NCBI GenBank assembly: GCA_014871385.1
Contig: CM026432.1
Coordinates: 8,114,825-8,178,824, forward strand
Direction of reading: 5' to 3'
Source: Ceratodon purpureus
Taxonomy: Eukaryota; Streptophyta; Bryopsida; Pseudoditrichales; Ditrichaceae
DNA: 64,000 nt
Both the position numbers and the translations under genes were made by a program. The notes below the pieces were generated by a model. It had not been told where the DNA came from and did no database searches. It worked only from the letters and a program-made list of their open reading frames with translations. Positions 1 through 64,000 of the stretch are shown one piece after another (the stretch's first letter is position 1; the number at the start of each line of letters is the position of its first letter).

Positions 1-954
1 TAAAAGCATACTATTTTGTAAATTTTTGTAATTTTATTTAAGTTAATATACCGGCTTATAAAAATATCATTTGCTCGCCCTATCCTTTTCATATTAATTA
101 TGTCCGTTTTTTGTTTCAATTTAATTTTGTTCCTCTGATTTTTTGATTGATCTCAAAACACAGTCATTAAGAGTTAGCAAATACGATGACTCTTATTAGT
201 CTTGAAATATTGATTGCTCTAATTTATCTATGAAGATAGCAATGGTCAACTAAACTGTGCACATGGCTTATAACATTCACAATACCAATACCTCTCCGTT
301 AATTACTCTTAATAATTGCTTTAAATTGTGTAAATCACTAACCGAAGAAATTCTTTTTATTACATTTTTTACTAGTATTTTTTTTATTACATGACTCTTA
401 CTGATGAACTAATTCATTAAATTTTCCTGATTGATATTTGTTATTTACGTACTATGCACATTGACTTTATGTATCAACTTCACTTTTTATGGTTTCAACT
501 TAATATAATTCCTTTACAGCAAGAGTCTTAATTTGGAAATTTAAATCATTTTTTTTATATTGTATTCGCTGCCTCACCTTCATTTCCGAGTACTCAAGTA
601 ATACTTTTCTTTTTTTTATATTCCTCAAATTTAATAATTATAGTCGCATGCATTAATATCGAAAGTTCATAAAACCGAGCATTAACTGCAACTGTTCGTG
701 GCGAGCAATTGGCTATTCGAAAGGTGCGTAATAAGTACTTGATATCTTCGAATTAAATAACTGCTTTGTTAAACCGTTTTCTATAATCAAAGGGTATAAC
801 AGTTACTGAAAAGGCATCATGAATGATATGAAAGGATGGCCACGATGCACAACAATTTTTGTCAATATTTGAAAAATTTAAGTTCTGTCCTCCTAATTCT
901 AAAGCTCCTAATCTTCAATTAGAATTCGATCAGATTTCACATTTATTTTATAGC
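1..954. other. AT-rich intergenic DNA
   Basis: I see no gene. The stretch is strongly AT-rich with short poly-T runs and no long open frame. Its right end is the upstream flank of the ORF at 955; an open frame without an ATG extends back from that ORF to about 832. Confidence 0.6.
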
Positions 955-1986
955 ATGGAGGATCATAGACTTAAACGCTTTTTGTCACTGTTGTATTACT
1001 TAATTTTGACAACTTTCCGACAAGTACAATCATTTGATGAGGAAATTATACAGAATGTATTGTCACCAGTTGAAATTACAAATAATATGCACAAGAAGGT
1101 ATGGCTAGATTGCTTCGAAAAGCAATATGATCGTGGTGTGCCAATAAAGCAAAACGTCGTGTTTGATCAAATCAAAGCTCATGCATCTGTCGAAGTTGGC
1201 CGCGGTCTTCTCGATTTTGAAGACAATTTGTTTTGCGATTTTGAATACGAAATCCGCGAATGGAACTGTGCCAAAAAATATGAGATTAATTACATGTGCA
1301 TCTGGGAGCATCCACATGCTCGTCTTATGCGGCACGAAGATGCAAATTTCAACGAGGACAACTGTCCAATCTGTGAACAAGGTCCCAGCCCTGATACATA
1401 TTTGTGTCGATGGAATATTGAACGAGATGGTCTGTATGTTTCTCAGTTCCATCCTTTTAGCGGTAGACATCAGTACAAGCTTTTTAAGCAATGGAAGGAG
1501 GACGAGGACCACCACGAATTTCTGAAGGAGTATAGAGTGTCTATTTTCAATGATCTCGATGATGAATTACTGCTTACACATGGAGTTATGGATGCCCCAA
1601 TGAATAACGTGATAATTCCAGGACGACTTCGAGCACACATTTCCAAACGATTTTTTTACATATCCTTAAATCCACGCACCGACGAGCGTTTACTCAGTTC
1701 GCCTTGGATATGCAAATTTAAAGACCTGGGGAGTATGGCATATCGTAGAGATGTTAAAATATGGAAACCTCCTCTAGTAAATCACGTTTCAATGCCTATC
1801 GACTGTATAGATTGCGCATGGAAAGCAGATAATGAAGGGATATGGCTGGACCGAGTTGGATGCGGACAAACGGGATCAATTTGGGAAAAACGATTCGACT
1901 GGGTTCCAATACGGAAGCGGACAAGAGAACCTAACAATGAAGATCAACCACCAAAGCGTCCAAAATTGGAGCACTTGGAACTTTAA
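955..1986 (+). CDS. orphan intronless protein with basic C-terminus
   Basis: I do not recognise this protein. From the ATG at 955 it is 343 residues; the frame stays open upstream to about 832 without an ATG, so a spliced or non-ATG start is possible. Visible features are a CPIC pair inside a Cys/His-containing segment near the middle, many aromatic residues and a basic tail (KRTREP then PPKRPKLE) that resembles a nuclear localisation signal. A frame this long in AT-rich DNA, where stops are frequent, argues that it is or recently was coding. Its AT-rich codon use differs from the GC-richer genes at 4-9 kb. It could be a captured viral or mobile-element gene, but nothing in the sequence proves that. 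Confidence 0.5.
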   Translation: MEDHRLKRFLSLLYYLILTTFRQVQSFDEEIIQNVLSPVEITNNMHKKVWLDCFEKQYDRGVPIKQNVVFDQIKAHASVEVGRGLLDFEDNLFCDFEYEIREWNCAKKYEINYMCIWEHPHARLMRHEDANFNEDNCPICEQGPSPDTYLCRWNIERDGLYVSQFHPFSGRHQYKLFKQWKEDEDHHEFLKEYRVSIFNDLDDELLLTHGVMDAPMNNVIIPGRLRAHISKRFFYISLNPRTDERLLSSPWICKFKDLGSMAYRRDVKIWKPPLVNHVSMPIDCIDCAWKADNEGIWLDRVGCGQTGSIWEKRFDWVPIRKRTREPNNEDQPPKRPKLEHLEL

Positions 1987-2370
1987 AATTTTATGAAAAA
2001 TAGGCATTTTTCTTTCTATTACATTTTTAATTGCTTTCAAAATTCTAAAATTATTGTCTGACAGTTTATTATTAATTTCTTATGAATTTCTTATCACTTT
2101 GATTCCTCTCATTTGATAATTACAGTCAATACACTTTAATAAAAGTTTTTAAATTTGAGTTGAATTGTTACTATATCAAATGAACATTGACTGATTATTG
2201 CTACTCAATATGTATAATTTAAAAAATTATTACTACGCTACAATACTTATAATAATTTGATTGTATAAGGTTCAACGAAATACACATGCAATAGTCCCAG
2301 AACCTTTGCGTATTCCTCATTAAAATATAATCCCACTATGGACGCTCTCTTGTAACAGAATTGCTTCGCA

Positions 2371-2494
2371 AAAGCGCACCTTAGCAAGAACCCCGGTGGT
2401 ATTTGGCAAGTAGTATAACTATCTGTCGGATCCGACAGGTGGTTCTGTACTTCGCCAAATACCACCGGGGTTCTTCCTAAGGGTGCTCTTGGCG
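2371..2494. repeat. foldback repeat with nested 16-bp palindrome
   Basis: Arms at about 2371-2412 and 2450-2494 are inverted copies sharing AAGAACCCCGGTGGTATTT and flanking bases with small gaps. In the loop, 2423-2438 is the perfect palindrome CTGTCGGATCCGACAG. A one-armed variant of the central motif lies at 2701-2716, and the 14-bp core recurs at 6429-6442. The GGAACCCCGG motif also recurs near 7500. It looks like the end or recognition site of a mobile element. Confidence 0.6.
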
Positions 2495-3099
2495 TCTCGC
2501 CCCCATTCATATAGCTTACCCCGTGGTCACCCCTTCTGTACCCGCGCAAAATGTCCTGCCCGTGTAACCGCGCGTGATCTTCAGCCCTCAACTCGCCGCA
2601 ATTGCCAATCCCCGCCGGAACTGCCCATTTCAGCCTCAGTTATTATAATTTTCGAATGCCGGACCAAAACCCGGCGATTTTTTGAAAGCTCCAAAAACAT
2701 CTGTCGGACCCGCCAGATGGTCCTTGAGGTACACAAAAATCGCGGGGACTATCTCCTACTCCGATCTATGTTGCATCACGAGCTCAAATATACGCTTATG
2801 CTCGAGGTCCACTCTACTCCCTATTTCGAGGGCTAATCTACTCCCAATCTCGAGCTCCATTCCAAGCTCAATTCCCAAGCCCCATCCCAAGCTCCATTTT
2901 CTGTTCACCTTTGTTCTTCAAAACCTAAGAAAACCCTAAATCCTCCCTGCCACCATCTGGTGCGCCGCCAAGCCATTCTATTGCCTCCTATATATATAGC
3001 CGCCAAGCTTCACCTAAATTCATCTTGATGTTCATTCCTCGCCCCCGCCTCTCGGTATCTGTTCTTGGTCCCCTCATCTCGGTATTCCACCTTTGTCTT

Positions 3100-3420
3100 C
3101 TTCTAGGTGGGGCAGTCTCGGTTGGCGATTCACGATTTGGAGACTCGTTGTAGTAGTGTCGATAGGGCAGCTTTTGTTGAGAAGTTTTGGTGGGGCAGGC
3201 TCCATTGGGCAGTCTTGGTTGGGCATTCTCGATAGGACAGTCTCACTTTTGCAGTGTTGTTGGAGCAGCTTTGGTTTGGTAGTTCCCATTGGGCAGTCTC
3301 GGCGGAGAAGTCTCGAGCGGGCAGTGTTGGTGGGGCAGTCTCAGTTGGTTAGACTTGATAGAGAAGTCTTGATGAGGCTGTCCTGTTGAGGCAGTCCTGG
3401 CTAGGTAGTCAGTTTGTTAG
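3100..3420 (+). repeat. degenerate GGGCAGTCTCGG minisatellite
   Basis: About fifteen imperfect copies of a short unit resembling GGGCAGTCTCGGTTGG follow one another, with variants such as GAGAAGTCTCG and GGGCAGTGTTGG. Units differ in length by a few bases. The array lies in the presumed 5' region of the gene at 3978. I see no protein-coding reason for it. Confidence 0.55.
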
Positions 3421-3977
3421 GAGTTTGTCGGGGCTCTGACATCTTGACTAGCAACCTGACTCGTATGCGGGGTTTAATGCTTACTGATAGATTGCATCTT
3501 GAGCTTGTAGTATGCTGTGCTTGTTATATGTTAGACTGCTGTTTTCCAGTTTGTTCTTCTTAAGCTTACTGTTGAAAAGGTTAAGCTCATCGCTCGCTAG
3601 ATTAGCAATGTGTTTTATGAGTTAGGTTTTTCCTCCATGCCAACAAGCTACTATAAAGCTATGGCTAGTAACTGATCATGCTTTATGTCCCAATGGCCTT
3701 TCGGCTTGCTTTAATTATTTCTGCTGGAAGTTGATTTATTAACTCCTCTGTTCTGGTGTTCATTGTAGGACCCAAACATTTGTTTACCGAGAGCAGCTTA
3801 TTACTATAAGGTACAATTTATACCATTTTCACTTTATCATAACTTAGATTCTTTAAAATTCACAATATCGGATCTTTCCTTTTCCAATTATTTTGACGTG
3901 CACAAAGAGGATTATGATAATCAAGATTAACATCTACTTTCATCTACGACTAACTAGAAGTTCATTTTCTCTCCTAG

Positions 3978-4418
3978 ATGGCAGGTTCTCCTCCGGCCTC
4001 TTCAATGCCTCGCAAGTCTTGCCCGATAGGGTGTGCTTGCTCCCGCCTTGCCAATCCTATCGATAATGTCCACGCCAAACCCATGAAGGCACATGATTCA
4101 AATGGACGATGCGCGGCCCGAATCAATGACAACGGAGACACGCTAAAGGTTATGTGCGTACAAGGACATGGGAGGTCACTTTGCTTCGAAGTTGACAACT
4201 TTGATGATGAAATTCCTCCTTGGGTTCAGAGGTGGATGGAGAAACATGCTGCGGATTGCGGAGGGACTATTTGCTGCCCTGGCAAAGATGGATATGAATC
4301 CGAAGATAGTAGCTCCGCAATTAGCGTTGAGAGTGTGAAGGATGGCACTGGCGCAATTCAAGGCCCTGGGCTCTCTCTCATCCTCTTGAGTGACTCTGAC
4401 AGTGATAATGATGAGTAG
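3978..4418 (+). CDS. small Cys-rich protein with acidic/serine tail
   Basis: I do not recognise this 146-residue protein. The N-terminal half holds several cysteines (SCPIGCACS, then CAAR, a later VMCVQGHGRSLC, and CGGTICC), which could bind metal. The C-terminus is a Ser/Asp run (LLSDSDSDNDE). The ATG at 3978 directly follows TCTCCTAG, a good splice acceptor, so an upstream non-coding exon is plausible in the T-rich DNA at 3.5-3.97 kb. It is GC-richer than its surroundings. It may belong with the unrecognised genes at 5.6-7.3 kb to one mobile or orphan gene group. Confidence 0.45.
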   Translation: MAGSPPASSMPRKSCPIGCACSRLANPIDNVHAKPMKAHDSNGRCAARINDNGDTLKVMCVQGHGRSLCFEVDNFDDEIPPWVQRWMEKHAADCGGTICCPGKDGYESEDSSSAISVESVKDGTGAIQGPGLSLILLSDSDSDNDE

Positions 4419-4424
4419 ACGGAC

Positions 4425-5640
4425 TTTACGGTTCTGATTTTGTAGTTAATCATATACAGTTGGACCTATGAGAAAAGTAGCATTATTTATACTATGTTAC
4501 TAGTGACGGATCTTGGCTACTCTTATGCTTTAAACTTTGTAAATAAGATACTGGTCATTCATAATGTGTCTCGATTTTGCGCAATGCCTATGTGAGTTTC
4601 ATGCATATATCAATTGATATTAAGTAGAGCAGCCATGTGCTATTACAGTGTACTGACAGTAGAATATCAAAAGAGTTATACATAATCTGATGATAGAAAA
4701 ATATAAAATGTCTCTTAGAAAATGATAGAACTCAGCTAAGGCAAATTACAATTCATTGCGAAGGAATTAATACCTTCATGAATATGCTAAGGACATTTTT
4801 ATCTGCTGTGAGGCAACTATAACTCAACGTCGGAGAAATCATGGTGGGGCAATTTTTCTCTATCGGATCCGGCACACGGTTAGAGCTCAATATCTAATTT
4901 GCTGACCCCCAATTTAGCTCACCCTTTGTAACCCCCACTTTAAAGTAGGAAGTCATCTTCAGATTACTACCAAAACTCTGAAAGTTGTGAGATTCACATT
5001 CATCTAGTCTATAGTATATGAAAGTAGATGTTAGGATTCATCCCTTCCGAATGAAGAGAATCACTGCGCCATTTTCATATATCATAGTTCACAAGTGCAA
5101 TTCTTTACTACCAATGCAGTTCAGAACATACATGCCTTCTGAAGGCTATGTGGTTGAAGTATAGTTCCAGCCTTTAACTAATTGTCAACCATATCCTCAA
5201 CCAACATTGTGCCTCAATCAACATGAGAGCTTTATACGTATTAGTATACTCCACTTAAGAGCACCTGGCGGCATTAGTAGAATTTAAGCATAAATCCGAT
5301 TTCCCCATTGTAGTTCTACCAGCCTAAATTAAATCAGATGTTACATTGGAAAATGCCTATTTAAAACTTTAAGTTCATGACGGATGTCACCTTGATGTAA
5401 TCAACACGACTTTGGCGTAAATTCCTAAAATGCAACAATCCATTTGCCCACCACTGAATAGGCAATTGAGATAAAATTCTTGGCATATAACAAACTAAGT
5501 GATAATTGAAACTACTGCCTCAACTGAAACATTAATTAGACATTTTAAATAACCAACAACGTCCACCATGACAATATCTATGCTAGAGCCTCAGTGTTGC
5601 TACCGCAAAAGAATTGAAAGATGGGAATACACAAACCTGT
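4425..5640. other. intergenic, no gene seen
   Basis: AT-rich sequence between the gene at 3978 and the minus-strand gene ending at 5643. I see no long frame and no clear repeat. Confidence 0.5.
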
Positions 5641-5642
5641 TT

Positions 5643-6266
5643 TCATGATCGCTTTCCAAGCACGGCGTTGAGATGCACCTTCCTTCGCAAAGGCCACGAT
5701 AAAAAACCGCAACGCAGTGCTCGTGGTGCCCAATACTTGGGAAACACTTTCCTCTCGTTGGATGAAGACCCTGGTCCAGAGATGGAGGACTGGCCAATGC
5801 TGTAGCCCGGAGGAGGGCCCATCACCTCCATGGTGTAACTATTTCGCAGGTGGTCACGCAAAAGTACCTTCTGCTGCAATGAAAGATCCCGGAGCTCCAT
5901 TTCTACAAGTTTCTCGTCAATCTCAAATGGGATAACCCGGTCTGTCATAAACAAGGTGAGGGCCTCAGTCCAGTATGCATGAACCATACCTGTACCCCAC
6001 TCATCTTTCCGCTTCCTTGCATCACGCGACTCTTTGAAAGCCACCACATACGCCGACCATGCTGGCATGGAATCAATCAGCAGCACCCATCGATCACCTC
6101 TTTGCCGCAGGTTCTCAAGCAGCGTCATGTAGTCATAGCACCAGTCCGAGTTCTCAATGTATTCTCGTTGCAACTCAGGCATGAGGTCTGGAAAGAGCTC
6201 AGCCATCGCTGACTCGGGCGTGACCCAACTCTGGCTGAACAAGTCGGTGATCACTGCGAAGTCCAT
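5643..6266 (-). CDS. unrecognised 207-residue protein, divergent pair (left)
   Basis: The frame runs from ATG at 6264-6266 for 207 codons. I cannot assign a family. The body is mixed alpha-helical in appearance with many Trp/Tyr residues. The last 30 residues (APRALRCGFLSWPLRRKV) are basic and hydrophobic and may be read-through past a splice site, so the true end could differ. It faces away from the gene at 6731 across a shared 464-bp upstream region that holds the palindrome TGTCGGATCCGACA at 6429-6442. The pairing suggests a common bidirectional promoter. A mobile-element or orphan gene is possible. Confidence 0.42.
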   Translation of the reverse strand: MDFAVITDLFSQSWVTPESAMAELFPDLMPELQREYIENSDWCYDYMTLLENLRQRGDRWVLLIDSMPAWSAYVVAFKESRDARKRKDEWGTGMVHAYWTEALTLFMTDRVIPFEIDEKLVEMELRDLSLQQKVLLRDHLRNSYTMEVMGPPPGYSIGQSSISGPGSSSNERKVFPKYWAPRALRCGFLSWPLRRKVHLNAVLGKRS

Positions 6267-6428
6267 TCTACAATTCTCAAACTAAGGAGGCTAAAAACGA
6301 AGCACAAACAAAAGTGATAACACAAGAGAGACATACTTGAGATCACATCCTCCAAACCGAAACAAGTTAACCCTAAACTCGCACATTAATGCGCAGTACC
6401 TCAATAACATTGTAGTCCAGTTTTTGAC

Positions 6429-6442
6429 TGTCGGATCCGACA
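6429..6442. repeat. 14-bp palindrome in divergent promoter
   Basis: TGTCGGATCCGACA is a perfect palindrome and the same core as at 2423-2438. It lies about 160 bp upstream of the ATG of the left gene and 290 bp upstream of the ATG of the right gene. Confidence 0.5.
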
Positions 6443-6730
6443 TCATGTTTTGGGAGACTAAGATGTTGAAGGGTAAGGCATTCAGTATATCCGTACGTGC
6501 GAGTTTATTGCAATGTGCCATGGCCGCCAAAATCGTTTTGATTAACCTCCACTTACGAGCTTATATTTATGATTGGTTTCCTCCACCAACGGCTGAGCCT
6601 CTTATTTGTTGCTAGGAGGTACCTCTTACAAACGCATTGCTCCTTCTCTCTCCCAGCCCCCTAGCTTGTTTTCAGAATTACATTGCAGACAATTCATCGT
6701 TCCTCTCATTCTCTTGCAAACAACGTGGTC

Positions 6731-7333
6731 ATGGATCAGTCTCCCCCCTCTGCCCAGCATGTTCAATCCTCGTCCATTAGCCATACCTCGTTACGAGAGG
6801 AGATCAAGTCTTCGATGCCTCCAACTTCAGAAATGCTCCGGGTTCGATTTATTGCCTCTTTTGTTGATTTGAATATCTTTGAATTTACTTTACTTCCTTC
6901 GGTTCAAGTTAGCTGTTTGCATTTTCTTCAAGATTCTGTACCTCACTTACCATTCTTCTTCCACTGGATGCAGGACGGGTTACCATGGCATAATTGGGAG
7001 CTGAGGGAGTTCGTTTCGAGAGTGACCGACAAGTTCAAAGATCGACGGCCTGGTAAGGAGGTGGACATGTTCTCTGACGTCCAGCAGCTTCGTCAAGTGA
7101 TCCGATCTAATCGAGGCCAGATAGACTGGACCGAGGACAACGTTCGCACACTCAGGCGTGTTGAGAGTGCTTCCGGGATATCATGTCTAGAACCCGAGTT
7201 GTTTCATTACTACATTCCAAGACTCAGATCAACATGGACGTCTACGGACAACGTTGTTGATTTTGGCAATGGTGCTCCCGGACCATCGGCTTTCTTAGAG
7301 GAAGATTTTGATTGGGTAGAGGATAATGAGTAG
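6731..7333 (+). CDS. unrecognised protein, divergent pair (right), probable intron
   Basis: The ATG at 6731 opens a frame to the TAG at 7331-7333. The stretch 6841-6973 is T-rich, begins GTTCGA after a CGG codon and ends in a pyrimidine tract plus TGCAG, so it is probably a 133-bp in-frame-skipping intron. The mature protein would then join EMLR to DGLPWHNWELREF, at about 156 residues. The unspliced reading is also open. The C-terminus is acidic (EEDFDWVEDNE). No family is recognised. It is transcribed divergently from the gene ending at 5643. Confidence 0.42.
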   Translation: MDQSPPSAQHVQSSSISHTSLREEIKSSMPPTSEMLRVRFIASFVDLNIFEFTLLPSVQVSCLHFLQDSVPHLPFFFHWMQDGLPWHNWELREFVSRVTDKFKDRRPGKEVDMFSDVQQLRQVIRSNRGQIDWTEDNVRTLRRVESASGISCLEPELFHYYIPRLRSTWTSTDNVVDFGNGAPGPSAFLEEDFDWVEDNE

Positions 7334-7359
7334 CCTAAGCCTTCCAATTCCGAGAATAG

Positions 7360-7620
7360 TGACAGCCCCCCCCCCCCCCGGTGATTCTAAGGATCATTTT
7401 TAATATTTACAATTTTTTTTCAATATATAAATTTTGCGGATTCTGGAATCTTGGTGTCTGAATTTCATTCATCCACTTCATTCTCTCATGGGTTCATAGG
7501 AACCCCGGCGGTAATTTTTTCCACGGTCATAGGGTCCCCGGTGCGTTTTTTGTCTGCTCACTTTTGACCCCCGGTGCGTTTTTTGGCTGCTCACCGCTCA
7601 CTGCTCACTGCTCGCCGCTG
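7360..7620. repeat. C-run and short direct repeats at retroelement junction
   Basis: A run of ten or more C residues lies near 7367-7379. GGAACCCCGGCGGTAATT follows near 7500. Then CCCCGGTGCGTTTTTTG appears twice about 34 bp apart (near 7538 and 7571), each followed by a CTGCTCAC motif, and a GCTCAC(T/C) string runs to about 7615. This lies just left of the truncated gag and marks a rearranged junction. Confidence 0.45.
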
Positions 7621-9078
7621 CCACACCAGAATGCCCGGAAGTTTTGCCAGTGTAATGGTTACATTGGTATCACTGAGTATTTTTTGGATGTCAGGGTTGA
7701 TCAAAGGAGCCTCTAATCCTTTTTGTAGATCTTTGCGGATGTTGTGCAATCTTTCCCAGTGCTGTGGTGGGAAAGGTTTTCGAGTTTCGACAACATGATC
7801 GACTGTTTGGCCTTTTGATCTAGTACTTACTACAGCAGTGCTAATGGTCGAGATACTTGTTTCAGTGCCATGGACTTCAGTGAGTGTTACTCCTCCTCGG
7901 CGTGGGGCTGGTGGTCCTCTTTGGTTGTCCATGTTTCCGTTTGGGAAATGGCTGGGTTCTGATCGAGCCTGAGCCCATCGTTGCCTAAGCTGTGGGCATT
8001 GGCTTCTTCTATGTTCCAGGGAACCACATTCCCAGCAGGCATCACTCCTGCTGGGCTGGAATGCGTCAACGTTGACTTCCTCGTGGTAGATGGCAGCACT
8101 GGTAGGCTTGGGCCGTCCTCGGTCATCCTGTCGACTGTTACCAGGGGCAAACCAGCAACGGCCTGGGTGAACTTTTCCACATGTCCCACAGACTGCAGGC
8201 GTGGGGCGGTTGTCTGGCCTGAACGCTGGCAAGGGTAACAAGGGGGCTTGTGTTCGATTCAACGCACTCAATTCTCGACTAATATCATTGGCGGTGTTTA
8301 AAATATCATGTAGAGTTTTGACACCCCTGATGACTATGCCCTGCTGGATCCAAGGTAGCAATCCCTTTTTGAACCATTCACACAGATAGTCCTCCTCAGG
8401 TCGCTGGCTCAATTTGTCAGCAAGTTGTTTGAACTGATCATAGAATTTATCTACGGGTTCATTTTTGTCCTGAGTGATACTTCCCAAGGCCCGCAAGATT
8501 TCTGAACTAGTTTTGAGTTTTCGGAATTTATGAAGGAAACTGCGTTCCATCTCTTCCCAGCTAGCGTGGGAATGTTCTGTCTCAAAATCAATGTACCAAT
8601 TAATGTGGTTTCCTTGGAGGGTAGTCCCAAATATATTTTGTAAATCTGCGGGGTCGGTGACACCATTTGTACGAGCAATTACTTTAAATCTACGTATGTG
8701 CCAATCAGGGTCCCCTGATTCATCGAAGACTGGGTATGAGATTTTGGGGAACTTGGGGTTTTTGTAAGTCTGGTCCTGGCTATGAGAGGCAGCAGTGTGA
8801 TTATCACGGGGAATGGTCGTGGATCTCAGTGCTTCCAACTGGGCCTCGGATTCTTGGGGGGTTGGGTGTGCAGCTTCTTGGGTTCTGCTTTCTTGAAGCG
8901 TCTGGTATTGTGCGCTTAACAGTTCTAATTTAGCATTCGTGGCTTCATTTTTGGCGACGAGGTCAGTCATTTGCTGCCTCATCCATTGGAGGAATTCTTT
9001 TGTAGCATCAGGGTCATCTTGTTGAGCCGCATCCTCGGCTTCGTTGATTCGCTCCAAAGGGAGCTTTCGGGGTGGCAT
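7591..9078 (-). CDS. gag: Ty3/gypsy-type Gag polyprotein, 3' truncated element
   Basis: The ATG at 9076-9078 starts a 495-residue Gag. The N-terminal helix-rich part is followed by the typical retrotransposon gag domain (about residues 108-275, including FPKISYPVFDESGDP and WEEMERSFLHKF). Two zinc knuckles follow: an atypical short one, C297-X2-C-X3-H-X3-C, and a canonical one, C348-X2-C-X4-H-X4-C361. Gag packages the element RNA into particles. The frame ends at 7591 in sequence that no longer looks like Gag, and no protease, reverse transcriptase or integrase follows, so the element is cut off near 7620-7650. It is not autonomous. The 5' LTR candidate is at 9137-9869. Confidence 0.85.
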   Translation of the reverse strand: MPPRKLPLERINEAEDAAQQDDPDATKEFLQWMRQQMTDLVAKNEATNAKLELLSAQYQTLQESRTQEAAHPTPQESEAQLEALRSTTIPRDNHTAASHSQDQTYKNPKFPKISYPVFDESGDPDWHIRRFKVIARTNGVTDPADLQNIFGTTLQGNHINWYIDFETEHSHASWEEMERSFLHKFRKLKTSSEILRALGSITQDKNEPVDKFYDQFKQLADKLSQRPEEDYLCEWFKKGLLPWIQQGIVIRGVKTLHDILNTANDISRELSALNRTQAPLLPLPAFRPDNRPTPAVCGTCGKVHPGRCWFAPGNSRQDDRGRPKPTSAAIYHEEVNVDAFQPSRSDACWECGSLEHRRSQCPQLRQRWAQARSEPSHFPNGNMDNQRGPPAPRRGGVTLTEVHGTETSISTISTAVVSTRSKGQTVDHVVETRKPFPPQHWERLHNIRKDLQKGLEAPLINPDIQKILSDTNVTITLAKLPGILVWQRRAVSSER

Positions 9079-9136
9079 GGTGCCTGTGGTTTTCTAGGAA
9101 AGAACGATCTCAGTCTTCCATCCCCAGCATGGTCGC

Positions 9137-9869
9137 CAAAATGTTAATCTGGGTTAGTGACATGGAGAGAACTGAGATCAGGAGAGCCGTGGAATAGTGA
9201 AGGAAGGGGGATCTTCTCTTGAGGGACTGTCGATGAGTAGAGTGACTGCTCTCACTTAGTCTAATAGAGGGGAAGTGACCGGTGACCGGTGGTCACGGTC
9301 GCCCTAGTCTAAAGTGCTCTACAGGGAGGTGGTCCGAGACTGACCCTGGTTCTGTATCGATGTTGAAGTCATGGATAACTTGGGGTGGGAGAGTGAGGGG
9401 CCGGCCACAGTTGGACCCTGGTTACTTAGTTGGTGAGGGCAGAGGTCGAGGGGAGAGAGAGGGTTTCGAGAGTCAGCAACCAAGCATTCAAAGGACAGTA
9501 CACTATAATGCCAAGAACACAATGTATGTGACTAACAAAAGAGAACGGCCATGGAGTCCAAGTTCAGGAGGCGCAGGCAGAGAGTACAAGGAATCCCTAA
9601 ACGGGGACTCAACCACAAAATGAGAGAGTGAGTATCGATCCAGTCTTCTACTCTTTCTATACTGTGTGATCCTACTTTCTAGTGCTAACTCCTAGTTCTG
9701 CCGTTCTAGTCTTCAGTGTCTTGTGTTTCCTTGGCTGCCTCGGTGATGCCGCTCCTTTGCTGAGCTGTCCTTGGTTGCCGAGGAGTCAGGCAACAGATGG
9801 TTTACTAGAAATATATGAAAAAGTACAAGGTAGGTCGAACCACCCTAAACGAACATCATGCGAATAACA
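9137..9869 (-). mobile_element. candidate LTR of the truncated gypsy element
   Basis: Read on the minus strand, the sequence next to gag is AACATTTTGGCGACCATGCT, the usual layout of an LTR 3' end (..TTAACA) followed by a primer-binding region. On the plus strand the LTR would begin TGTTAATCTGG at 9137; ATAACA at about 9869 is a possible other end, giving roughly 730 bp. The partner LTR is missing because the element is truncated, so the outer boundary is inferred only. Confidence 0.5.
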
Positions 9870-10480
9870 AGAAATGGACACAACGGATATGCTGGGCAAA
9901 CTTATATTATATATATGTGTGGAAATAAAATTTAGGTCGACACTCCTTAAATGTTGAATCCGTGATAGGCCCTTACAGACCTGTACAAACATTCAAGTTG
10001 TTCGACCAACATAGCTGCCTACACTTTCCACAATATGATATGCAATCAAAGAACATACGGACTTCAGTATAGTCCCATGCCAACAAATGTATGTTATCGG
10101 CTCTACTTTAGAAATCCAAACTAGGAACTTCAACGCTAGATGTCGTTTAGGTCGCCTCGACCTAAACGGCTGGTATGTGGCAGTACATATGATATAGAAT
10201 CAACGGTTTAGGGTACTAAGTAAAAATCTACAAGAAGAACTATAGGTGACCTGTTGGTATTCTGCACTCGTAAAGTACGAACTTCAACGCCAAATGTAGT
10301 TTAGGTCGCCTCGACCTAAACTGCTGCCTATAATGTGGTACAGATGATAAATAAGGAATGGACTGAAACACTTGAGTAGTGTTCCCTCCAACAAAATATA
10401 TGTAATTTGCTAGTATTCAAAACATAAACACGCTAGAACTAATACGCTAGAACTCATTAGGTCGACTCGAGCTAAACATC
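9828..10480. repeat. AGGTCGA-type palindromes and 155-bp tandem repeat
   Basis: This lies 3' of the transposase-like gene. Near-palindromes with TTTAGGTCG arms occur at 10145-10167 and 10298-10322 (both have CCT at the centre). A hybrid site (left arm AGGTCGA, right arm TCGAGCTAAAC) is at 10456-10477. Decayed half-sites are near 9829 and 9931. The first two sit in tandem units of about 155 bp that also share GAACTTCAACGC before the site and a GTACA-containing stretch after it. Confidence 0.7.
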
Positions 10481-10609
10481 TACCTTTGTCTAGAAAACAT
10501 AATGTTGGATGAAATGGACGAATGAAATTCAGTTCAGTCGTCTTCAAACTATTATAAGTGATCTGACTAAATTCAGAACTTCAAGACTACCAACTTCAAA
10601 GCTACATGT

Positions 10610-13448
10610 TTATTCAGAATCCAGAGAAACAAATCTCTCCAAGGAGGCCTTTATAATGTCCAGTTGTTTGAGTGGAATCTTCAGCATTGGATCCTTGCCA
10701 AGCCCCCAGTCGTTGACATTTTTTTTAACTTTTGATTTCCAAGCTGTTATGACTGCATCAATACTCTGCCACGACTCGGGTACATCCTTCTCAACTGTCC
10801 AACAAAGTCTCCCATCCACATCCCATCCGGTATAGAATTTCAAAACATTTTCATGTCCGGAAATTGGACGGTAGAACTCTACTTGGATCGTGTTCGGGAG
10901 GTCAAGGTTCGAATTAGGGTCAATCAAGGCCCTCGCAAGCCAGAAAGGACAATTGTCTTCATCGCAGGGTCGTAATGCTAAGAAGTACCCTGCAAAAAGG
11001 TCTCGCGCAACACGGACTGACGGTCCTGGGCGATCTTGTTTGTGACCAACAAAGTGATCATCCTCTGCGAACTCCTCGCGCAAAGTTCCATCTTCCTGAA
11101 ACTCGTCTTCGACGGAATGAGCGAGCCGAGTGGATGGCCAAAAACCATGCTCCAAGGTGGGGACTGCATCAAAAGGGATGGAAAGAGCCTCTTTAACATC
11201 GTTCCAATAGTATAAGAGGGGCTCATAGATTCTTCTGGACTGGATTGAATCAGAAGATAGCCTCTCCCAATGATCTACAAAACCCGACAAGCCCTTAATC
11301 ACATCAGGCAGGTGCCGCATCTTGCGAGGCGCCACGGCACCAAAAACACCACAGGGCCATAAAGATCGACCTTCTGAATCCTCCTTCCACAACTTAATGC
11401 CACAACCATCTCCTTTTGGCAACCAGTCGTCGTCGTGACAGAAGATTTTATACTTCATGACTGGGCATCCTAAAGAATCTACATAGAATTTGAACTGATG
11501 AGCTTTAGTGTGACCCATTAACGTATCGTCGCCATCAAGCATCCACTCCGTGATGAATTTCTTGAAATCTGGGACCTCCTGAATGAGATGAGGAATTGTT
11601 GGTACAACTTCATTTTTCATGAAGGACTTCATGAGGAGAGGTACTGTGGGGAAGTCCTCCCTCCGCAAAGCCATGCTCCATCGCCCAAAAAGGGCATCAA
11701 TATCGTCATGAGTATGGCCGACTAGCATGAAGTTCACGTACACTTCGCGAAACACCCGCTTCGCGACTAATAGGGACCAGAATGAAAATACAAATCTATT
11801 CTTGTTATCGTTGACAGCGTTATCCATTTGGACGTTAAGAATGGGAGGCAAGGGTTTAGCAGCAACAGGAACCTCAGAAGGAGGGCCAAGAGGATCCAAA
11901 CACATCTCTGAACCATGCAAAAGCGCGGCATACAATAGGTGAGACAGATTTTCTTGAAAGAGTTCCCTGGAGGTGGATTTAGGAGGTGACTCAAGATCTC
12001 GAAGGAGCTTCGCAAACGATCCAACCGTGTAATTAGCGTCGTGTGAGTAAATGTCAAGGCCATAATGGGCGTAACGCTGATCCACATGCCCATGAGCAAG
12101 CATTCCCGTGACAGCGAGAGGAAGCTTCATGAGACCGTCTAAGTGTTTGACCTTGTGGGATAAGGCCGGCGATGCTGTCTTGGAGTGGTCCATCTTGTCA
12201 TGCATAATTGTAAGAACTTCATGAGGAGTAGCCTTCGACCTGAATCAATTTAGGTAGTACAAGTCCCTATGCGCCATTGCAGAGTCATTGTGCAGCCTCA
12301 TTTTCTTAGACCATAACAGGGACGCCTGAGATCCTGTTGACGTCAACTTCTTCTGGGACTGGAACTCATCACATTTTGAGCAACGAGCGAAGTTGTCTCC
12401 TGCCCGTTTGGCGTAATATTCTGGATAGCTAAGCCTCCTGATCTTGCTCAAGTTAGAAGCGGACATAGGAGGCAATCCACAGTCCGCTAGATGTTCATTG
12501 AGGATCGGAATCTGTTCCTTCCATTTGAAACTGGAAGGCAGAACTTTAGCAACAACTGTCTCCCCTGAAGGCAGAACACGACTCTTGTGAGGCATGTGGT
12601 CGGCATGCCTGTCAAGGATGGCCCCTAGGACGGCAGTTGCTACCACTGTGTGATTTCTAGGTTTACGTAAACCAGAATTACCGTGAAATTGAGCTTCGAA
12701 ACCAGCAGCAGCATACTTGGCATTTCTATAAAATATACTGGAGCTCACTCCCATAATCTTCATCCAGGCGAAGGGGCAAACATCTATGCCCTCCAGAGTC
12801 ACCACACTCCTCCCCACTGAATTCTTGTGAATCTGTCTATGCACGTCGAGTTTTATGTGGTTACGGAATTGCACTGTGGTCTTGTCGTACATACGCGACC
12901 GTAGAGTAGAGATTTTATCTTCGGGATAGTGTTGGACGCACAGCTGAGCGCAGCACGTGTTTGCCGCTACAGAGTTGATTGATGGCTGGGTCATCAAAAA
13001 CTCAGCGTGACGTGATATAGGTGGGGCGGGTATTCCTAGAGGAGTTGTCATACAATCGGGTACGATCTCCCAGGGATCGGTTACGCTCCGCAACCCAACG
13101 GTTATAAACATCACGTTGACTATGGTGCTCTAGGTTAACTCCATCCAGATAGACGTGGCTGATAGGCCACTTTTTGAAGGAGTACCTCCAATCATCCTCT
13201 AACTCTTCTTCGACTAACAAACGTGATACCTGGACGACGACAACGGGATCACCAAGGGGGCCAACCGTGTCAGATACCAAGCTGGACCGTGGGTTCCGGA
13301 TCAAACCCTCTGCTAATGGGATATTGTCGTCACTGTAAATTGTTACAGTCTTGTTTTGCCACAATCTTGAGGGTACAACCACAAAGTCTGGAAGGTCTGG
13401 GTTTAAGGGCGCTTCGACCGGAACGTCGTCATCTGAGGAGTAAACCAT
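10610..13448 (-). pseudogene. DDE-like transposase (DUF7869-type), broken
   Basis: Three open blocks on one strand belong together. Block 1 starts at ATG 13448 and block 2 (13114-12245) is in another frame overlapping it, so an indel or a missed intron separates them. Block 2 holds CPFAWMKIMGVSSSIFYRNA, a HGNSG motif and a CSKCDEF Cys pair. An in-frame TGA at 12245-12247 interrupts the frame before block 3 (12244-10610); CGA (Arg) would fit there. Block 3 holds QMDNAVNDNKNRFVF and VGHTHDDIDALFGRW, the hallmark blocks of the DUF7869 family found in transposon-like genes of plants and other eukaryotes. These resemble the second and third catalytic regions of RNase-H-fold transposases. Its 5' flank has AGCTCGA palindromes and its 3' flank AGGTCGA ones, so it may act on them; that is inference. 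Confidence 0.7.
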
Positions 13449-13540
13449 TGTACCTCGAATGCAATAGATCCAATTTTATGAGAACATATTATACTCCTTG
13501 AAGATAATTCATCTACAAGTTAGAGAACTTAACCCAGGCG

Positions 13541-13661
13541 CAGTTTAGCTCGACTCGAGCTAAACTGTGCCTCGACTATGGACAGTGCAGTTTAGCTCGA
13601 GTCGAGCTAAATTGCTGCTGCCCTTTGGATGCAGCAGTTTAGCTCGACTCGTGCTAAACTG
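13541..13661. repeat. three AGCTCGA palindromes at 47-bp spacing
   Basis: Sites at 13541-13567, 13588-13614 and 13635-13661 each consist of CAGTTTAGCTCGA, one central base (C, G, C) and the complementary arm; the third has one mismatch. The first is a perfect 27-bp odd palindrome. Starts are exactly 47 bp apart. They lie about 90-210 bp upstream of the transposase-like start codon. Confidence 0.85.
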
Positions 13662-13669
13662 CAGTCCGC

Positions 13670-14255
13670 AAAAACCGACGCTTTAATAGGTGCTCACATC
13701 GTCGGAATTCAGAGTCGCAGACTCAGAGTACGCTGACGGTTTCCGCTCTCAAACGTTTCCAAGTAGTAAAGAGAGACACTGCTATTACACCAAGAATTGC
13801 AACAATCGCAAGCATAGAACAACCAAAAATCAATGATGTGTGCTCATGATCGGAGAAAACTAAAGAGAAGACGTACAAGAGAAACGGCGCAATACAGCTT
13901 TCGCCCAGAAAACAACGACCTCCAAGTGAGCGCCGAGAGCTCCTACACGCGAGAGAAGCAAGTGAGTAGAGAAAAGACTTCGAGCGGGGACGATTCTAGA
14001 GGTCATTCTCTAACGTGTGGCCGTTTTCATGCCGCTTCAGTTTTGAAAATAGGCGGGAATCATGCATGACCATTCGTCCCTCCACATTTGGAGGTGTGAG
14101 CAAGCACGGGAAATACAACTTTCCATACTTCTCGGCCCTTTAGATAGATGCAGATGCGAAATATTTGGTGCATTAATTGTATCAAATGGGATGGGTTGGA
14201 CACGTCGTAGCGCCAGACAGAATGTTGACTTTTGGCCCCGAACTTATCATCTTCT
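13670..14255. other. no gene supported
   Basis: GC-moderate DNA between the palindromes and the telomere-like repeats. Short open frames exist (for example 13833-14069), but their basic, low-complexity translation gives no support for coding. Confidence 0.4.
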
Positions 14256-14256
14256 A

Positions 14257-14405
14257 TCAGGGTTCAGGGTTTAGGGTATAGGGTTCAAGGTTTAGGGTAT
14301 AGGGTTCAAGGTTTAGGGTATAGGGTTCAAGGTTTAGGGTATAGGGTTCAGGGTTAAAGGTTTAGGGTCTTAGGTCCAGGGTTAAGGATTTAGGGTACAG
14401 TGTTT
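14257..14405 (+). repeat. interstitial telomere-like repeats
   Basis: Degenerate copies of the plant telomere unit TTTAGGG are arranged as a 21-bp higher-order unit, GGTTTAGGGTATAGGGTTCAA, repeated about four times and then fading out. It is internal rather than terminal, since ordinary sequence follows on both sides. Confidence 0.85.
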
Positions 14406-14807
14406 AGGCATTTCTAGGGATATTAAATATCTCGTATATGGAATAAAATTAAATCAAAAATTGTTTGAACCTATTTGAATTTCGTGAGTAAGGTTCATAC
14501 AGGGAAGTACATCGTTGCAAATGTTCATATCTCCATGTACTAGAGTATGTATTTTTGCTCAATTTCATTATTATATATGATGTATGAAATCAAATCATTA
14601 TATATGAGTTCATGAATAGTTCTTGATAGACCTAGGTAGATATATTTTTAAATCTAGAATTATTTCTTTATTCTAAATATTTAGTCAGATATAATTATCA
14701 TGTATATATATTCATGTATGTTTATTTATGTCTTTATTTATTTCATAATGTGTTCATTACGCCGTGAATGGTGTAGATTTGTTTTTTCGTTTCTGGAATT
14801 CTATATC

Positions 14808-17010
14808 TTATCATTATATTCTTAAAATACATGTTAGTATCATAATATGTATAATATAATAATATATTATAGTATACTAAGGTACTAATATATTCATTTA
14901 CAATTTTATATTCAATTAAGAATAGTACAAGAATAATAAACTATATTCAAGTATATACAAATCTTAAAATGATATACAAATATATTCAAGTATGTATACG
15001 AAATACATTGTTAAAAATAATAGTATTAAATTATAGAATTCAATTCATTTATTATGGCAAATTATTTACATTTTTTAGAAGATTGAATTTTTTATATTTA
15101 ATCATGAGAAGCAAATATTTAAACCATGGTATGCCTTGTATGATTGGCATGTAAAATACATAAATCTTAATCAATTCAGTAACGTTCTACCTTGACTAAT
15201 ATTCGTACAATTTTATTACATTCTAATAAGAAAGTGGAATATTTGGTTCATTCATATAATTTTAAAAAACAAAATTTATAATTCATGGATTCAAACGCAA
15301 CGTCTTAAATCAATGATCATAACTATATATGTAGTATTAATATATGATATCAAGAAAGGCTCTAGATGCTTGTGCAAGCATACAATCCCATTAATCAATT
15401 CTTTAATAATAAATTAAAATGTCACATTTAAGTAAATCCGGACTTTCAAAAGTCCACATCGGTCAAAGTCTTGTTTCCGAGTCTGTCAAAGTCCCCTTCG
15501 TTACTCTGGAACATTCGGCTTTTTGCCCGAACCCCTTCATAAGCATAAGTTCCTTTGTGCGACAAAACAATTGTTCCATTCTTAGTTTCCCTTCTATTTC
15601 ATCTGCTTCTAGTTCATTTGCCGTGATGAGGAGGGCGGGCGGTGGTTTTAGGGTGTCAAGTTACCCGCCAGACGAGTGGGAGGTGGTTGTTTCCCCACAA
15701 GGAGTGAAGGAGCTTCGTCCGTGGTTTATGGCGGTGGAACGCGCCCGTGGTCGCGGCGTAGCCATTCCCGCGTAGAACCGCATTGCACGCCTAATGCAGC
15801 CAGGTGTGGAGTGGGATTGGACTCTTGCACATACTCCAGAGCAAATGGAGATTATGAACGCTTCCAACATCAAGTTTCCCCTCACCTCCGGCGAGGTCTT
15901 CTCTATGGCTGATTCTAATGAGGAGGGGAGCGGGAATTTGGGGAGCCCACCACATGAGTGACGAAGGTGAAATGTTATCTCCTCGTAACCCTTAACCTCG
16001 CCCTTAGTTTGATGTTTTCATAGTAATAGATTACGGTTGCTGTATGTATTGCGCAGAATTCCATTGCCTGATGTTGAGTTCGTGGTGAGTGTCAAGAGGA
16101 TGAGTCCTTCCTTTTGACCTGCACTTTTTGGTTTAAAACCCTAAACATCATACCATTTGATCCTCTTTTTCTCTTTGCTCCTGAACTTGCAGGCATCTTC
16201 GATATACTCCTACGGTTTAACTTATTGCTGCTAATCAGCTCAGATATGGGAAGGGCACTTCAGCAAGTAGTTAGCAGGACCGTTATATCATACGATATTT
16301 GGCAACCATAGATGTAAAAACAGATCACTTTCATCTTTTGGTAACTCTCGCCGATGGTGTCCCCCGTGTGGGTTGTAAACTATTTATGGAATGGAATGCC
16401 TTCAAAACAGGGTTGATTTGAATAAAAAACAGAGTTTCATTTGATGCTTTCATATTTGTATATTTCGTATTCTAATATTTCCATGCTTTATAATAAATTT
16501 AGTAGTAAATTTTGTTTGATTCCATGAATTATGAATTTTGTTTTTTAAAATTATATGAATGAACCAAATATTCCACTTTCTTATTAGAATGTAATAGAAT
16601 TGTACGAATATTAGTCAAGGTAGAACGTTACTGAATTGATTGAGGTTTATGTAATTTCCATGCCAATCATACAAGGCATACCATGGTTTAAGTATTTGCT
16701 TCTTATGATTAAATATTAAAAATTCAATCTTCTAAAAAATGTAAATAATTTGCTATAACAAATGAATTGAATTTTATAATTTAATACTATTATTTTTAAC
16801 AATGTACTTTGTCTATATACTTGAATATACTTGTATATCATTTTAAGATTTGTATATATTAGAATAGAGTTTATTATTCTCGTACTATTCTTAATTGAAT
16901 ATTAAATTGTTAATGAATATATGAGTAACTTAGTATACCACAATATATTATTATATTATACATAAGTTATTATACTAACGTGTATTTTAAGAATAATACG
17001 ATGATAACAT
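14808..17010. mobile_element. foldback element with ~490-bp inverted arms
   Basis: The left arm (about 14808-15298) and right arm (about 16518-17010) are inverted copies at roughly 90% identity by eye. They share long runs such as GAACCAAATATTCCACTTTC. Between them lie about 1.2 kb containing an ORF (15419-15961). Both arms are very AT-rich. The DNA to about 17520 carries further partial copies of the arm sequence. This is the layout of a foldback or long-TIR DNA transposon. Target-site duplications were not identified. Confidence 0.75.
15419..15961 (+). pseudogene. ORF inside foldback element, one in-frame TAG
   Basis: A frame open from 15419 meets TAG at 15773-15775 and then continues open, in the same frame, to TGA at 15959-15961. 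A likely start is the ATG of MRRAGGGFRVSSYPPDEWEV at about 15625. After the stop the frame reads on as NRIARLMQPGVEWDW and an acidic, Gly/Ser-rich tail. CAG (Gln) would restore the frame at the TAG. I do not recognise the family. It is the only candidate gene within the inverted arms. Confidence 0.45.
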
Positions 17011-17790
17011 TTACGTAAATATGTACTCAATTAGAGTATAGTAAATTAATTTTCATTACTAATAGTGTATTCATATTTGATGCTTTCGTTATAAAATTAC
17101 AAACTATTATTTAAACTCTAATCTTGTGAATTCAAATTAATTTCGTCTTTGAACAAATATAAACTTCATATATTTGAAAGGATTATTATGTTAATTAAAT
17201 TTGTAGACGTCTCATATTCAATTAATATTAATAAAGTTAAAATATACGCATGAACCAAATATTCCACTTTTTTGTGATAAAGTAATAAAATTGTTCGAAT
17301 ATTTGCTTCTTATGAATATTCAGAAAAAGTAGAACATTTGCTACTCATGAATATTTCTAATTTCGTACAAATTAAGTTTCTCTAATAAGAAGCTAATTCG
17401 TACAAAAATATTAGATTCTCATGAATATATTATGAAAGTAGTATATTTGCACCTTATTAGATAGTAATGAATATTTACGAAATTTTAAATATTTGCTTCT
17501 CATGAATATATATAGAAATTTCAATTCTCTAAAAATTGTTAATAAATTGCCTAATTAGATTTTGTGCTTGCTCAAGTGTCTATACCATTCCACAATATCA
17601 TATATTAATACTACAACAATGATGACCATTGATGTAAGAGGATTCATTTGAATCCATAAAATGATGATTTTATTTTTGGAATACATACAAAAGAGTAAGG
17701 AAATTAAGTTCGGTCTATATATTTGAAAAATGCGAAAAATTATTGGTTGAACCAAGGTTAAAATTACAAGTTAAAAAAATATAATAAAAA
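17011..17790. other. AT-rich flank with partial arm copies
   Basis: Very AT-rich. Short pieces related to the foldback arms (AATATTTGCTTCT(T/C)ATGAATAT) recur several times to about 17520. No gene is seen. Confidence 0.5.
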
Positions 17791-17794
17791 TTTT

Positions 17795-18060
17795 AACCTG
17801 CGGGGACGGGGCATCGAACCCCGCGGTGACGGGGCCCCACGATTTTGCGGCGCGGTCACTGGCCCCCGCGAGGGCGAGGAACAGTCCCCCCGCAGACCCT
17901 GTCCACGCAGTTGGTTCTCTTTTGCATCTCTGTGTCTGCGGTGTTTTTGCGCTGGTTTTGGTGGTGGCGGGAATTCATTTCCTTTGAGGTATCGTGTAAG
18001 TGAGAGATTGGTATCGCGCGAGTTCCGGGGGTATACTCAAGCATTTGAGCGCCTTGAATT
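17795..18060. other. abrupt GC-rich tract
   Basis: Composition changes sharply from AT-rich to GC-rich (CTGCGGGGACGGGGC and its neighbours, with locally inverted CGGGG/CCCCG pieces). It may be the left edge or promoter of the plus-strand unit that carries the palindrome array. No coding frame is supported. Confidence 0.35.
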
Positions 18061-18539
18061 AGTTTGCTTCCTTCCAGAGAGTGTGCGCCTTCTTTGTTTG
18101 GAGTAGTTTCGGGTTAGGGTTTAGTTGTATCTTCATGGTTTGGAGTCTATTTGCGCGGAGGTTGTTTGAGGTGTTCTTTGATTGGGTTTTGAGCTTGTTC
18201 GAGGGTTTGTACATAGCTTTTTAAGGTGTTTCGTGACTAGGCTGTTCCTGGTTCTTTAGGGTTTAGTTGTTTCGTGTTTTATTCTTCCTCTACGGACTTC
18301 CTTGACGGTGTATTAAGGAGTCCAATTCGGCTTTGGGTTGTTGGAGGCGAGAATCACGATGCAGAAGAAGTCTCAGGTGCGTATCAAAGTCGACATTACT
18401 CGTTTTTGGTTTTTTTCAGTTCAATTCCAGTGACTTTTGCAATTTAGCATCTTCTCAATTGAGCTTTTTCGTTTTTTTTTGCTTCAATTATAATTCTTTT
18501 GCATGTTCTCGCTAGTCTAGGATTAGCATCTTGTATTTT

Positions 18540-18765
18540 TTTTAACAAATTCTGAATTGTGTGTGTCTGTTTCCGTTCGTACTCTTTATGTGTTATGTGT
18601 GTCTCTGTCTGTGGTAGAATTCTGTCTTGTTTTTGTATTCTGTGTGTGTCTGTTTGTGTTCGAATTCTGAATTGTGTTCGTCTTCTGTGTGTGTCTGTTC
18701 GGTTTTGAATTCTGAATTCTATTCGTTTTTTGTATGTGTGTGTATGTTTGTGATTTAATGTGTGG
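18540..18765 (+). repeat. TG-rich degenerate tandem repeat
   Basis: Copies of TTCTGTGTGTGTCTGTT followed by GAATTCTGAATT recur with a spacing of about 45 bp. The repeat lies in intron-like T-rich DNA upstream of the palindrome array. Confidence 0.5.
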
Positions 18766-19171
18766 TTCTCTACAGGTTTGTGTCAGTGCATGTGTGCATC
18801 ATAAGATGGTTGCAATAGCATATTCCTTCTATTGTGTATTACATATCAATGTCATTTGCATTGTGTTGTAGTTTCAACATAGGTTTATTTGGATATTTAT
18901 AGTTACAGTCGCCTTAGTATGTGAGTATTGGGCTTATTGGAAGCACTTTATTTGATTGTCTTCCGCCTATTCCGGAACGAGTGTGATAGGATGTGAAACC
19001 TTTGAATCAGTCTCGGATTCGTGTTCTGACCATTCAAAATGCCTTCTTTTCTGTAGGCACAACACGTTTTTGGCTTTCAGCAGATTCACAACGGAGGGAT
19101 TTGAGTAAAAATGGCCGACAGGTACTAAATATTTCTGCAAATTGTGTAATCAATCTCTCAGAAATCAAGAA

Positions 19172-19785
19172 CAGTTTAGCTCGAGTCGAGCTAAACTGCT
19201 TGCAGAAGACAACTATCGCTTGACAGTTAAGCTCGACTCGAGCTAAACTCACATCTACCATGTATAAAAGAAGAATAAAAAACATAAAGTACTTCAAAAT
19301 TAGTTCATTAATTGCTACAGTTTAGCTCGACTCAAGCTAAAGTGTAGCCAAATGCTATTTTGACCACTCACAGTTTAGCTCGAATCGAACTAAACCGCAG
19401 TGTACAAAGTGGCTTTTGGCTACAGTTTAGCTCGAGTCGAGCTAAACTTCTGAGATTTAGAAGGAAGAACTTAAAGTTTAGCTCGAGTCAAGCTAAACTG
19501 TAGGTGTAACTCCTGAAATCTACCCGGGAGATCCACCTACAGTTTAGCTCGACTCGAGCTAAACTGTGAGTGGTCCTTTCTGAAGCCCAAGCGGTTTAGC
19601 TCGGATCGAGCTAAACTGCTTGGGGGCCATGCTGGGAGCTGTGCTGTTTAGCTCGACTCGAGCTAAACTGCACAGCTCCCAGTAAAGCCCTCAAGTAGTC
19701 TAGCTCGAGTCGAGCTAAACTGCTGGGATCTCATGTGTTATATATTGTAATTGAACCACCATTTAGCTCGAATCGAGCTAAATGG
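19172..19785. repeat. phased array of 11 AGCTCGA palindromes
   Basis: Site starts (27-bp sites) are at about 19172, 19224, 19318, 19371, 19423, 19474, 19540, 19592, 19644, 19696 and 19759. Each is TTTAGCTCGA, one central base and the complement, usually flanked by CAG/CTG. Most intervals are 51-53 bp; the exceptions are 94, 66 and 63. Spacers are not one repeated sequence, but several are related by inversion: GACCACTCACAG left of the 19371 site matches, inverted, the right flank of the 19540 site, and TTTGGCTAC/GTAGCCAAA flank the 19423 and 19318 sites. The array lies directly upstream of the gene starting near 19825. Confidence 0.9.
19632..19682. repeat. 51-bp extended palindrome
   Basis: At this array member the symmetry extends beyond the core. 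Arms of 25 bp (CTGGGAGCTGTGC plus the core arm) surround one central C, with a single mismatch. It could extrude as a cruciform. The neighbouring 19592 site is also extended, through CCCAAGC on both sides. Confidence 0.85.
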
Positions 19786-21291
19786 TTTTGAATTTGTCTA
19801 ATGTTAAGCGTCTCCTCCTTGCAGTGAGGAGAAAGCAAGGGTACTTGAGGCGCTACAGCATTTTTCAAGCCTGTTCCTAACTCTGATTCGGATGACGATG
19901 ATGGGGATGACTCAAGAACATTTGAGGCTTGGACCTTCAAAGACCCCTCGAAGGTCAAAAATTGGACATTGCGATGGGTTGCACACACCCCATATCTAAC
20001 CTTCGCTACCATTTTCAAGGGTGAAGTCCAAGATCCCCTGGTCATCGACATGGAAACAAAGGTCACCGAGTTCGACCATAAGGAGAAAGAGATGATAAAG
20101 ATCCTCTGCTCATCTATGGGGAATAATCCATACCTCTTCACCATAGTAGTCGACGTAGCAGAAAACCTCTTTGACCCGATTTTCCTAATGGAAAGTCTAT
20201 CGAATTTATGCTTCGATGAGATAGAGAAGACATTGAGGCAAGAAGTACTAGACAAGAAGTGGGCAACAAAAGATGGACGTACTCTCCAGGCAAAGTCCCT
20301 AGCTTGGAAACTGAGGAATGTTGTCAGCAGCCTTACGCTCGCCGCAACGGAGGCAAAGGTTAGGCTAACCCTGGGAAAATCTCATATAGACGTTTCTGGA
20401 GTGACAGCAACCCGGAGCCAAATGGGGAGCCAACAGACCGGACGCAGTAGGGGCAGAGCAATAGTTCCTTCGCAAAGCCAGGCCGCTTTTGCAACTCCCA
20501 CACCCCTCTCACCATTGAAGAAGAAAGGCCTCGAGAAGAAGATTGACAAGCCGAAGCCCAAAAAGGACTTGCTCTTATCTGCGGAGGACCTAGCAACAAG
20601 TTTAAACTCTGTTCTCGTGGAACTTCCGAAGGTGAACAAGGTTGGAGAGGTCATGGACTTCGATAGTGTCAATCAAATTTACTAGGGTTTCTTCGCTGAT
20701 TGCCAGGAGGAGTTCGTCTTCAAAACGGATGGGCAACCAAAGAAGATTAGTGTGGACGTGACGCGGTGCAAGCCCGCGCCGGCCCATTGGACTATCTGTG
20801 CATATGAAAAGCGGGGCATGGAGGAGATGAAGAATTACTTGATCAACATGCCGGATAGGACACAGAAACAAACCCTGTGTGTGATGCCAGATACGGCTGC
20901 AAGACCCCGACAAGAAGATGATCTAAGGGGCTGTACATTCTGGATCATCAACGGACAACACAGCATTGCGGCGTCCAAATCACTCATCGAGGATAACGCC
21001 AGTGAGGAGTTGGTGAGGGACTTCAGGAGGTGGGACGCGTACATCGTTTGGACCCATGATTATGATAAGCTGCGGAAGATCTCAGCATTCTATAATCGAG
21101 TGAACCATCTGGCACCCTTTAAGCCAACCTGGGCGAGCAATATCATTGCCGCGAGGACAGTGTGGAAGAAGTATGGTAAGCCGCAACCAAAACATGCTGC
21201 CGCAGGTGCAACCGAGTCTAGGACTACAGGTCTGAAAAGAAATCCAGCCTTGAAGACGTACGACGTAAGTTCACTGACTCATTAGCATTAG

Positions 21292-21417
21292 CACTTTAGC
21301 TCGACTCGAGCTAAACTGCTTGGAGTTTAGCTCGAGTCGAGCTAAATTTATATAATCTTCTTTGTTTTCAATGATCTCGTATATCTAACACACTTTAGCT
21401 CGACTCGAGCTAAAGTG
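21292..21417. repeat. three intronic AGCTCGA palindromes
   Basis: Sites at 21292-21318, 21323-21349 and 21391-21417 lie within the 198-bp intron 21265-21462. The last is a perfect 27-bp odd palindrome beginning CACTTTAGCTCGA. Here the outer bases are CAC/GTG rather than CAG/CTG. Confidence 0.85.
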
Positions 21418-22849
21418 AACTGCGTGAAAGCATCATCTAAGGTAGTTCCTGTGTGTCTGTAGAACTTTGTGGAAGCAATCAGGGAGCGCTTTGCAATGAT
21501 TGATGTGGCCAAGCATCAAGCCGTGGTGGCGAAGAAGGGAGGGAAAAACACTATCTCCCTGACAAACGAGCTGAAGATCATCACATCCAGTGATGAAACC
21601 TAGGACCTGTGGAAGGAGATGATCGCGTCTGCGGCATGTGGTGGACTTATAGATCCCGACACCGAAGAACCTCATAAGAAATTTCATGAGAAGAAGGGGT
21701 TCGTTCCAGACAAGGATGGAACGCTTCCGAGGGAGTTCTTCAAATGGCTCGGGAACTTATCGGAGGCGGATCACCAGAGGCTCTGTAAGCACATCCTGCA
21801 TAAGTCTGGGCCAAGTCGGAAGTACACATATCCGAAGGTTGTCATTAAGGAGAACACGAATGTATTGGAGGACTGCTACACGGTCAAGGAGTGGGTAGAG
21901 CAGAGAAAACGTAAGGCTGTAGCTCAGGCGGAGCTTAACAAGATTAAACCGACCCTACATCTAATCAAGAGAGGCGTCCTCGATGTACCGGCTTAGAAGC
22001 ATTTCAAGAAGGCTTACCATGTCTCCAAGGAGTCCAAGCACGTTCTGCTTGATTGGGGTATTCCGGACTCATACTGGACTAACTCCAGAGCTACACAGTA
22101 TCGCAACCAGTCCGCCAAGGATCTCTCTCCATATGCGGTTGAGTTCTTTAGAAACTTCCTTCAGGTTCGAGATGGGTTTCAGAGTCCATCAGCTCAGATG
22201 TGGTTTCTCCCATTCATCAGGGAGCCTCGACTTGCCTTCGGATCTTGGCCCTCCGATGTATGGAGGTGTTGGTGCAACGCTCTCACATTGGGAATCATCG
22301 ACTTCCGGTTCCTCCCAACCTACAAGACGAGGCATAACTACACTTTGGACAACCCGTTCTTCATGGTGTTTTTCCATATGATCGATGACTATGGACAGCC
22401 CTACTTCAACGATGTTCGGCACTGGCTTCTGATTTGCAGAGACGATGAGGACTTCGCCTAGGTGCTAACGTGGGTGGAGCGTAGCACCTTGAGTGGTCGC
22501 AGAAAAGTCAATTCTGAATATTTCCCTGCTCCAAACGAGCGACTCGGTGGTCACCTCCCAAAGAGGAGAATCGCGTTGGAACCCGTCAAACTCATGTTTC
22601 TCATTGATGATAATTTACTTGAGAACGAAGTGTCAACGCCAGAACCTCTGAGCGAGTACAGAACGACGGATCACCCACTGTACAAGGACAATAGGAAGTT
22701 CAACAAAAGGAAGTACTCGCTGTATGCATCGGAGTTAAGGATGGAGTTCTACCTGCAGGTCCACGACACTTTCTGCAAATACGGGGGGGCTGTGTATCAG
22801 CTCTATGGTGGAACGAAGCCCCTACTGGCTGCCACGGTAAGTGTTTCTA

Positions 22850-22945
22850 CACTTTAGCTCGAGTCGAGTTAAATCGTTCTACTGTTTTGATTCTATGGAC
22901 CGTGTATGCATACACTTCTACACTTTAGCTTGAGTCGACCTAAAC
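22850..22945. repeat. two intronic palindromes, one hybrid
   Basis: These lie in intron 22837-22975. Site 22850-22876 has AGCTCGA arms with a decayed right arm. Site 22921-22945 pairs a left arm CTTTAGCTTGA with a right arm TCGACCTAAAC, so it mixes the two half-site types. Confidence 0.75.
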
Positions 22946-24018
22946 CTTGTTTACCTTGCCTTCGATTTTTTTCAGATGCTCTCAATCTTGGCTTTTGTCG
23001 TCGCGGATGATAGTGACTCAGCTAATATGATCGAAGCCTAGTCACTTGTTTTGACTCTGGACCCAATCGATTTTAATGTCGACGCATATTATGTCGATAA
23101 GGAACGCTTTCCGGAATACGGCAGAGCTGTGCGGAAAGGGAAAGGCAGAGCTCTGGAGGAGGGTGACGATGTAGAACTAGAAGAGGATGCCCCTACCGAA
23201 GAACAAACCCCCTCCTCCAGTGCTGCAGACATTAGCAATGAGGGCGATGCTCCGCCTTCAGATCCGGTGAGTCAGACAACATCTGAAGGTGGAGTGGAGA
23301 GAAGACTCGATTTCCCTGAGTTTGACATTACGCGTACGGACGAAGAGAGACCGAGTTTTGCACCGGAGCTGGGATCAGGAAGTGGGGGAAAGACTGGTGG
23401 TGGGCGAAGTACTGGGAAACAGACACAGAAGAAAAAGAGGGTCAACCCACCAGCACGGCAAGCCTCCCCGTTGGGGAGAGCCGCTCCCTCTCCGGATATT
23501 CAAGCTCTTCTGGCAGAATTGCAGGCGTCCAGGGATAGGGAGAAAGACTTAGTAGATAGGATGGCGAAGCAGAGCATGGATATAGAGAGGACCGTGCAGG
23601 CGGCACAGCACGGTGCTCACTGCTCTGCAAGGCATCGGTAATGCCGCTATTTTCCGGAATGCGGGTCCACTTCTGCCCAACGTCCAGCCGATAGGTAGTG
23701 CCCCGCCTACTTCGCAAGTACTAGAGATTTTGGGCTCCCCTACTGGTGGAGCGAAATTGCCAGAGTCGGATCCGAGTCCTGCATCAGTGCCTGAGCCAAG
23801 CCATCATTGCACCGACCAGGTCATGCGTGACCCTAGTCCGAGCCCACCTCGTTCTCCCTCCCACAATCAGACTCAAAGAGATGCTCCTGAGACATCTTCA
23901 GGTCCCTCCCAAACTTAGATTTTTTGAACTCAAAATTTTGTAGATGAGGTGTTAATACCGGAGTAGTTCACTGAAATGTGCATTTTGTACCAAAGCGACT
24001 GTAATTAATACAAATGGG

Positions 24019-24045
24019 CTATTTAGCTCGACTCGAGCTAAACTG
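24019..24045. repeat. AGCTCGA palindrome between blocks
   Basis: The site has arms ATTTAGCTCGA and TCGAGCTAAACT around a central C. It lies in non-coding DNA between the end of the NGQHS frame at 23918 and the next exon near 24120. Confidence 0.8.
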
Positions 24046-24113
24046 TTCAACATTTTTACCAATCCTTTCTATGTCAGCTTCATTGATCACTCTCTGATGA
24101 TTCTATAGTTCTC

Positions 24114-25293
24114 TTGCAATGCCCAGGTCAGGAAGTACATGAGGAAGTGGACGATCTTCCGATCATGGATGATGTTGTCATGGCCCAAACTGCGGATGTG
24201 CCTGTACGCACAAATATGGATTTAGATGTCACGGCCCAATGTGCTCTTACCTTGCCACTGTGCGTAGAGGTCATTCCTGACGATCAACCTCAGGATTCAT
24301 TAGGGTCGATGGGTCCTGTGGAGGATCGTGATGTTGTAGAAGAACAAGCCAAGGATGTTCAGGTATTTCATCCATCATTATATCTCGTTCCACTGTTTTC
24401 TTGGGTACTAACTTGCCCTGCAACTGTCCTCATTGTATCATTCGTATAACTCCGTCCTAGTATAATATAGTAATGTCCATTTGTCATTGGTATTTCCTCT
24501 CCAGGTGCGCGAGGCATCTGGATGTGACGTAAGTTCTAGTGAAGAATTGAGTCCTGTCCCGACGCGACCTCAGAGTGGTTGGTTGAACGTTGTCCCCGAC
24601 CTCAATGGAATACTCTGCTCCAATACTCCTAAGTGGCCTGGACAATCATTCGTTAGCCATGACCTTAACATCTACTCAGCGTCCAAGCCAGCAGTCGTCG
24701 GCTCCAAGCTTGTTTGTGTCAGGCCCAATTGTGCTGATTTCCTTCGTCGGTTGTCAACGTTCGCAACCACAACCGTCTGGAGTTCGATGAAGACTTCAAC
24801 GACAAAAATGATCTGCGACTATCTGTTCGGTCCGATTTGTCCTATCTATCCGCTCAGAATTCTAGGTCAAGTGGACTGTCAGAGAGTTCCTATGGGCGTT
24901 GATTTTCGAGGTCGCCCGGTATATATGAAGGAACCCGGGACTCAGAAGGACATCTTCCTTAAGCCGATGTCTGATGGTCTCTTTCGTAAATTTGGTGGCC
25001 TATATTCCAAAGCCAACACCATTTTTATCGACGACAGCCCAATCAAGCACTGTCAGAATAATTCTCACAATGTCCTTTTACTCTCCACTTGGAACAACCA
25101 AAAACCGAATGCCGCAGATGATAGTTTTTTGTTGTCAAAACTTTTGCCATATCTTGTAGACCTACACCACTTTGTAGTGACAATCGCTAGATTTAGGGCC
25201 GAGCGTCCGATCAGAAAGAAAATGTATTATGATGACCGTTCTACCTTTGAACAATACGCTAAGATTAACAAGGCAATTAGTCGTAGAGCATAA
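24114..25293 (+). CDS. NIF/FCP1-type HAD phosphatase-like protein
   Basis: Exon 24114-24362 is acidic and ends at GATGTTCAG with donor GTATTT. After an intron ending CTCTCCAG, exon 24505-25293 continues in phase 0. The second exon shows a HAD/NIF fold: WLNVVPDLNGILCSNTP (motif I, in the DLNG form seen in plant members, where the second Asp is Asn), RPNCADFLRRLSTFATTTVWSS (motif II region), and NTIFIDDSPIKH (motif III, with the DD pair). Such domains dephosphorylate Ser/Thr, for example on the RNA polymerase II tail, but the D-to-N change makes activity uncertain. The start is unclear: ATG 24119 or an acceptor at GGTCAG. It ends in TAA, with no internal stop. It sits inside the palindrome-marked unit, so it may be a captured host gene. 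Confidence 0.6.
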
Positions 25294-25503
25294 TTAGGCA
25301 TGTTTTCGGTTCTCTAATTTGTTAATAGACATTTTTGAACAACCGCGAAGCTATTAGTATACTGTACATCTTAACTAATTGCGTAATCATTGTATCGAGA
25401 CTACTCCTTTTGTAATACGAAGTTTATTTTTCTTTCTTAATCTATTCTGCCCCTTGCGACGAACCCTAAACCATTGCTGAATTATTGGGGGATGTATGTT
25501 TCC

Positions 25504-26374
25504 ATTCGCTTTATGTATTGCAGGATAATGCATGTCGAGCCTCAGTGGATTCTTTGAATAATGCTTATGGCTGCGGGCCTTCTCTGCGTAGCAAAGCGCT
25601 TCTGTTGCAATCGGTTGCAACAGCACAGTCCACGATGGACTATTCAACTATGGCTGTCGACGAAGGGGTTGTGGACAGCCCGGTTAACCTGTCCATCCCC
25701 AAGACCCTAAAATCCCCTTCTCCTATGTGGCCACGGACCGTACTGCCGGTTGTATCTCCGAAACGACAGAGTTCTACCCCTACGAAGCGTGTTCTTTATA
25801 ACAATGTGGAGGACATGCCGTCACCACCACCGGCTAAGGTTAGTTTTCATTCTTGACTATTAGCTTTTCATTCCTTTCTGATTTTTCGTTCATGTAAGTG
25901 GGTTAAGTGATGGTAGCTGCTCGCATCTGTTTCTTGCCTCCTTTATGTCTTTAGTTTAGCTCGAAGCCACCTTAAATGATTGATCTTTTTCTACTTTCAT
26001 CTAGGTTCGTGCTACCTTATGTCGGCTTCTTCTTTCAAGGTCCGTTCGACCTTTACACTTGCACTCAGAAGTTTAGGTCGATTCGACCTAAACCGAAATC
26101 TCTTCCCAATGCTAATTTATCCCCTTTGCGGATGCCGAGGCTATGATCAACAACTACAGGATCCGGGGCAAGGAAGTCCGGCGACTCCCATTCTAAACCA
26201 TCCAGTACTCGTCGCCACTCTTTGCCAGAGTCAAGCATTGGTGACAGGCGTAGACAGAATTTGCAACGTCTTCTTGATAGTCCAATGATGCAGGTCGAGG
26301 GAATGTCGTGGACACATCAGCGTCAACGGGAATTTGTGAAGTCAAGAATTGAGGCTTATGGAGGGACTCCATAA
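25504..26374 (+). CDS. basic C-terminal ORF, two exons (partial model)
   Basis: Exon 25504-25837 follows a TATTGCAG acceptor and ends at PPPAK before GTTAGT. A 3' exon from about 26160 (ACAACTACAG acceptor) reads GSGARKSGDSHSKPSSTRR, then RRRQNLQRLLDSPM and EFVKSRIEAYGGTP, ending in TAA at 26372-26374. A polyadenylation-like AATAAAA follows near 26470. The intron holds two palindromes. No start is visible, so this could be the 3' part of the neighbouring HAD gene through alternative splicing, or a separate gene. The family is not recognised. The protein is Ser/Arg-rich and probably disordered. Confidence 0.4.
25952..26093. repeat. two palindromes: decayed hybrid, then AGGTCGA
   Basis: Site 25952-25978 is decayed: left TTTAGCTCGA, right CACCTTAAA. 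Site 26071-26093 is a perfect 23-bp odd palindrome with GTTTAGGTCGA arms around T. Both lie in the last intron of the 25504-26374 model. Confidence 0.75.
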
Positions 26375-26677
26375 CCATATAGAGGATAGTATGTACTGTA
26401 TAGCAATGGCGCAGACAATGTAGACAATTATAAGAGTCGTCTGTGTTATTTCATTGTAATTATGTTTCGAATAAAACGATTGATCTTTGTGTCAAATTTT
26501 CTTGTCTGCTATTTTTGCCTCATTGTCTTGCATACTTTTTGTGTTATTCAAATTTCCGAATGTAATTTATGTGATTGGACATTGCCTTTTATTAAAACCT
26601 TGGTTTAGAAAGGTAACGGATAGTTATTACTATAAATACAAAAAACGTGGTATACTCTTTTTTCTTGTTTTTATTGC

Positions 26678-26815
26678 GTTTAGGTGTGATCGACCTAAAT
26701 GACATAATCATCATCTCTCTTTAAACATGTTTTTAACGAATCATTGAACATTATTAAGTTCTCTACTGTATGTTCGTGCATTTAGGTCCACTCGACCTAA
26801 ATGACATAGGCCTCA
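26678..26815. repeat. two AGGTCGA-type palindromes, 3' flank
   Basis: Sites at 26679-26699 (left arm decayed) and 26781-26801 (one mismatch) share TCGACCTAAATGACATA on their right and a related TTTAAA(C/G)TGTTTTTAA(C/T)GA stretch after it, so they lie in tandem units of about 100 bp. They mark the right end of the palindrome zone in this window. Confidence 0.8.
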
Positions 26816-27184
26816 TTGTTCCTTTAAAGTGTTTTTAATGATTCAATATTGATTTACGCAAGATTGAAGTAAATGGGAAAGCACGAATGCGGCCATTTCT
26901 CTACACGTTGATTTCCCAAATTCAAGAATATTTCCCAAAATAACAAATATGGTGTTTCTTCCTCAACGTGCGCATGGTGCCTGATGAGATGTCTGAAGAG
27001 TCTGCGACATGTATTCCGGCGGGGGTAGCTGTAACCGTCAATGTCCGGGTTGTGGGGGAAGGGGTGAGTGCCCGGTCCGGAACCACTCGGGTACGTCCGG
27101 GTGGAGACCGGGTAGTTCCCTACTCTGTTCCGGCCGGCTCTCCCTGATGTACCGAACTCGCAACATTCTCGATTGTTGGGGTAG

Positions 27185-28388
27185 TTACAGCCTGAACGGT
27201 ACGAGTGACCTCTTCCGTGACCGTCCTTTCCTCGGATCATCTCCTATCACTTCCGTTTGGGAATGGGGAATCGGAACAACCTCTTGCGCCACACTGGCCA
27301 CGGGAGATGTCGGTTCCGCCTCCGCTAGACGTACCAGCTCCGCAATTGTCCGGGGTGGACCTAAGATACTAGGAGATTGAACTCCGGCCGGTACCATCAC
27401 ATGATCCCCGACTATCCGTGGTGACTGAATCTGCTCCTGCGGCGCCTTTAACGTCGCTCCACTGGTTTCTCCTACTACTGCCCTCAACGGAGATCCGGGT
27501 CGTCTCGAAACGACCTCCTGAATTCCGGTTTCCGGATAGAGCAACTGCTTGATAAGCTTCAGGGTCTTGTTCATCGAAAACTCGTACTTGCACAAGATCG
27601 TAACGATCTTCTGCCTATCGAGCTCCCCGGCCTTGGACATCACGTTCTCATCAAACATTTTAGCCTTGTTGACTACTTCTCCCGGCACCCCTACCAACCT
27701 CCGGATCTCATTCATGATCTCCTCCTAGCCTGCGTGGAACTTACGAATCTCCTTGCTGAGGCTCGCTCTTGCTTGCCAGATCCGCCGTGAGTTCTGTTAC
27801 CTGGAGCTCCAGTTGTTGCTTGTCGGCTCAAAGTTTAGGTGCCTCCTTTAGAAACTCGATCTCCCAGAGGATCTCCTCAGGCTCGCAACCTCCCAGCAAT
27901 ACGCACACCCTCCTGAGCATCGACTCGATCCGCTCGTAATTTTCCTGGATGTTTTGGATTTCTTCCCGGAGTGCCCGGAATGGGTTATCCGGAAAACCTC
28001 GCTTGGAATTGACTACGTTCCTTGCCGTGTCGTCCCAGGCCGTTGAAGGTTCCTCGTGGTGGGAGGTAGCCCGTTGGGACCGGGACTTGGAGTGGGACTT
28101 AGCTGGGGCTGTTTCCAGGAGCATTTCTACTTCCGGTTCCGCTTCCGTTGATCCCGTATTGGTATCCTCCCCTCGATGTTCCTCTTCTCCTCCGTGTTCC
28201 TCCTTGAGCTCTACTAGGGCTTCGGCCACCCTGTAGTCACTCTCCTCTTCATCCATCAGAAGATCCTTCGCATGGTAGAGGTGAAACAGGAACAGGGTGA
28301 TCGGAGTAGACTTCTTTCCTACTCCGGGCACTAACTTTTGCACGACATCCGATAAGATCTGAGCCTAGTTCACGGGCGTTATCCGGGG
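27185..28388 (-). pseudogene. coiled-coil mobile-type ORF with in-frame TAGs
   Basis: On the minus strand a frame reads through TAG (about 28364-28366; CAG would restore VN-Q-AQILSDVVQKL). It then runs through an acidic, Glu-rich stretch and a Ser/Arg-rich stretch to a TGA at 27828. There the frame continues as a Leu/Gln heptad segment, shifts frame near 27760, meets another TAG at about 27724-27726 (G-Q-EEIMNEIRRLVG) and ends in TAA at 27185. A TATA-like CTATAAAT on the minus strand near 28780 could be its promoter. I do not recognise the family. Placement next to the gene at 28925 suggests a two-gene element. Confidence 0.45.
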
Positions 28389-28924
28389 TCGAGGGATGGA
28401 GACATTGAACAAGGAGAAAACAGCTGATAACCAGGAGTTTAGCCTGCAAGAGTCGCGAGAACAGAGAACCGGGATGGATAGATACCCGGTAGAGGCCCTG
28501 GGCGGGTATCTCGTTGGAAGGACACCCAACCGTCTAGGGTTAGGTGTGCGAGAGGGCAAAGAGGGTTGGGGACCAAAACAGCAGAGTCGGAAGAATCAAA
28601 GGAGCACTGGGACGTCCATGGGGTGTTTGGTATGCCCTCAGTAATTAGAGGTTCCGCGGCATCTTTGAGGAATAGGGAGCCAGCAGAGGAGAAAGAGATT
28701 CAGCATACACACAGGCAAGGAAAGTAGTGGATGAGGAGATGCACAAGAGAAGAGGGTTTTATCAAGACTTAGTCTTTAGATTTATAGGTCGTCCAAGGGA
28801 GACAGAGTTTAAGGAGATACAAAATGATTCAAGCTGACGGCCGCAGCCTGAACTTGATCAGAGTCCTAAGTCACGGATCAACGTATTGATTAAGAGAGAT
28901 CCTTTGCAACTACGTCCTAAGCCT

Positions 28925-29503
28925 TTATACTATTCTATTGCTACTGGAGACCTCAGACCGCTGGGACTGGAAGTTCCTGCCGATGTTGCCGCCCCCTGAC
29001 TCCAGTTGTTGGCCGCGATCACTGGTGGTAACAACGGGTCGTTCTTCAATGAAGGCATCGAAGCTGGTGTTTCCAACCGTGATGGTGACTTGATCCAGTT
29101 TCGCCGGATACAGAATCAGAATGAGAAAGGCTAAGACCTGTCCCTCTCTCCTATCCTTGCATGCGTCTATTACGTACCCATTGTTCTTATGGATCTTTTC
29201 GGCGAACCTATCATGGATATACTTATCCGTTCTGGTCGCCCAATCTAACCCTTCATGGACAAAATCGTAAGTTTCCGCCCACAGTTCCTTGGTCCACTGA
29301 GTTAGGTGACCTCGGATCAAATTATCCCATTGGTTATCCGGCTCCTCTACTAACTCTCTCACGATTGCCTCATTCTTCAGCATCCAGGGCCGGGAAAGCA
29401 ATCCCTGGCACCCCATCCGGCTAAGGTCCTCTATCAATTCCTGCATCTCTCTCTCCGTCGTCGGAACTCCAGGACTGAGAACCTTGAGCGCTATGGGCGT
29501 CAT
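28925..29503 (-). CDS. unrecognised 192-residue protein (Gag-like in appearance)
   Basis: The frame is intact from ATG at 29501-29503 to TAA at 28925. It has a helical, Trp-rich body (RPWMLKNEAIVRELVEE, LTQWTKELWAETYDFV), a hydrophobic stretch (VLAFLILILYPAKL) and a Gly/Ser/Gln-rich tail. It looks like plant mobile-element capsid-type proteins, but I cannot name a family. Promoter support: TATATAA on the minus strand at about 29655-29662, about 150 bp upstream of the ATG. Confidence 0.5.
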   Translation of the reverse strand: MTPIALKVLSPGVPTTEREMQELIEDLSRMGCQGLLSRPWMLKNEAIVRELVEEPDNQWDNLIRGHLTQWTKELWAETYDFVHEGLDWATRTDKYIHDRFAEKIHKNNGYVIDACKDRREGQVLAFLILILYPAKLDQVTITVGNTSFDAFIEERPVVTTSDRGQQLESGGGNIGRNFQSQRSEVSSSNRIV

Positions 29504-29649
29504 AGCTAAGTCTCACATCGCTCCCTTTACGATCCAACAGCAAGAAATTCGGCAATCCAACTAACGGTGAATCGGAAAAGACAAAAACACCTCACCACTC
29601 GTTCACTCTCTACTCACAGTCCGCAAAAAGAACTTCAAACCCTAACACT

Positions 29650-29670
29650 CCCGCTTATATACTCAGAAAA
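29650..29670 (-). promoter_or_regulatory. TATA box for the 28925-29503 gene
   Basis: The minus strand reads GAGTATATAAGCGGGAG, a strong plant TATA context. The inferred transcription start is near 29630, leaving a leader of about 125 bp. Confidence 0.55.
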
Positions 29671-29835
29671 TCATTAAATCCAAGGCGGCGTTTAATTGCA
29701 GTCGCCACTGTACCGGTCCGAACGTTATCCGGTAATGATGACTCCCGCATCGGATCGGATCCCGCACGCGCTTACTGTAACGATCAACTCCTAACTGGAT
29801 CCCGATCCGGTTTCCCCATCCGGTTTCTTCATCCG

Positions 29836-29859
29836 GATTCTCGGATCGAGATCCGAGAA
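29836..29859. repeat. 24-bp near-palindrome with ATCCGG repeats
   Basis: ATTCTCGGATC is followed by its near complement, symmetric at 11 of 12 positions. Several ATCCGG copies flank it (29790-29840), and others occur to 30005. It lies about 170 bp upstream of the TATA box and may be a regulatory or terminal motif of that element. Confidence 0.5.
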
Positions 29860-29889
29860 TACCTTCCAAGTTAATTGTTTTAATGATCC

Positions 29890-32800
29890 TTGAGTATCCG
29901 GTTCCGACTGTCTCCTAATTCGGATAGTGTCTGGCCTATTTTTACCTAGTTAACCAAAAAAAATAAAAATTAATTGAATTCTAACTCCAGTTGGGGATTA
30001 TCCGGTTTATTCCTACTTTCGTGGATCCCACAAACCTTTTATTTATTTATTTTAGATTGAATTTTCACTATAAAATATAATTTCTTGAAAAAGATTATAT
30101 TAGCTATCTGTGTAAAAATCCTCATATAAATGAAGATTGAAGCAAAATAAAATTGGAGTTGATTGATCAATAAGGAAAAATAGTTCAAGCTCCGTATACA
30201 ATCTTCTAGTGTCTAGTGCAAACAAACTTGTATCTCTGCAAAGCTCTTGCAAATCTTTACATTTACAAAAAATAATTTTAAAATATCACATCTAAAAATT
30301 CACTTTACAAAAGCTTATCCAAAATCTTAAAATGTCCATTTCAGAGTATTTTCCTTATATGCGATTAAAATGAAATATTCTAGATTTAATCTAGATTCTA
30401 GTTTTTTGTTTTTTTAATCTATCGCATTGTTTTTTCAAGACCAATTTTTAAGAGAAAGTCAATAAAATTTGGCTTGGTCGAAATTTCACATGCTTTAGTA
30501 TTTACGATTTTAGTCCAAATATACAATATAATCAAATCAAATTCAATAATTGAACAAGACAATAACTTCATGAACTATCTACTATGACCGTAACCTCTAA
30601 AGTTCTTTGTCGATTTTTTGCCAAAATTGTCAAAATAGAATCTTTTTTATTTTAAGGATAATAAATCTTAATCTAAAAATTATTTAGTAAATTCAATTGT
30701 AGGATCTTGAAACTAAATTGATATACTACTCAAATATAAAACCTCGACCGTTGGTTCTTCCTTATTTAGGAGATTGTAATGATGAAAGAGTTCTAAAAAT
30801 AATGATTTAAAGTTTGCCATTGTAAAATTAGTATGTACTATTACTTGGTTTGAATGGCAGCTTTTAGTAGGATTTTTTAATTTTTGAATATTTTTAAAAA
30901 AAATTTGAGCTTCCGGGGTTTAGTCTTGAAACTATAAAGTTTCAGAACTCCTAAACTATGAATCTACTTCATGTAAAAATTTGCTTCTCACAAAGTTTTT
31001 TGAATTCTCTATATTCACTAATGAATTGAAAAATGGAAAAATAATAATTGAAACTTTCTACCTCACAAGCCGATTTTGCTTTAAAAGAACTTCAACGATT
31101 AAGATGTAAGCATTAATGAAATTAATCTTAAGATGATTTTTGGTAGGAAACATGCAAAATAAAATGAAAATTTTCAGAAGTCTTTTACATAAGGTAAGCT
31201 TACATTGGTTCACTCCTTGTTCACACCCATCCAAGGGCGTTATTGTACCTCAAATGCTGCGCTGGAAGGCCGGGAATGGCTGTGCGAGGAATGGTAAGCA
31301 CTTCGCATAGAATGTGACATCAGCTTATGGTTGAATGTGCATATTCTCAATGATAGCAATGATAGTGTATCAATAGAGATCTGGCCATCATTGTATGGCA
31401 TGGTAAAAAGGCATTGCTTGTTGCGATTCAAGCTTTTCTTGGAAAGGCTTAATATCTGGATAATTCAATAGCACAGAAAGTGTGTGAGCAGAAAGAAGTT
31501 GGAAAGTTGTATAACCGAGCTCATGATTCATATAAGCTCACACCGTCCATTGTCCCCGCAGCTGAATTCATAAAGGCATTACAGTATCATATTGGTTAGA
31601 ATGTGTTTTCAAATGGCCGCCCCAGACCTGCCTGACTTTTGCTGAATGAATGCATGGAATTGATTTTAATTTTGCCTTCTTCCTCTTCGATTTTTTGTCT
31701 TCTTTCACACTGGTTTTGTTTTTTCTTTGCTATGTTGGGTCAGGTGGTCATATAGAACACACTCTTTTAACACCAAAAGGATTTTAATTTTGGAATGGGC
31801 TTTTTGAGTTTTTGGGTACTCTTCTATAATGTCAATTTTGCATGTAATATTTTAAATTTTCTAATGCATGTATGGAATTTCAAAAGTTTAGGAGGAATAC
31901 AATTTGTTTTTGTACTAATGTTGAAAATTTATTTATAGTGTCTTCAGCATTTTTCTCTATTTGTTGGATGGCTTTACAAAATATACTACACCCTTTAACT
32001 ATCTTTGAAGTATGTAACGTAATTTTCCTTGAAATTTTCAGCAAAAAAATTTAAAAAATCTTCATACAACAAAAAAATACTCCCTTCTACTGTCACTGAG
32101 CAAAGAAGAGCACCACACCAATCCAGTCTGTGATAAAAACCACGGCTCCTTTCAACAAAATCTTCATGCACCTTAGCCGCGCAAATCAACCCCGGAGCCA
32201 AGGCTAAAATTCTCTACAACCAAAGTCTTCACTTTTGTACTTAAACCGTGACTAGAAATCACGCTTTACTGCAAAAATCCTGCACAAACTATCGAACCTA
32301 CAAAATTCCTTTGTATTTGTCCAAGGCACACATCCTGCAATTCAATCAACTCAATGCCCTCCTCACCCTCTGAACAAATCCTCCTTATTGCCTCTCCACC
32401 TTCTGTCCAGAAACTCGGATCTAGAAGGTCATACCCGACACCCTACATGCAAGAGTAGGTAATTCCTTGCACTCCCGACACGTGTCCCACATTGAGCCCA
32501 TAATCTTCTCTAGAAAAACACCCCCCAAAGTAACTCGTCATGACCGAGAAATATTAGGCTGTCTATCATCCATCTTAAGCACATGCCATAATCCACTTCC
32601 AATTAACCACCTCACAATTCTCTATTTTCACCCTAGTTGTCTGAATCTAAAGTTGGCCCGGATTTGTTGCCGGTGAACAATAAGCGTCCTGAGTCTCCTC
32701 AAATAACGGTGCAATCTTATTGGCTCGGCTCTCCACCAAAAACGTGGAGTTCCCAAAATGACATTGCAAATTCAGAGAAGTGTGGAGTTGATGGATGGCC

Positions 32801-33900
32801 CTGGTGATGAGCTCACACAACCAACAATAGATGAATATCAATATGTTTTTTTGGTGTTAAGCCTTGGTGTATTTGGTGGCGATTTCCACTAGTGAATCAC
32901 CTTATATAAAAAGACCATTCTAAAGAGGACAAAAACTATTGTACCACTAAAATTAGTGATCCTCCATCTTCATCACCACTCAAATTGACATATATAGTAT
33001 ATTCTTTTGTCATAGATATAAACGTAATTTCTTCATAAGACCTTTGCAAAAAAGATGATTCTTCTCATCATTGATCATAATAAAAACAAGGCGTCCATTA
33101 GCCTAGTTGAAATGTACTAGGTCTAGAACACTATTCAAAAAAAGACAAATGTCATTTTTCCTTAGCTAATTGCATAATGTGCACCTTTTAACTGCAAACA
33201 TTGAAGCAACTTATATATGCGGTCCATTGGAAAAAAGATAACCTTCTTCTTTACACAAATCAACTTAAGTTCTAACATTCTTTGGTGCAATTTTTCTTAA
33301 CTTGTGTGTGAAGATTTTCAATGAAACTATCTTAACCCTAACCTCAACTCAAATCATTATGACTTTCACCAGTCAAATCCAAGCACAAATCTTCTTTTTT
33401 TTGTAATTGTGCATCCTTCTTTTCTCGTCTATGCATAGTACTATAAACCTACCACTTTGTATACTCGAACCCATGTATAATGCTACATCATAATTTTTTT
33501 CTAAAGCACAACAAAGCAAGCATGAATGGTCACGTTTACGGTTTACAACAAAAGCTTTTCACTAGACATGAAAAACAAAAAAGCATAAATTCCAACAATA
33601 AGTTGTACACAAAGAACATTAAGGGCTTCTTGCAGAACCACTTAATTTCTAAACTTTTTAGAGATTCAATTTATGTTTAGGATGATAATTATTTTGACAT
33701 TGAGTTTGAATCTTATAATTTTCCAATATGCAATGTGAATTGCTCTCAAAATTGATACACACTTTTCTATACAACGTGGATAGAAGATCTTATAGTTAAA
33801 AATCTCATAACTTAGCGACTAAAATCCAAGGGTTGATTGTGTCAAAAAGGCACATATCTTCAATAGTAGTTCAACATATATGAAAAGTATAGATTCAAAT
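29890..33900. other. AT-rich gene-poor DNA
   Basis: Mostly AT-rich with no supported gene. Around 31240-31630 the plus strand holds short protein-like pieces (SNAALEGREWLCEEW; later QKVCEQKEVGKLYNRAHDSY and VPAAEFIKALQYHIG) broken by stops, so a decayed gene fragment is possible. The rest shows nothing I can support. Confidence 0.4.
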
Positions 33901-36900
33901 TCTTGTAGTACCACCATTGATCCACCCAATCTTGGTGGGGGGTCTCTTGACCTTGTTGTACATGGGTACCCTTTAAAATGTCCTAGGGGTGGAGAACATG
34001 TCCGTTCTTCGTAATGGTAGTACTTAGCTCTAGGCTAGGTAGTTATAGTGTTACTATAGTGTCCATCCTCCAAAGGGGAGAGTAGTTGTGTCACACTGTC
34101 CCCCTGTCCTGTGGGCACCGGGTCAGTGGCACTACGAACGGACACTTTATTCACGCCGGCCTGACTGGGCTGGTGTTTCTATCTATTCTATCTATCTGCT
34201 ATAGTAGTACACTTTATGTAGAGCTGAACGGCAGCACAAGGGTCACCACAACATTGCAAATACATATAATCCCATATGTTTTGGAGGACACTGCCACGTC
34301 ATACTTTGCACATTTATGTTGCACGGGTGGGATGATTGGCGGATGTCCTGATCTGAGCGACAGACCCACCCCATATCCTGGCGTGCCCTCAAGGGCCACC
34401 CTAACCAACTCCAGATCTTTGTGCCTTGGAAGTTGGCACGGAGAGCTGGGCAGAGGATGCGCCTAGAATACAGGTTGCAGGTTATCAAGACAAGAAATCC
34501 TCTCAATTCCAATACACAGAAACCAGGAACAACTCGCCGAAACACTGAGTATTTTGATGCATTAAGAACTTTGCTGTCGAGTTAACTACAATGAACATCG
34601 AAAGTTCTGGTCGCATACTCAGAGTGGAACGAGCTCTTCCAACAAGGAAATGTTCCCACTCACTTCTTATTACACTGTGCAACTGACTGGCATCTGAAGG
34701 GTGGTAGAGTGCTGTCAATGTAATGTACCTGTCGGAATGAGCTTAAGGTTACTGTGGAAGTCTTGTACGTTGGGAGTGGTGGGAGGGATCGAGAGTATCT
34801 GCCAGTTTTCTGGTCTGTACTGTAATTGATTCGTTGATAGTGAATTGCTTTTCGGGGGATTCGTACAGTGATTACCGATTTGTTTCCTTGTTCATGATCT
34901 CCAATCCCACAGTACATGTTCAGAGCTTCAACTTCGTGTTTGTAATTATATCTCAACACGTAACTTCATTTTGGCAGTTAAGTGGTTCAATAAAGACCAA
35001 ATTTGTAACAAGAAGCAGAATCAGAAGCAGCAACTTCTAGTTTGGAACCAGACCATCTAGTTTGGCTTTGAAGTTCGAAGACTGGAAGAGGACTTAATTT
35101 CTCCCTTGTATCTTCAGAACATCTAAAATCCTGTAACATTACGAATGTCGCTATCTGATCATCTCATAGAGTTGCCCAAAACGGTGGACTCTGTCTGGAT
35201 ACTTAAATTATGTTGTAGGACGTGGAAGTCCTGAATTATGGTTACAATTGCATACAAATTGGAATCGAACCTGAGGAACACTAAGACTTTCCACAGATCA
35301 ATCGTCAAAGATACCACCCCAAAAAACTCCTAGTGGCAACAAACTACCTGACTTAATACTTTACCCAAGCTCTTGATCTTGAAAGATACCCAAACTAGTG
35401 CGCAATACCATATATTGACTGTCAACTGTAACACAGTTGAACGATGTCGTACTTCATCGGCAGGTCCGCCAGCAACAGAAGGTCTACACAACATACAATT
35501 TGGAAGTTGCAAAAATTATAATGGGTGACAGTACAAGAGTCCCCTAGTTCTCAAAAGTCTAGAGGATGATAGACACGAATTTTTGGGAGACTGGAATATT
35601 GTAAAAATATTGTGGATATGATTCGAAAAAGATCATTGCAAGAGGGATCCTACATTTCTTCGATCCTAATTCTAGTCTTCTTTTCGGTGATTCCAGATGG
35701 CATCTTAGCACCACAATCAAGATCGCAAGACTTCTAAACTCAGCCGTGATTTTTAAATAGAGTTTAAGTGAACTTTCTTGCAAGCAGAGAGCATGCTGCA
35801 TTCGATCCTCTACGACACAAACAACGCAGCGTTTCAGGAACAGTTAACAGACCTTCTGTTGAAAGTAGCACATGAAAACAGTAGAATCTAGAATAATGCT
35901 GGTGGCTTAACACTGACAAGCTGAAAATCGTTGCATGATCTGAAGACTAGACACGTCACGAGTGTGCTGTACTTGCCAACAATTTCAGATGCGATTCGAA
36001 AGGCGAGCGACGTCTGAAGGTCGATCTCCTGCGACATACTAGACTGTCCAATGTGAGTGTCGGTAAGTACAATCGACGCGCCCTTCCCGCTAAGATGCGT
36101 TACACAACAAGGCCATAGCTTCCAATCAGGAAAGTGAAGACTAGAACATAACTTAAACAGAGAGATCAGCAGGAATGAGACTGAAGATCAAACCGGAGTC
36201 GTAACTGCGTCGTTGACAAGAATGACCAACTTGCCGAGTTCTTCTGCGAAGCAGAGCTTCGAAGTATTCAGTCCTGAATAGTAGAGATCTACAACAGAAG
36301 GAGGATCCCATCGGCTGCAGAGAGCGACATTAAAAGAATCATCAAACAATTATAAACGGCAAATTCTCACACTGTGATACCATCTGAAGTTTGTCTGTTG
36401 AAGCGTCGGCCAGTCGCGAGCAGAACTGAGCTGAAATGATCCAAACTTCAGAAGCCGGAGTCTCCAAAAACGGCAGGAGTCTTTTCATCTCCCACGAAGG
36501 CCTTCCAACAACAACAAGGCACAACCCACACGTAATGGAGAAGTGTGCTGTCGACGTTGTTGGAAGCCTTTGAGGGAGAAAAACAAACACCTGCCTCACT
36601 GTGTAAACTGTACCGGTACTAGACAATTCCAGCACTGTCTAAACTACCAAGATCACTGCAGACAATTCTAGAACCATCTCTGAAGCCCAGGCACAGCAGA
36701 CTGGCCTGGAGGTCCAGCTGTGTGAGCTGTGCACCAGTTGAACGCCCAACAAGCTGTCCAATGGCACAACGGCGATAGCTGGAGGCTGGAGCCTATGGTG
36801 GCCTGGGAAGCTGGACTACGGAGAGCCTGGGAAGGTGGGGGAGGCTCTTGGGAACTGGGTACAACCAGAGGAAAGAATGAAGCTTGCCTTTTGGTTCGAC

Positions 36901-37300
36901 GTGAGGGGGTACTTATACCGCACTTGCTGATCATTGAGGGGACCCCGCGTGCACCGGCTGACCACTCTCACGACGCTTGGGAAAATTAACGTGATCAGGA
37001 ACCGGGGCCAGGACCCACGGAAGTCGCAAGCAATGAATTTTCCGGAGATATCTTTGCATGATCGGGGATGAGATGGATGTGTGTTGCAGCTGCATCGATC
37101 GGAGGAGCACAGTTTGCGTGATCATTCCGCACGCAATTCTAGTGCTGCCGGTCAAAAGTGGTCTTGTGTCTTGCGCATTGTCATTTGTTCGCTTCTCTGT
37201 CGCCCGTGCCACATGGCTGCAGCAGAAGTCATTTGACATCCTCACGGAACGTGTGATACTTGTGTCTCGTTCTAAAAAAATTCCAGCCATCATGTCAATC
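33900..37300. other. GC-moderate island, probable decayed element
   Basis: Composition rises compared with both sides, yet every frame is short and broken. A small inverted repeat (GGCCTTCCAACAAC and GTTGTTGGAAGCC, near 36500 and 36560) and duplicated GCCTGGGAAG pieces (near 36800-36830) are visible. I read it as a degraded non-coding or retroelement insertion; no domain is recognised. Confidence 0.3.
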
Positions 37301-40300
37301 GACCTCGAGAAGAGGAGATTTTACACAAAGTCCAGCCTTATGAAAAACCCTGTCCAACCTACCTAAAAAACCTGTCCAACCTCCTGGAAAAACTTGTCAT
37401 GTACTTGTTGTAAAGATCACAAAAATCTAAAAGTAGTCTCTTCTACGTTGCCCAAGTGCGACCATGTAAAAAACTCTATGAAAATCACCACTCCAATTCC
37501 CAAGTTCACATCCAAGTTACACCAGGCAGAAAGAGAATTCAAAGCCTGTAACTTTAGCTTGTGCTATAGAAAATTGGACTCCACTACAATTCAAAACTCC
37601 CACAGATTTATCACCGATCAAATATCAGTTGATCTTTCTCCGAACATAATATCTAACGACTATCTCTTTTTCACACAACATTGATTATCTTCAAAAACAA
37701 ACAACTTCACCAAATAAATTACAAATTCAAACAAGGTTTCTAGTTCAAAAGTTTGATCAAATATGGAAATCTGAAATACTAAGGTTGACGTACCCATTAC
37801 CACCACATAACACTTGGCCAAACTGTAGACATTCCTTGCACCACCATTTGTTAGAACCCATCACCACCATTCCACTGTAGCACCCATGAAACAAGCAAAG
37901 CAATGGCAAGCCAGGGTTTGGAATAAATTTGTAGAATTTGGAATAAATTGTGTGGTGGTTTAACGTACTGACTGAAGTGGTTTCTAGCGAAACCTATAGG
38001 TGGGTTATAGGAAAAAAACTACTTTTCACTTTGAAAATTTGTATCTAATAATCTATGAGGACTTAAATTATGGGAAAATACGCGTTGTGTAAAAAAACTA
38101 TCTTCCAATCCAAGAAAATTACTCCCCAAAAATAGAACTGCCACAAATAAGCAAAAACCCTTATTTTGGTGGTTATGGGTGCTTCTACCTTAAACCTGGG
38201 AAAACCTGTTAGATTTAATCGGACGCTGAGTAGTTGCATGTCACATGTGCGAGAACACATGCTGGGAGAAAGATTATCTTCGCTCTTGAACATGACTTTT
38301 TATATATATTTTGGTGGCACAAATTCCATTGCAGGGGCCTTTCTGCATGCCGTCCAATTCAGTGTCAAAATTAGAGAAGAGTACAGTGCCGGGACAAGGG
38401 TGCTGCACTGCTGGTGTCACAAAGGCACGGAAAGTCAAGCCTGCAAGTGTCCATGGGAGTGTGGACATTTCAAATCTTTATGCCCCTCGGCCAATATCTT
38501 TTAATTTCGATTTCTGAAATAGTGACCGTCCAAGTGCAAAAAGTAGATATAATTTCGACGAATCTGGTCCATCTGGATTCTGAAATTGCACCAATAATCA
38601 TATTTTGATGAGGCATACTGTAGCCTTTACATACAGTACTTGTAAAAGGGAAATCAGGCTCATGCATTCAGCACAGGTTTGAGAAATGCGTTTGGAAGTC
38701 ATTTCTTGTGTTTGGATCAAGAATTACACGTGGAATTAAAGGGATTTAATCAAAATATAGCTCATTTTAATGTTAATACCTTAAGGTTCCTTGACTGTAT
38801 CTTACCAAAACCACACACCAAAATAAAAAAACAAAAAAAAAAAAAAACAACAAACAAACAAACAAGAAGAAGAAAAGAAAAAGGAAGAAAAAGAGTAAGT
38901 TATAGTCTGAGACTGCCAGAAGAAAATGTGCAAGAGACATGGGTTTGACTCATATTGTTGTTAATACATATTTTGTTTTATTTCAACAAACTTCTTATTG
39001 TGTCATTTTTTAATACAATGTAAATCCAAAGGTTTAAAATAAAGATTTATACCTCTTTTTGAAGGAGAAAAGAAAAAGAAAAAATAAAAATAAAAAATTC
39101 ATACTTGTGTGTAACAAAGAAACATCTATTAGGGCACCTTATTTGAAATGATGAGAAATTTTTACTTCTCATGGAACAAAATTATTGCAGGTTGGACCAT
39201 GGTTTCTTTTCATTTTACAATCTTAATAGAAAATTACGTTAGCTACTTTAATATCAAATTTAATAATTTGCACAGGGGTCTAGCATTCTTATGAACTTGC
39301 CTAACATTAAGTAAGAATTACTTTGGACAACATGATTTTTTTCAAAGGTTTAGTGTGAAAATATTACACTTTGGCAAAGCTACTATCTTTCTTTATCCCC
39401 ATAAAAAGATTCAAAATTCCCCATTATGATTATCAATATACTAGACTATCCGAAATCTCAAAAAAAACCCAACTGAGAACCATTAAAAGATAGAGGTTAA
39501 GGAAGTACCTCTCTTATCTATACTTTTGGGGCAATTTAATTACAACCAAATTATACATTTACAAGTAATTATCTTGACAATCATACCTTATTCATTTTAT
39601 AAAATTTTCATACTTTAGTATATCAAATTTCAATGAAAATCCAACACAAATACTATAACCATTATCTTCCTAATTCCAATTCTTAAAATGAATATCGTTT
39701 TTCTAGAAAAATTTACATAGAAAATATGTAAATTAGCATGAAACTAAAACAATAAAAACATTACCCTTGTGTATGGATTCAAATTTCAATTTTTTATAAA
39801 ACATAGTTTAGTCTACGCTATTCTGATATTACTTTCATTACTACATTGATTTTCTGAACCACTCCGAATTGCTAATCCCATAACCAATCAAAATGATAAC
39901 AATCAGGATAATGACCACGGTACTACTATCAGAAAGCAAAACAGATAAGTTTGAAGCTCTTCCATAAAGCCAAATACAGTTGTTATACGCCCAATTCTAC
40001 ACATCAAAGCTGCATTCAGCATTTCATACTTCAATTCTACAGACTTTCAAGCAATGAAATTACACCAACTCATCATAAAACAATCAGACATCCTTATCAC
40101 AAACTTGACTTTTCATAAAAACTTTGGTCGTTGTTTTAACATCGAACTTCATGTCCTCAAGAACAATACACTCCTCCGTACTTATCCTGGCATAATTTAA
40201 TAACAAGTTGTTTTAACATCGAACTACATATTCACAACCATTTCAACATTCCACACTTTGTCTTGGCATAATTCATATTTAACAAGTTATACAATACTTG

Positions 40301-40430
40301 GCAGGTGATTTTGTGAATCAGTGAGAGTTGTACGACCATCTCCGGAGGGAATTGAAGGGAAGGCTCGAAGGAGAGAAAACGGAAGATCGTGTAACATGGG
40401 ACCCAAGGGGAATGAGAGCAGGTGAGATAG
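37300..40430. other. AT-rich intergenic, no gene seen
   Basis: Long AT-rich stretch with an A-rich tract near 38820-38890. Open frames are short and low-complexity. Confidence 0.4.
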
Positions 40431-41170
40431 TTTGGAAGCAGCAACACAACTCACTGCACACAACGTACTCGTACGCAGTTACAACGCTGCCACGCTCATA
40501 ATTGTCGACAGATATATGGTACGTTATTCCACCGAAAAGATCAGTATGAACAGTCCCCTTGCCCTTGGTGATGATCGATCCAGCATGCTAGAAAGCGAGC
40601 CGGATCTGCACGAACCGTTTTCCATGCGCACATTCAAAGCATGGAAAAAGCATCGCAAAAGCGATTCAGCAAGCCCACCGCCTCGGCCCCACTTTATCTG
40701 TTCAGTATCGATCACCTCCTGTCAACTCCCGCTGTCGATCCACCCAACCTGTAAACGGGCACCATGCAACCACGCCAGTGCACCCCTAGATTCAATGTTT
40801 TACCCGGAGTGAGCCTTTGCCGTAACAATCCCGCTCTCCTTCCAGATAGGAAGGAATTACAGTACTCATGTCCCGCTGGAAAGCTGGTTCATGATCAGAT
40901 CGATTCGATCGCTGCTTCCATCGGTCCCACCCGGCTAGCTCTAGATCATCACTCAATGGCCAGTGTACCCGGTGATCGAGCCGAGATCGATGAGTCACCA
41001 TATTCCCAAGGCTGAATTAGGCTTCCAATCATTATTCGCAGCATCAGGATTCAGGTGGGCTTGCGTTCAAGCTTCGGCTTCCATTGGACGGTGCTTTGCG
41101 CAGCTTGAGTTCGTGTTTTGTGCTGCATAATTATGTAACTTGCTTCCACCCGATCTTCGAGCCTTCCACC
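40430..41170. other. GC-rich island, coding unclear
   Basis: A GC-richer island with open frames on both strands (for example 40432-40812 plus). No domain or splice pattern lets me choose a strand. It could be a promoter/5' exon region of a gene I cannot resolve. Confidence 0.25.
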
Positions 41171-41320
41171 GGCAACTCATGAACAGTGACAACAGTCTTT
41201 TTCTAATTGTTTCCGTGTTTCCGAGTTATAAGCTATCATGAACTGTTATAACTCCGTCTCCGGTGTTGAATGTTTATATGGTTGGTTTCCATATTTTGTT
41301 GAATCTGTGTCTTGGTTAGG

Positions 41321-41636
41321 GCATCTGTAGTGGGTCATTGTAAAGCTCGGTGTAAACCAAAATCTCTCTTTTTACTGACCTGAAATTAGAGGGTAAAATT
41401 ACCATAGTTAGAAGCGCAGTTAATATTACAAAAAATACACTACAAGGGGAAACAAAATGTGAAATTGGGACTAGGTGAAATGTCTCATTGAAAACACCAC
41501 ATTTTCAACAAAAAATAAATAAAAATTTCTTGAAGTGTAGTTTTTGTAATATTAATTGCGCTCCTATTGATGGTAATTTTACCCTCTAATTTTAGGTTTT
41601 GGTTTACATTGAGCTTTACAATGACCTACTACATAT
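41321..41636. mobile_element. MITE-like foldback, ~110-bp arms
   Basis: Arms 41321-41446 and 41530-41636 are inverted copies sharing GGTCATTGTAAAGCTC and TTAGAGGGTAAAATTACCAT. The loop is about 84 bp. There is no coding capacity. Directly repeated sequence (TAACTCCGTCTC to TTCCATATTTTGTT) lies outside it at 41248-41300 and 41759-41810. Confidence 0.75.
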
Positions 41637-41834
41637 CTATCTTACAATTGAGCATGGTTTGTCTCACTCGACGGTTCCGCAGTGGAATCCATCGAGGAGA
41701 CAACTGCGGTCAATGTGCTCATCGGCACACGGGTCCCACTAGTGCTCTTATAACTCAGTAACTCCGTCTCATGTGTTGAATGTTTATGTGATTGGTTTCC
41801 ATATTTTGTTTATATGACTTTTGGTATATAATTA

Positions 41835-41983
41835 TGTCATATTCATTAAATTGGCCAATTCTGATTATATTGGTCGCTCAAATATGGCAGCTCAAATGGT
41901 GTGATTTCAGTTCATTTTATTTTTCTATGTGAATAGTGTGGCACCCAATATAAACAAGATTCGCCAATTTAATGAATATGACA
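41835..41983. mobile_element. short hairpin MITE, 39-bp arms
   Basis: Arms 41835-41873 and 41945-41983 are inverted with few mismatches. Both ends carry TGTCATATTCATTAAATTGG or its complement. Total length is 149 bp. Confidence 0.75.
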
Positions 41984-42233
41984 ACTATTAGAGTTATTTG
42001 TAAACCCATCTTGTTTTGGATAGGTGATGTACGATGTTGTTGTGAATATGTGATTTGATCAAATGGGGGAAACATTGTTGTATAAGTTTATATATAAGAT
42101 GTAGAAACATTTGGACGAAGTAAAAAGAAGAAGGTGAAGTTGCATCTGATATATTAGTATTATCGTAGAGTTGATCTAGATTTGGCAGCTGCTTGTAGGT
42201 TTGGTAAGGCATGTTTGCTTTCATATGATATGG

Positions 42234-42725
42234 CCAATATTGTAGCTATTACAGTCCACCCTCTTTAAATGTTACACCTATAAGTGTTAACCCTCTCTAA
42301 ATGTTAACTTTCTTCTACTCCCCACATATTGCACACTACAAATGTTAAACGTGTTAACCGTTAACAAAATGGTACTCCCCTCTCTGTAAATTTGACTTTA
42401 TAAATGTTAACAGATGATATACATCCATAATATGGATGCTAACAATTACATGTCCAGTTTCATTCTCTCCCATTGATTCATACTTCACCCATGATTTGTC
42501 AACTTGATATTGAATAAAGTTTTGATTGGGTTTGCATTTTTATGAATGGAATTCTCTCACAAGGCTTTTGTACAATTGCTTACATTTATAAATGTTAACA
42601 TTTATATATTGCTCCAAAAAGTGATTTCATAATTGTTAACTATTAACACCTCTATAAATATTAACTTTTCTCTACTCCCGAGGGTTAACAACTTAACATT
42701 TATAGAGGGTGTACCTACTATTGGC
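42234..42725. mobile_element. MITE-like element with internal TAAATGTTAAC repeats
   Basis: The ends are inverted copies: GCCAATA..., then CACCCTCT(T/A)TAAATGTTA. Inside, variants of ATAAATGTTAAC and TCTACTCCC recur many times, as in transposons with subterminal transposase-binding motifs. There is no coding capacity. Confidence 0.65.
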
Positions 42726-42739
42726 ATAGAGCATGAGAT

Positions 42740-43766
42740 ATAGATACTTAAATGAAGTATGAATATTTTTCTCTTTGGCCTCTTTAGTCTCTGGTTTTAG
42801 AATTTTTTTAAAATTTTTATTTTTTTACTTTAAATTTGAAGATAATTTTAGCGAGATTGATATAACCTCCAAATTTCATAATATGTTGTGTGAGAGGGTT
42901 CCGGTAGTTGGATTTACAAATAACTCTAGAATTGTTCCATCTTTAACACGGTAGCAATTGCTTTGCTTGATATGGTGATTTTTTTAAATGTTTTTTGGAA
43001 ATTGAATCGGTGACGCAAAATGAGCCTTTGATGAAAATGCCAATCTGGCCAAGATCGTGAGTGGCTGCATAATATTTACTCATAGATTACTGGGACCTGG
43101 AGGTTTATAAAAAGTTGAATAAAAGAGGTGAAAAACTAAGAAAATTCACCAAAGGTAAAAGGTTCAAAAGTCAAGTTTATGAGCCGCCTGTTTTATCCCA
43201 ACGTGCAAAGTGTTGTCACACCGACCCACCTGACCAACTTCATTGAATTTAATTGTCTTCATTGTTTTCTCAAATTAGATAATGTTTATTAAAGAAGGCA
43301 ATCCAAATAGTGAAATTCCTTTCCAAGTTCCCACTCCTCCATTTCAACGGCAGTGTATTGTCGGTTGGAGGAGGTTGTTTCAATTAATCATATCCCAAAT
43401 AACAAAAATAAATAAAAATCAAACAGTGTGGATCTCAAAGACGATGTTGCAATAATATAGCAAGTTCACTCAAACTCATTGCAGAAATTGAAAAACTAGG
43501 ATGGAAAAAAGTTGAAAATTATCTGAGCGTTTGGAAAATATGGAAAAAATAATAAAATTCTGAAGGTGATATTAATTATTCAAAAATGACATCTTCTTAC
43601 AGGACATGTCTCAACAATATTGATCTACAATTTTTCACCTTCCAATTTACTTATTTTACATTTGAAGTGGAAAAACTAAATTCAATTTAAGCAATCATTT
43701 ATGTTTCAAAGGTGGTAAACAGGCTACAATGCAAAATCTTAATATGTGTTTGATGTGTATATATAT

Positions 43767-43825
<59 letters not shown>

Positions 43826-46800
43826 GTAATTTGCAACATGTTGCTTACTCTATGAAAAAAGTTGATTGAAATATAATTTTGATTCCAAAATAGAAGAATT
43901 TGACAATCAATTACTTTATTAGTCGCCAATAGGCCATAGTCCTCGAATGTACTTTTTGAAATTGTGTGCAGGTTCCTACAATGTCAATTTTGGATGTGAT
44001 TTTTCAAAGTCTTTTTTATTGGAGTGGAGAATTGCAAGAGCTTTCTTGGGTATATTTTTTTTAGACTAGACATTGGAAAGAACATTTTTGGTACCCAAAG
44101 GATTTTTTTTACTTATGAGGCATCCCCAAACTTGACGGCTTTTGATTTTATCAAAAAATAAAAATAAAATCTTAGGATGGGAAAATTTCATTTTGTAAGG
44201 AGTCAAATTTTTCATATCATTTTTGGACAAAATGTAAAAAGATATTCTTCATTACATAAAAGATGTTTTTTTTTTTTCTCTTATCCTTTTATACTTCAAG
44301 AATAGATATAAACTTTTCTTTTTGACTATATGGATATATTCTAATAAAAAATGAGTTATTTAAAAAGAAAAGAAAAAGTACTGGCAATAATATGAATCCA
44401 TGTTTTCTTCATATTTATTTCGCAATGCTACACTTTTTTTCTAACTCTAAAATTTTGTGCACAAGCAACTGACATCATGTACATCAACTTATGTATCTTA
44501 TAAATATAAAGGATTAATTCAAATGATAAGTTATTTTAAAAAAAAAAACAATAAATTTGGATAGCTATGAATCCATGAATCATAGAAGAATAATGAATAG
44601 AATCATATTCTTGTTGGGTTTCAAAAACAAAAATTAATTGAAATTGAATAGTATAAATAAGATTGTATGTAGTTTTTAGATTTCTTGAAGGAAAATATGA
44701 ATTGATCAAGTTTGGGCAAAATAATGTGTAGAAATTTTGCATTGAATGGAGTACACTCAATTTGAAGTATGTTTATGGAGAATGTAGTTGTTTGATAAAT
44801 CTTTCAATATCTACAAGAGGTTTGTGCTTGTGAGCAGTGAGCAACAATCAAGAAGTACTCCATTTAGTTTTGAAAAGAGAAAAAAAAAGACAAGTTCTTC
44901 TTAAAAAAACATTAGATCTCAAAGTAATTAAAAATTTTAACTCTTTTTTTAAAGAATTATCAATGTAAATATTATCTTTATTAAATCTTCTAATATTATG
45001 AATTTACGAGATTTAAAAGAAATAATTTCATTTTATTTAAAAACCACTAAAATTTATGTAAATTAGAACTCAATGTAAATTTTAACATAAAACCTATTTT
45101 TACAACACTTAACCTATATTTTAGAGCTTTAACTTTACTTTTTAGTATATTTTTTTCATTATTTAAAAAATATCCATATTTACATTTGTATTTATAAAAT
45201 TATCATTCATAATCAACAATCATTTTTTGAAGGCTCTTGGATCCAAGAGATCCTTTGTGCTGCCAAATGAAGGATGATTTAGGTTTGACAAGAGACTCCT
45301 TTGCTCCATTGAGATCCTATATTTTTACTATAATATATATGCATTGATAAGGCTTCTCTAGAAACCTAGGCATTGCATTTTATTCCTTATTTGAGGGTGG
45401 AAGTCTTTGGCATTTCAATATTGATTTTTTTAACAATTAAAAAATCTTATTTCATAAGACAAACTTATTGCCAATTAATTTCCATCAATTTTCATTTAGT
45501 ATGTCATTTTTTAAATTCAAAGGGTGATTATTTTAAGCAAGAAAGGATAGCAAATTGTGGAGAAAAGTTGTTAATTTTTTTTTAAATGGATGCAATTTTT
45601 GTATAACCAATATCAACCTTTGAATCCAAGAAGGTAGTGCATGTTTAATAGTATGCTTATTTTATTTCAAAATTATAATTTAATTCAATTTGCAATGATT
45701 TTGAAGTTTAATTATAAAACAAAAAGCAGATGTTTTTTTTGCATTTGAAAGAATTTATTCTGTTGATTTTCAATTTGAATTCTCTTAAACATTAAGGAAA
45801 ATATAATAAAATAAATGTACTAAATAATTTATTTTGTTTCTAAAGACAAGTGTCATCTTTGAATAATTTCCATATGGACCCTTATCCTTTCTACGTCGTG
45901 TGACAGTGTGCTATGTTACTTTACGGAGTATGTCTCGTTAGATATGGAGGCCAAACTAACATCTAATCCAATCAAAGTCAGTTTTTAAATAAACTAGTTT
46001 AGAAAAAGGAACCTTTGAAAATTGGTGCATACAAACTTGTACACTATCTTGCCTCAAAGAGTAGAGCCTCTAACATCTAAGATTGACACTCCTTTATGAA
46101 GAACGGTACTAATGACCAACATTTGCAACTCTCTTAAGGTAGATATTTAGAAATTCAAGGAATTTTTTACGAAAGGGTAGAAGCCAAGTGAGTGGTTATT
46201 TTATGTTTTAGTTCACAAGTAAAATTGGAGATTAGAAATGTCTCTGCTATGGGCAGAGATTGATGATCCGCTATGTGGAAGATTGTGGAGAAAGTGTTGA
46301 ACAAGGAATGTAGAAGTGTACCCGGTTTAAACAAAAATCTTTGAAAAGGTTGTTTTTAATATGTAAAGAAATCATCATTACAAAGTCTAGAGGGATCTAA
46401 TTGGGAAATTTCACAATAGTGATTCATTGTTCTATATTAGCCATACATTGATTTATCTGCATGTTAATGAGATGAAAAATCAACAATGTTTGTATGCTAT
46501 GACAAATTGGAAAATCCTATTTAAACGTCTTAGAGGATGTATGTTTCCAATGAGAAATACATCATGAGTGTATTAAATGATCTTGATAATATTGAAGAAG
46601 AGTTCTAAGCATTTCATAGTTATTGAATTTTGAGTTGAATAAGAATGACATTCAAATTCCTAGAAGGTTCATGATATGAAAAGATTCTTGAAAATCAATG
46701 GAGATGAAAGTGGCCTTTGGATCTAAGATGGATCCTTAGCTCATAAGGTTTTTGAATTTTTTGTTTTGTAGAAGTGATTGAATTAATATTTGTTTTCTGT

Positions 46801-48360
46801 TTTTGATCCAATTTTCAAAAAAAATATTCATTATACAACCTTTAAAAGTTTAACTATGACAAAGTGTTTTGAAAGAGTCCTCTTTGCATCCAAATATGTC
46901 GGCTAAAGAATCAGTTCTTTCAATCCAAAAAAAATCTTGAGCCATTAGACTCTACAATTAAAAGTCATTCATTCTTGAAGAAAACGTGTTATTGAGACCT
47001 TTGGATTTGAAAGACATTAACCTAAGTCTTTTCTTGATTATAAAATTTTGATTCCATTGACAGATTTTTGCAATTTTTTGGATGTGTTACTTTTAGAAAT
47101 AATGGTATATATAATTTAACATAACAATATGTGTTTACATGACTTAATTCATAAATTGGACATTTATTTTCTCTTCTCACTCCAAGTTTAGTTCATACGT
47201 CAAATAGAACTTAATTTAGCTTTTACTTATCTTTTCTTTAATTGTCAATGAATTTTGTGTCACCATGGTCTATTTCATGTGAAGCTTAAAATGGGTCCTA
47301 AGAAACTTGAGGTGTTGACCACTTCAAATGTTGAAACAAAGTAACAACGATGTTGGTTCAAGTGGTATTTCATAAGGAAGGATTGTTGGTAAGTGTATAA
47401 GATCTTTTAAATCTCTAATAATTCATGTTGAATTTGATTTATCAAATCATGGATGGAGACTAATGTTGTTTAAGAAGGCTTGGTAAAAAAGCTAATATTT
47501 TAGTTTTCATATTCTATAAATCTTATGTCTTTGGTTGTCTTTCATATCCCAAATACCTTCATCTTTGTTCTCTATACTAGTTTGCTTCCGTATTGAGCAT
47601 ATTGTCTTGATCCAAAATACACATCAAGCTTTATTTTGTTTATTGATTTATTAAACCTTGATTAAATCAAACTTATGAATTTAGAATAATACCACTATTT
47701 GTTCTTAAGAGGAAATGCCTTTTACATCCAAAGGACCTCTTTCTTACTATGATGCAATACATTAAGTTTGTCATTTGGATCTAAGATATTAAATTGGATG
47801 ACTAAGTTGTCTAATTGTTTAGATGATATATTTTTTGCAATTGGAAGAAGTCATAAAATGTTACCTCTTAAAAAACATAGGAAATTAACTCACAATCAAG
47901 TTGATCAAGTTGTAGAGACTTTTCAACTTTAGCGATCAAGTTGAACCCAAGAAGGTTGTCTCTACAATAATCATTAAATATTTCGAATAAGACCTCATTA
48001 AAAAAGAGGCCAAGCCAATTGTTCACTACACCAATGCATCATGTCAGATTACATTCTACGAGTCTAAGACTTCTCTCATCTTACATTTATTTTCAAACGT
48101 GAATAAGAAGGCAAGTATTACAAATACTTGTCACATCTACACTTCGTGCAAAGCCTGACATTCTGCCAAAAAAAAGACAGATTCATCTTCTTAACTACAA
48201 CAAGCCCTTCTCGATCATCTTCTAGACTCATGCAAGGGGAGAGGCATAACTATCTTTGCTTCATCTCTTCTACTTTGATACACCATAGTTTTCACTCCTC
48301 ACTCATCACTTCCAAAGAGGATTCCAATGCAAAGTACTTATTCTAATCTACCAAAGAAGG
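42740..48360. other. AT-rich gene-poor DNA with poly-T tract
   Basis: No supported gene. A T run of more than 50 bases lies at 43771-43824. The rest is AT-rich with many T/A runs and short frames. Confidence 0.5.
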
Positions 48361-48366
48361 ATATAT

Positions 48367-50332
48367 TTTTGAAGACTTTCTTCTACAATTTGGTAAATGA
48401 ATGGACATCTTTAAAAGCAAGTGCATTTTTAACAAACATTTTTGTTTTGTATTTAAATGCTTGCACCTTATCCACAATCTTTGGTATTTAGAGCTTTAGC
48501 CTTAGAAATCATGGTATGGTTGTAAGACTTTGTAGACAAAAGCTATAGTTTTAAAAGAACAAAACAAGAATCTACCATGACGGCATTTTTTGTTTAAGGA
48601 TAAGCCTCCTGAATAAAGAATCTCATAATATTTCACAATAATACACACCTTTCTTCTTTTTCGACTTTTTTTTTTTGAAATAAAAATTTAAAAACTTAAT
48701 TTTTTTAAAAAGACAAAAAGAGTGAAGCTCTATTTTCAATACTTGATGCTCACAAGATTGCATATTATATGATATAATTAATGAAGAAATGCATTGAAAT
48801 ATATGACACAATATATAGAAAACCAATATAAAAAATATTTATTTTTAAGGGACTATAATTAATTTGATTTAAATCAAAAAATGTCAAAAAAAAATATCAT
48901 CTATGAGAGAAATGGTTTATTTGAATAGGTTTAAGAAATGCATTTATATGTGAAATCCATATAAACTGTAGGTAAAATAAAGTTGTGTAATACATAGCTC
49001 ATTAACTAATGGTTGAATTTTTGAAGTCTACACTTTAAATAAATACAAAATTTGAATAAGTTGTTAGTAATGCACACATTCACGTATTCATGTTTTACAT
49101 TAATAAGCCAAACATAAATAGTTTGAAAATATTTGTTTTCAAAATTGCATTCAACACATACATCTCATATAATATAAGTATATATCATGTACTTAAACAT
49201 CAATTCCAATTATTAATGTGTCAAACATCTTATCAATTCATAGATAAATAAATATATGCATTCTGAATTTTAAGGGATATAGTTTACACATATTGTCTAT
49301 ACTATATACACATGTTTAATAGATGGGATATATTTAAGACTTGTGTGTATATAAATTTTACATAAATCAAAGGAGTAGGTGGTTGAATTTGACGCAAATT
49401 TATGTTTACAATATAGTAGAGGAATGCAAAGGCTATGAACTACTTCTATTACACATTGATTGTTGTTGGAATGATATATCCATATAGTATTTTTTATTTG
49501 AAATAAGTGGATTTTATAGTATAGCAATGAACAATAATTATTATAAATTTAGAATATTTTCATTAAATATCATGGAAGACGGCCCATTTCATAAGAGATA
49601 TGGAGATTTCATATTTGAAAGTATGGAGAAATCTCTAAAATCAAAGAGTTGAAAATAAATGGGTTAAGTCCAAGAATAATCTTTTTATAGCAAGCATAAA
49701 ATAATTTTACTAAGAATTTTTTTATTATTAAGACCTTATTAAAAAAAAAACAGTTTTTTTTTTAAAGACTTTCTTCTACAATTTGATAAATGACTGGACA
49801 TTTTTATAAGCAAGTGCATTTTTGTCAAGTACTAGTATCTAGTATTTACATGCTTGCACCTTATCTACTCTCTTTTGTACTTAGAGCTTTAGAAGTCATA
49901 GTATGGTTATAGGACTTTGTAGATGAAAAGTGTAGTTTTGAAAGAACAAAACAAGAATCTACCATAATGATATTTTTGTCTAAGAATAAGCCTCTTGAAG
50001 AAAGATTCTCTTAATATTTCACAATAATATACGCATTTCTTCTTTTTAGACCAAATAAAGGCAAAAAATAAGAAACACTACTACGAACTCTCAATGCCCA
50101 GAAGATTGCATTTTTTTAAAACCTGTTCAATTTGGTTTAAATCAAAAATGTCAAAAATTAAATATAATCTATGATAGAAATGGCTTCTTTGACGAGGTTT
50201 AAGAAAATGCACTTATATATGAAATCCATATCATTTGTATAATCCATATAATCCATATAAAATATAGTTATGTGATGCATAGCCGTTGGATTGATGGTTG
50301 AGTTTCTGAAGTTTGCACTTTAGATAAAATTA

Positions 50333-50415
<83 letters not shown>

Positions 50416-50960
50416 TTATTTTATTTTTTGAAACAAATGGAGCAATTTTATTCCACTGTGAGGGAGAACAAGAGAGCGCCGCTGTAGAGCCGAGCGAGCA
50501 CCGCGAAGAGCAAGTTGGCAAAAGTATACCCACTCAAGAAGGGTGGGAGAACCGGACCTATATACCTGACCTACTTACCATCCTTCACCTGGTTACCTAA
50601 AGTGACCCGGGGCCTTGGGGCTGGAAGTTCCAGCGAGCCGAGCCGTCTAGAAAAGTCACAATAAATAAAATTTGAGTAAGTTGGTAGTATTGCACACATT
50701 CAATGCATATTAGAATTCATGTCTTTACATTAATAAGCAAAACATAAATAGTTTGACGATGTTTGATTTCAAAAGTGCATTCAACACATACATCTCATAT
50801 AATATAAGTATATAACTTGTACTAAAATTTCAATTCAAAATTATTAATATGTTAAACATCCTATCAATTGAAAAAAAAATTATAGAAAAAAATAGACATC
50901 CTCAATTTTAAAGGATCTACTTTACACATGTTCTATATACACACCTTGACTTAATAATAG
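48367..50960. repeat. tandem segmental duplication (~1.4 kb offset)
   Basis: Copy 1 (48367 to about 49290) and copy 2 (49763 to about 50960) align over most of their length, starting at GACTTTCTTCTACAATTTG and including AACAAAACAAGAATCTACCA and TCAACACATACATCTCATAT. Copy 2 is longer because a retroposon is inserted at 50332-50664. No gene is seen in either copy. Confidence 0.8.
50332..50664 (-). mobile_element. non-LTR retroposon (SINE or LINE 3' end) with 8-bp TSD
   Basis: The insertion interrupts copy 2 of the duplication and is absent from copy 1. It is flanked by ATAAAATT on both sides (50324-50331 and 50665-50672). Read on the minus strand, a GC-rich body is followed by CAGTGGAATAAAATTGCTCC, then ATTTGTTTC and an A-rich tail. 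That tail has grown into a (TA)n microsatellite of about 60 bp at 50350-50411. The same tail motif recurs at 57470-57500. Confidence 0.75.
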
Positions 50961-51195
50961 AAATAAAGATAATGATTGCATTTATATATATATATGTGTG
51001 TGTGTGTGTAAATGTTTTTTAAGAATAAAATTATATTTCTTAATCAAATGAGTATTATTATTTATTCAAAAAATTATCTAAGACATCATGATTTTATAAA
51101 TTCAGATAAATGCTCACATATCATAAACTTGTTGATGATATTTTCTTTTGGTGGTTTTTACACAACCTATTTTTATAAAATAATCTTATTTGATT

Positions 51196-54100
51196 CTAGT
51201 CCAACAGGTGGACATTGCTATGGGGGTGGATCGAACAGGCACTTAATTCATGTTGGTCTCCTATGGAGACCGAAGTTTTTTTCTCTTTATTTCCCGAGAC
51301 CAAAGTTTTTTTCTCTCTATTTCCGGAGACCAAAGTTTTTTTCTCTCTATTGCCGGAGACCAAAGTTTCTTTCTCTACATTTGATTCAAATGTATCAAGA
51401 TTTTGAATATGAACTTTTAATGTAGGAAGGTGATATTGAATATCTAAAACTTCAAGATGCTTTTTGATCTCCCACAACAAATCAGAACGACGAGATATTT
51501 TTTCATCAAAATTTTGATAATTCATAGTATGTGTAAGATTTAAAGCAAGCTTCATTTTACCAGAATTGTCTAAGTCTATAATGAGCATACTAAATGTTGA
51601 TTTCCAGTGTTGAGGTTTACTTGCAATGTATTTGCCAATTATATCTTTAAAATGCGCAATTTTCTCCGCCGAGGTTGAAGAATGTACAAAAAACTCAAAA
51701 ATTTCATTCATATTAGGACTACGATAAAAGTTTTGAATTGGCTTTGTTGCTAATATAGAATTTGGGTACCATATTTTAGCATTGAATTCTCCAAGGAATA
51801 CAGTTGTTAATATGTTCATTTCTTCTACTACCAACTGTGTTAATACATTTACAAAATGTGGTTATCTAAATCTTACAGTTTATATGAGCAAAAATTTAGC
51901 AAAAATTGATTCTAGTATTTTGTGTCTCATATGCTGATTTTTTTTAAAAAAACATTTCAATAAAAATTCAATGTTTGTAATTACCTGATTGTCATCAATG
52001 ACACAGCGATCACCAACATCAAATGGATGTATAACAAAGAGAAATATAATTGCTTCAAAGGTATTTTTACAAGTATTTCCAAATATGAAAACAACAACCA
52101 ATAATTGCGATGATACAAATACTATGAGTTTTGTTGTTGCTACTCCAAGTATTAATAACCACAATATAATGACAAGTACTAAAAGGAAGATGTTTATTAT
52201 GCCATGTAGTTTATTCACTGCAGTCTTTGTATCATTGAGTGATGACGCCAGTGCTTGTCTTTCTTTATAAACATTTATCTATGAAATAAGAAAAGAAGAA
52301 AATAATTGATGTGAGATACATGAAATGGTTTCATAGGTCAAAATTTACAAAAAATACTAAGTTCTATTTTGAGTAATGAAACTTACAACATAATCCTTTA
52401 ATGCTTTGGGAGATATAATTTTGGATTCTGATGCACCATCGAATAATAGAATAGCTCGAGAAACTTCTTCTTTATTCATAAAATACAACAAATCTTCTTC
52501 AGTTATAAATCTACATAAATTCAATATCAAAAAATAAATGGAAAATTTATAATTTCATATCACTATACATATATTGATATTTTAAAAAATAATAGTAAAT
52601 GTTGCTCATTCAGTTGATTATTTGGGAATAGAGCTAATTTAAGCAATGATATATTGGCTACCGCAAATTATTAAGCTTACAATGCTAATACATACACATT
52701 TCAATAATCCATTATAAATCCATATAGTTAATACAAATTATACATCCATCTCAGTATTAAGGTATATATATATATATATATATATAAATATAGGATTTAA
52801 ATAATTCAAACAACACACAAGTAATCCTTCAAATAATTTGTCAAACTTTTATGTCTTGAAAAGAATAAAAATAAATAAGGTTTCATGGTTTCATATGGGA
52901 TTGGCTTGTGAGTGAAAAACTAACTGATGGATTGATACATTTTTTTTATGATATAGATGTATTGGATTTTAATATTAAAACTTGGATGATCATAATTCAA
53001 TTAAATAATTTATATTTCAATAATTTAATTCATAATAATGCTGTATTTTTTATAATTTCTCTAAAGAAAGATATAAATATAAAATCATTATTTCACACAA
53101 AGTTTTGGCTACCTAATTATATTTCATTTCCATTTGAACCACACGCTATTTAAACTTTAATATAAATAGTATCAATTGATGATTACTTGCATCCAGATTT
53201 TACAACATTTTTGAAAATTCGTTTAGCTGCAACTTTTGCTTTGTATTCGGTGGTAATTTCAGTTTCAAAAATTGAATCATCACTTAAAATATCTTTATCA
53301 AATTTTTCCATAAGAGTGGTTAATTTACAATGCTTGACAAAATTCATGAGTTTCTTCATGCTCCAAGCAAAAGTATTGTTTTGAAAATTTTCATCTTGTC
53401 TATTAATATTAATTACAACATCGTTATCTTCGTTAAATGAACCATCTCCCTTGTCATTTGATTTATTTGGAATTGATTTCATATTGTTACATGATTGTGA
53501 TGCAACTTGAATCTTATATAAATGCGGACCGGACAACGTCTCTAGTACATACTGGTTGAAAAGGGATTCTTGTATTCTTTCAAAATAAGTATCCATATGG
53601 AAGCTTGAGGCCAAAACCTTTACCAAAAATGTTTTAGCTACTATAAGAGTAGCAGTTATAAGAAAACATTGTAATATTTTTGAAACATAAGTAAGAATAT
53701 TTGTACTATCTTCTGCATCAATTTTGAATAAAATGTTCCATGTTAATAGCACAAAAGTTAGCCATATGCAGTTTCGTAAATCACCTTTTAATGCATAAAG
53801 AAAATATAACACTTTCTTTTTTAGTAAAAAATTTCTTTCTATTAAATAAATAAAAACGCGGATAAGCCAATTTGAGAGCAAGCGACCACATACCAAAATA
53901 AGAACAAGTATCATCCATCTCCAAAGCTCTAAACCCCATATTTGCAATTCTCGCAATTGAATATTAGTCATACTATATATCAGTCCACCTATTAAAACAA
54001 TCAATGTTATACATTCACAATACACAATCCAAGTCCATTTGGTCATCTTATTATCTTCTGGCAAATCAATATCATGAAATGGGTCTTCTTCATCTTCTTT

Positions 54101-55233
54101 TATTTTATCATTCAAATATCTATTACAACCCATTTTATTGGATGGATATTGCACATTTAATTTTACATTGCCAGAATGAATCTTATCATTTTCAATGCAA
54201 GAAGACTTGGAATTGAAAGAAGTGGATTCTTTATGAGATTGTTCATCTGCAAGTAAAAGTTCTTTTGAATATTTTAATCAGTTTTTTCTTGTAGTCCCGC
54301 AATCATAAATTTATGTCAAAACTAACATTTGAACCATCAATAGATATAATAAGTTAAAATTTTGAATTAAGGTTTTGATGTAAACTAGCAATTTTTATTT
54401 TATTTTTAAACAACTCTTTGAATTTCAGATGTATTAGATGTAAAACATAAAGATATATTACCTTGAGAAAATTTGGTCTTTTGATTATTAGACTCAAACG
54501 TACGTTTTGTTGTTGTTTCTTCTAAATTGGGTAACATTTTGAACAAAGATGAATTCTGAGAATCATTTTCATTTGTTTTATAATTTGTTTCTAAAGATGT
54601 TTTGCCAATTGTGTTATTAGAGTGTTGAGGATCTTCTTTTAAATGGGATGAAATTGTCTCATCAAGAATATCAAACTTGAGATATTTTCCTTTTTCATCA
54701 ATGTCTTTTTCAACTTGTGCTTTCTTCTTCCATACCTCCAAATTACTTCCTTCAAGGAAATTAAAGCTATCATCTCTCGTGCAACGTGGCGCCTTCTCAT
54801 AAAGCTCATCAAATTCTCTTTGTCTCTCAACTTGTGCTTCCTTTCTCCAAAAGTCTGTATTAGTTTCTCCAAAGAAATCATAGCTAACTTCTCGTAGGCG
54901 ATGTGCCTCATTCTTATGAAAATCATGTTCAATTATATCATTTTTTTGAGCATCTTGCACCATGTTTGTTGTATTATCTCCATCTTGCAATGAAAATAGT
55001 CTATTTGATGCATGCAAGTTATTTCTATCAAAATTATTTATTTCGTTTGTAGAATCCAAGTGATTATCATTTTTGATTTTATAATCACCATCTACAATTG
55101 CAACTTCAAATCCACTTTCTCCATTCAAGGACTCTTTTTCATGGCATTCATCCAAAACATGGTCATGATTGTCATGACATGAATCTCGAAGTTGTTGATA
55201 TTTACTAGTTTTAAAAGATTTCAATCTTTCCAT
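51196..55233 (-). CDS. MSL: MscS-like mechanosensitive channel, MSL4-10 clade
   Basis: Five coding exons join cleanly: 55233-54462, 54246-53187, 52510-52387, 52278-51985 and 51834-51196, giving 2,889 nt and 962 residues. All introns are GT-AG with matching phases. TAA is in frame just before the ATG. The product is a plasma-membrane channel that opens under membrane tension. The long acidic N-terminus includes SYDFFGETNTDFWRKEAQ. Four TM helices lie in exon 2. Exon 3 carries ITEEDLLYFM and the GA.E..K segment. Exon 4 holds TM5, the pore helix with VFIFGNTCKNTFEAIIF, and HPFDVGDRC. Exon 5 starts VVEEMNILTTVFL and includes YPNSILATKPIQNFYRSP. The C-terminus is extended by a 10-residue repeat. 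It is rather long for the family. Confidence 0.93.
51265..51375 (-). repeat. 30-bp coding minisatellite in MSL C-terminus
   Basis: About three and a half copies of a 30-bp unit encode EKKTLVSGNR repeats near the C-terminus. Copies are nearly identical, so the expansion is recent and in frame. Confidence 0.85.
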
Positions 55234-55239
55234 GTCTTA

Positions 55240-56870
55240 TGAAATTTGTATTTTAACAACCATCTACATGATAATACATTGCATCAAATATAATCAATTA
55301 TTGAACTTATTATTATTCAATTCCTTTTTTGAATGGAAAATATGAAGATATTCAATACATAAGTCCAATATATAATCATCAAATAATTTATCCAATTCAC
55401 ATTTAAAAACCATAAAAGTGTTATAATATGTTATTTTTTTAATTATTTGAAACATCATTTTTATTTATCACATACATTAAAGTTAAAAATTGTTATTGAT
55501 GTATAACATTGTTATGCATAATCTACTTAAGTAAGTGATTTTTTCATGAATTTCTTTGTATGTGTGCTTGTCATAAATCGAATTTCACATAAAACCCTAA
55601 TTCAAACCTCTAATGATTCAATCCATGTTTTTAGATACTTAGACAACTCTTTATACCTATTTACCAAATCAAATGAAAATATTTGCACAATATAACAACC
55701 ACCTTCAAAACCTTAGAATGAATCTATTATAGCCATGTGCAAATAAAAACACAACCATTTACATCACTCAAAGTATATTCCATTGCATACAAAGGTGAGA
55801 AAGAACAAATAAATCAAATTGACCAAAAAAAGTGCATCAAAAATCCCAAAAAGAACCAATATACCTTTGCAAAAAATTCATTAAGTTTTTTGCTATTTAT
55901 GCAAAGATGAATCACATTTCATGAAGCAAATACTATACAAAAGACTAATAAAAAATTTCTAAAGATATCTTATCAAGTAGGAATAAGATATCTTTAGAAA
56001 TCATTGCTAATTAAATTTTCAACAGTGAAAAATAGGTGATTGATATAAACATTGACAATAATTTCTTTACAAATATTTGGAATGTCATGACAAAACATAC
56101 TACCAAATCACATGCTTATTAAAGTTCTAGTATGACCTAGTGGTAACTATTCTTTTTATCAAGAAGATACTCCTCCATCACATATCCGTTCTGCAATTCA
56201 ATTGAAATTTGAACCCGATACATAGTTACATGTGCTCTTCTTCTTCTCTTCAAACACAAGTACCTCGGTGCATTCAAAGTAAAGCATCAAGACAAGGCAA
56301 TTTAGGATTTAAGAAAAATTCATCATATCTAATACTACTACTGCAACCACATTTTAATAAATGTTGGAATCTTGAACAATCAACCACTAAAAAACACACC
56401 CTATATATGTAGTTACTTTACATATTCAAAAACCAAGATGTTACTACAGTGTAAGATTCAAACTCAATCTCCTTCATCTAAAAAGAATATATTTTCTAAG
56501 CAACCCCCTCAACATCCACATCCAAAACTTACCATACAATCCATTTAATTTATATATTGTAATGATAGATTACGTCACACACGTGAGACAAAGTACTTTC
56601 AAGAATCAAAATATTTACTCTTTATCAACAATATCAGACAACTTGGATACAAAACAAACCATCTACTTGTCATTGGAGTTGGAGCTAGAGCATCTATGCA
56701 TAAACCTTTAATAAACGCATTACACAAATTCTATATATTTTCCTAGAATTATTACCTAAAGAAATACTTACAATTGTAAACACAATTACTACTCACCACG
56801 CCATGTCCATCCAATTGCACAAAAAATGTCTCAAAAATAGACATTGATACAAAATCAACCAACAATCAAA
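55240..56870. other. AT-rich intergenic, MSL upstream region
   Basis: AT-rich DNA upstream of the MSL start codon. It probably holds its promoter and leader, but no TATA box stands out. No other gene is seen. Confidence 0.45.
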
Positions 56871-56875
56871 ATACT

Positions 56876-57067
56876 TCATAATCTGATACATAATTCATGT
56901 TGATATATCAGCTCATGTGAATTCCGCATCAACACATTCTTCAAAGCCTTTCTAGCAATTCCCAGGCCAAATCCATGGTGGCTAAGTTGTACAGGACCTT
57001 CTTCTCTGTGAGCCTGATCACCTCCGGGAATTTTCTTCTTAAGAGGACTCTGTGTGATCACCAACAA
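56876..57067 (-). CDS. possible terminal exon, unrecognised
   Basis: A minus-strand frame reads SPLKKKIPGGDQAHREEGPV and then LSHHGFGLGIARKALKNVL before a stop. It looks more protein-like than its surroundings and could be a last exon, but no upstream exon was found and the strand is uncertain because a plus-strand retroposon tail lies just to the right. Confidence 0.2.
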   Translation of the reverse strand: MLVITQSPLKKKIPGGDQAHREEGPVQLSHHGFGLGIARKALKNVLMRNSHELIYQHELCIRL

Positions 57068-57281
57068 GCTCCAGCTGAGATGGTCTCAGCGTCAGGAATG
57101 GTGCCACTCTTCTCCTCACCCTAGTGATATATCTGAATATTTTCCATCCCAAGGACTTAGCCAGAATTTCTCAAATCATGTTTCTCAAATCAAGTACTTG
57201 CTTGACATCTCACTCTCCTTGCAAGCAGCTGGTTCGCAGCTTCACCTTGTAAAAAGGATACCCTAAATGCTCTAAGTGCAA

Positions 57282-57316
57282 AACAATTCCCTTAACACTG
57301 GCATAAGGGAATTGTT
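57282..57316. repeat. 13-bp stem-loop
   Basis: AACAATTCCCTTA and its exact complement TAAGGGAATTGTT are separated by 9 bases. Confidence 0.6.
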
Positions 57317-57399
57317 CCCAAACATGGAGGGGTTGTCATCGTAGCCTGGAGAGTTTTTCTCTGCACTACAGAAACACAAGTAGCATACACAGCACATGA

Positions 57400-57515
57400 A
57401 AAGTTGAATCAACATGTTCTGCCAGCTGGCTTTCCCGGGGAGCTCGGTCTTGCGCGGTGTTTTGTTTCTCTTACTGTGGAATAAAGCTCCATTTGTTTCC
57501 AAAAAAAAAAAGAAA
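57400..57515 (+). mobile_element. retroposon 3' end sharing tail with 50.3-kb copy
   Basis: ACTGTGGAATAAAGCTCC, then ATTTGTTTCC and an A-rich tail, match the 3' end of the minus-strand retroposon at 50332-50664. The body upstream looks different, so this may be another member sharing only the 3' tail. The 5' end is not found. Confidence 0.6.
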
Positions 57516-58009
57516 AAAAGAAAAGTTAAATCAACATCGACGTGAACTGTTCAGCACAATGACAATGTCATTAAGACCATTGAAACCTTACAATTCTTTG
57601 CCACTCTGGACCTCTGGCTTTGCATTCCTTCTTCTCTTTTAACACTCTCTGCATGATTTGATGCAACCTAACTTGAAGATGGTAGTACCAAGGAGAAAAA
57701 ACAAGCTGGATGATTTTTATTTTTAATTAGGTTTCTACCATTTATTTGAAGTTGTGCAACAATCAACTAGCATAGATGAAAACCATTATCTCCTTCTTTG
57801 TAGGGAACTTAAAGCAAAAATTCTAACACGAGGATGGGAACATTACAAAGAAATTGCAATTAAGGAATTTAAGAATTGGAGACTAAGTTTAAGTTTGGAT
57901 CTCTCCCAAACAAAGGTTTCCCTAGCCCAGATTCCCAACTTGGCCCCGAACTCTGGACCAGATTGGAGGCAGGAAAAATGTTGAATCCGACACACCTCCA
58001 GCCAGCACC

Positions 58010-58540
58010 AGATTGTGTATAAAGGGTCTAAGACTCTCCAAAGGGGAAAGAGGACCGAAAGAAAAAGGAAAAGGAAGACCGAAAGGAAAAAGAAACGGGA
58101 ACCAAAAGAAAGAAAAGAACTCCGACCTCCGTTCACACAGTCCCCAAATCACATCCGAGTCTCCGTTGCTCCTTTCCCCAACTCTCGTCCTCTCCGCCAC
58201 CCACTTTCGTCAACTCTCGTCCTCTCCTTGGCTCCTCATTCACGACCTCTGCGTCGCTGCTCATTCACGTCGTGGTCGTGCTCATGTTGCAGAAACCTCA
58301 TAGACATAGACAAGGGTTTTGCAAATCCCTCCTCGCTAGACTTCAACCTAGACGGTTCCACAATTCAAGTTGCGGAGATCCATGTGGTTGGATTCCTCCC
58401 TCTGCTCAAGCATCTCTTATTTGTGTCAGCCTTCGTGTTACATTTGAGTTGGAGTTGGACGACGATGATGCAGCTGTGGCGATCGAAGCTGCGCGGTAGC
58501 TGATCAATTGCGCAAGGTCTTCGTGCGCTTCAGCTTCAGG
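58010..58540 (+). promoter_or_regulatory. TATA box and probable leader exon
   Basis: TGTATAAAGG at about 58015 is a good TATA box. A purine-rich tract and a GC-richer stretch follow, with a donor-like CTTCAG then GTATGT at about 58539. This resembles a 5' leader exon plus first intron of a plus-strand gene. Overlapping frames exist but none is clearly coding, and no downstream exon was identified. Confidence 0.35.
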
Positions 58541-58559
58541 TATGTCGAATTAGCTCTTT

Positions 58560-59640
58560 GCGCTCTTAGTTAGGTTGAGACGCGCGTGGTTGTTGTGGTT
58601 ATGGGTCTTTAAAGATTAACAATATGATGTTTTACTGATTGGAAATTAAAGCTAGACAATCATGTATTTTGAGTCCTAGAAGCTTGGATAGAGTAAACAA
58701 TTTTGTTTCTAATGAGGATTTAACCCCTAAAGCATCAACTTAACAAGAATGTTATGATTTAGAATTCGGTTAGGTTCCCTATGAGTCAATTTTTATAGGA
58801 TGAAGCTGTGATTTTGGCACAACATAGACAATTATCATATTTTTCTAACAATATCATTAATGCTTCAAAATTCCTCATTCTTTAGGAGATATCTGCAGTC
58901 AAAGTTTGAAAACATTGTCAAGGCATACTGAAATTTGCCCAAAACTGAAGTATATGCTCAAAATCTGCCCAAAATTGATTAGATAAAAACTTAAAAAATT
59001 CACCAAAAATTCAAATTTTGCTTTTTTCCAAGTTTTGTTTTTTTAACATGTAAATACAATTTGAAGGCATCATCTTACCGCTAGGATTTTCAATCCAATG
59101 TTTCTCCATATGCCTTTTTACTATCATTGACATGCCTTTGTATTTGAATTTCAGCATACCTCCATGTGAAAAATCAAGCAATTTTTTAGGTTTTATAGAT
59201 CGTGTGAGGATAAAAAGTGCATGGACATATTCCTAACCCACCTAGGAACAAGAATTTGAAGAGCCTCACATCAAATTTGTTTTTGAAATTGATTTTTTGG
59301 GCTCAGGAAACACTCAAAACCCATTTTGCAACAACAAAAAAAACTTTTTTATTTAACTTTGAACATTACGATCTCACAAATACTAAGTAGTTTGAATCTA
59401 AGATTTAAAGTTCATATACATGTACAACTAAGGCACTAGATCCTACTGTTATTGTGCCCAAAATACATCAAAACTTGAAAACTTTCACCTTGTATTGAAA
59501 AAGTCTACTTTTGAGGGTTTTGGGCAGTTTTGAGGCCTTTCAACTTTAGGGGCTAAAATGCCTTCTTCAAAATGCATCTAAACAATCATAAATAGAACAT
59601 CGAATTGCATATAATATGTACATAATATACTAATATGAGG
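58560..59640. other. intergenic or intron-like, no gene seen
   Basis: AT-rich and T-rich sequence after the leader exon and before the 3' end of the TIR gene. No coding frame is supported. Confidence 0.4.
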
Positions 59641-59646
59641 ACCGTG

Positions 59647-60829
59647 CTAAGGTTGACCAAATATTCCTGGGTAGTCAGAACATTTTAAAAATCTGCCACA
59701 AATCTTCTCTTTCGCTACATTACTTTCATACATAGTAAATTCAAAAATAAGGGGAGAAAGCAATGCAAGAAATGCGAAAGACCCAATAATGAATAAACAT
59801 ATTTTTAAAGCCTCCCAACCTGTGGTCTTGAGAAAAGCCAAAACCATCTGTGGGAGCATCTGCAAAACCAAGAGTACATGTTAGCATTCTACATAACTGT
59901 AAATGTGAAAGATGAAGAAGCCGAATTAAATCAAAAGCAATAAAACACTTGGTTGATCAAACTCAATCACTAATTACATACTGTAGAAACTTTAAAACAT
60001 GTTGATGGAGAAACCATGTAAATTGAAATCAACACACAATTGCATGGATGGATGGTTTGATTACCTGATCTCTGAGCTGCACATGCTTGTCCAAAATGGT
60101 GCAAGCAGTGGCCACAACCTCCTTCCGGTAAGCCACTTCTCCAAGAGCCTCACTGAACTCAAGTCCATTCCTCCCATCAAGGTCTCGCAGAGCTTCCTTC
60201 CACACATCAACTTGGATTCTAGGATCCTCCTGTGCCCATTCACTCCATCTCCGGAACCACTCTTCTCTCCTCTTCACATCGCCAAATTGCTTGCATGTGA
60301 TGCCCAAAAACAAGGGCAGGATTGTGCACTTGCCAGTCTGCACAAAGGCACCGAGTTCCAACATGGGCCACTTACTCCGGGTGAAATACTCCTCCGACAC
60401 CACCACAATTGCTAGTGGACATTGCCGTGCAGCTTGGAAGATGAGTTGGGCGAATTTCTCCCCCTTGGGCAGGCTGTCCGGGCGCTTGTCGAAGAAAGGA
60501 ACCTGTTTGGCTCGTTCTAGATCCTCGCAGAGCTGCTCCACAAAGCCTTTTTGAGCCCCGCTGTGGCTCAAAAACATGGTGTGCTTGGTCTTCAACTGCA
60601 CAGTGTCCCAGTTCGACTCTAGCTTCTTAACATGCAACCATGGCTCCTGGTCCAGTTCCTCAGAGGAGTCCGCTTCGATATCGACAGATTTGGAGACTGC
60701 CTCTAGGTTCGTGCTATGCAGTAATGGCTCCTGTTCCTGTACCTCATGGGACACCGCTTCTGGATCTACAGATTTGGATGCAGAGGGGGGTTCCAGTGGC
60801 ACCGATTCAATGTCTATACAGTTGGACAT
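59647..60829 (-). CDS. TIR-domain protein with C-terminal membrane segment
   Basis: Exon 1 is 60829-60065 (ATG at 60827-60829) and exon 2 is 59859-59647. The donor after CAG (GTAATC) and the TTTGCAG acceptor join in phase 0, giving 325 residues. Residues 18-73 hold a 28-residue tandem duplication (SKSVD.EA... twice). The TIR domain spans about 82-200: TMFLSHSGAQKGFVEQLCED, BB-loop-like RPDSLPKGEKF, LAIVVVSEEYF and SKWPMLELGAF. E158 sits where plant TIRs keep their catalytic NADase glutamate. Exon 2 adds WEALKICLFIIGSFAFLALL and more, one or two membrane helices. No NB-ARC or LRR is present, so this is a short TIR-TM protein rather than a full receptor. It ends in TAG. It probably acts in immune or cell-death signalling at a membrane. 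Confidence 0.8.
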
Positions 60830-60909
60830 TGAAGTAGACAGCAACAACACTGTGCAGAGCGACGATATTCCAGGCGAGAGGATTAAATGATAGCGAGAAA
60901 AACAGACCT

Positions 60910-61660
60910 ATACTAACTAAGCAGAATGACGACCAGGAGAAGTGGGTGCTAGCTCAGTCAAGAACAATGTCGTGAGGAGATCTGGAAGCTAAAGTGCAAG
61001 CATGAAAAGGGTTTTGCGGTGGGAGATGAAGTCCATCACCTCCTGCGGAACATACTCAGCGTGACAAGCCAATAACCTCTACTTGGCAAGCTCGCAAGGC
61101 AGGAGATTGAATTTATGGGCTCAGAGAGAAGTTTGTCCCTGCTTCCATCGCACCTTCGCTATCCCGACTAATCCCGACTAATAACTCTAATATATCTCCA
61201 GCATGATTCCTTGACGTTGATCAGATCGAGACACAGCAATGAGACGGTCACCGTGCTTTCCAGCACTCGGCATCTGGCGCCCTTCTTGTCGATCGCACGA
61301 ACAGTACCCATGACTTCGGCGGAACTTCCGCGTGTTTAATTGCTTGATCTCGTCTTGGCGCTGGTTCCAATGACATAGTGGGCATCAATATTCGAGGGTC
61401 TAATCTCACGGCTTGATTTGAGTATGCAATGGATATTTTATTGATTTGAGTATGTAATGGATATTTTCTGTTGTGGATTAGTCGGGATTAGTAGGTGCGG
61501 AACCCACAGTCTCTCCCTCTAGCTGCCCTTGTACGATCTGACTTCGCATTGGCTTGATGTTCACGTCGAATCTGTACTAGGGTGGCCCTTAACGACGAGC
61601 GTTGTTCGTTGTGTTTCTGTTAGTTGTGCACTTGTTCGTATCCTTCTGAAATTCCGCTGG
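60910..61660. promoter_or_regulatory. upstream region of TIR gene; possible divergent promoter
   Basis: A GC-moderate non-coding stretch between the TIR gene start and a possible plus-strand first exon (ATGGCTCAAGCAGATGG, 61664). CCCGACTAATCCCGACTAAT near 61162 and its inverted relative near 61473 (GATTAGTCGGGATTAGTAGG) bracket about 320 bp and could be ends of a small insertion. GATTTGAGTATG(C/T)AATGGATATTTT is duplicated at about 61417 and 61440. Confidence 0.35.
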
Positions 61661-61663
61661 AGA

Positions 61664-61742
61664 AGATGGCTCAAGCAGATGGGTATGTGATGGCGTTCTG
61701 CAATATTTATTCACTGTGGAGCAGAAGAAATATGAGATTCGA
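61664..61742 (+). CDS. possible first exon of a plus-strand gene
   Basis: ATG at 61664 opens MAQADGYVMAFCNIYSLW and a few more residues, followed by a GTGAGT donor-like site. Alternatively a donor GTATGT lies after six codons. No second exon was found, so this is weak. Confidence 0.2.
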
Positions 61743-61902
61743 GTGAGTGAGACTGGTGTATGTCGAAGTCTAGACGAGCATCTTCGGATGCAACTGCATG
61801 CCGGAACCTCGTTGCCAAGGTCTGTGGGGATTGTTGTGTGGAGTGTGCTTCATGCGCTGCTCTTACTGGTGTGTTAGCAAAGCAGTATAATATGCTTACC
61901 TA

Positions 61903-62010
61903 CTTCTGAAGTATATGCTTACCATTTGGGTGGGTGAGGTCCTTCTGAAGTATATGCTTACCATTTGGGTGGGTGAGATCCTTCTGAAGTATATGCTTAC
62001 CATTTGCTTC
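61903..62010 (+). repeat. 39-bp tandem repeat, about 2.7 copies
   Basis: Units begin at 61903, 61942 and 61981. Each starts CTTCTGAAGTATATGCTTAC and continues to GGGTGGGTGAG. Two copies are almost identical; the third is partial. Confidence 0.85.
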
Positions 62011-62678
62011 AGATGATGGCTACGGTCCACCAGCAAGGCGTATAGATATTAGTGATTTGCAGAATTAAACAAGGTTCAGGCAGCATCTTTTAGTAGTCTT
62101 CTTCAGTAAGTCGAACCTTCATTTTACCTATTTTTTGTTGAGAAAATTGGAATCCATCTTTCAAGCATCCATCAGTATTTGAAATTGGACGTGCTCACAT
62201 CAATCAAGTTTGCTCTCTCACGGGCTGTATCTCCCTATTACATTGAATGCATAACCCTCAGACAATCCTGTAACGTCTTGTTTGTGGTCTTCGCCAACGT
62301 AGTAGCTCATTTGATCTCTTCATGTTACAATTGCTTGACGAAATATCTTGTGAGAAATGCCACTATCATACACTGTAAGACATGTCCTAAGATGCACCTC
62401 TCAACAGCATGTAAATTTGCTGTGAGAATTCTTAAGTTCTCAAACCTATCAAAAGTATTAATATACACGAGAAGGGGACAAGGAATAGATTCTTCACCAC
62501 AAGTAGTCCCCCTTACTTTTTCAATTATCTTATCCTCCAATGCATTATGAAATGATCTGCATATGAACTCCAAGCTCGTCTTGTTCAACTTGCGAAGATG
62601 GCGACTCACGAGCTTAATGTTGAGCTTGCAAATCTGATTTAGGGTCAACTGTTTGAGCAGGTGGGGGAAACAATATGG

Positions 62679-64000
62679 TTAAATCAACTGATCCGGCTTG
62701 CTCGCCTGGCGATAGTCTCTTTCTTTGATATGCACCATGGGGGAGCCTGGAAGAGGATGGATGTCCAACGTTGATACTGGGGACCTGCCTCCTTCTGAGT
62801 TGTGAGCATGAGCAATGGACCTGACAAAGAACCTGTCATTCCGAACATCATAAGCCTCTGCTGTGCGGACCTCTTGGCAAAGAGAACAGAAGGGACAGAA
62901 CAGCCACTGAAAGCAGTCACTTGTCTTGGGTTGCTTGCAGCACCATGGATGAGAAGGCAACTTGTATCTTTCTCGGATTTTGATTCGCCAGAATCCCCCA
63001 TATAGTAAGCTGAATACACACAATGCAATGCCAGATACCCCCAAGGATGTTCTCACAACCCTAAACACGCCAACATGACACATATTACAGGTTCAGAACG
63101 TACCATAACTTGGATCAACACTAAAAACATGCAGTCGTGATTCTAAGTATAATGACTTCAAATATTAAAAGAATGCAACAGATATAAAAAACATTCTACA
63201 TTGGCAATGAGTTCCTGTCAAAATCATAGTTATACTGAAAGCGAAGAGGTCGTCCTCTGGAAGGATGTAAACCTTACATTTGAACCAAATACTTGCAAGC
63301 TGCGAAAGATCGTTTTCAAGGAACCCATATCCTGGGCACTATGTGCAGTTAGAAAACTCACCCGTTGAGGTTGATAGCTGCCAGATTGAAGATGAGAAAT
63401 GGAGCAACCAACAGAAGGGGGAATGTTGCCATATGCACATAGCGATTACCGAACCCAAGCCTCTCATAATTGAATCCCATCACACAAGGAAAACATAGAG
63501 TGGTAAGGACGCTGATAGTAGGCTCCTCAGAACAGTCAAACAATCCTCCTTCCCACTGCGGATTCTCAACAGGTCTTCCTTCACGACATGCAAAAGACTT
63601 CCTCTGCTCCAGCATCTTGTACTTAGGATTGTGCAGCTTAAACAGAGCAGGATGGTTTGATGATGTGTGGCCTGAGTAGCCTTTCTCCATGGAATCATTC
63701 GCATCAAGCTTACAAGATCCATCACCTGAATCCGGAAAATAATCTTTTCCCAAGGGACTCAACGAATTGTACATTCCAGCAGCCGCAGCTGCCCCAAATG
63801 ACAAGAAAAGGGTGATTCCCACACCGATGGCTGGACGGTCTGCCCTTCTGTAGCCCCAATTGAGCCCAGCTAGAGCATACTGAGCAACACAATTCAAATG
63901 CAAGAGTAGTACAACCACCAAGATATGAGCCCACTCATGCGGCTTCCGTAAACCACCTTTGCAGTACGTTTCCCGGAGCTTGATGATATCTCGTGGATTA
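62679..64000 (-). CDS. PLAC8/DUF2985 family membrane protein (partial)
   Basis: Two exons are visible: from the window edge (64000) to 63362, and 63060-62679. The donor (AACGG then GTGAGT) and acceptor (GTGTTTAG) join as AINLNG-VVRTSLGVSG. The gene continues past the right edge, so the start is missing. Conserved blocks in order are RDIIKLRETYCKGGLRKPHE, a membrane helix with HLNCVAQYALAGLNWGYRR, RPAIGVGI, SPLGKDYF, then PQWEGGLFDCSEEP, GFNYERLGFGN.YVH and a helix, and after the intron LLYGGFWRIKIRERYKLP, CC..PKTSDCFQWLFCPFCSLCQEVRT. The Cys-rich end is the PLAC8 domain. Related plant proteins are multi-pass membrane proteins of poorly known function. It ends in TAA at 62679-62681. Confidence 0.85.

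Follow-up and report, generated by a model that had tools for sequence, protein, structure and literature searches.

A family of 21-bp palindromes in a moss DNA transposon: candidate docking sites for the element's own predicted ParB-fold protein

The window, that is, the whole 64-kb stretch of DNA analysed here, belongs to a contig of 110,524,308 bases (C6) in the 362-Mb, 151-contig assembly that was searched; from the names of its proteins (KC19_VG), we infer that C6 is the V sex chromosome of Ceratodon purpureus. The window contains a decayed copy of a DNA transposon of about 18 kb that is present many times in the genome and in which a DUF7869 gene and a ParB-like (NGQHS) gene are divergently oriented. 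The features of this copy are as follows (the strand is given where one is assigned; the C5 copy is a full-length copy used for comparison):

9799-26956, transposon copy, colinear with the C5 copy; right terminal repeat present, left absent
9829-10476, palindromes on the 3' side of DUF7869, at 9829 (degenerate), 9931, 10146, 10300 and 10456; mostly G-type, TTTAGGTCGA
10613-13475, minus strand, DUF7869 gene, predicted DDE-like transposase (Pfam PF25273, E = 1e-42; structural model)
13544-13658, array of 3 palindromes upstream of DUF7869, 47-bp spacing; 8 in the C5 copy
14846-16964, AT-rich segment, also present in the C5 copy, whose 451-nt inverted arms are 94% complementary
19175-19782, array of 11 palindromes upstream of the ParB-like gene, mostly 51-53-bp spacing
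19849-21264, plus strand, ParB-like gene, exon 1 to the extent that it is open; TAG in frame at 20683, where homologs have Q
21265-21462, plus strand, intron 1 (GTAAGT...TGTAG, and homologs); palindromes at 21295, 21326 and 21394
21463-22836, plus strand, exon 2; in-frame TAGs at 21601, 21994 and 22459 (W, W and Q in the closest homologs)
22837-22975, plus strand, intron 2 (GTAAGT...TTTCAG, and homologs); palindromes at 22853 and 22924
22976-23919, plus strand, putative exon 3; in-frame TAG at 23039
24022-24042, single palindrome between open frames
24466-25290, plus strand, NIF/dullard-like phosphatase frame (PF03031, E = 1.4e-10); a 275-aa frame lies at the same place in the C5 copy
25955-26801, palindromes toward the right end (25955, 26072, 26679, 26781), mostly G-type
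26930-26956, minus strand, terminal inverted repeat of the right end, with 2 mismatches when compared with the 27-bp repeat found in other copies

The block is identified as a DNA transposon copy because of terminal repeats, target duplications and the presence of many copies. Each end of the C5 copy is formed by a perfect 27-bp inverted repeat (AACACCATATTCGTTATTTTGGGAGAT), and AAGA adjoins the copy on either side. Terminal inverted repeats of 27 bp with 0 mismatches are present at both ends in four of the six copies examined; of the other two, one has the right end only and one has neither end within the stretches fetched. The four full-length copies measure 17,562, 18,492, 18,938 and 18,507 bp, and all four copies with both ends show a 4-bp target site duplication (AAGA, ATTT, TTGT, AAAT). 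Two hallmarks of a cut-and-paste DNA transposon, terminal inverted repeats and target site duplications, are thus present. The terminal repeats differ in sequence from the palindromes. The window copy is colinear with the C5 copy from 9799 to 26956, except for approximately 17.1-19.4 kb, where only short pieces align. Homology stops at 9799, adjoined by a frame with a retrotransposon gag match, and the left end of the copy (about 170 bp) is missing; a search for terminal repeats at the block edges found only palindromes. The original prediction that the palindromes mark a mobile block at 9828-26815 is thus borne out by the terminal repeats, target duplications and many copies; the location was correct, and the block, as delimited by homology to a full-length copy, is slightly longer. 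The C5 copy, the only one read end to end, keeps the gene order of the window and is full length without being fully open (exon 2 aligned throughout, with two gapped positions and an open frame ending early). A general enrichment of copies on C6, which holds 30% of the bases, was considered and rejected: it applies to the ParB-like gene (52 of the 85 copies among the matches listed) and fails for DUF7869 (17 of the 48 among the matches listed). A literature search on moss transposons and on ParB together with transposable elements returned no description of this element by title or start of abstract. Beside the AT-rich segment, a telomere-like 21-bp tandem repeat (AGGGTTCAAGGTTTAGGGTAT) occupies 14259-14413 of the window.

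The DUF7869 gene is broken in the window by an in-frame TGA (12245-12247) and a frame change near 13.0-13.1 kb; stop-free copies elsewhere in the genome account for 35 of the 48 among the matches listed. A structural model built from 56 sequences (55 of the 120 listed homologs plus L014, a locus described below) predicts a DDE-like transposase that aligns to Mos1 from residue 189 on, and, judging from this model, the protein may carry a DNA-binding part of its own. No Mutator-type transposase was detected by Pfam, which at E ≤ 10 gives only DUF7869 for P0001. The literature search found no paper on DUF7869, an uncharacterised Pfam domain; the present element, a DNA transposon delimited by its 27-bp ends and 4-bp duplications, gives this domain the role of a predicted transposase. 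One of the 120 DUF7869 homologs fetched (P0060) has two palindrome-type peptides, which precede its region of alignment with the gene.

Splice signals and comparison with homologs served to assign the introns of the ParB-like gene. Exon 1 remains open past the donor in 26 of 30 loci, with the terminating TAG or TAA inside the intron. These 30 loci, which are also used below, are the best-scoring of 85 listed, out of 518 candidates genome-wide. The model of the protein, which covers the exon 1 part and was made from 37 of 54 listed homologs, predicts a ParB (ParB-CTPase) fold. The arginine of the GxxR P-motif of nucleotide-binding ParB folds is replaced by S, N or I (GQHS or similar) and appears in none of the 37 sequences; therefore, CTP switching is not to be assumed. 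No ParB sequence-profile match to this protein was obtained in PDB or in NCBIfam, Foldseek of the model against PDB gave no match at E ≤ 1e-3, and a sequence search of solved structures gave no useful match. In the public protein P0127, ParB-like exon 1 is fused to a segment of the DUF7869 gene in reversed orientation; this protein is either a rearranged derivative or an assembly chimera. Recoding of the in-frame stop codons was considered and rejected because the closest homologs have Q, W, W and Q at four TAGs (20683, 21601, 21994, 22459) and R at the TGA (12245), all explained by C-to-T or G-to-A changes, because 35 of the 48 listed DUF7869 copies are stop-free, and because exon 1 is open in 26 of 30 loci. 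The sequence pattern of these stops is that expected from the decay of methylated cytosines.

The palindromes share the design TTTAG[C/G]TCGA-N-mirror (21 bp, position 6 of the arm being either C or G), of which the window contains 28 sites. Matches to TTTAGSTCGANTCGASCTAAA number 12 at full identity, 25 at up to 1 mismatch, 27 at up to 3 and 28 at up to 4, compared with none at up to 3 mismatches in 100 dinucleotide-preserving shuffles (at 4 mismatches, mean 0.12, maximum 2); most of the sites were also recovered by an unbiased palindrome scan. They form eight clusters spanning 9931 to 26801, with an additional degenerate palindrome (5 mismatches) starting at 9829, and the central base is mostly C or G. 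The claims that more than twenty sites consist of an arm, one central base and the complementary arm, that many are perfect beyond chance, and that none lies outside about 9.8-26.8 kb all held: 12 of the 28 are perfect, and a scan of the rest of the window found no half-site with up to 1 mismatch outside 9800-26830. DUF7869 is flanked by sites on both sides, and an array precedes the ParB-like gene. None of the 28 sites overlaps the four stretches assigned as exons of the two main genes (6.6 of 16.9 kb). Rfam and tRNA searches of the window gave no match. Some of the sites have longer outer stems.

The same arrangement recurs in other copies. Of the 32 sites (up to 4 mismatches) in the C5 copy, 8 precede DUF7869 and 10 precede the ParB-like gene, whose introns 1 and 2 contain 3 and 2 sites, respectively; the others are intergenic or lie toward both ends, and there are none in about 8 kb beside the copy. 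Palindromic sites lie near the ParB-like gene in all 30 loci examined: exon 1 itself is free of sites in every locus, is followed by 3 of them (by 4 in a single locus) and is preceded by 2 to 13; 336 of the 390 sites are exact, and the array spacings cluster at 52-54 bp. In intron 1, the palindromes are better conserved than the remainder of the intron.

Among public proteins, a palindrome read in frame yields the peptide FSSxRAK or LARxELN, which was accepted at a score of at least 5 of 7 and by which only sites near a donor are detectable. Of 54 exon 1 homologs, 26 are readable past the intron 1 donor (the remaining 28, some with the peptide, were dropped as too short or anchorless); the intron 1 peptide is present in 21 of these 26 (shuffle mean 1.5, maximum 7) and absent from 5. 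For intron 2, 30 of 65 exon 2 homologs are readable, with the peptide present in 22 (shuffle mean 1.7, maximum 6) and absent from 8. The motif fit falls with protein identity at intron 2 (rho 0.51, p 0.004); the trend at intron 1 is not significant (rho 0.31, p 0.13). Even relatives whose proteins are just 30-40% identical keep the layout, and the sites recur over roughly 30-80% protein identity. The palindromes are almost certainly conserved sites of this transposon.

Additional lineages come from the contigs of L014 and L051-L053, found in a public bin labelled Synechococcales cyanobacterium, which we read as moss contamination. L014 has an open, 963-aa DUF7869 frame without introns that is 69% identical in coding DNA, and sites beside DUF7869 alone. 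Upstream of this frame, the motif of the window is kept (0, 0 and 1 mismatch), and on the 3' side there are four degenerate sites (2 to 5 mismatches); outside the palindromes, only one 118-base piece of the flanks, spanning two sites, aligns with the window. L051 and L052 share a different motif, TTCAGCTCGA-N-TCGAGCTGAA, with 7 sites at up to 2 mismatches located upstream and at the intron places, whereas L053 has TTTATCCTCGA-N-TCGAGGATAAA, in 4 sites (at most 2 mismatches each), of which three are upstream and the fourth is where exon 1 ends. All three lineage motifs retain the common design with the CTCGA-N-TCGAG centre. Thus, the palindromes differ in concert by lineage, both arms having changed together in L051 and L052.

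The scan of genome contigs returned 50 loci, namely L014 and 49 loci (L001-L013 and L015-L050) in bacterial records, which we take to belong to the order Rhizobiales. In these 49 loci (46 G-type, 2 C-type and 1 mixed), the 21 letters are embedded in longer hairpins that have their own flanking sequences; an Rfam search of three of them found no family. The likeness is probably due to chance. An exact palindrome search and protein-guided scans of viral contigs found nothing.

Among known systems, the VANDAL elements provide the closest parallels for the arrays. VANDALs are Mutator-like elements with a Mutator-type transposase. The statement in the original prediction that known plant DNA transposons carry short direct subterminal motifs rather than long palindromes overlooks them: VANDALs of Arabidopsis have arrays of short motifs in introns and upstream regions that are bound by the anti-silencing VANC proteins (PMC5735166). 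The VANC21 motif is 9 bp long, not palindromic and in one orientation (PMC5735166), and the motif differs between related families, with a variable repeat number (PMC5735166, PMC10398659). The moss element is similar in having arrays in introns and upstream regions, a variable repeat number and a lineage-specific motif, and differs in that the motif is a 21-bp odd palindrome rather than the 9-bp, non-palindromic one of VANC21. Moreover, its predicted transposase matches only DUF7869 in Pfam and its second protein models as a ParB fold; that is, non-coding motif arrays that differ between families are shared with VANDAL, and a Mutator-type transposase is not.

The predicted fold of one domain and the palindromic sites near the gene are reminiscent of ParB-parS and KorB, from which the moss protein is set apart by the missing GxxR arginine, the lack of a sequence-level match and a host with introns. 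The operator OB of KorB, TTTAGC(c/g)GCTAAA (PMC2680271), resembles the C-type site in having a single central base and in its outer six letters, which are identical, although this six-letter match may be chance; KorB is also described as sliding on DNA. VirB of Shigella, a ParB-family anti-silencer that is reported to act from its own DNA sites, is a precedent for ParB-related relief of silencing; being bacterial and acting against H-NS, it is only an analogy. TNPA of En/Spm is an element-encoded protein that binds repeated motifs, subterminal and shorter. The moss element likewise combines repeated motifs with a putative element-encoded binder, its motifs, in contrast, being mostly internal.

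Binding sites of a dimeric protein, as originally suggested, would be the best-fitting reading of the palindromes. They would probably be bound as DNA by a dimer encoded in the element, and the chances appear even that the ParB-like protein is the main binder. We chose self-recognition by the ParB-like protein because the arrays are VANDAL-like, a predicted ParB fold is encoded beside the sites and ParB proteins bind palindromes. A dimer would dock on the two half-sites of each palindrome, the bound protein might spread from the arrays, and docking would tag the element, such that its genes could stay active against host silencing (through anti-silencing or activation). This full reading, in which the palindromes are docking sites for the transposon's own predicted ParB-fold dimer that tags the element and keeps its genes active, falls slightly short of an even chance; anti-silencing as the main effect of binding, which draws on the analogies above, is more tentative. 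A ParB-parS-like system, in which the protein loads at about thirty palindromes, coats the element and co-evolves with the palindrome, each lineage protecting only its own copies, is a bolder and unlikely version.

The main rival is binding of the palindromes by the DUF7869 transposase, for synapsis or autoregulation, which we consider possible though somewhat unlikely. In both the window and L014, sites are found to either side of the transposase gene, part of the model aligns with the DNA-binding region of Mos1, and G-type sites lie toward both ends of the window copy. However, most sites lie well inside the element, at a distance from the terminal repeats, which have a different sequence, and these sites recur in two introns of the other gene. 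Counting against the ParB-like reading are the missing GxxR arginine, the lack of ParB sequence-profile and PDB Foldseek matches, the readable homologs that lack the peptide and L014, in which sites occur beside DUF7869 alone. RNA hairpins in transcripts, for example in splicing control, would account for the sites located 30 bases (intron 1) and 16 bases (intron 2) downstream of the 5' splice site and for the longer outer stems of some sites, and the outer flanks near the core are more complementary than expected (58 vs 40, p 0.001). Pairing would also explain the letter shared by the two arms at position 6 in 28 of 35 sites (28 in the window and 7 in L014) and the joint change of both arms in L051 and L052. 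However, 6 of the 35 mix C and G at this position; with position 6 set aside, 34 arm changes affect one arm, of which 27 break pairing, 7 give G-U and 0 are compensated, a pattern that on balance favors half-site recognition on DNA over RNA hairpins. Arrays are also found upstream of the DUF7869 frame, which is intronless and open in L014, and the closeness to donors in homologs is in part an ascertainment effect of the peptide test. Hairpins are a very improbable explanation.

Recombination or integration sites, the other function raised at the outset, would be compatible with the presence of identical sites in inverted orientation, with the predominance of C or G at their centre and with array spacers that are partly inverted copies of one another. 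This proposal found no support and is extremely improbable: no recombinase family is present in the frames scanned, the ends are terminal repeats with 4-bp duplications, the sites occupy conserved places (upstream of genes and in introns), and the C5 copy is colinear with the window. The spacers in question lie at 19540-19727 and have arms of 70-80 nt at 75-84%. Nearly as remote is a neutral satellite hitchhiking in the element, for which the variation of the upstream array from 2 to 13 sites could be cited. The palindromes recur in two introns and upstream over the whole range of protein identity, show stronger conservation than the remaining sequence of intron 1 and change together from lineage to lineage, and a head-to-tail array without a tie to gene or intron position, as in an ordinary tandem satellite, was not what we found.

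If docking of the ParB-like protein is correct, sequence-specific self-recognition of a plant transposon, as described for VANC of VANDAL, would have evolved in another type of element, one with a ParB-fold protein, in a moss, and ParB-type DNA recognition would extend to a eukaryotic mobile element. The arms race over transposon silencing could then be tested in a plant that is haploid and carries many nearly identical copies whose main frames are open. Near the right side of the window, at 60032-60907, there is also a frame with a TIR domain.
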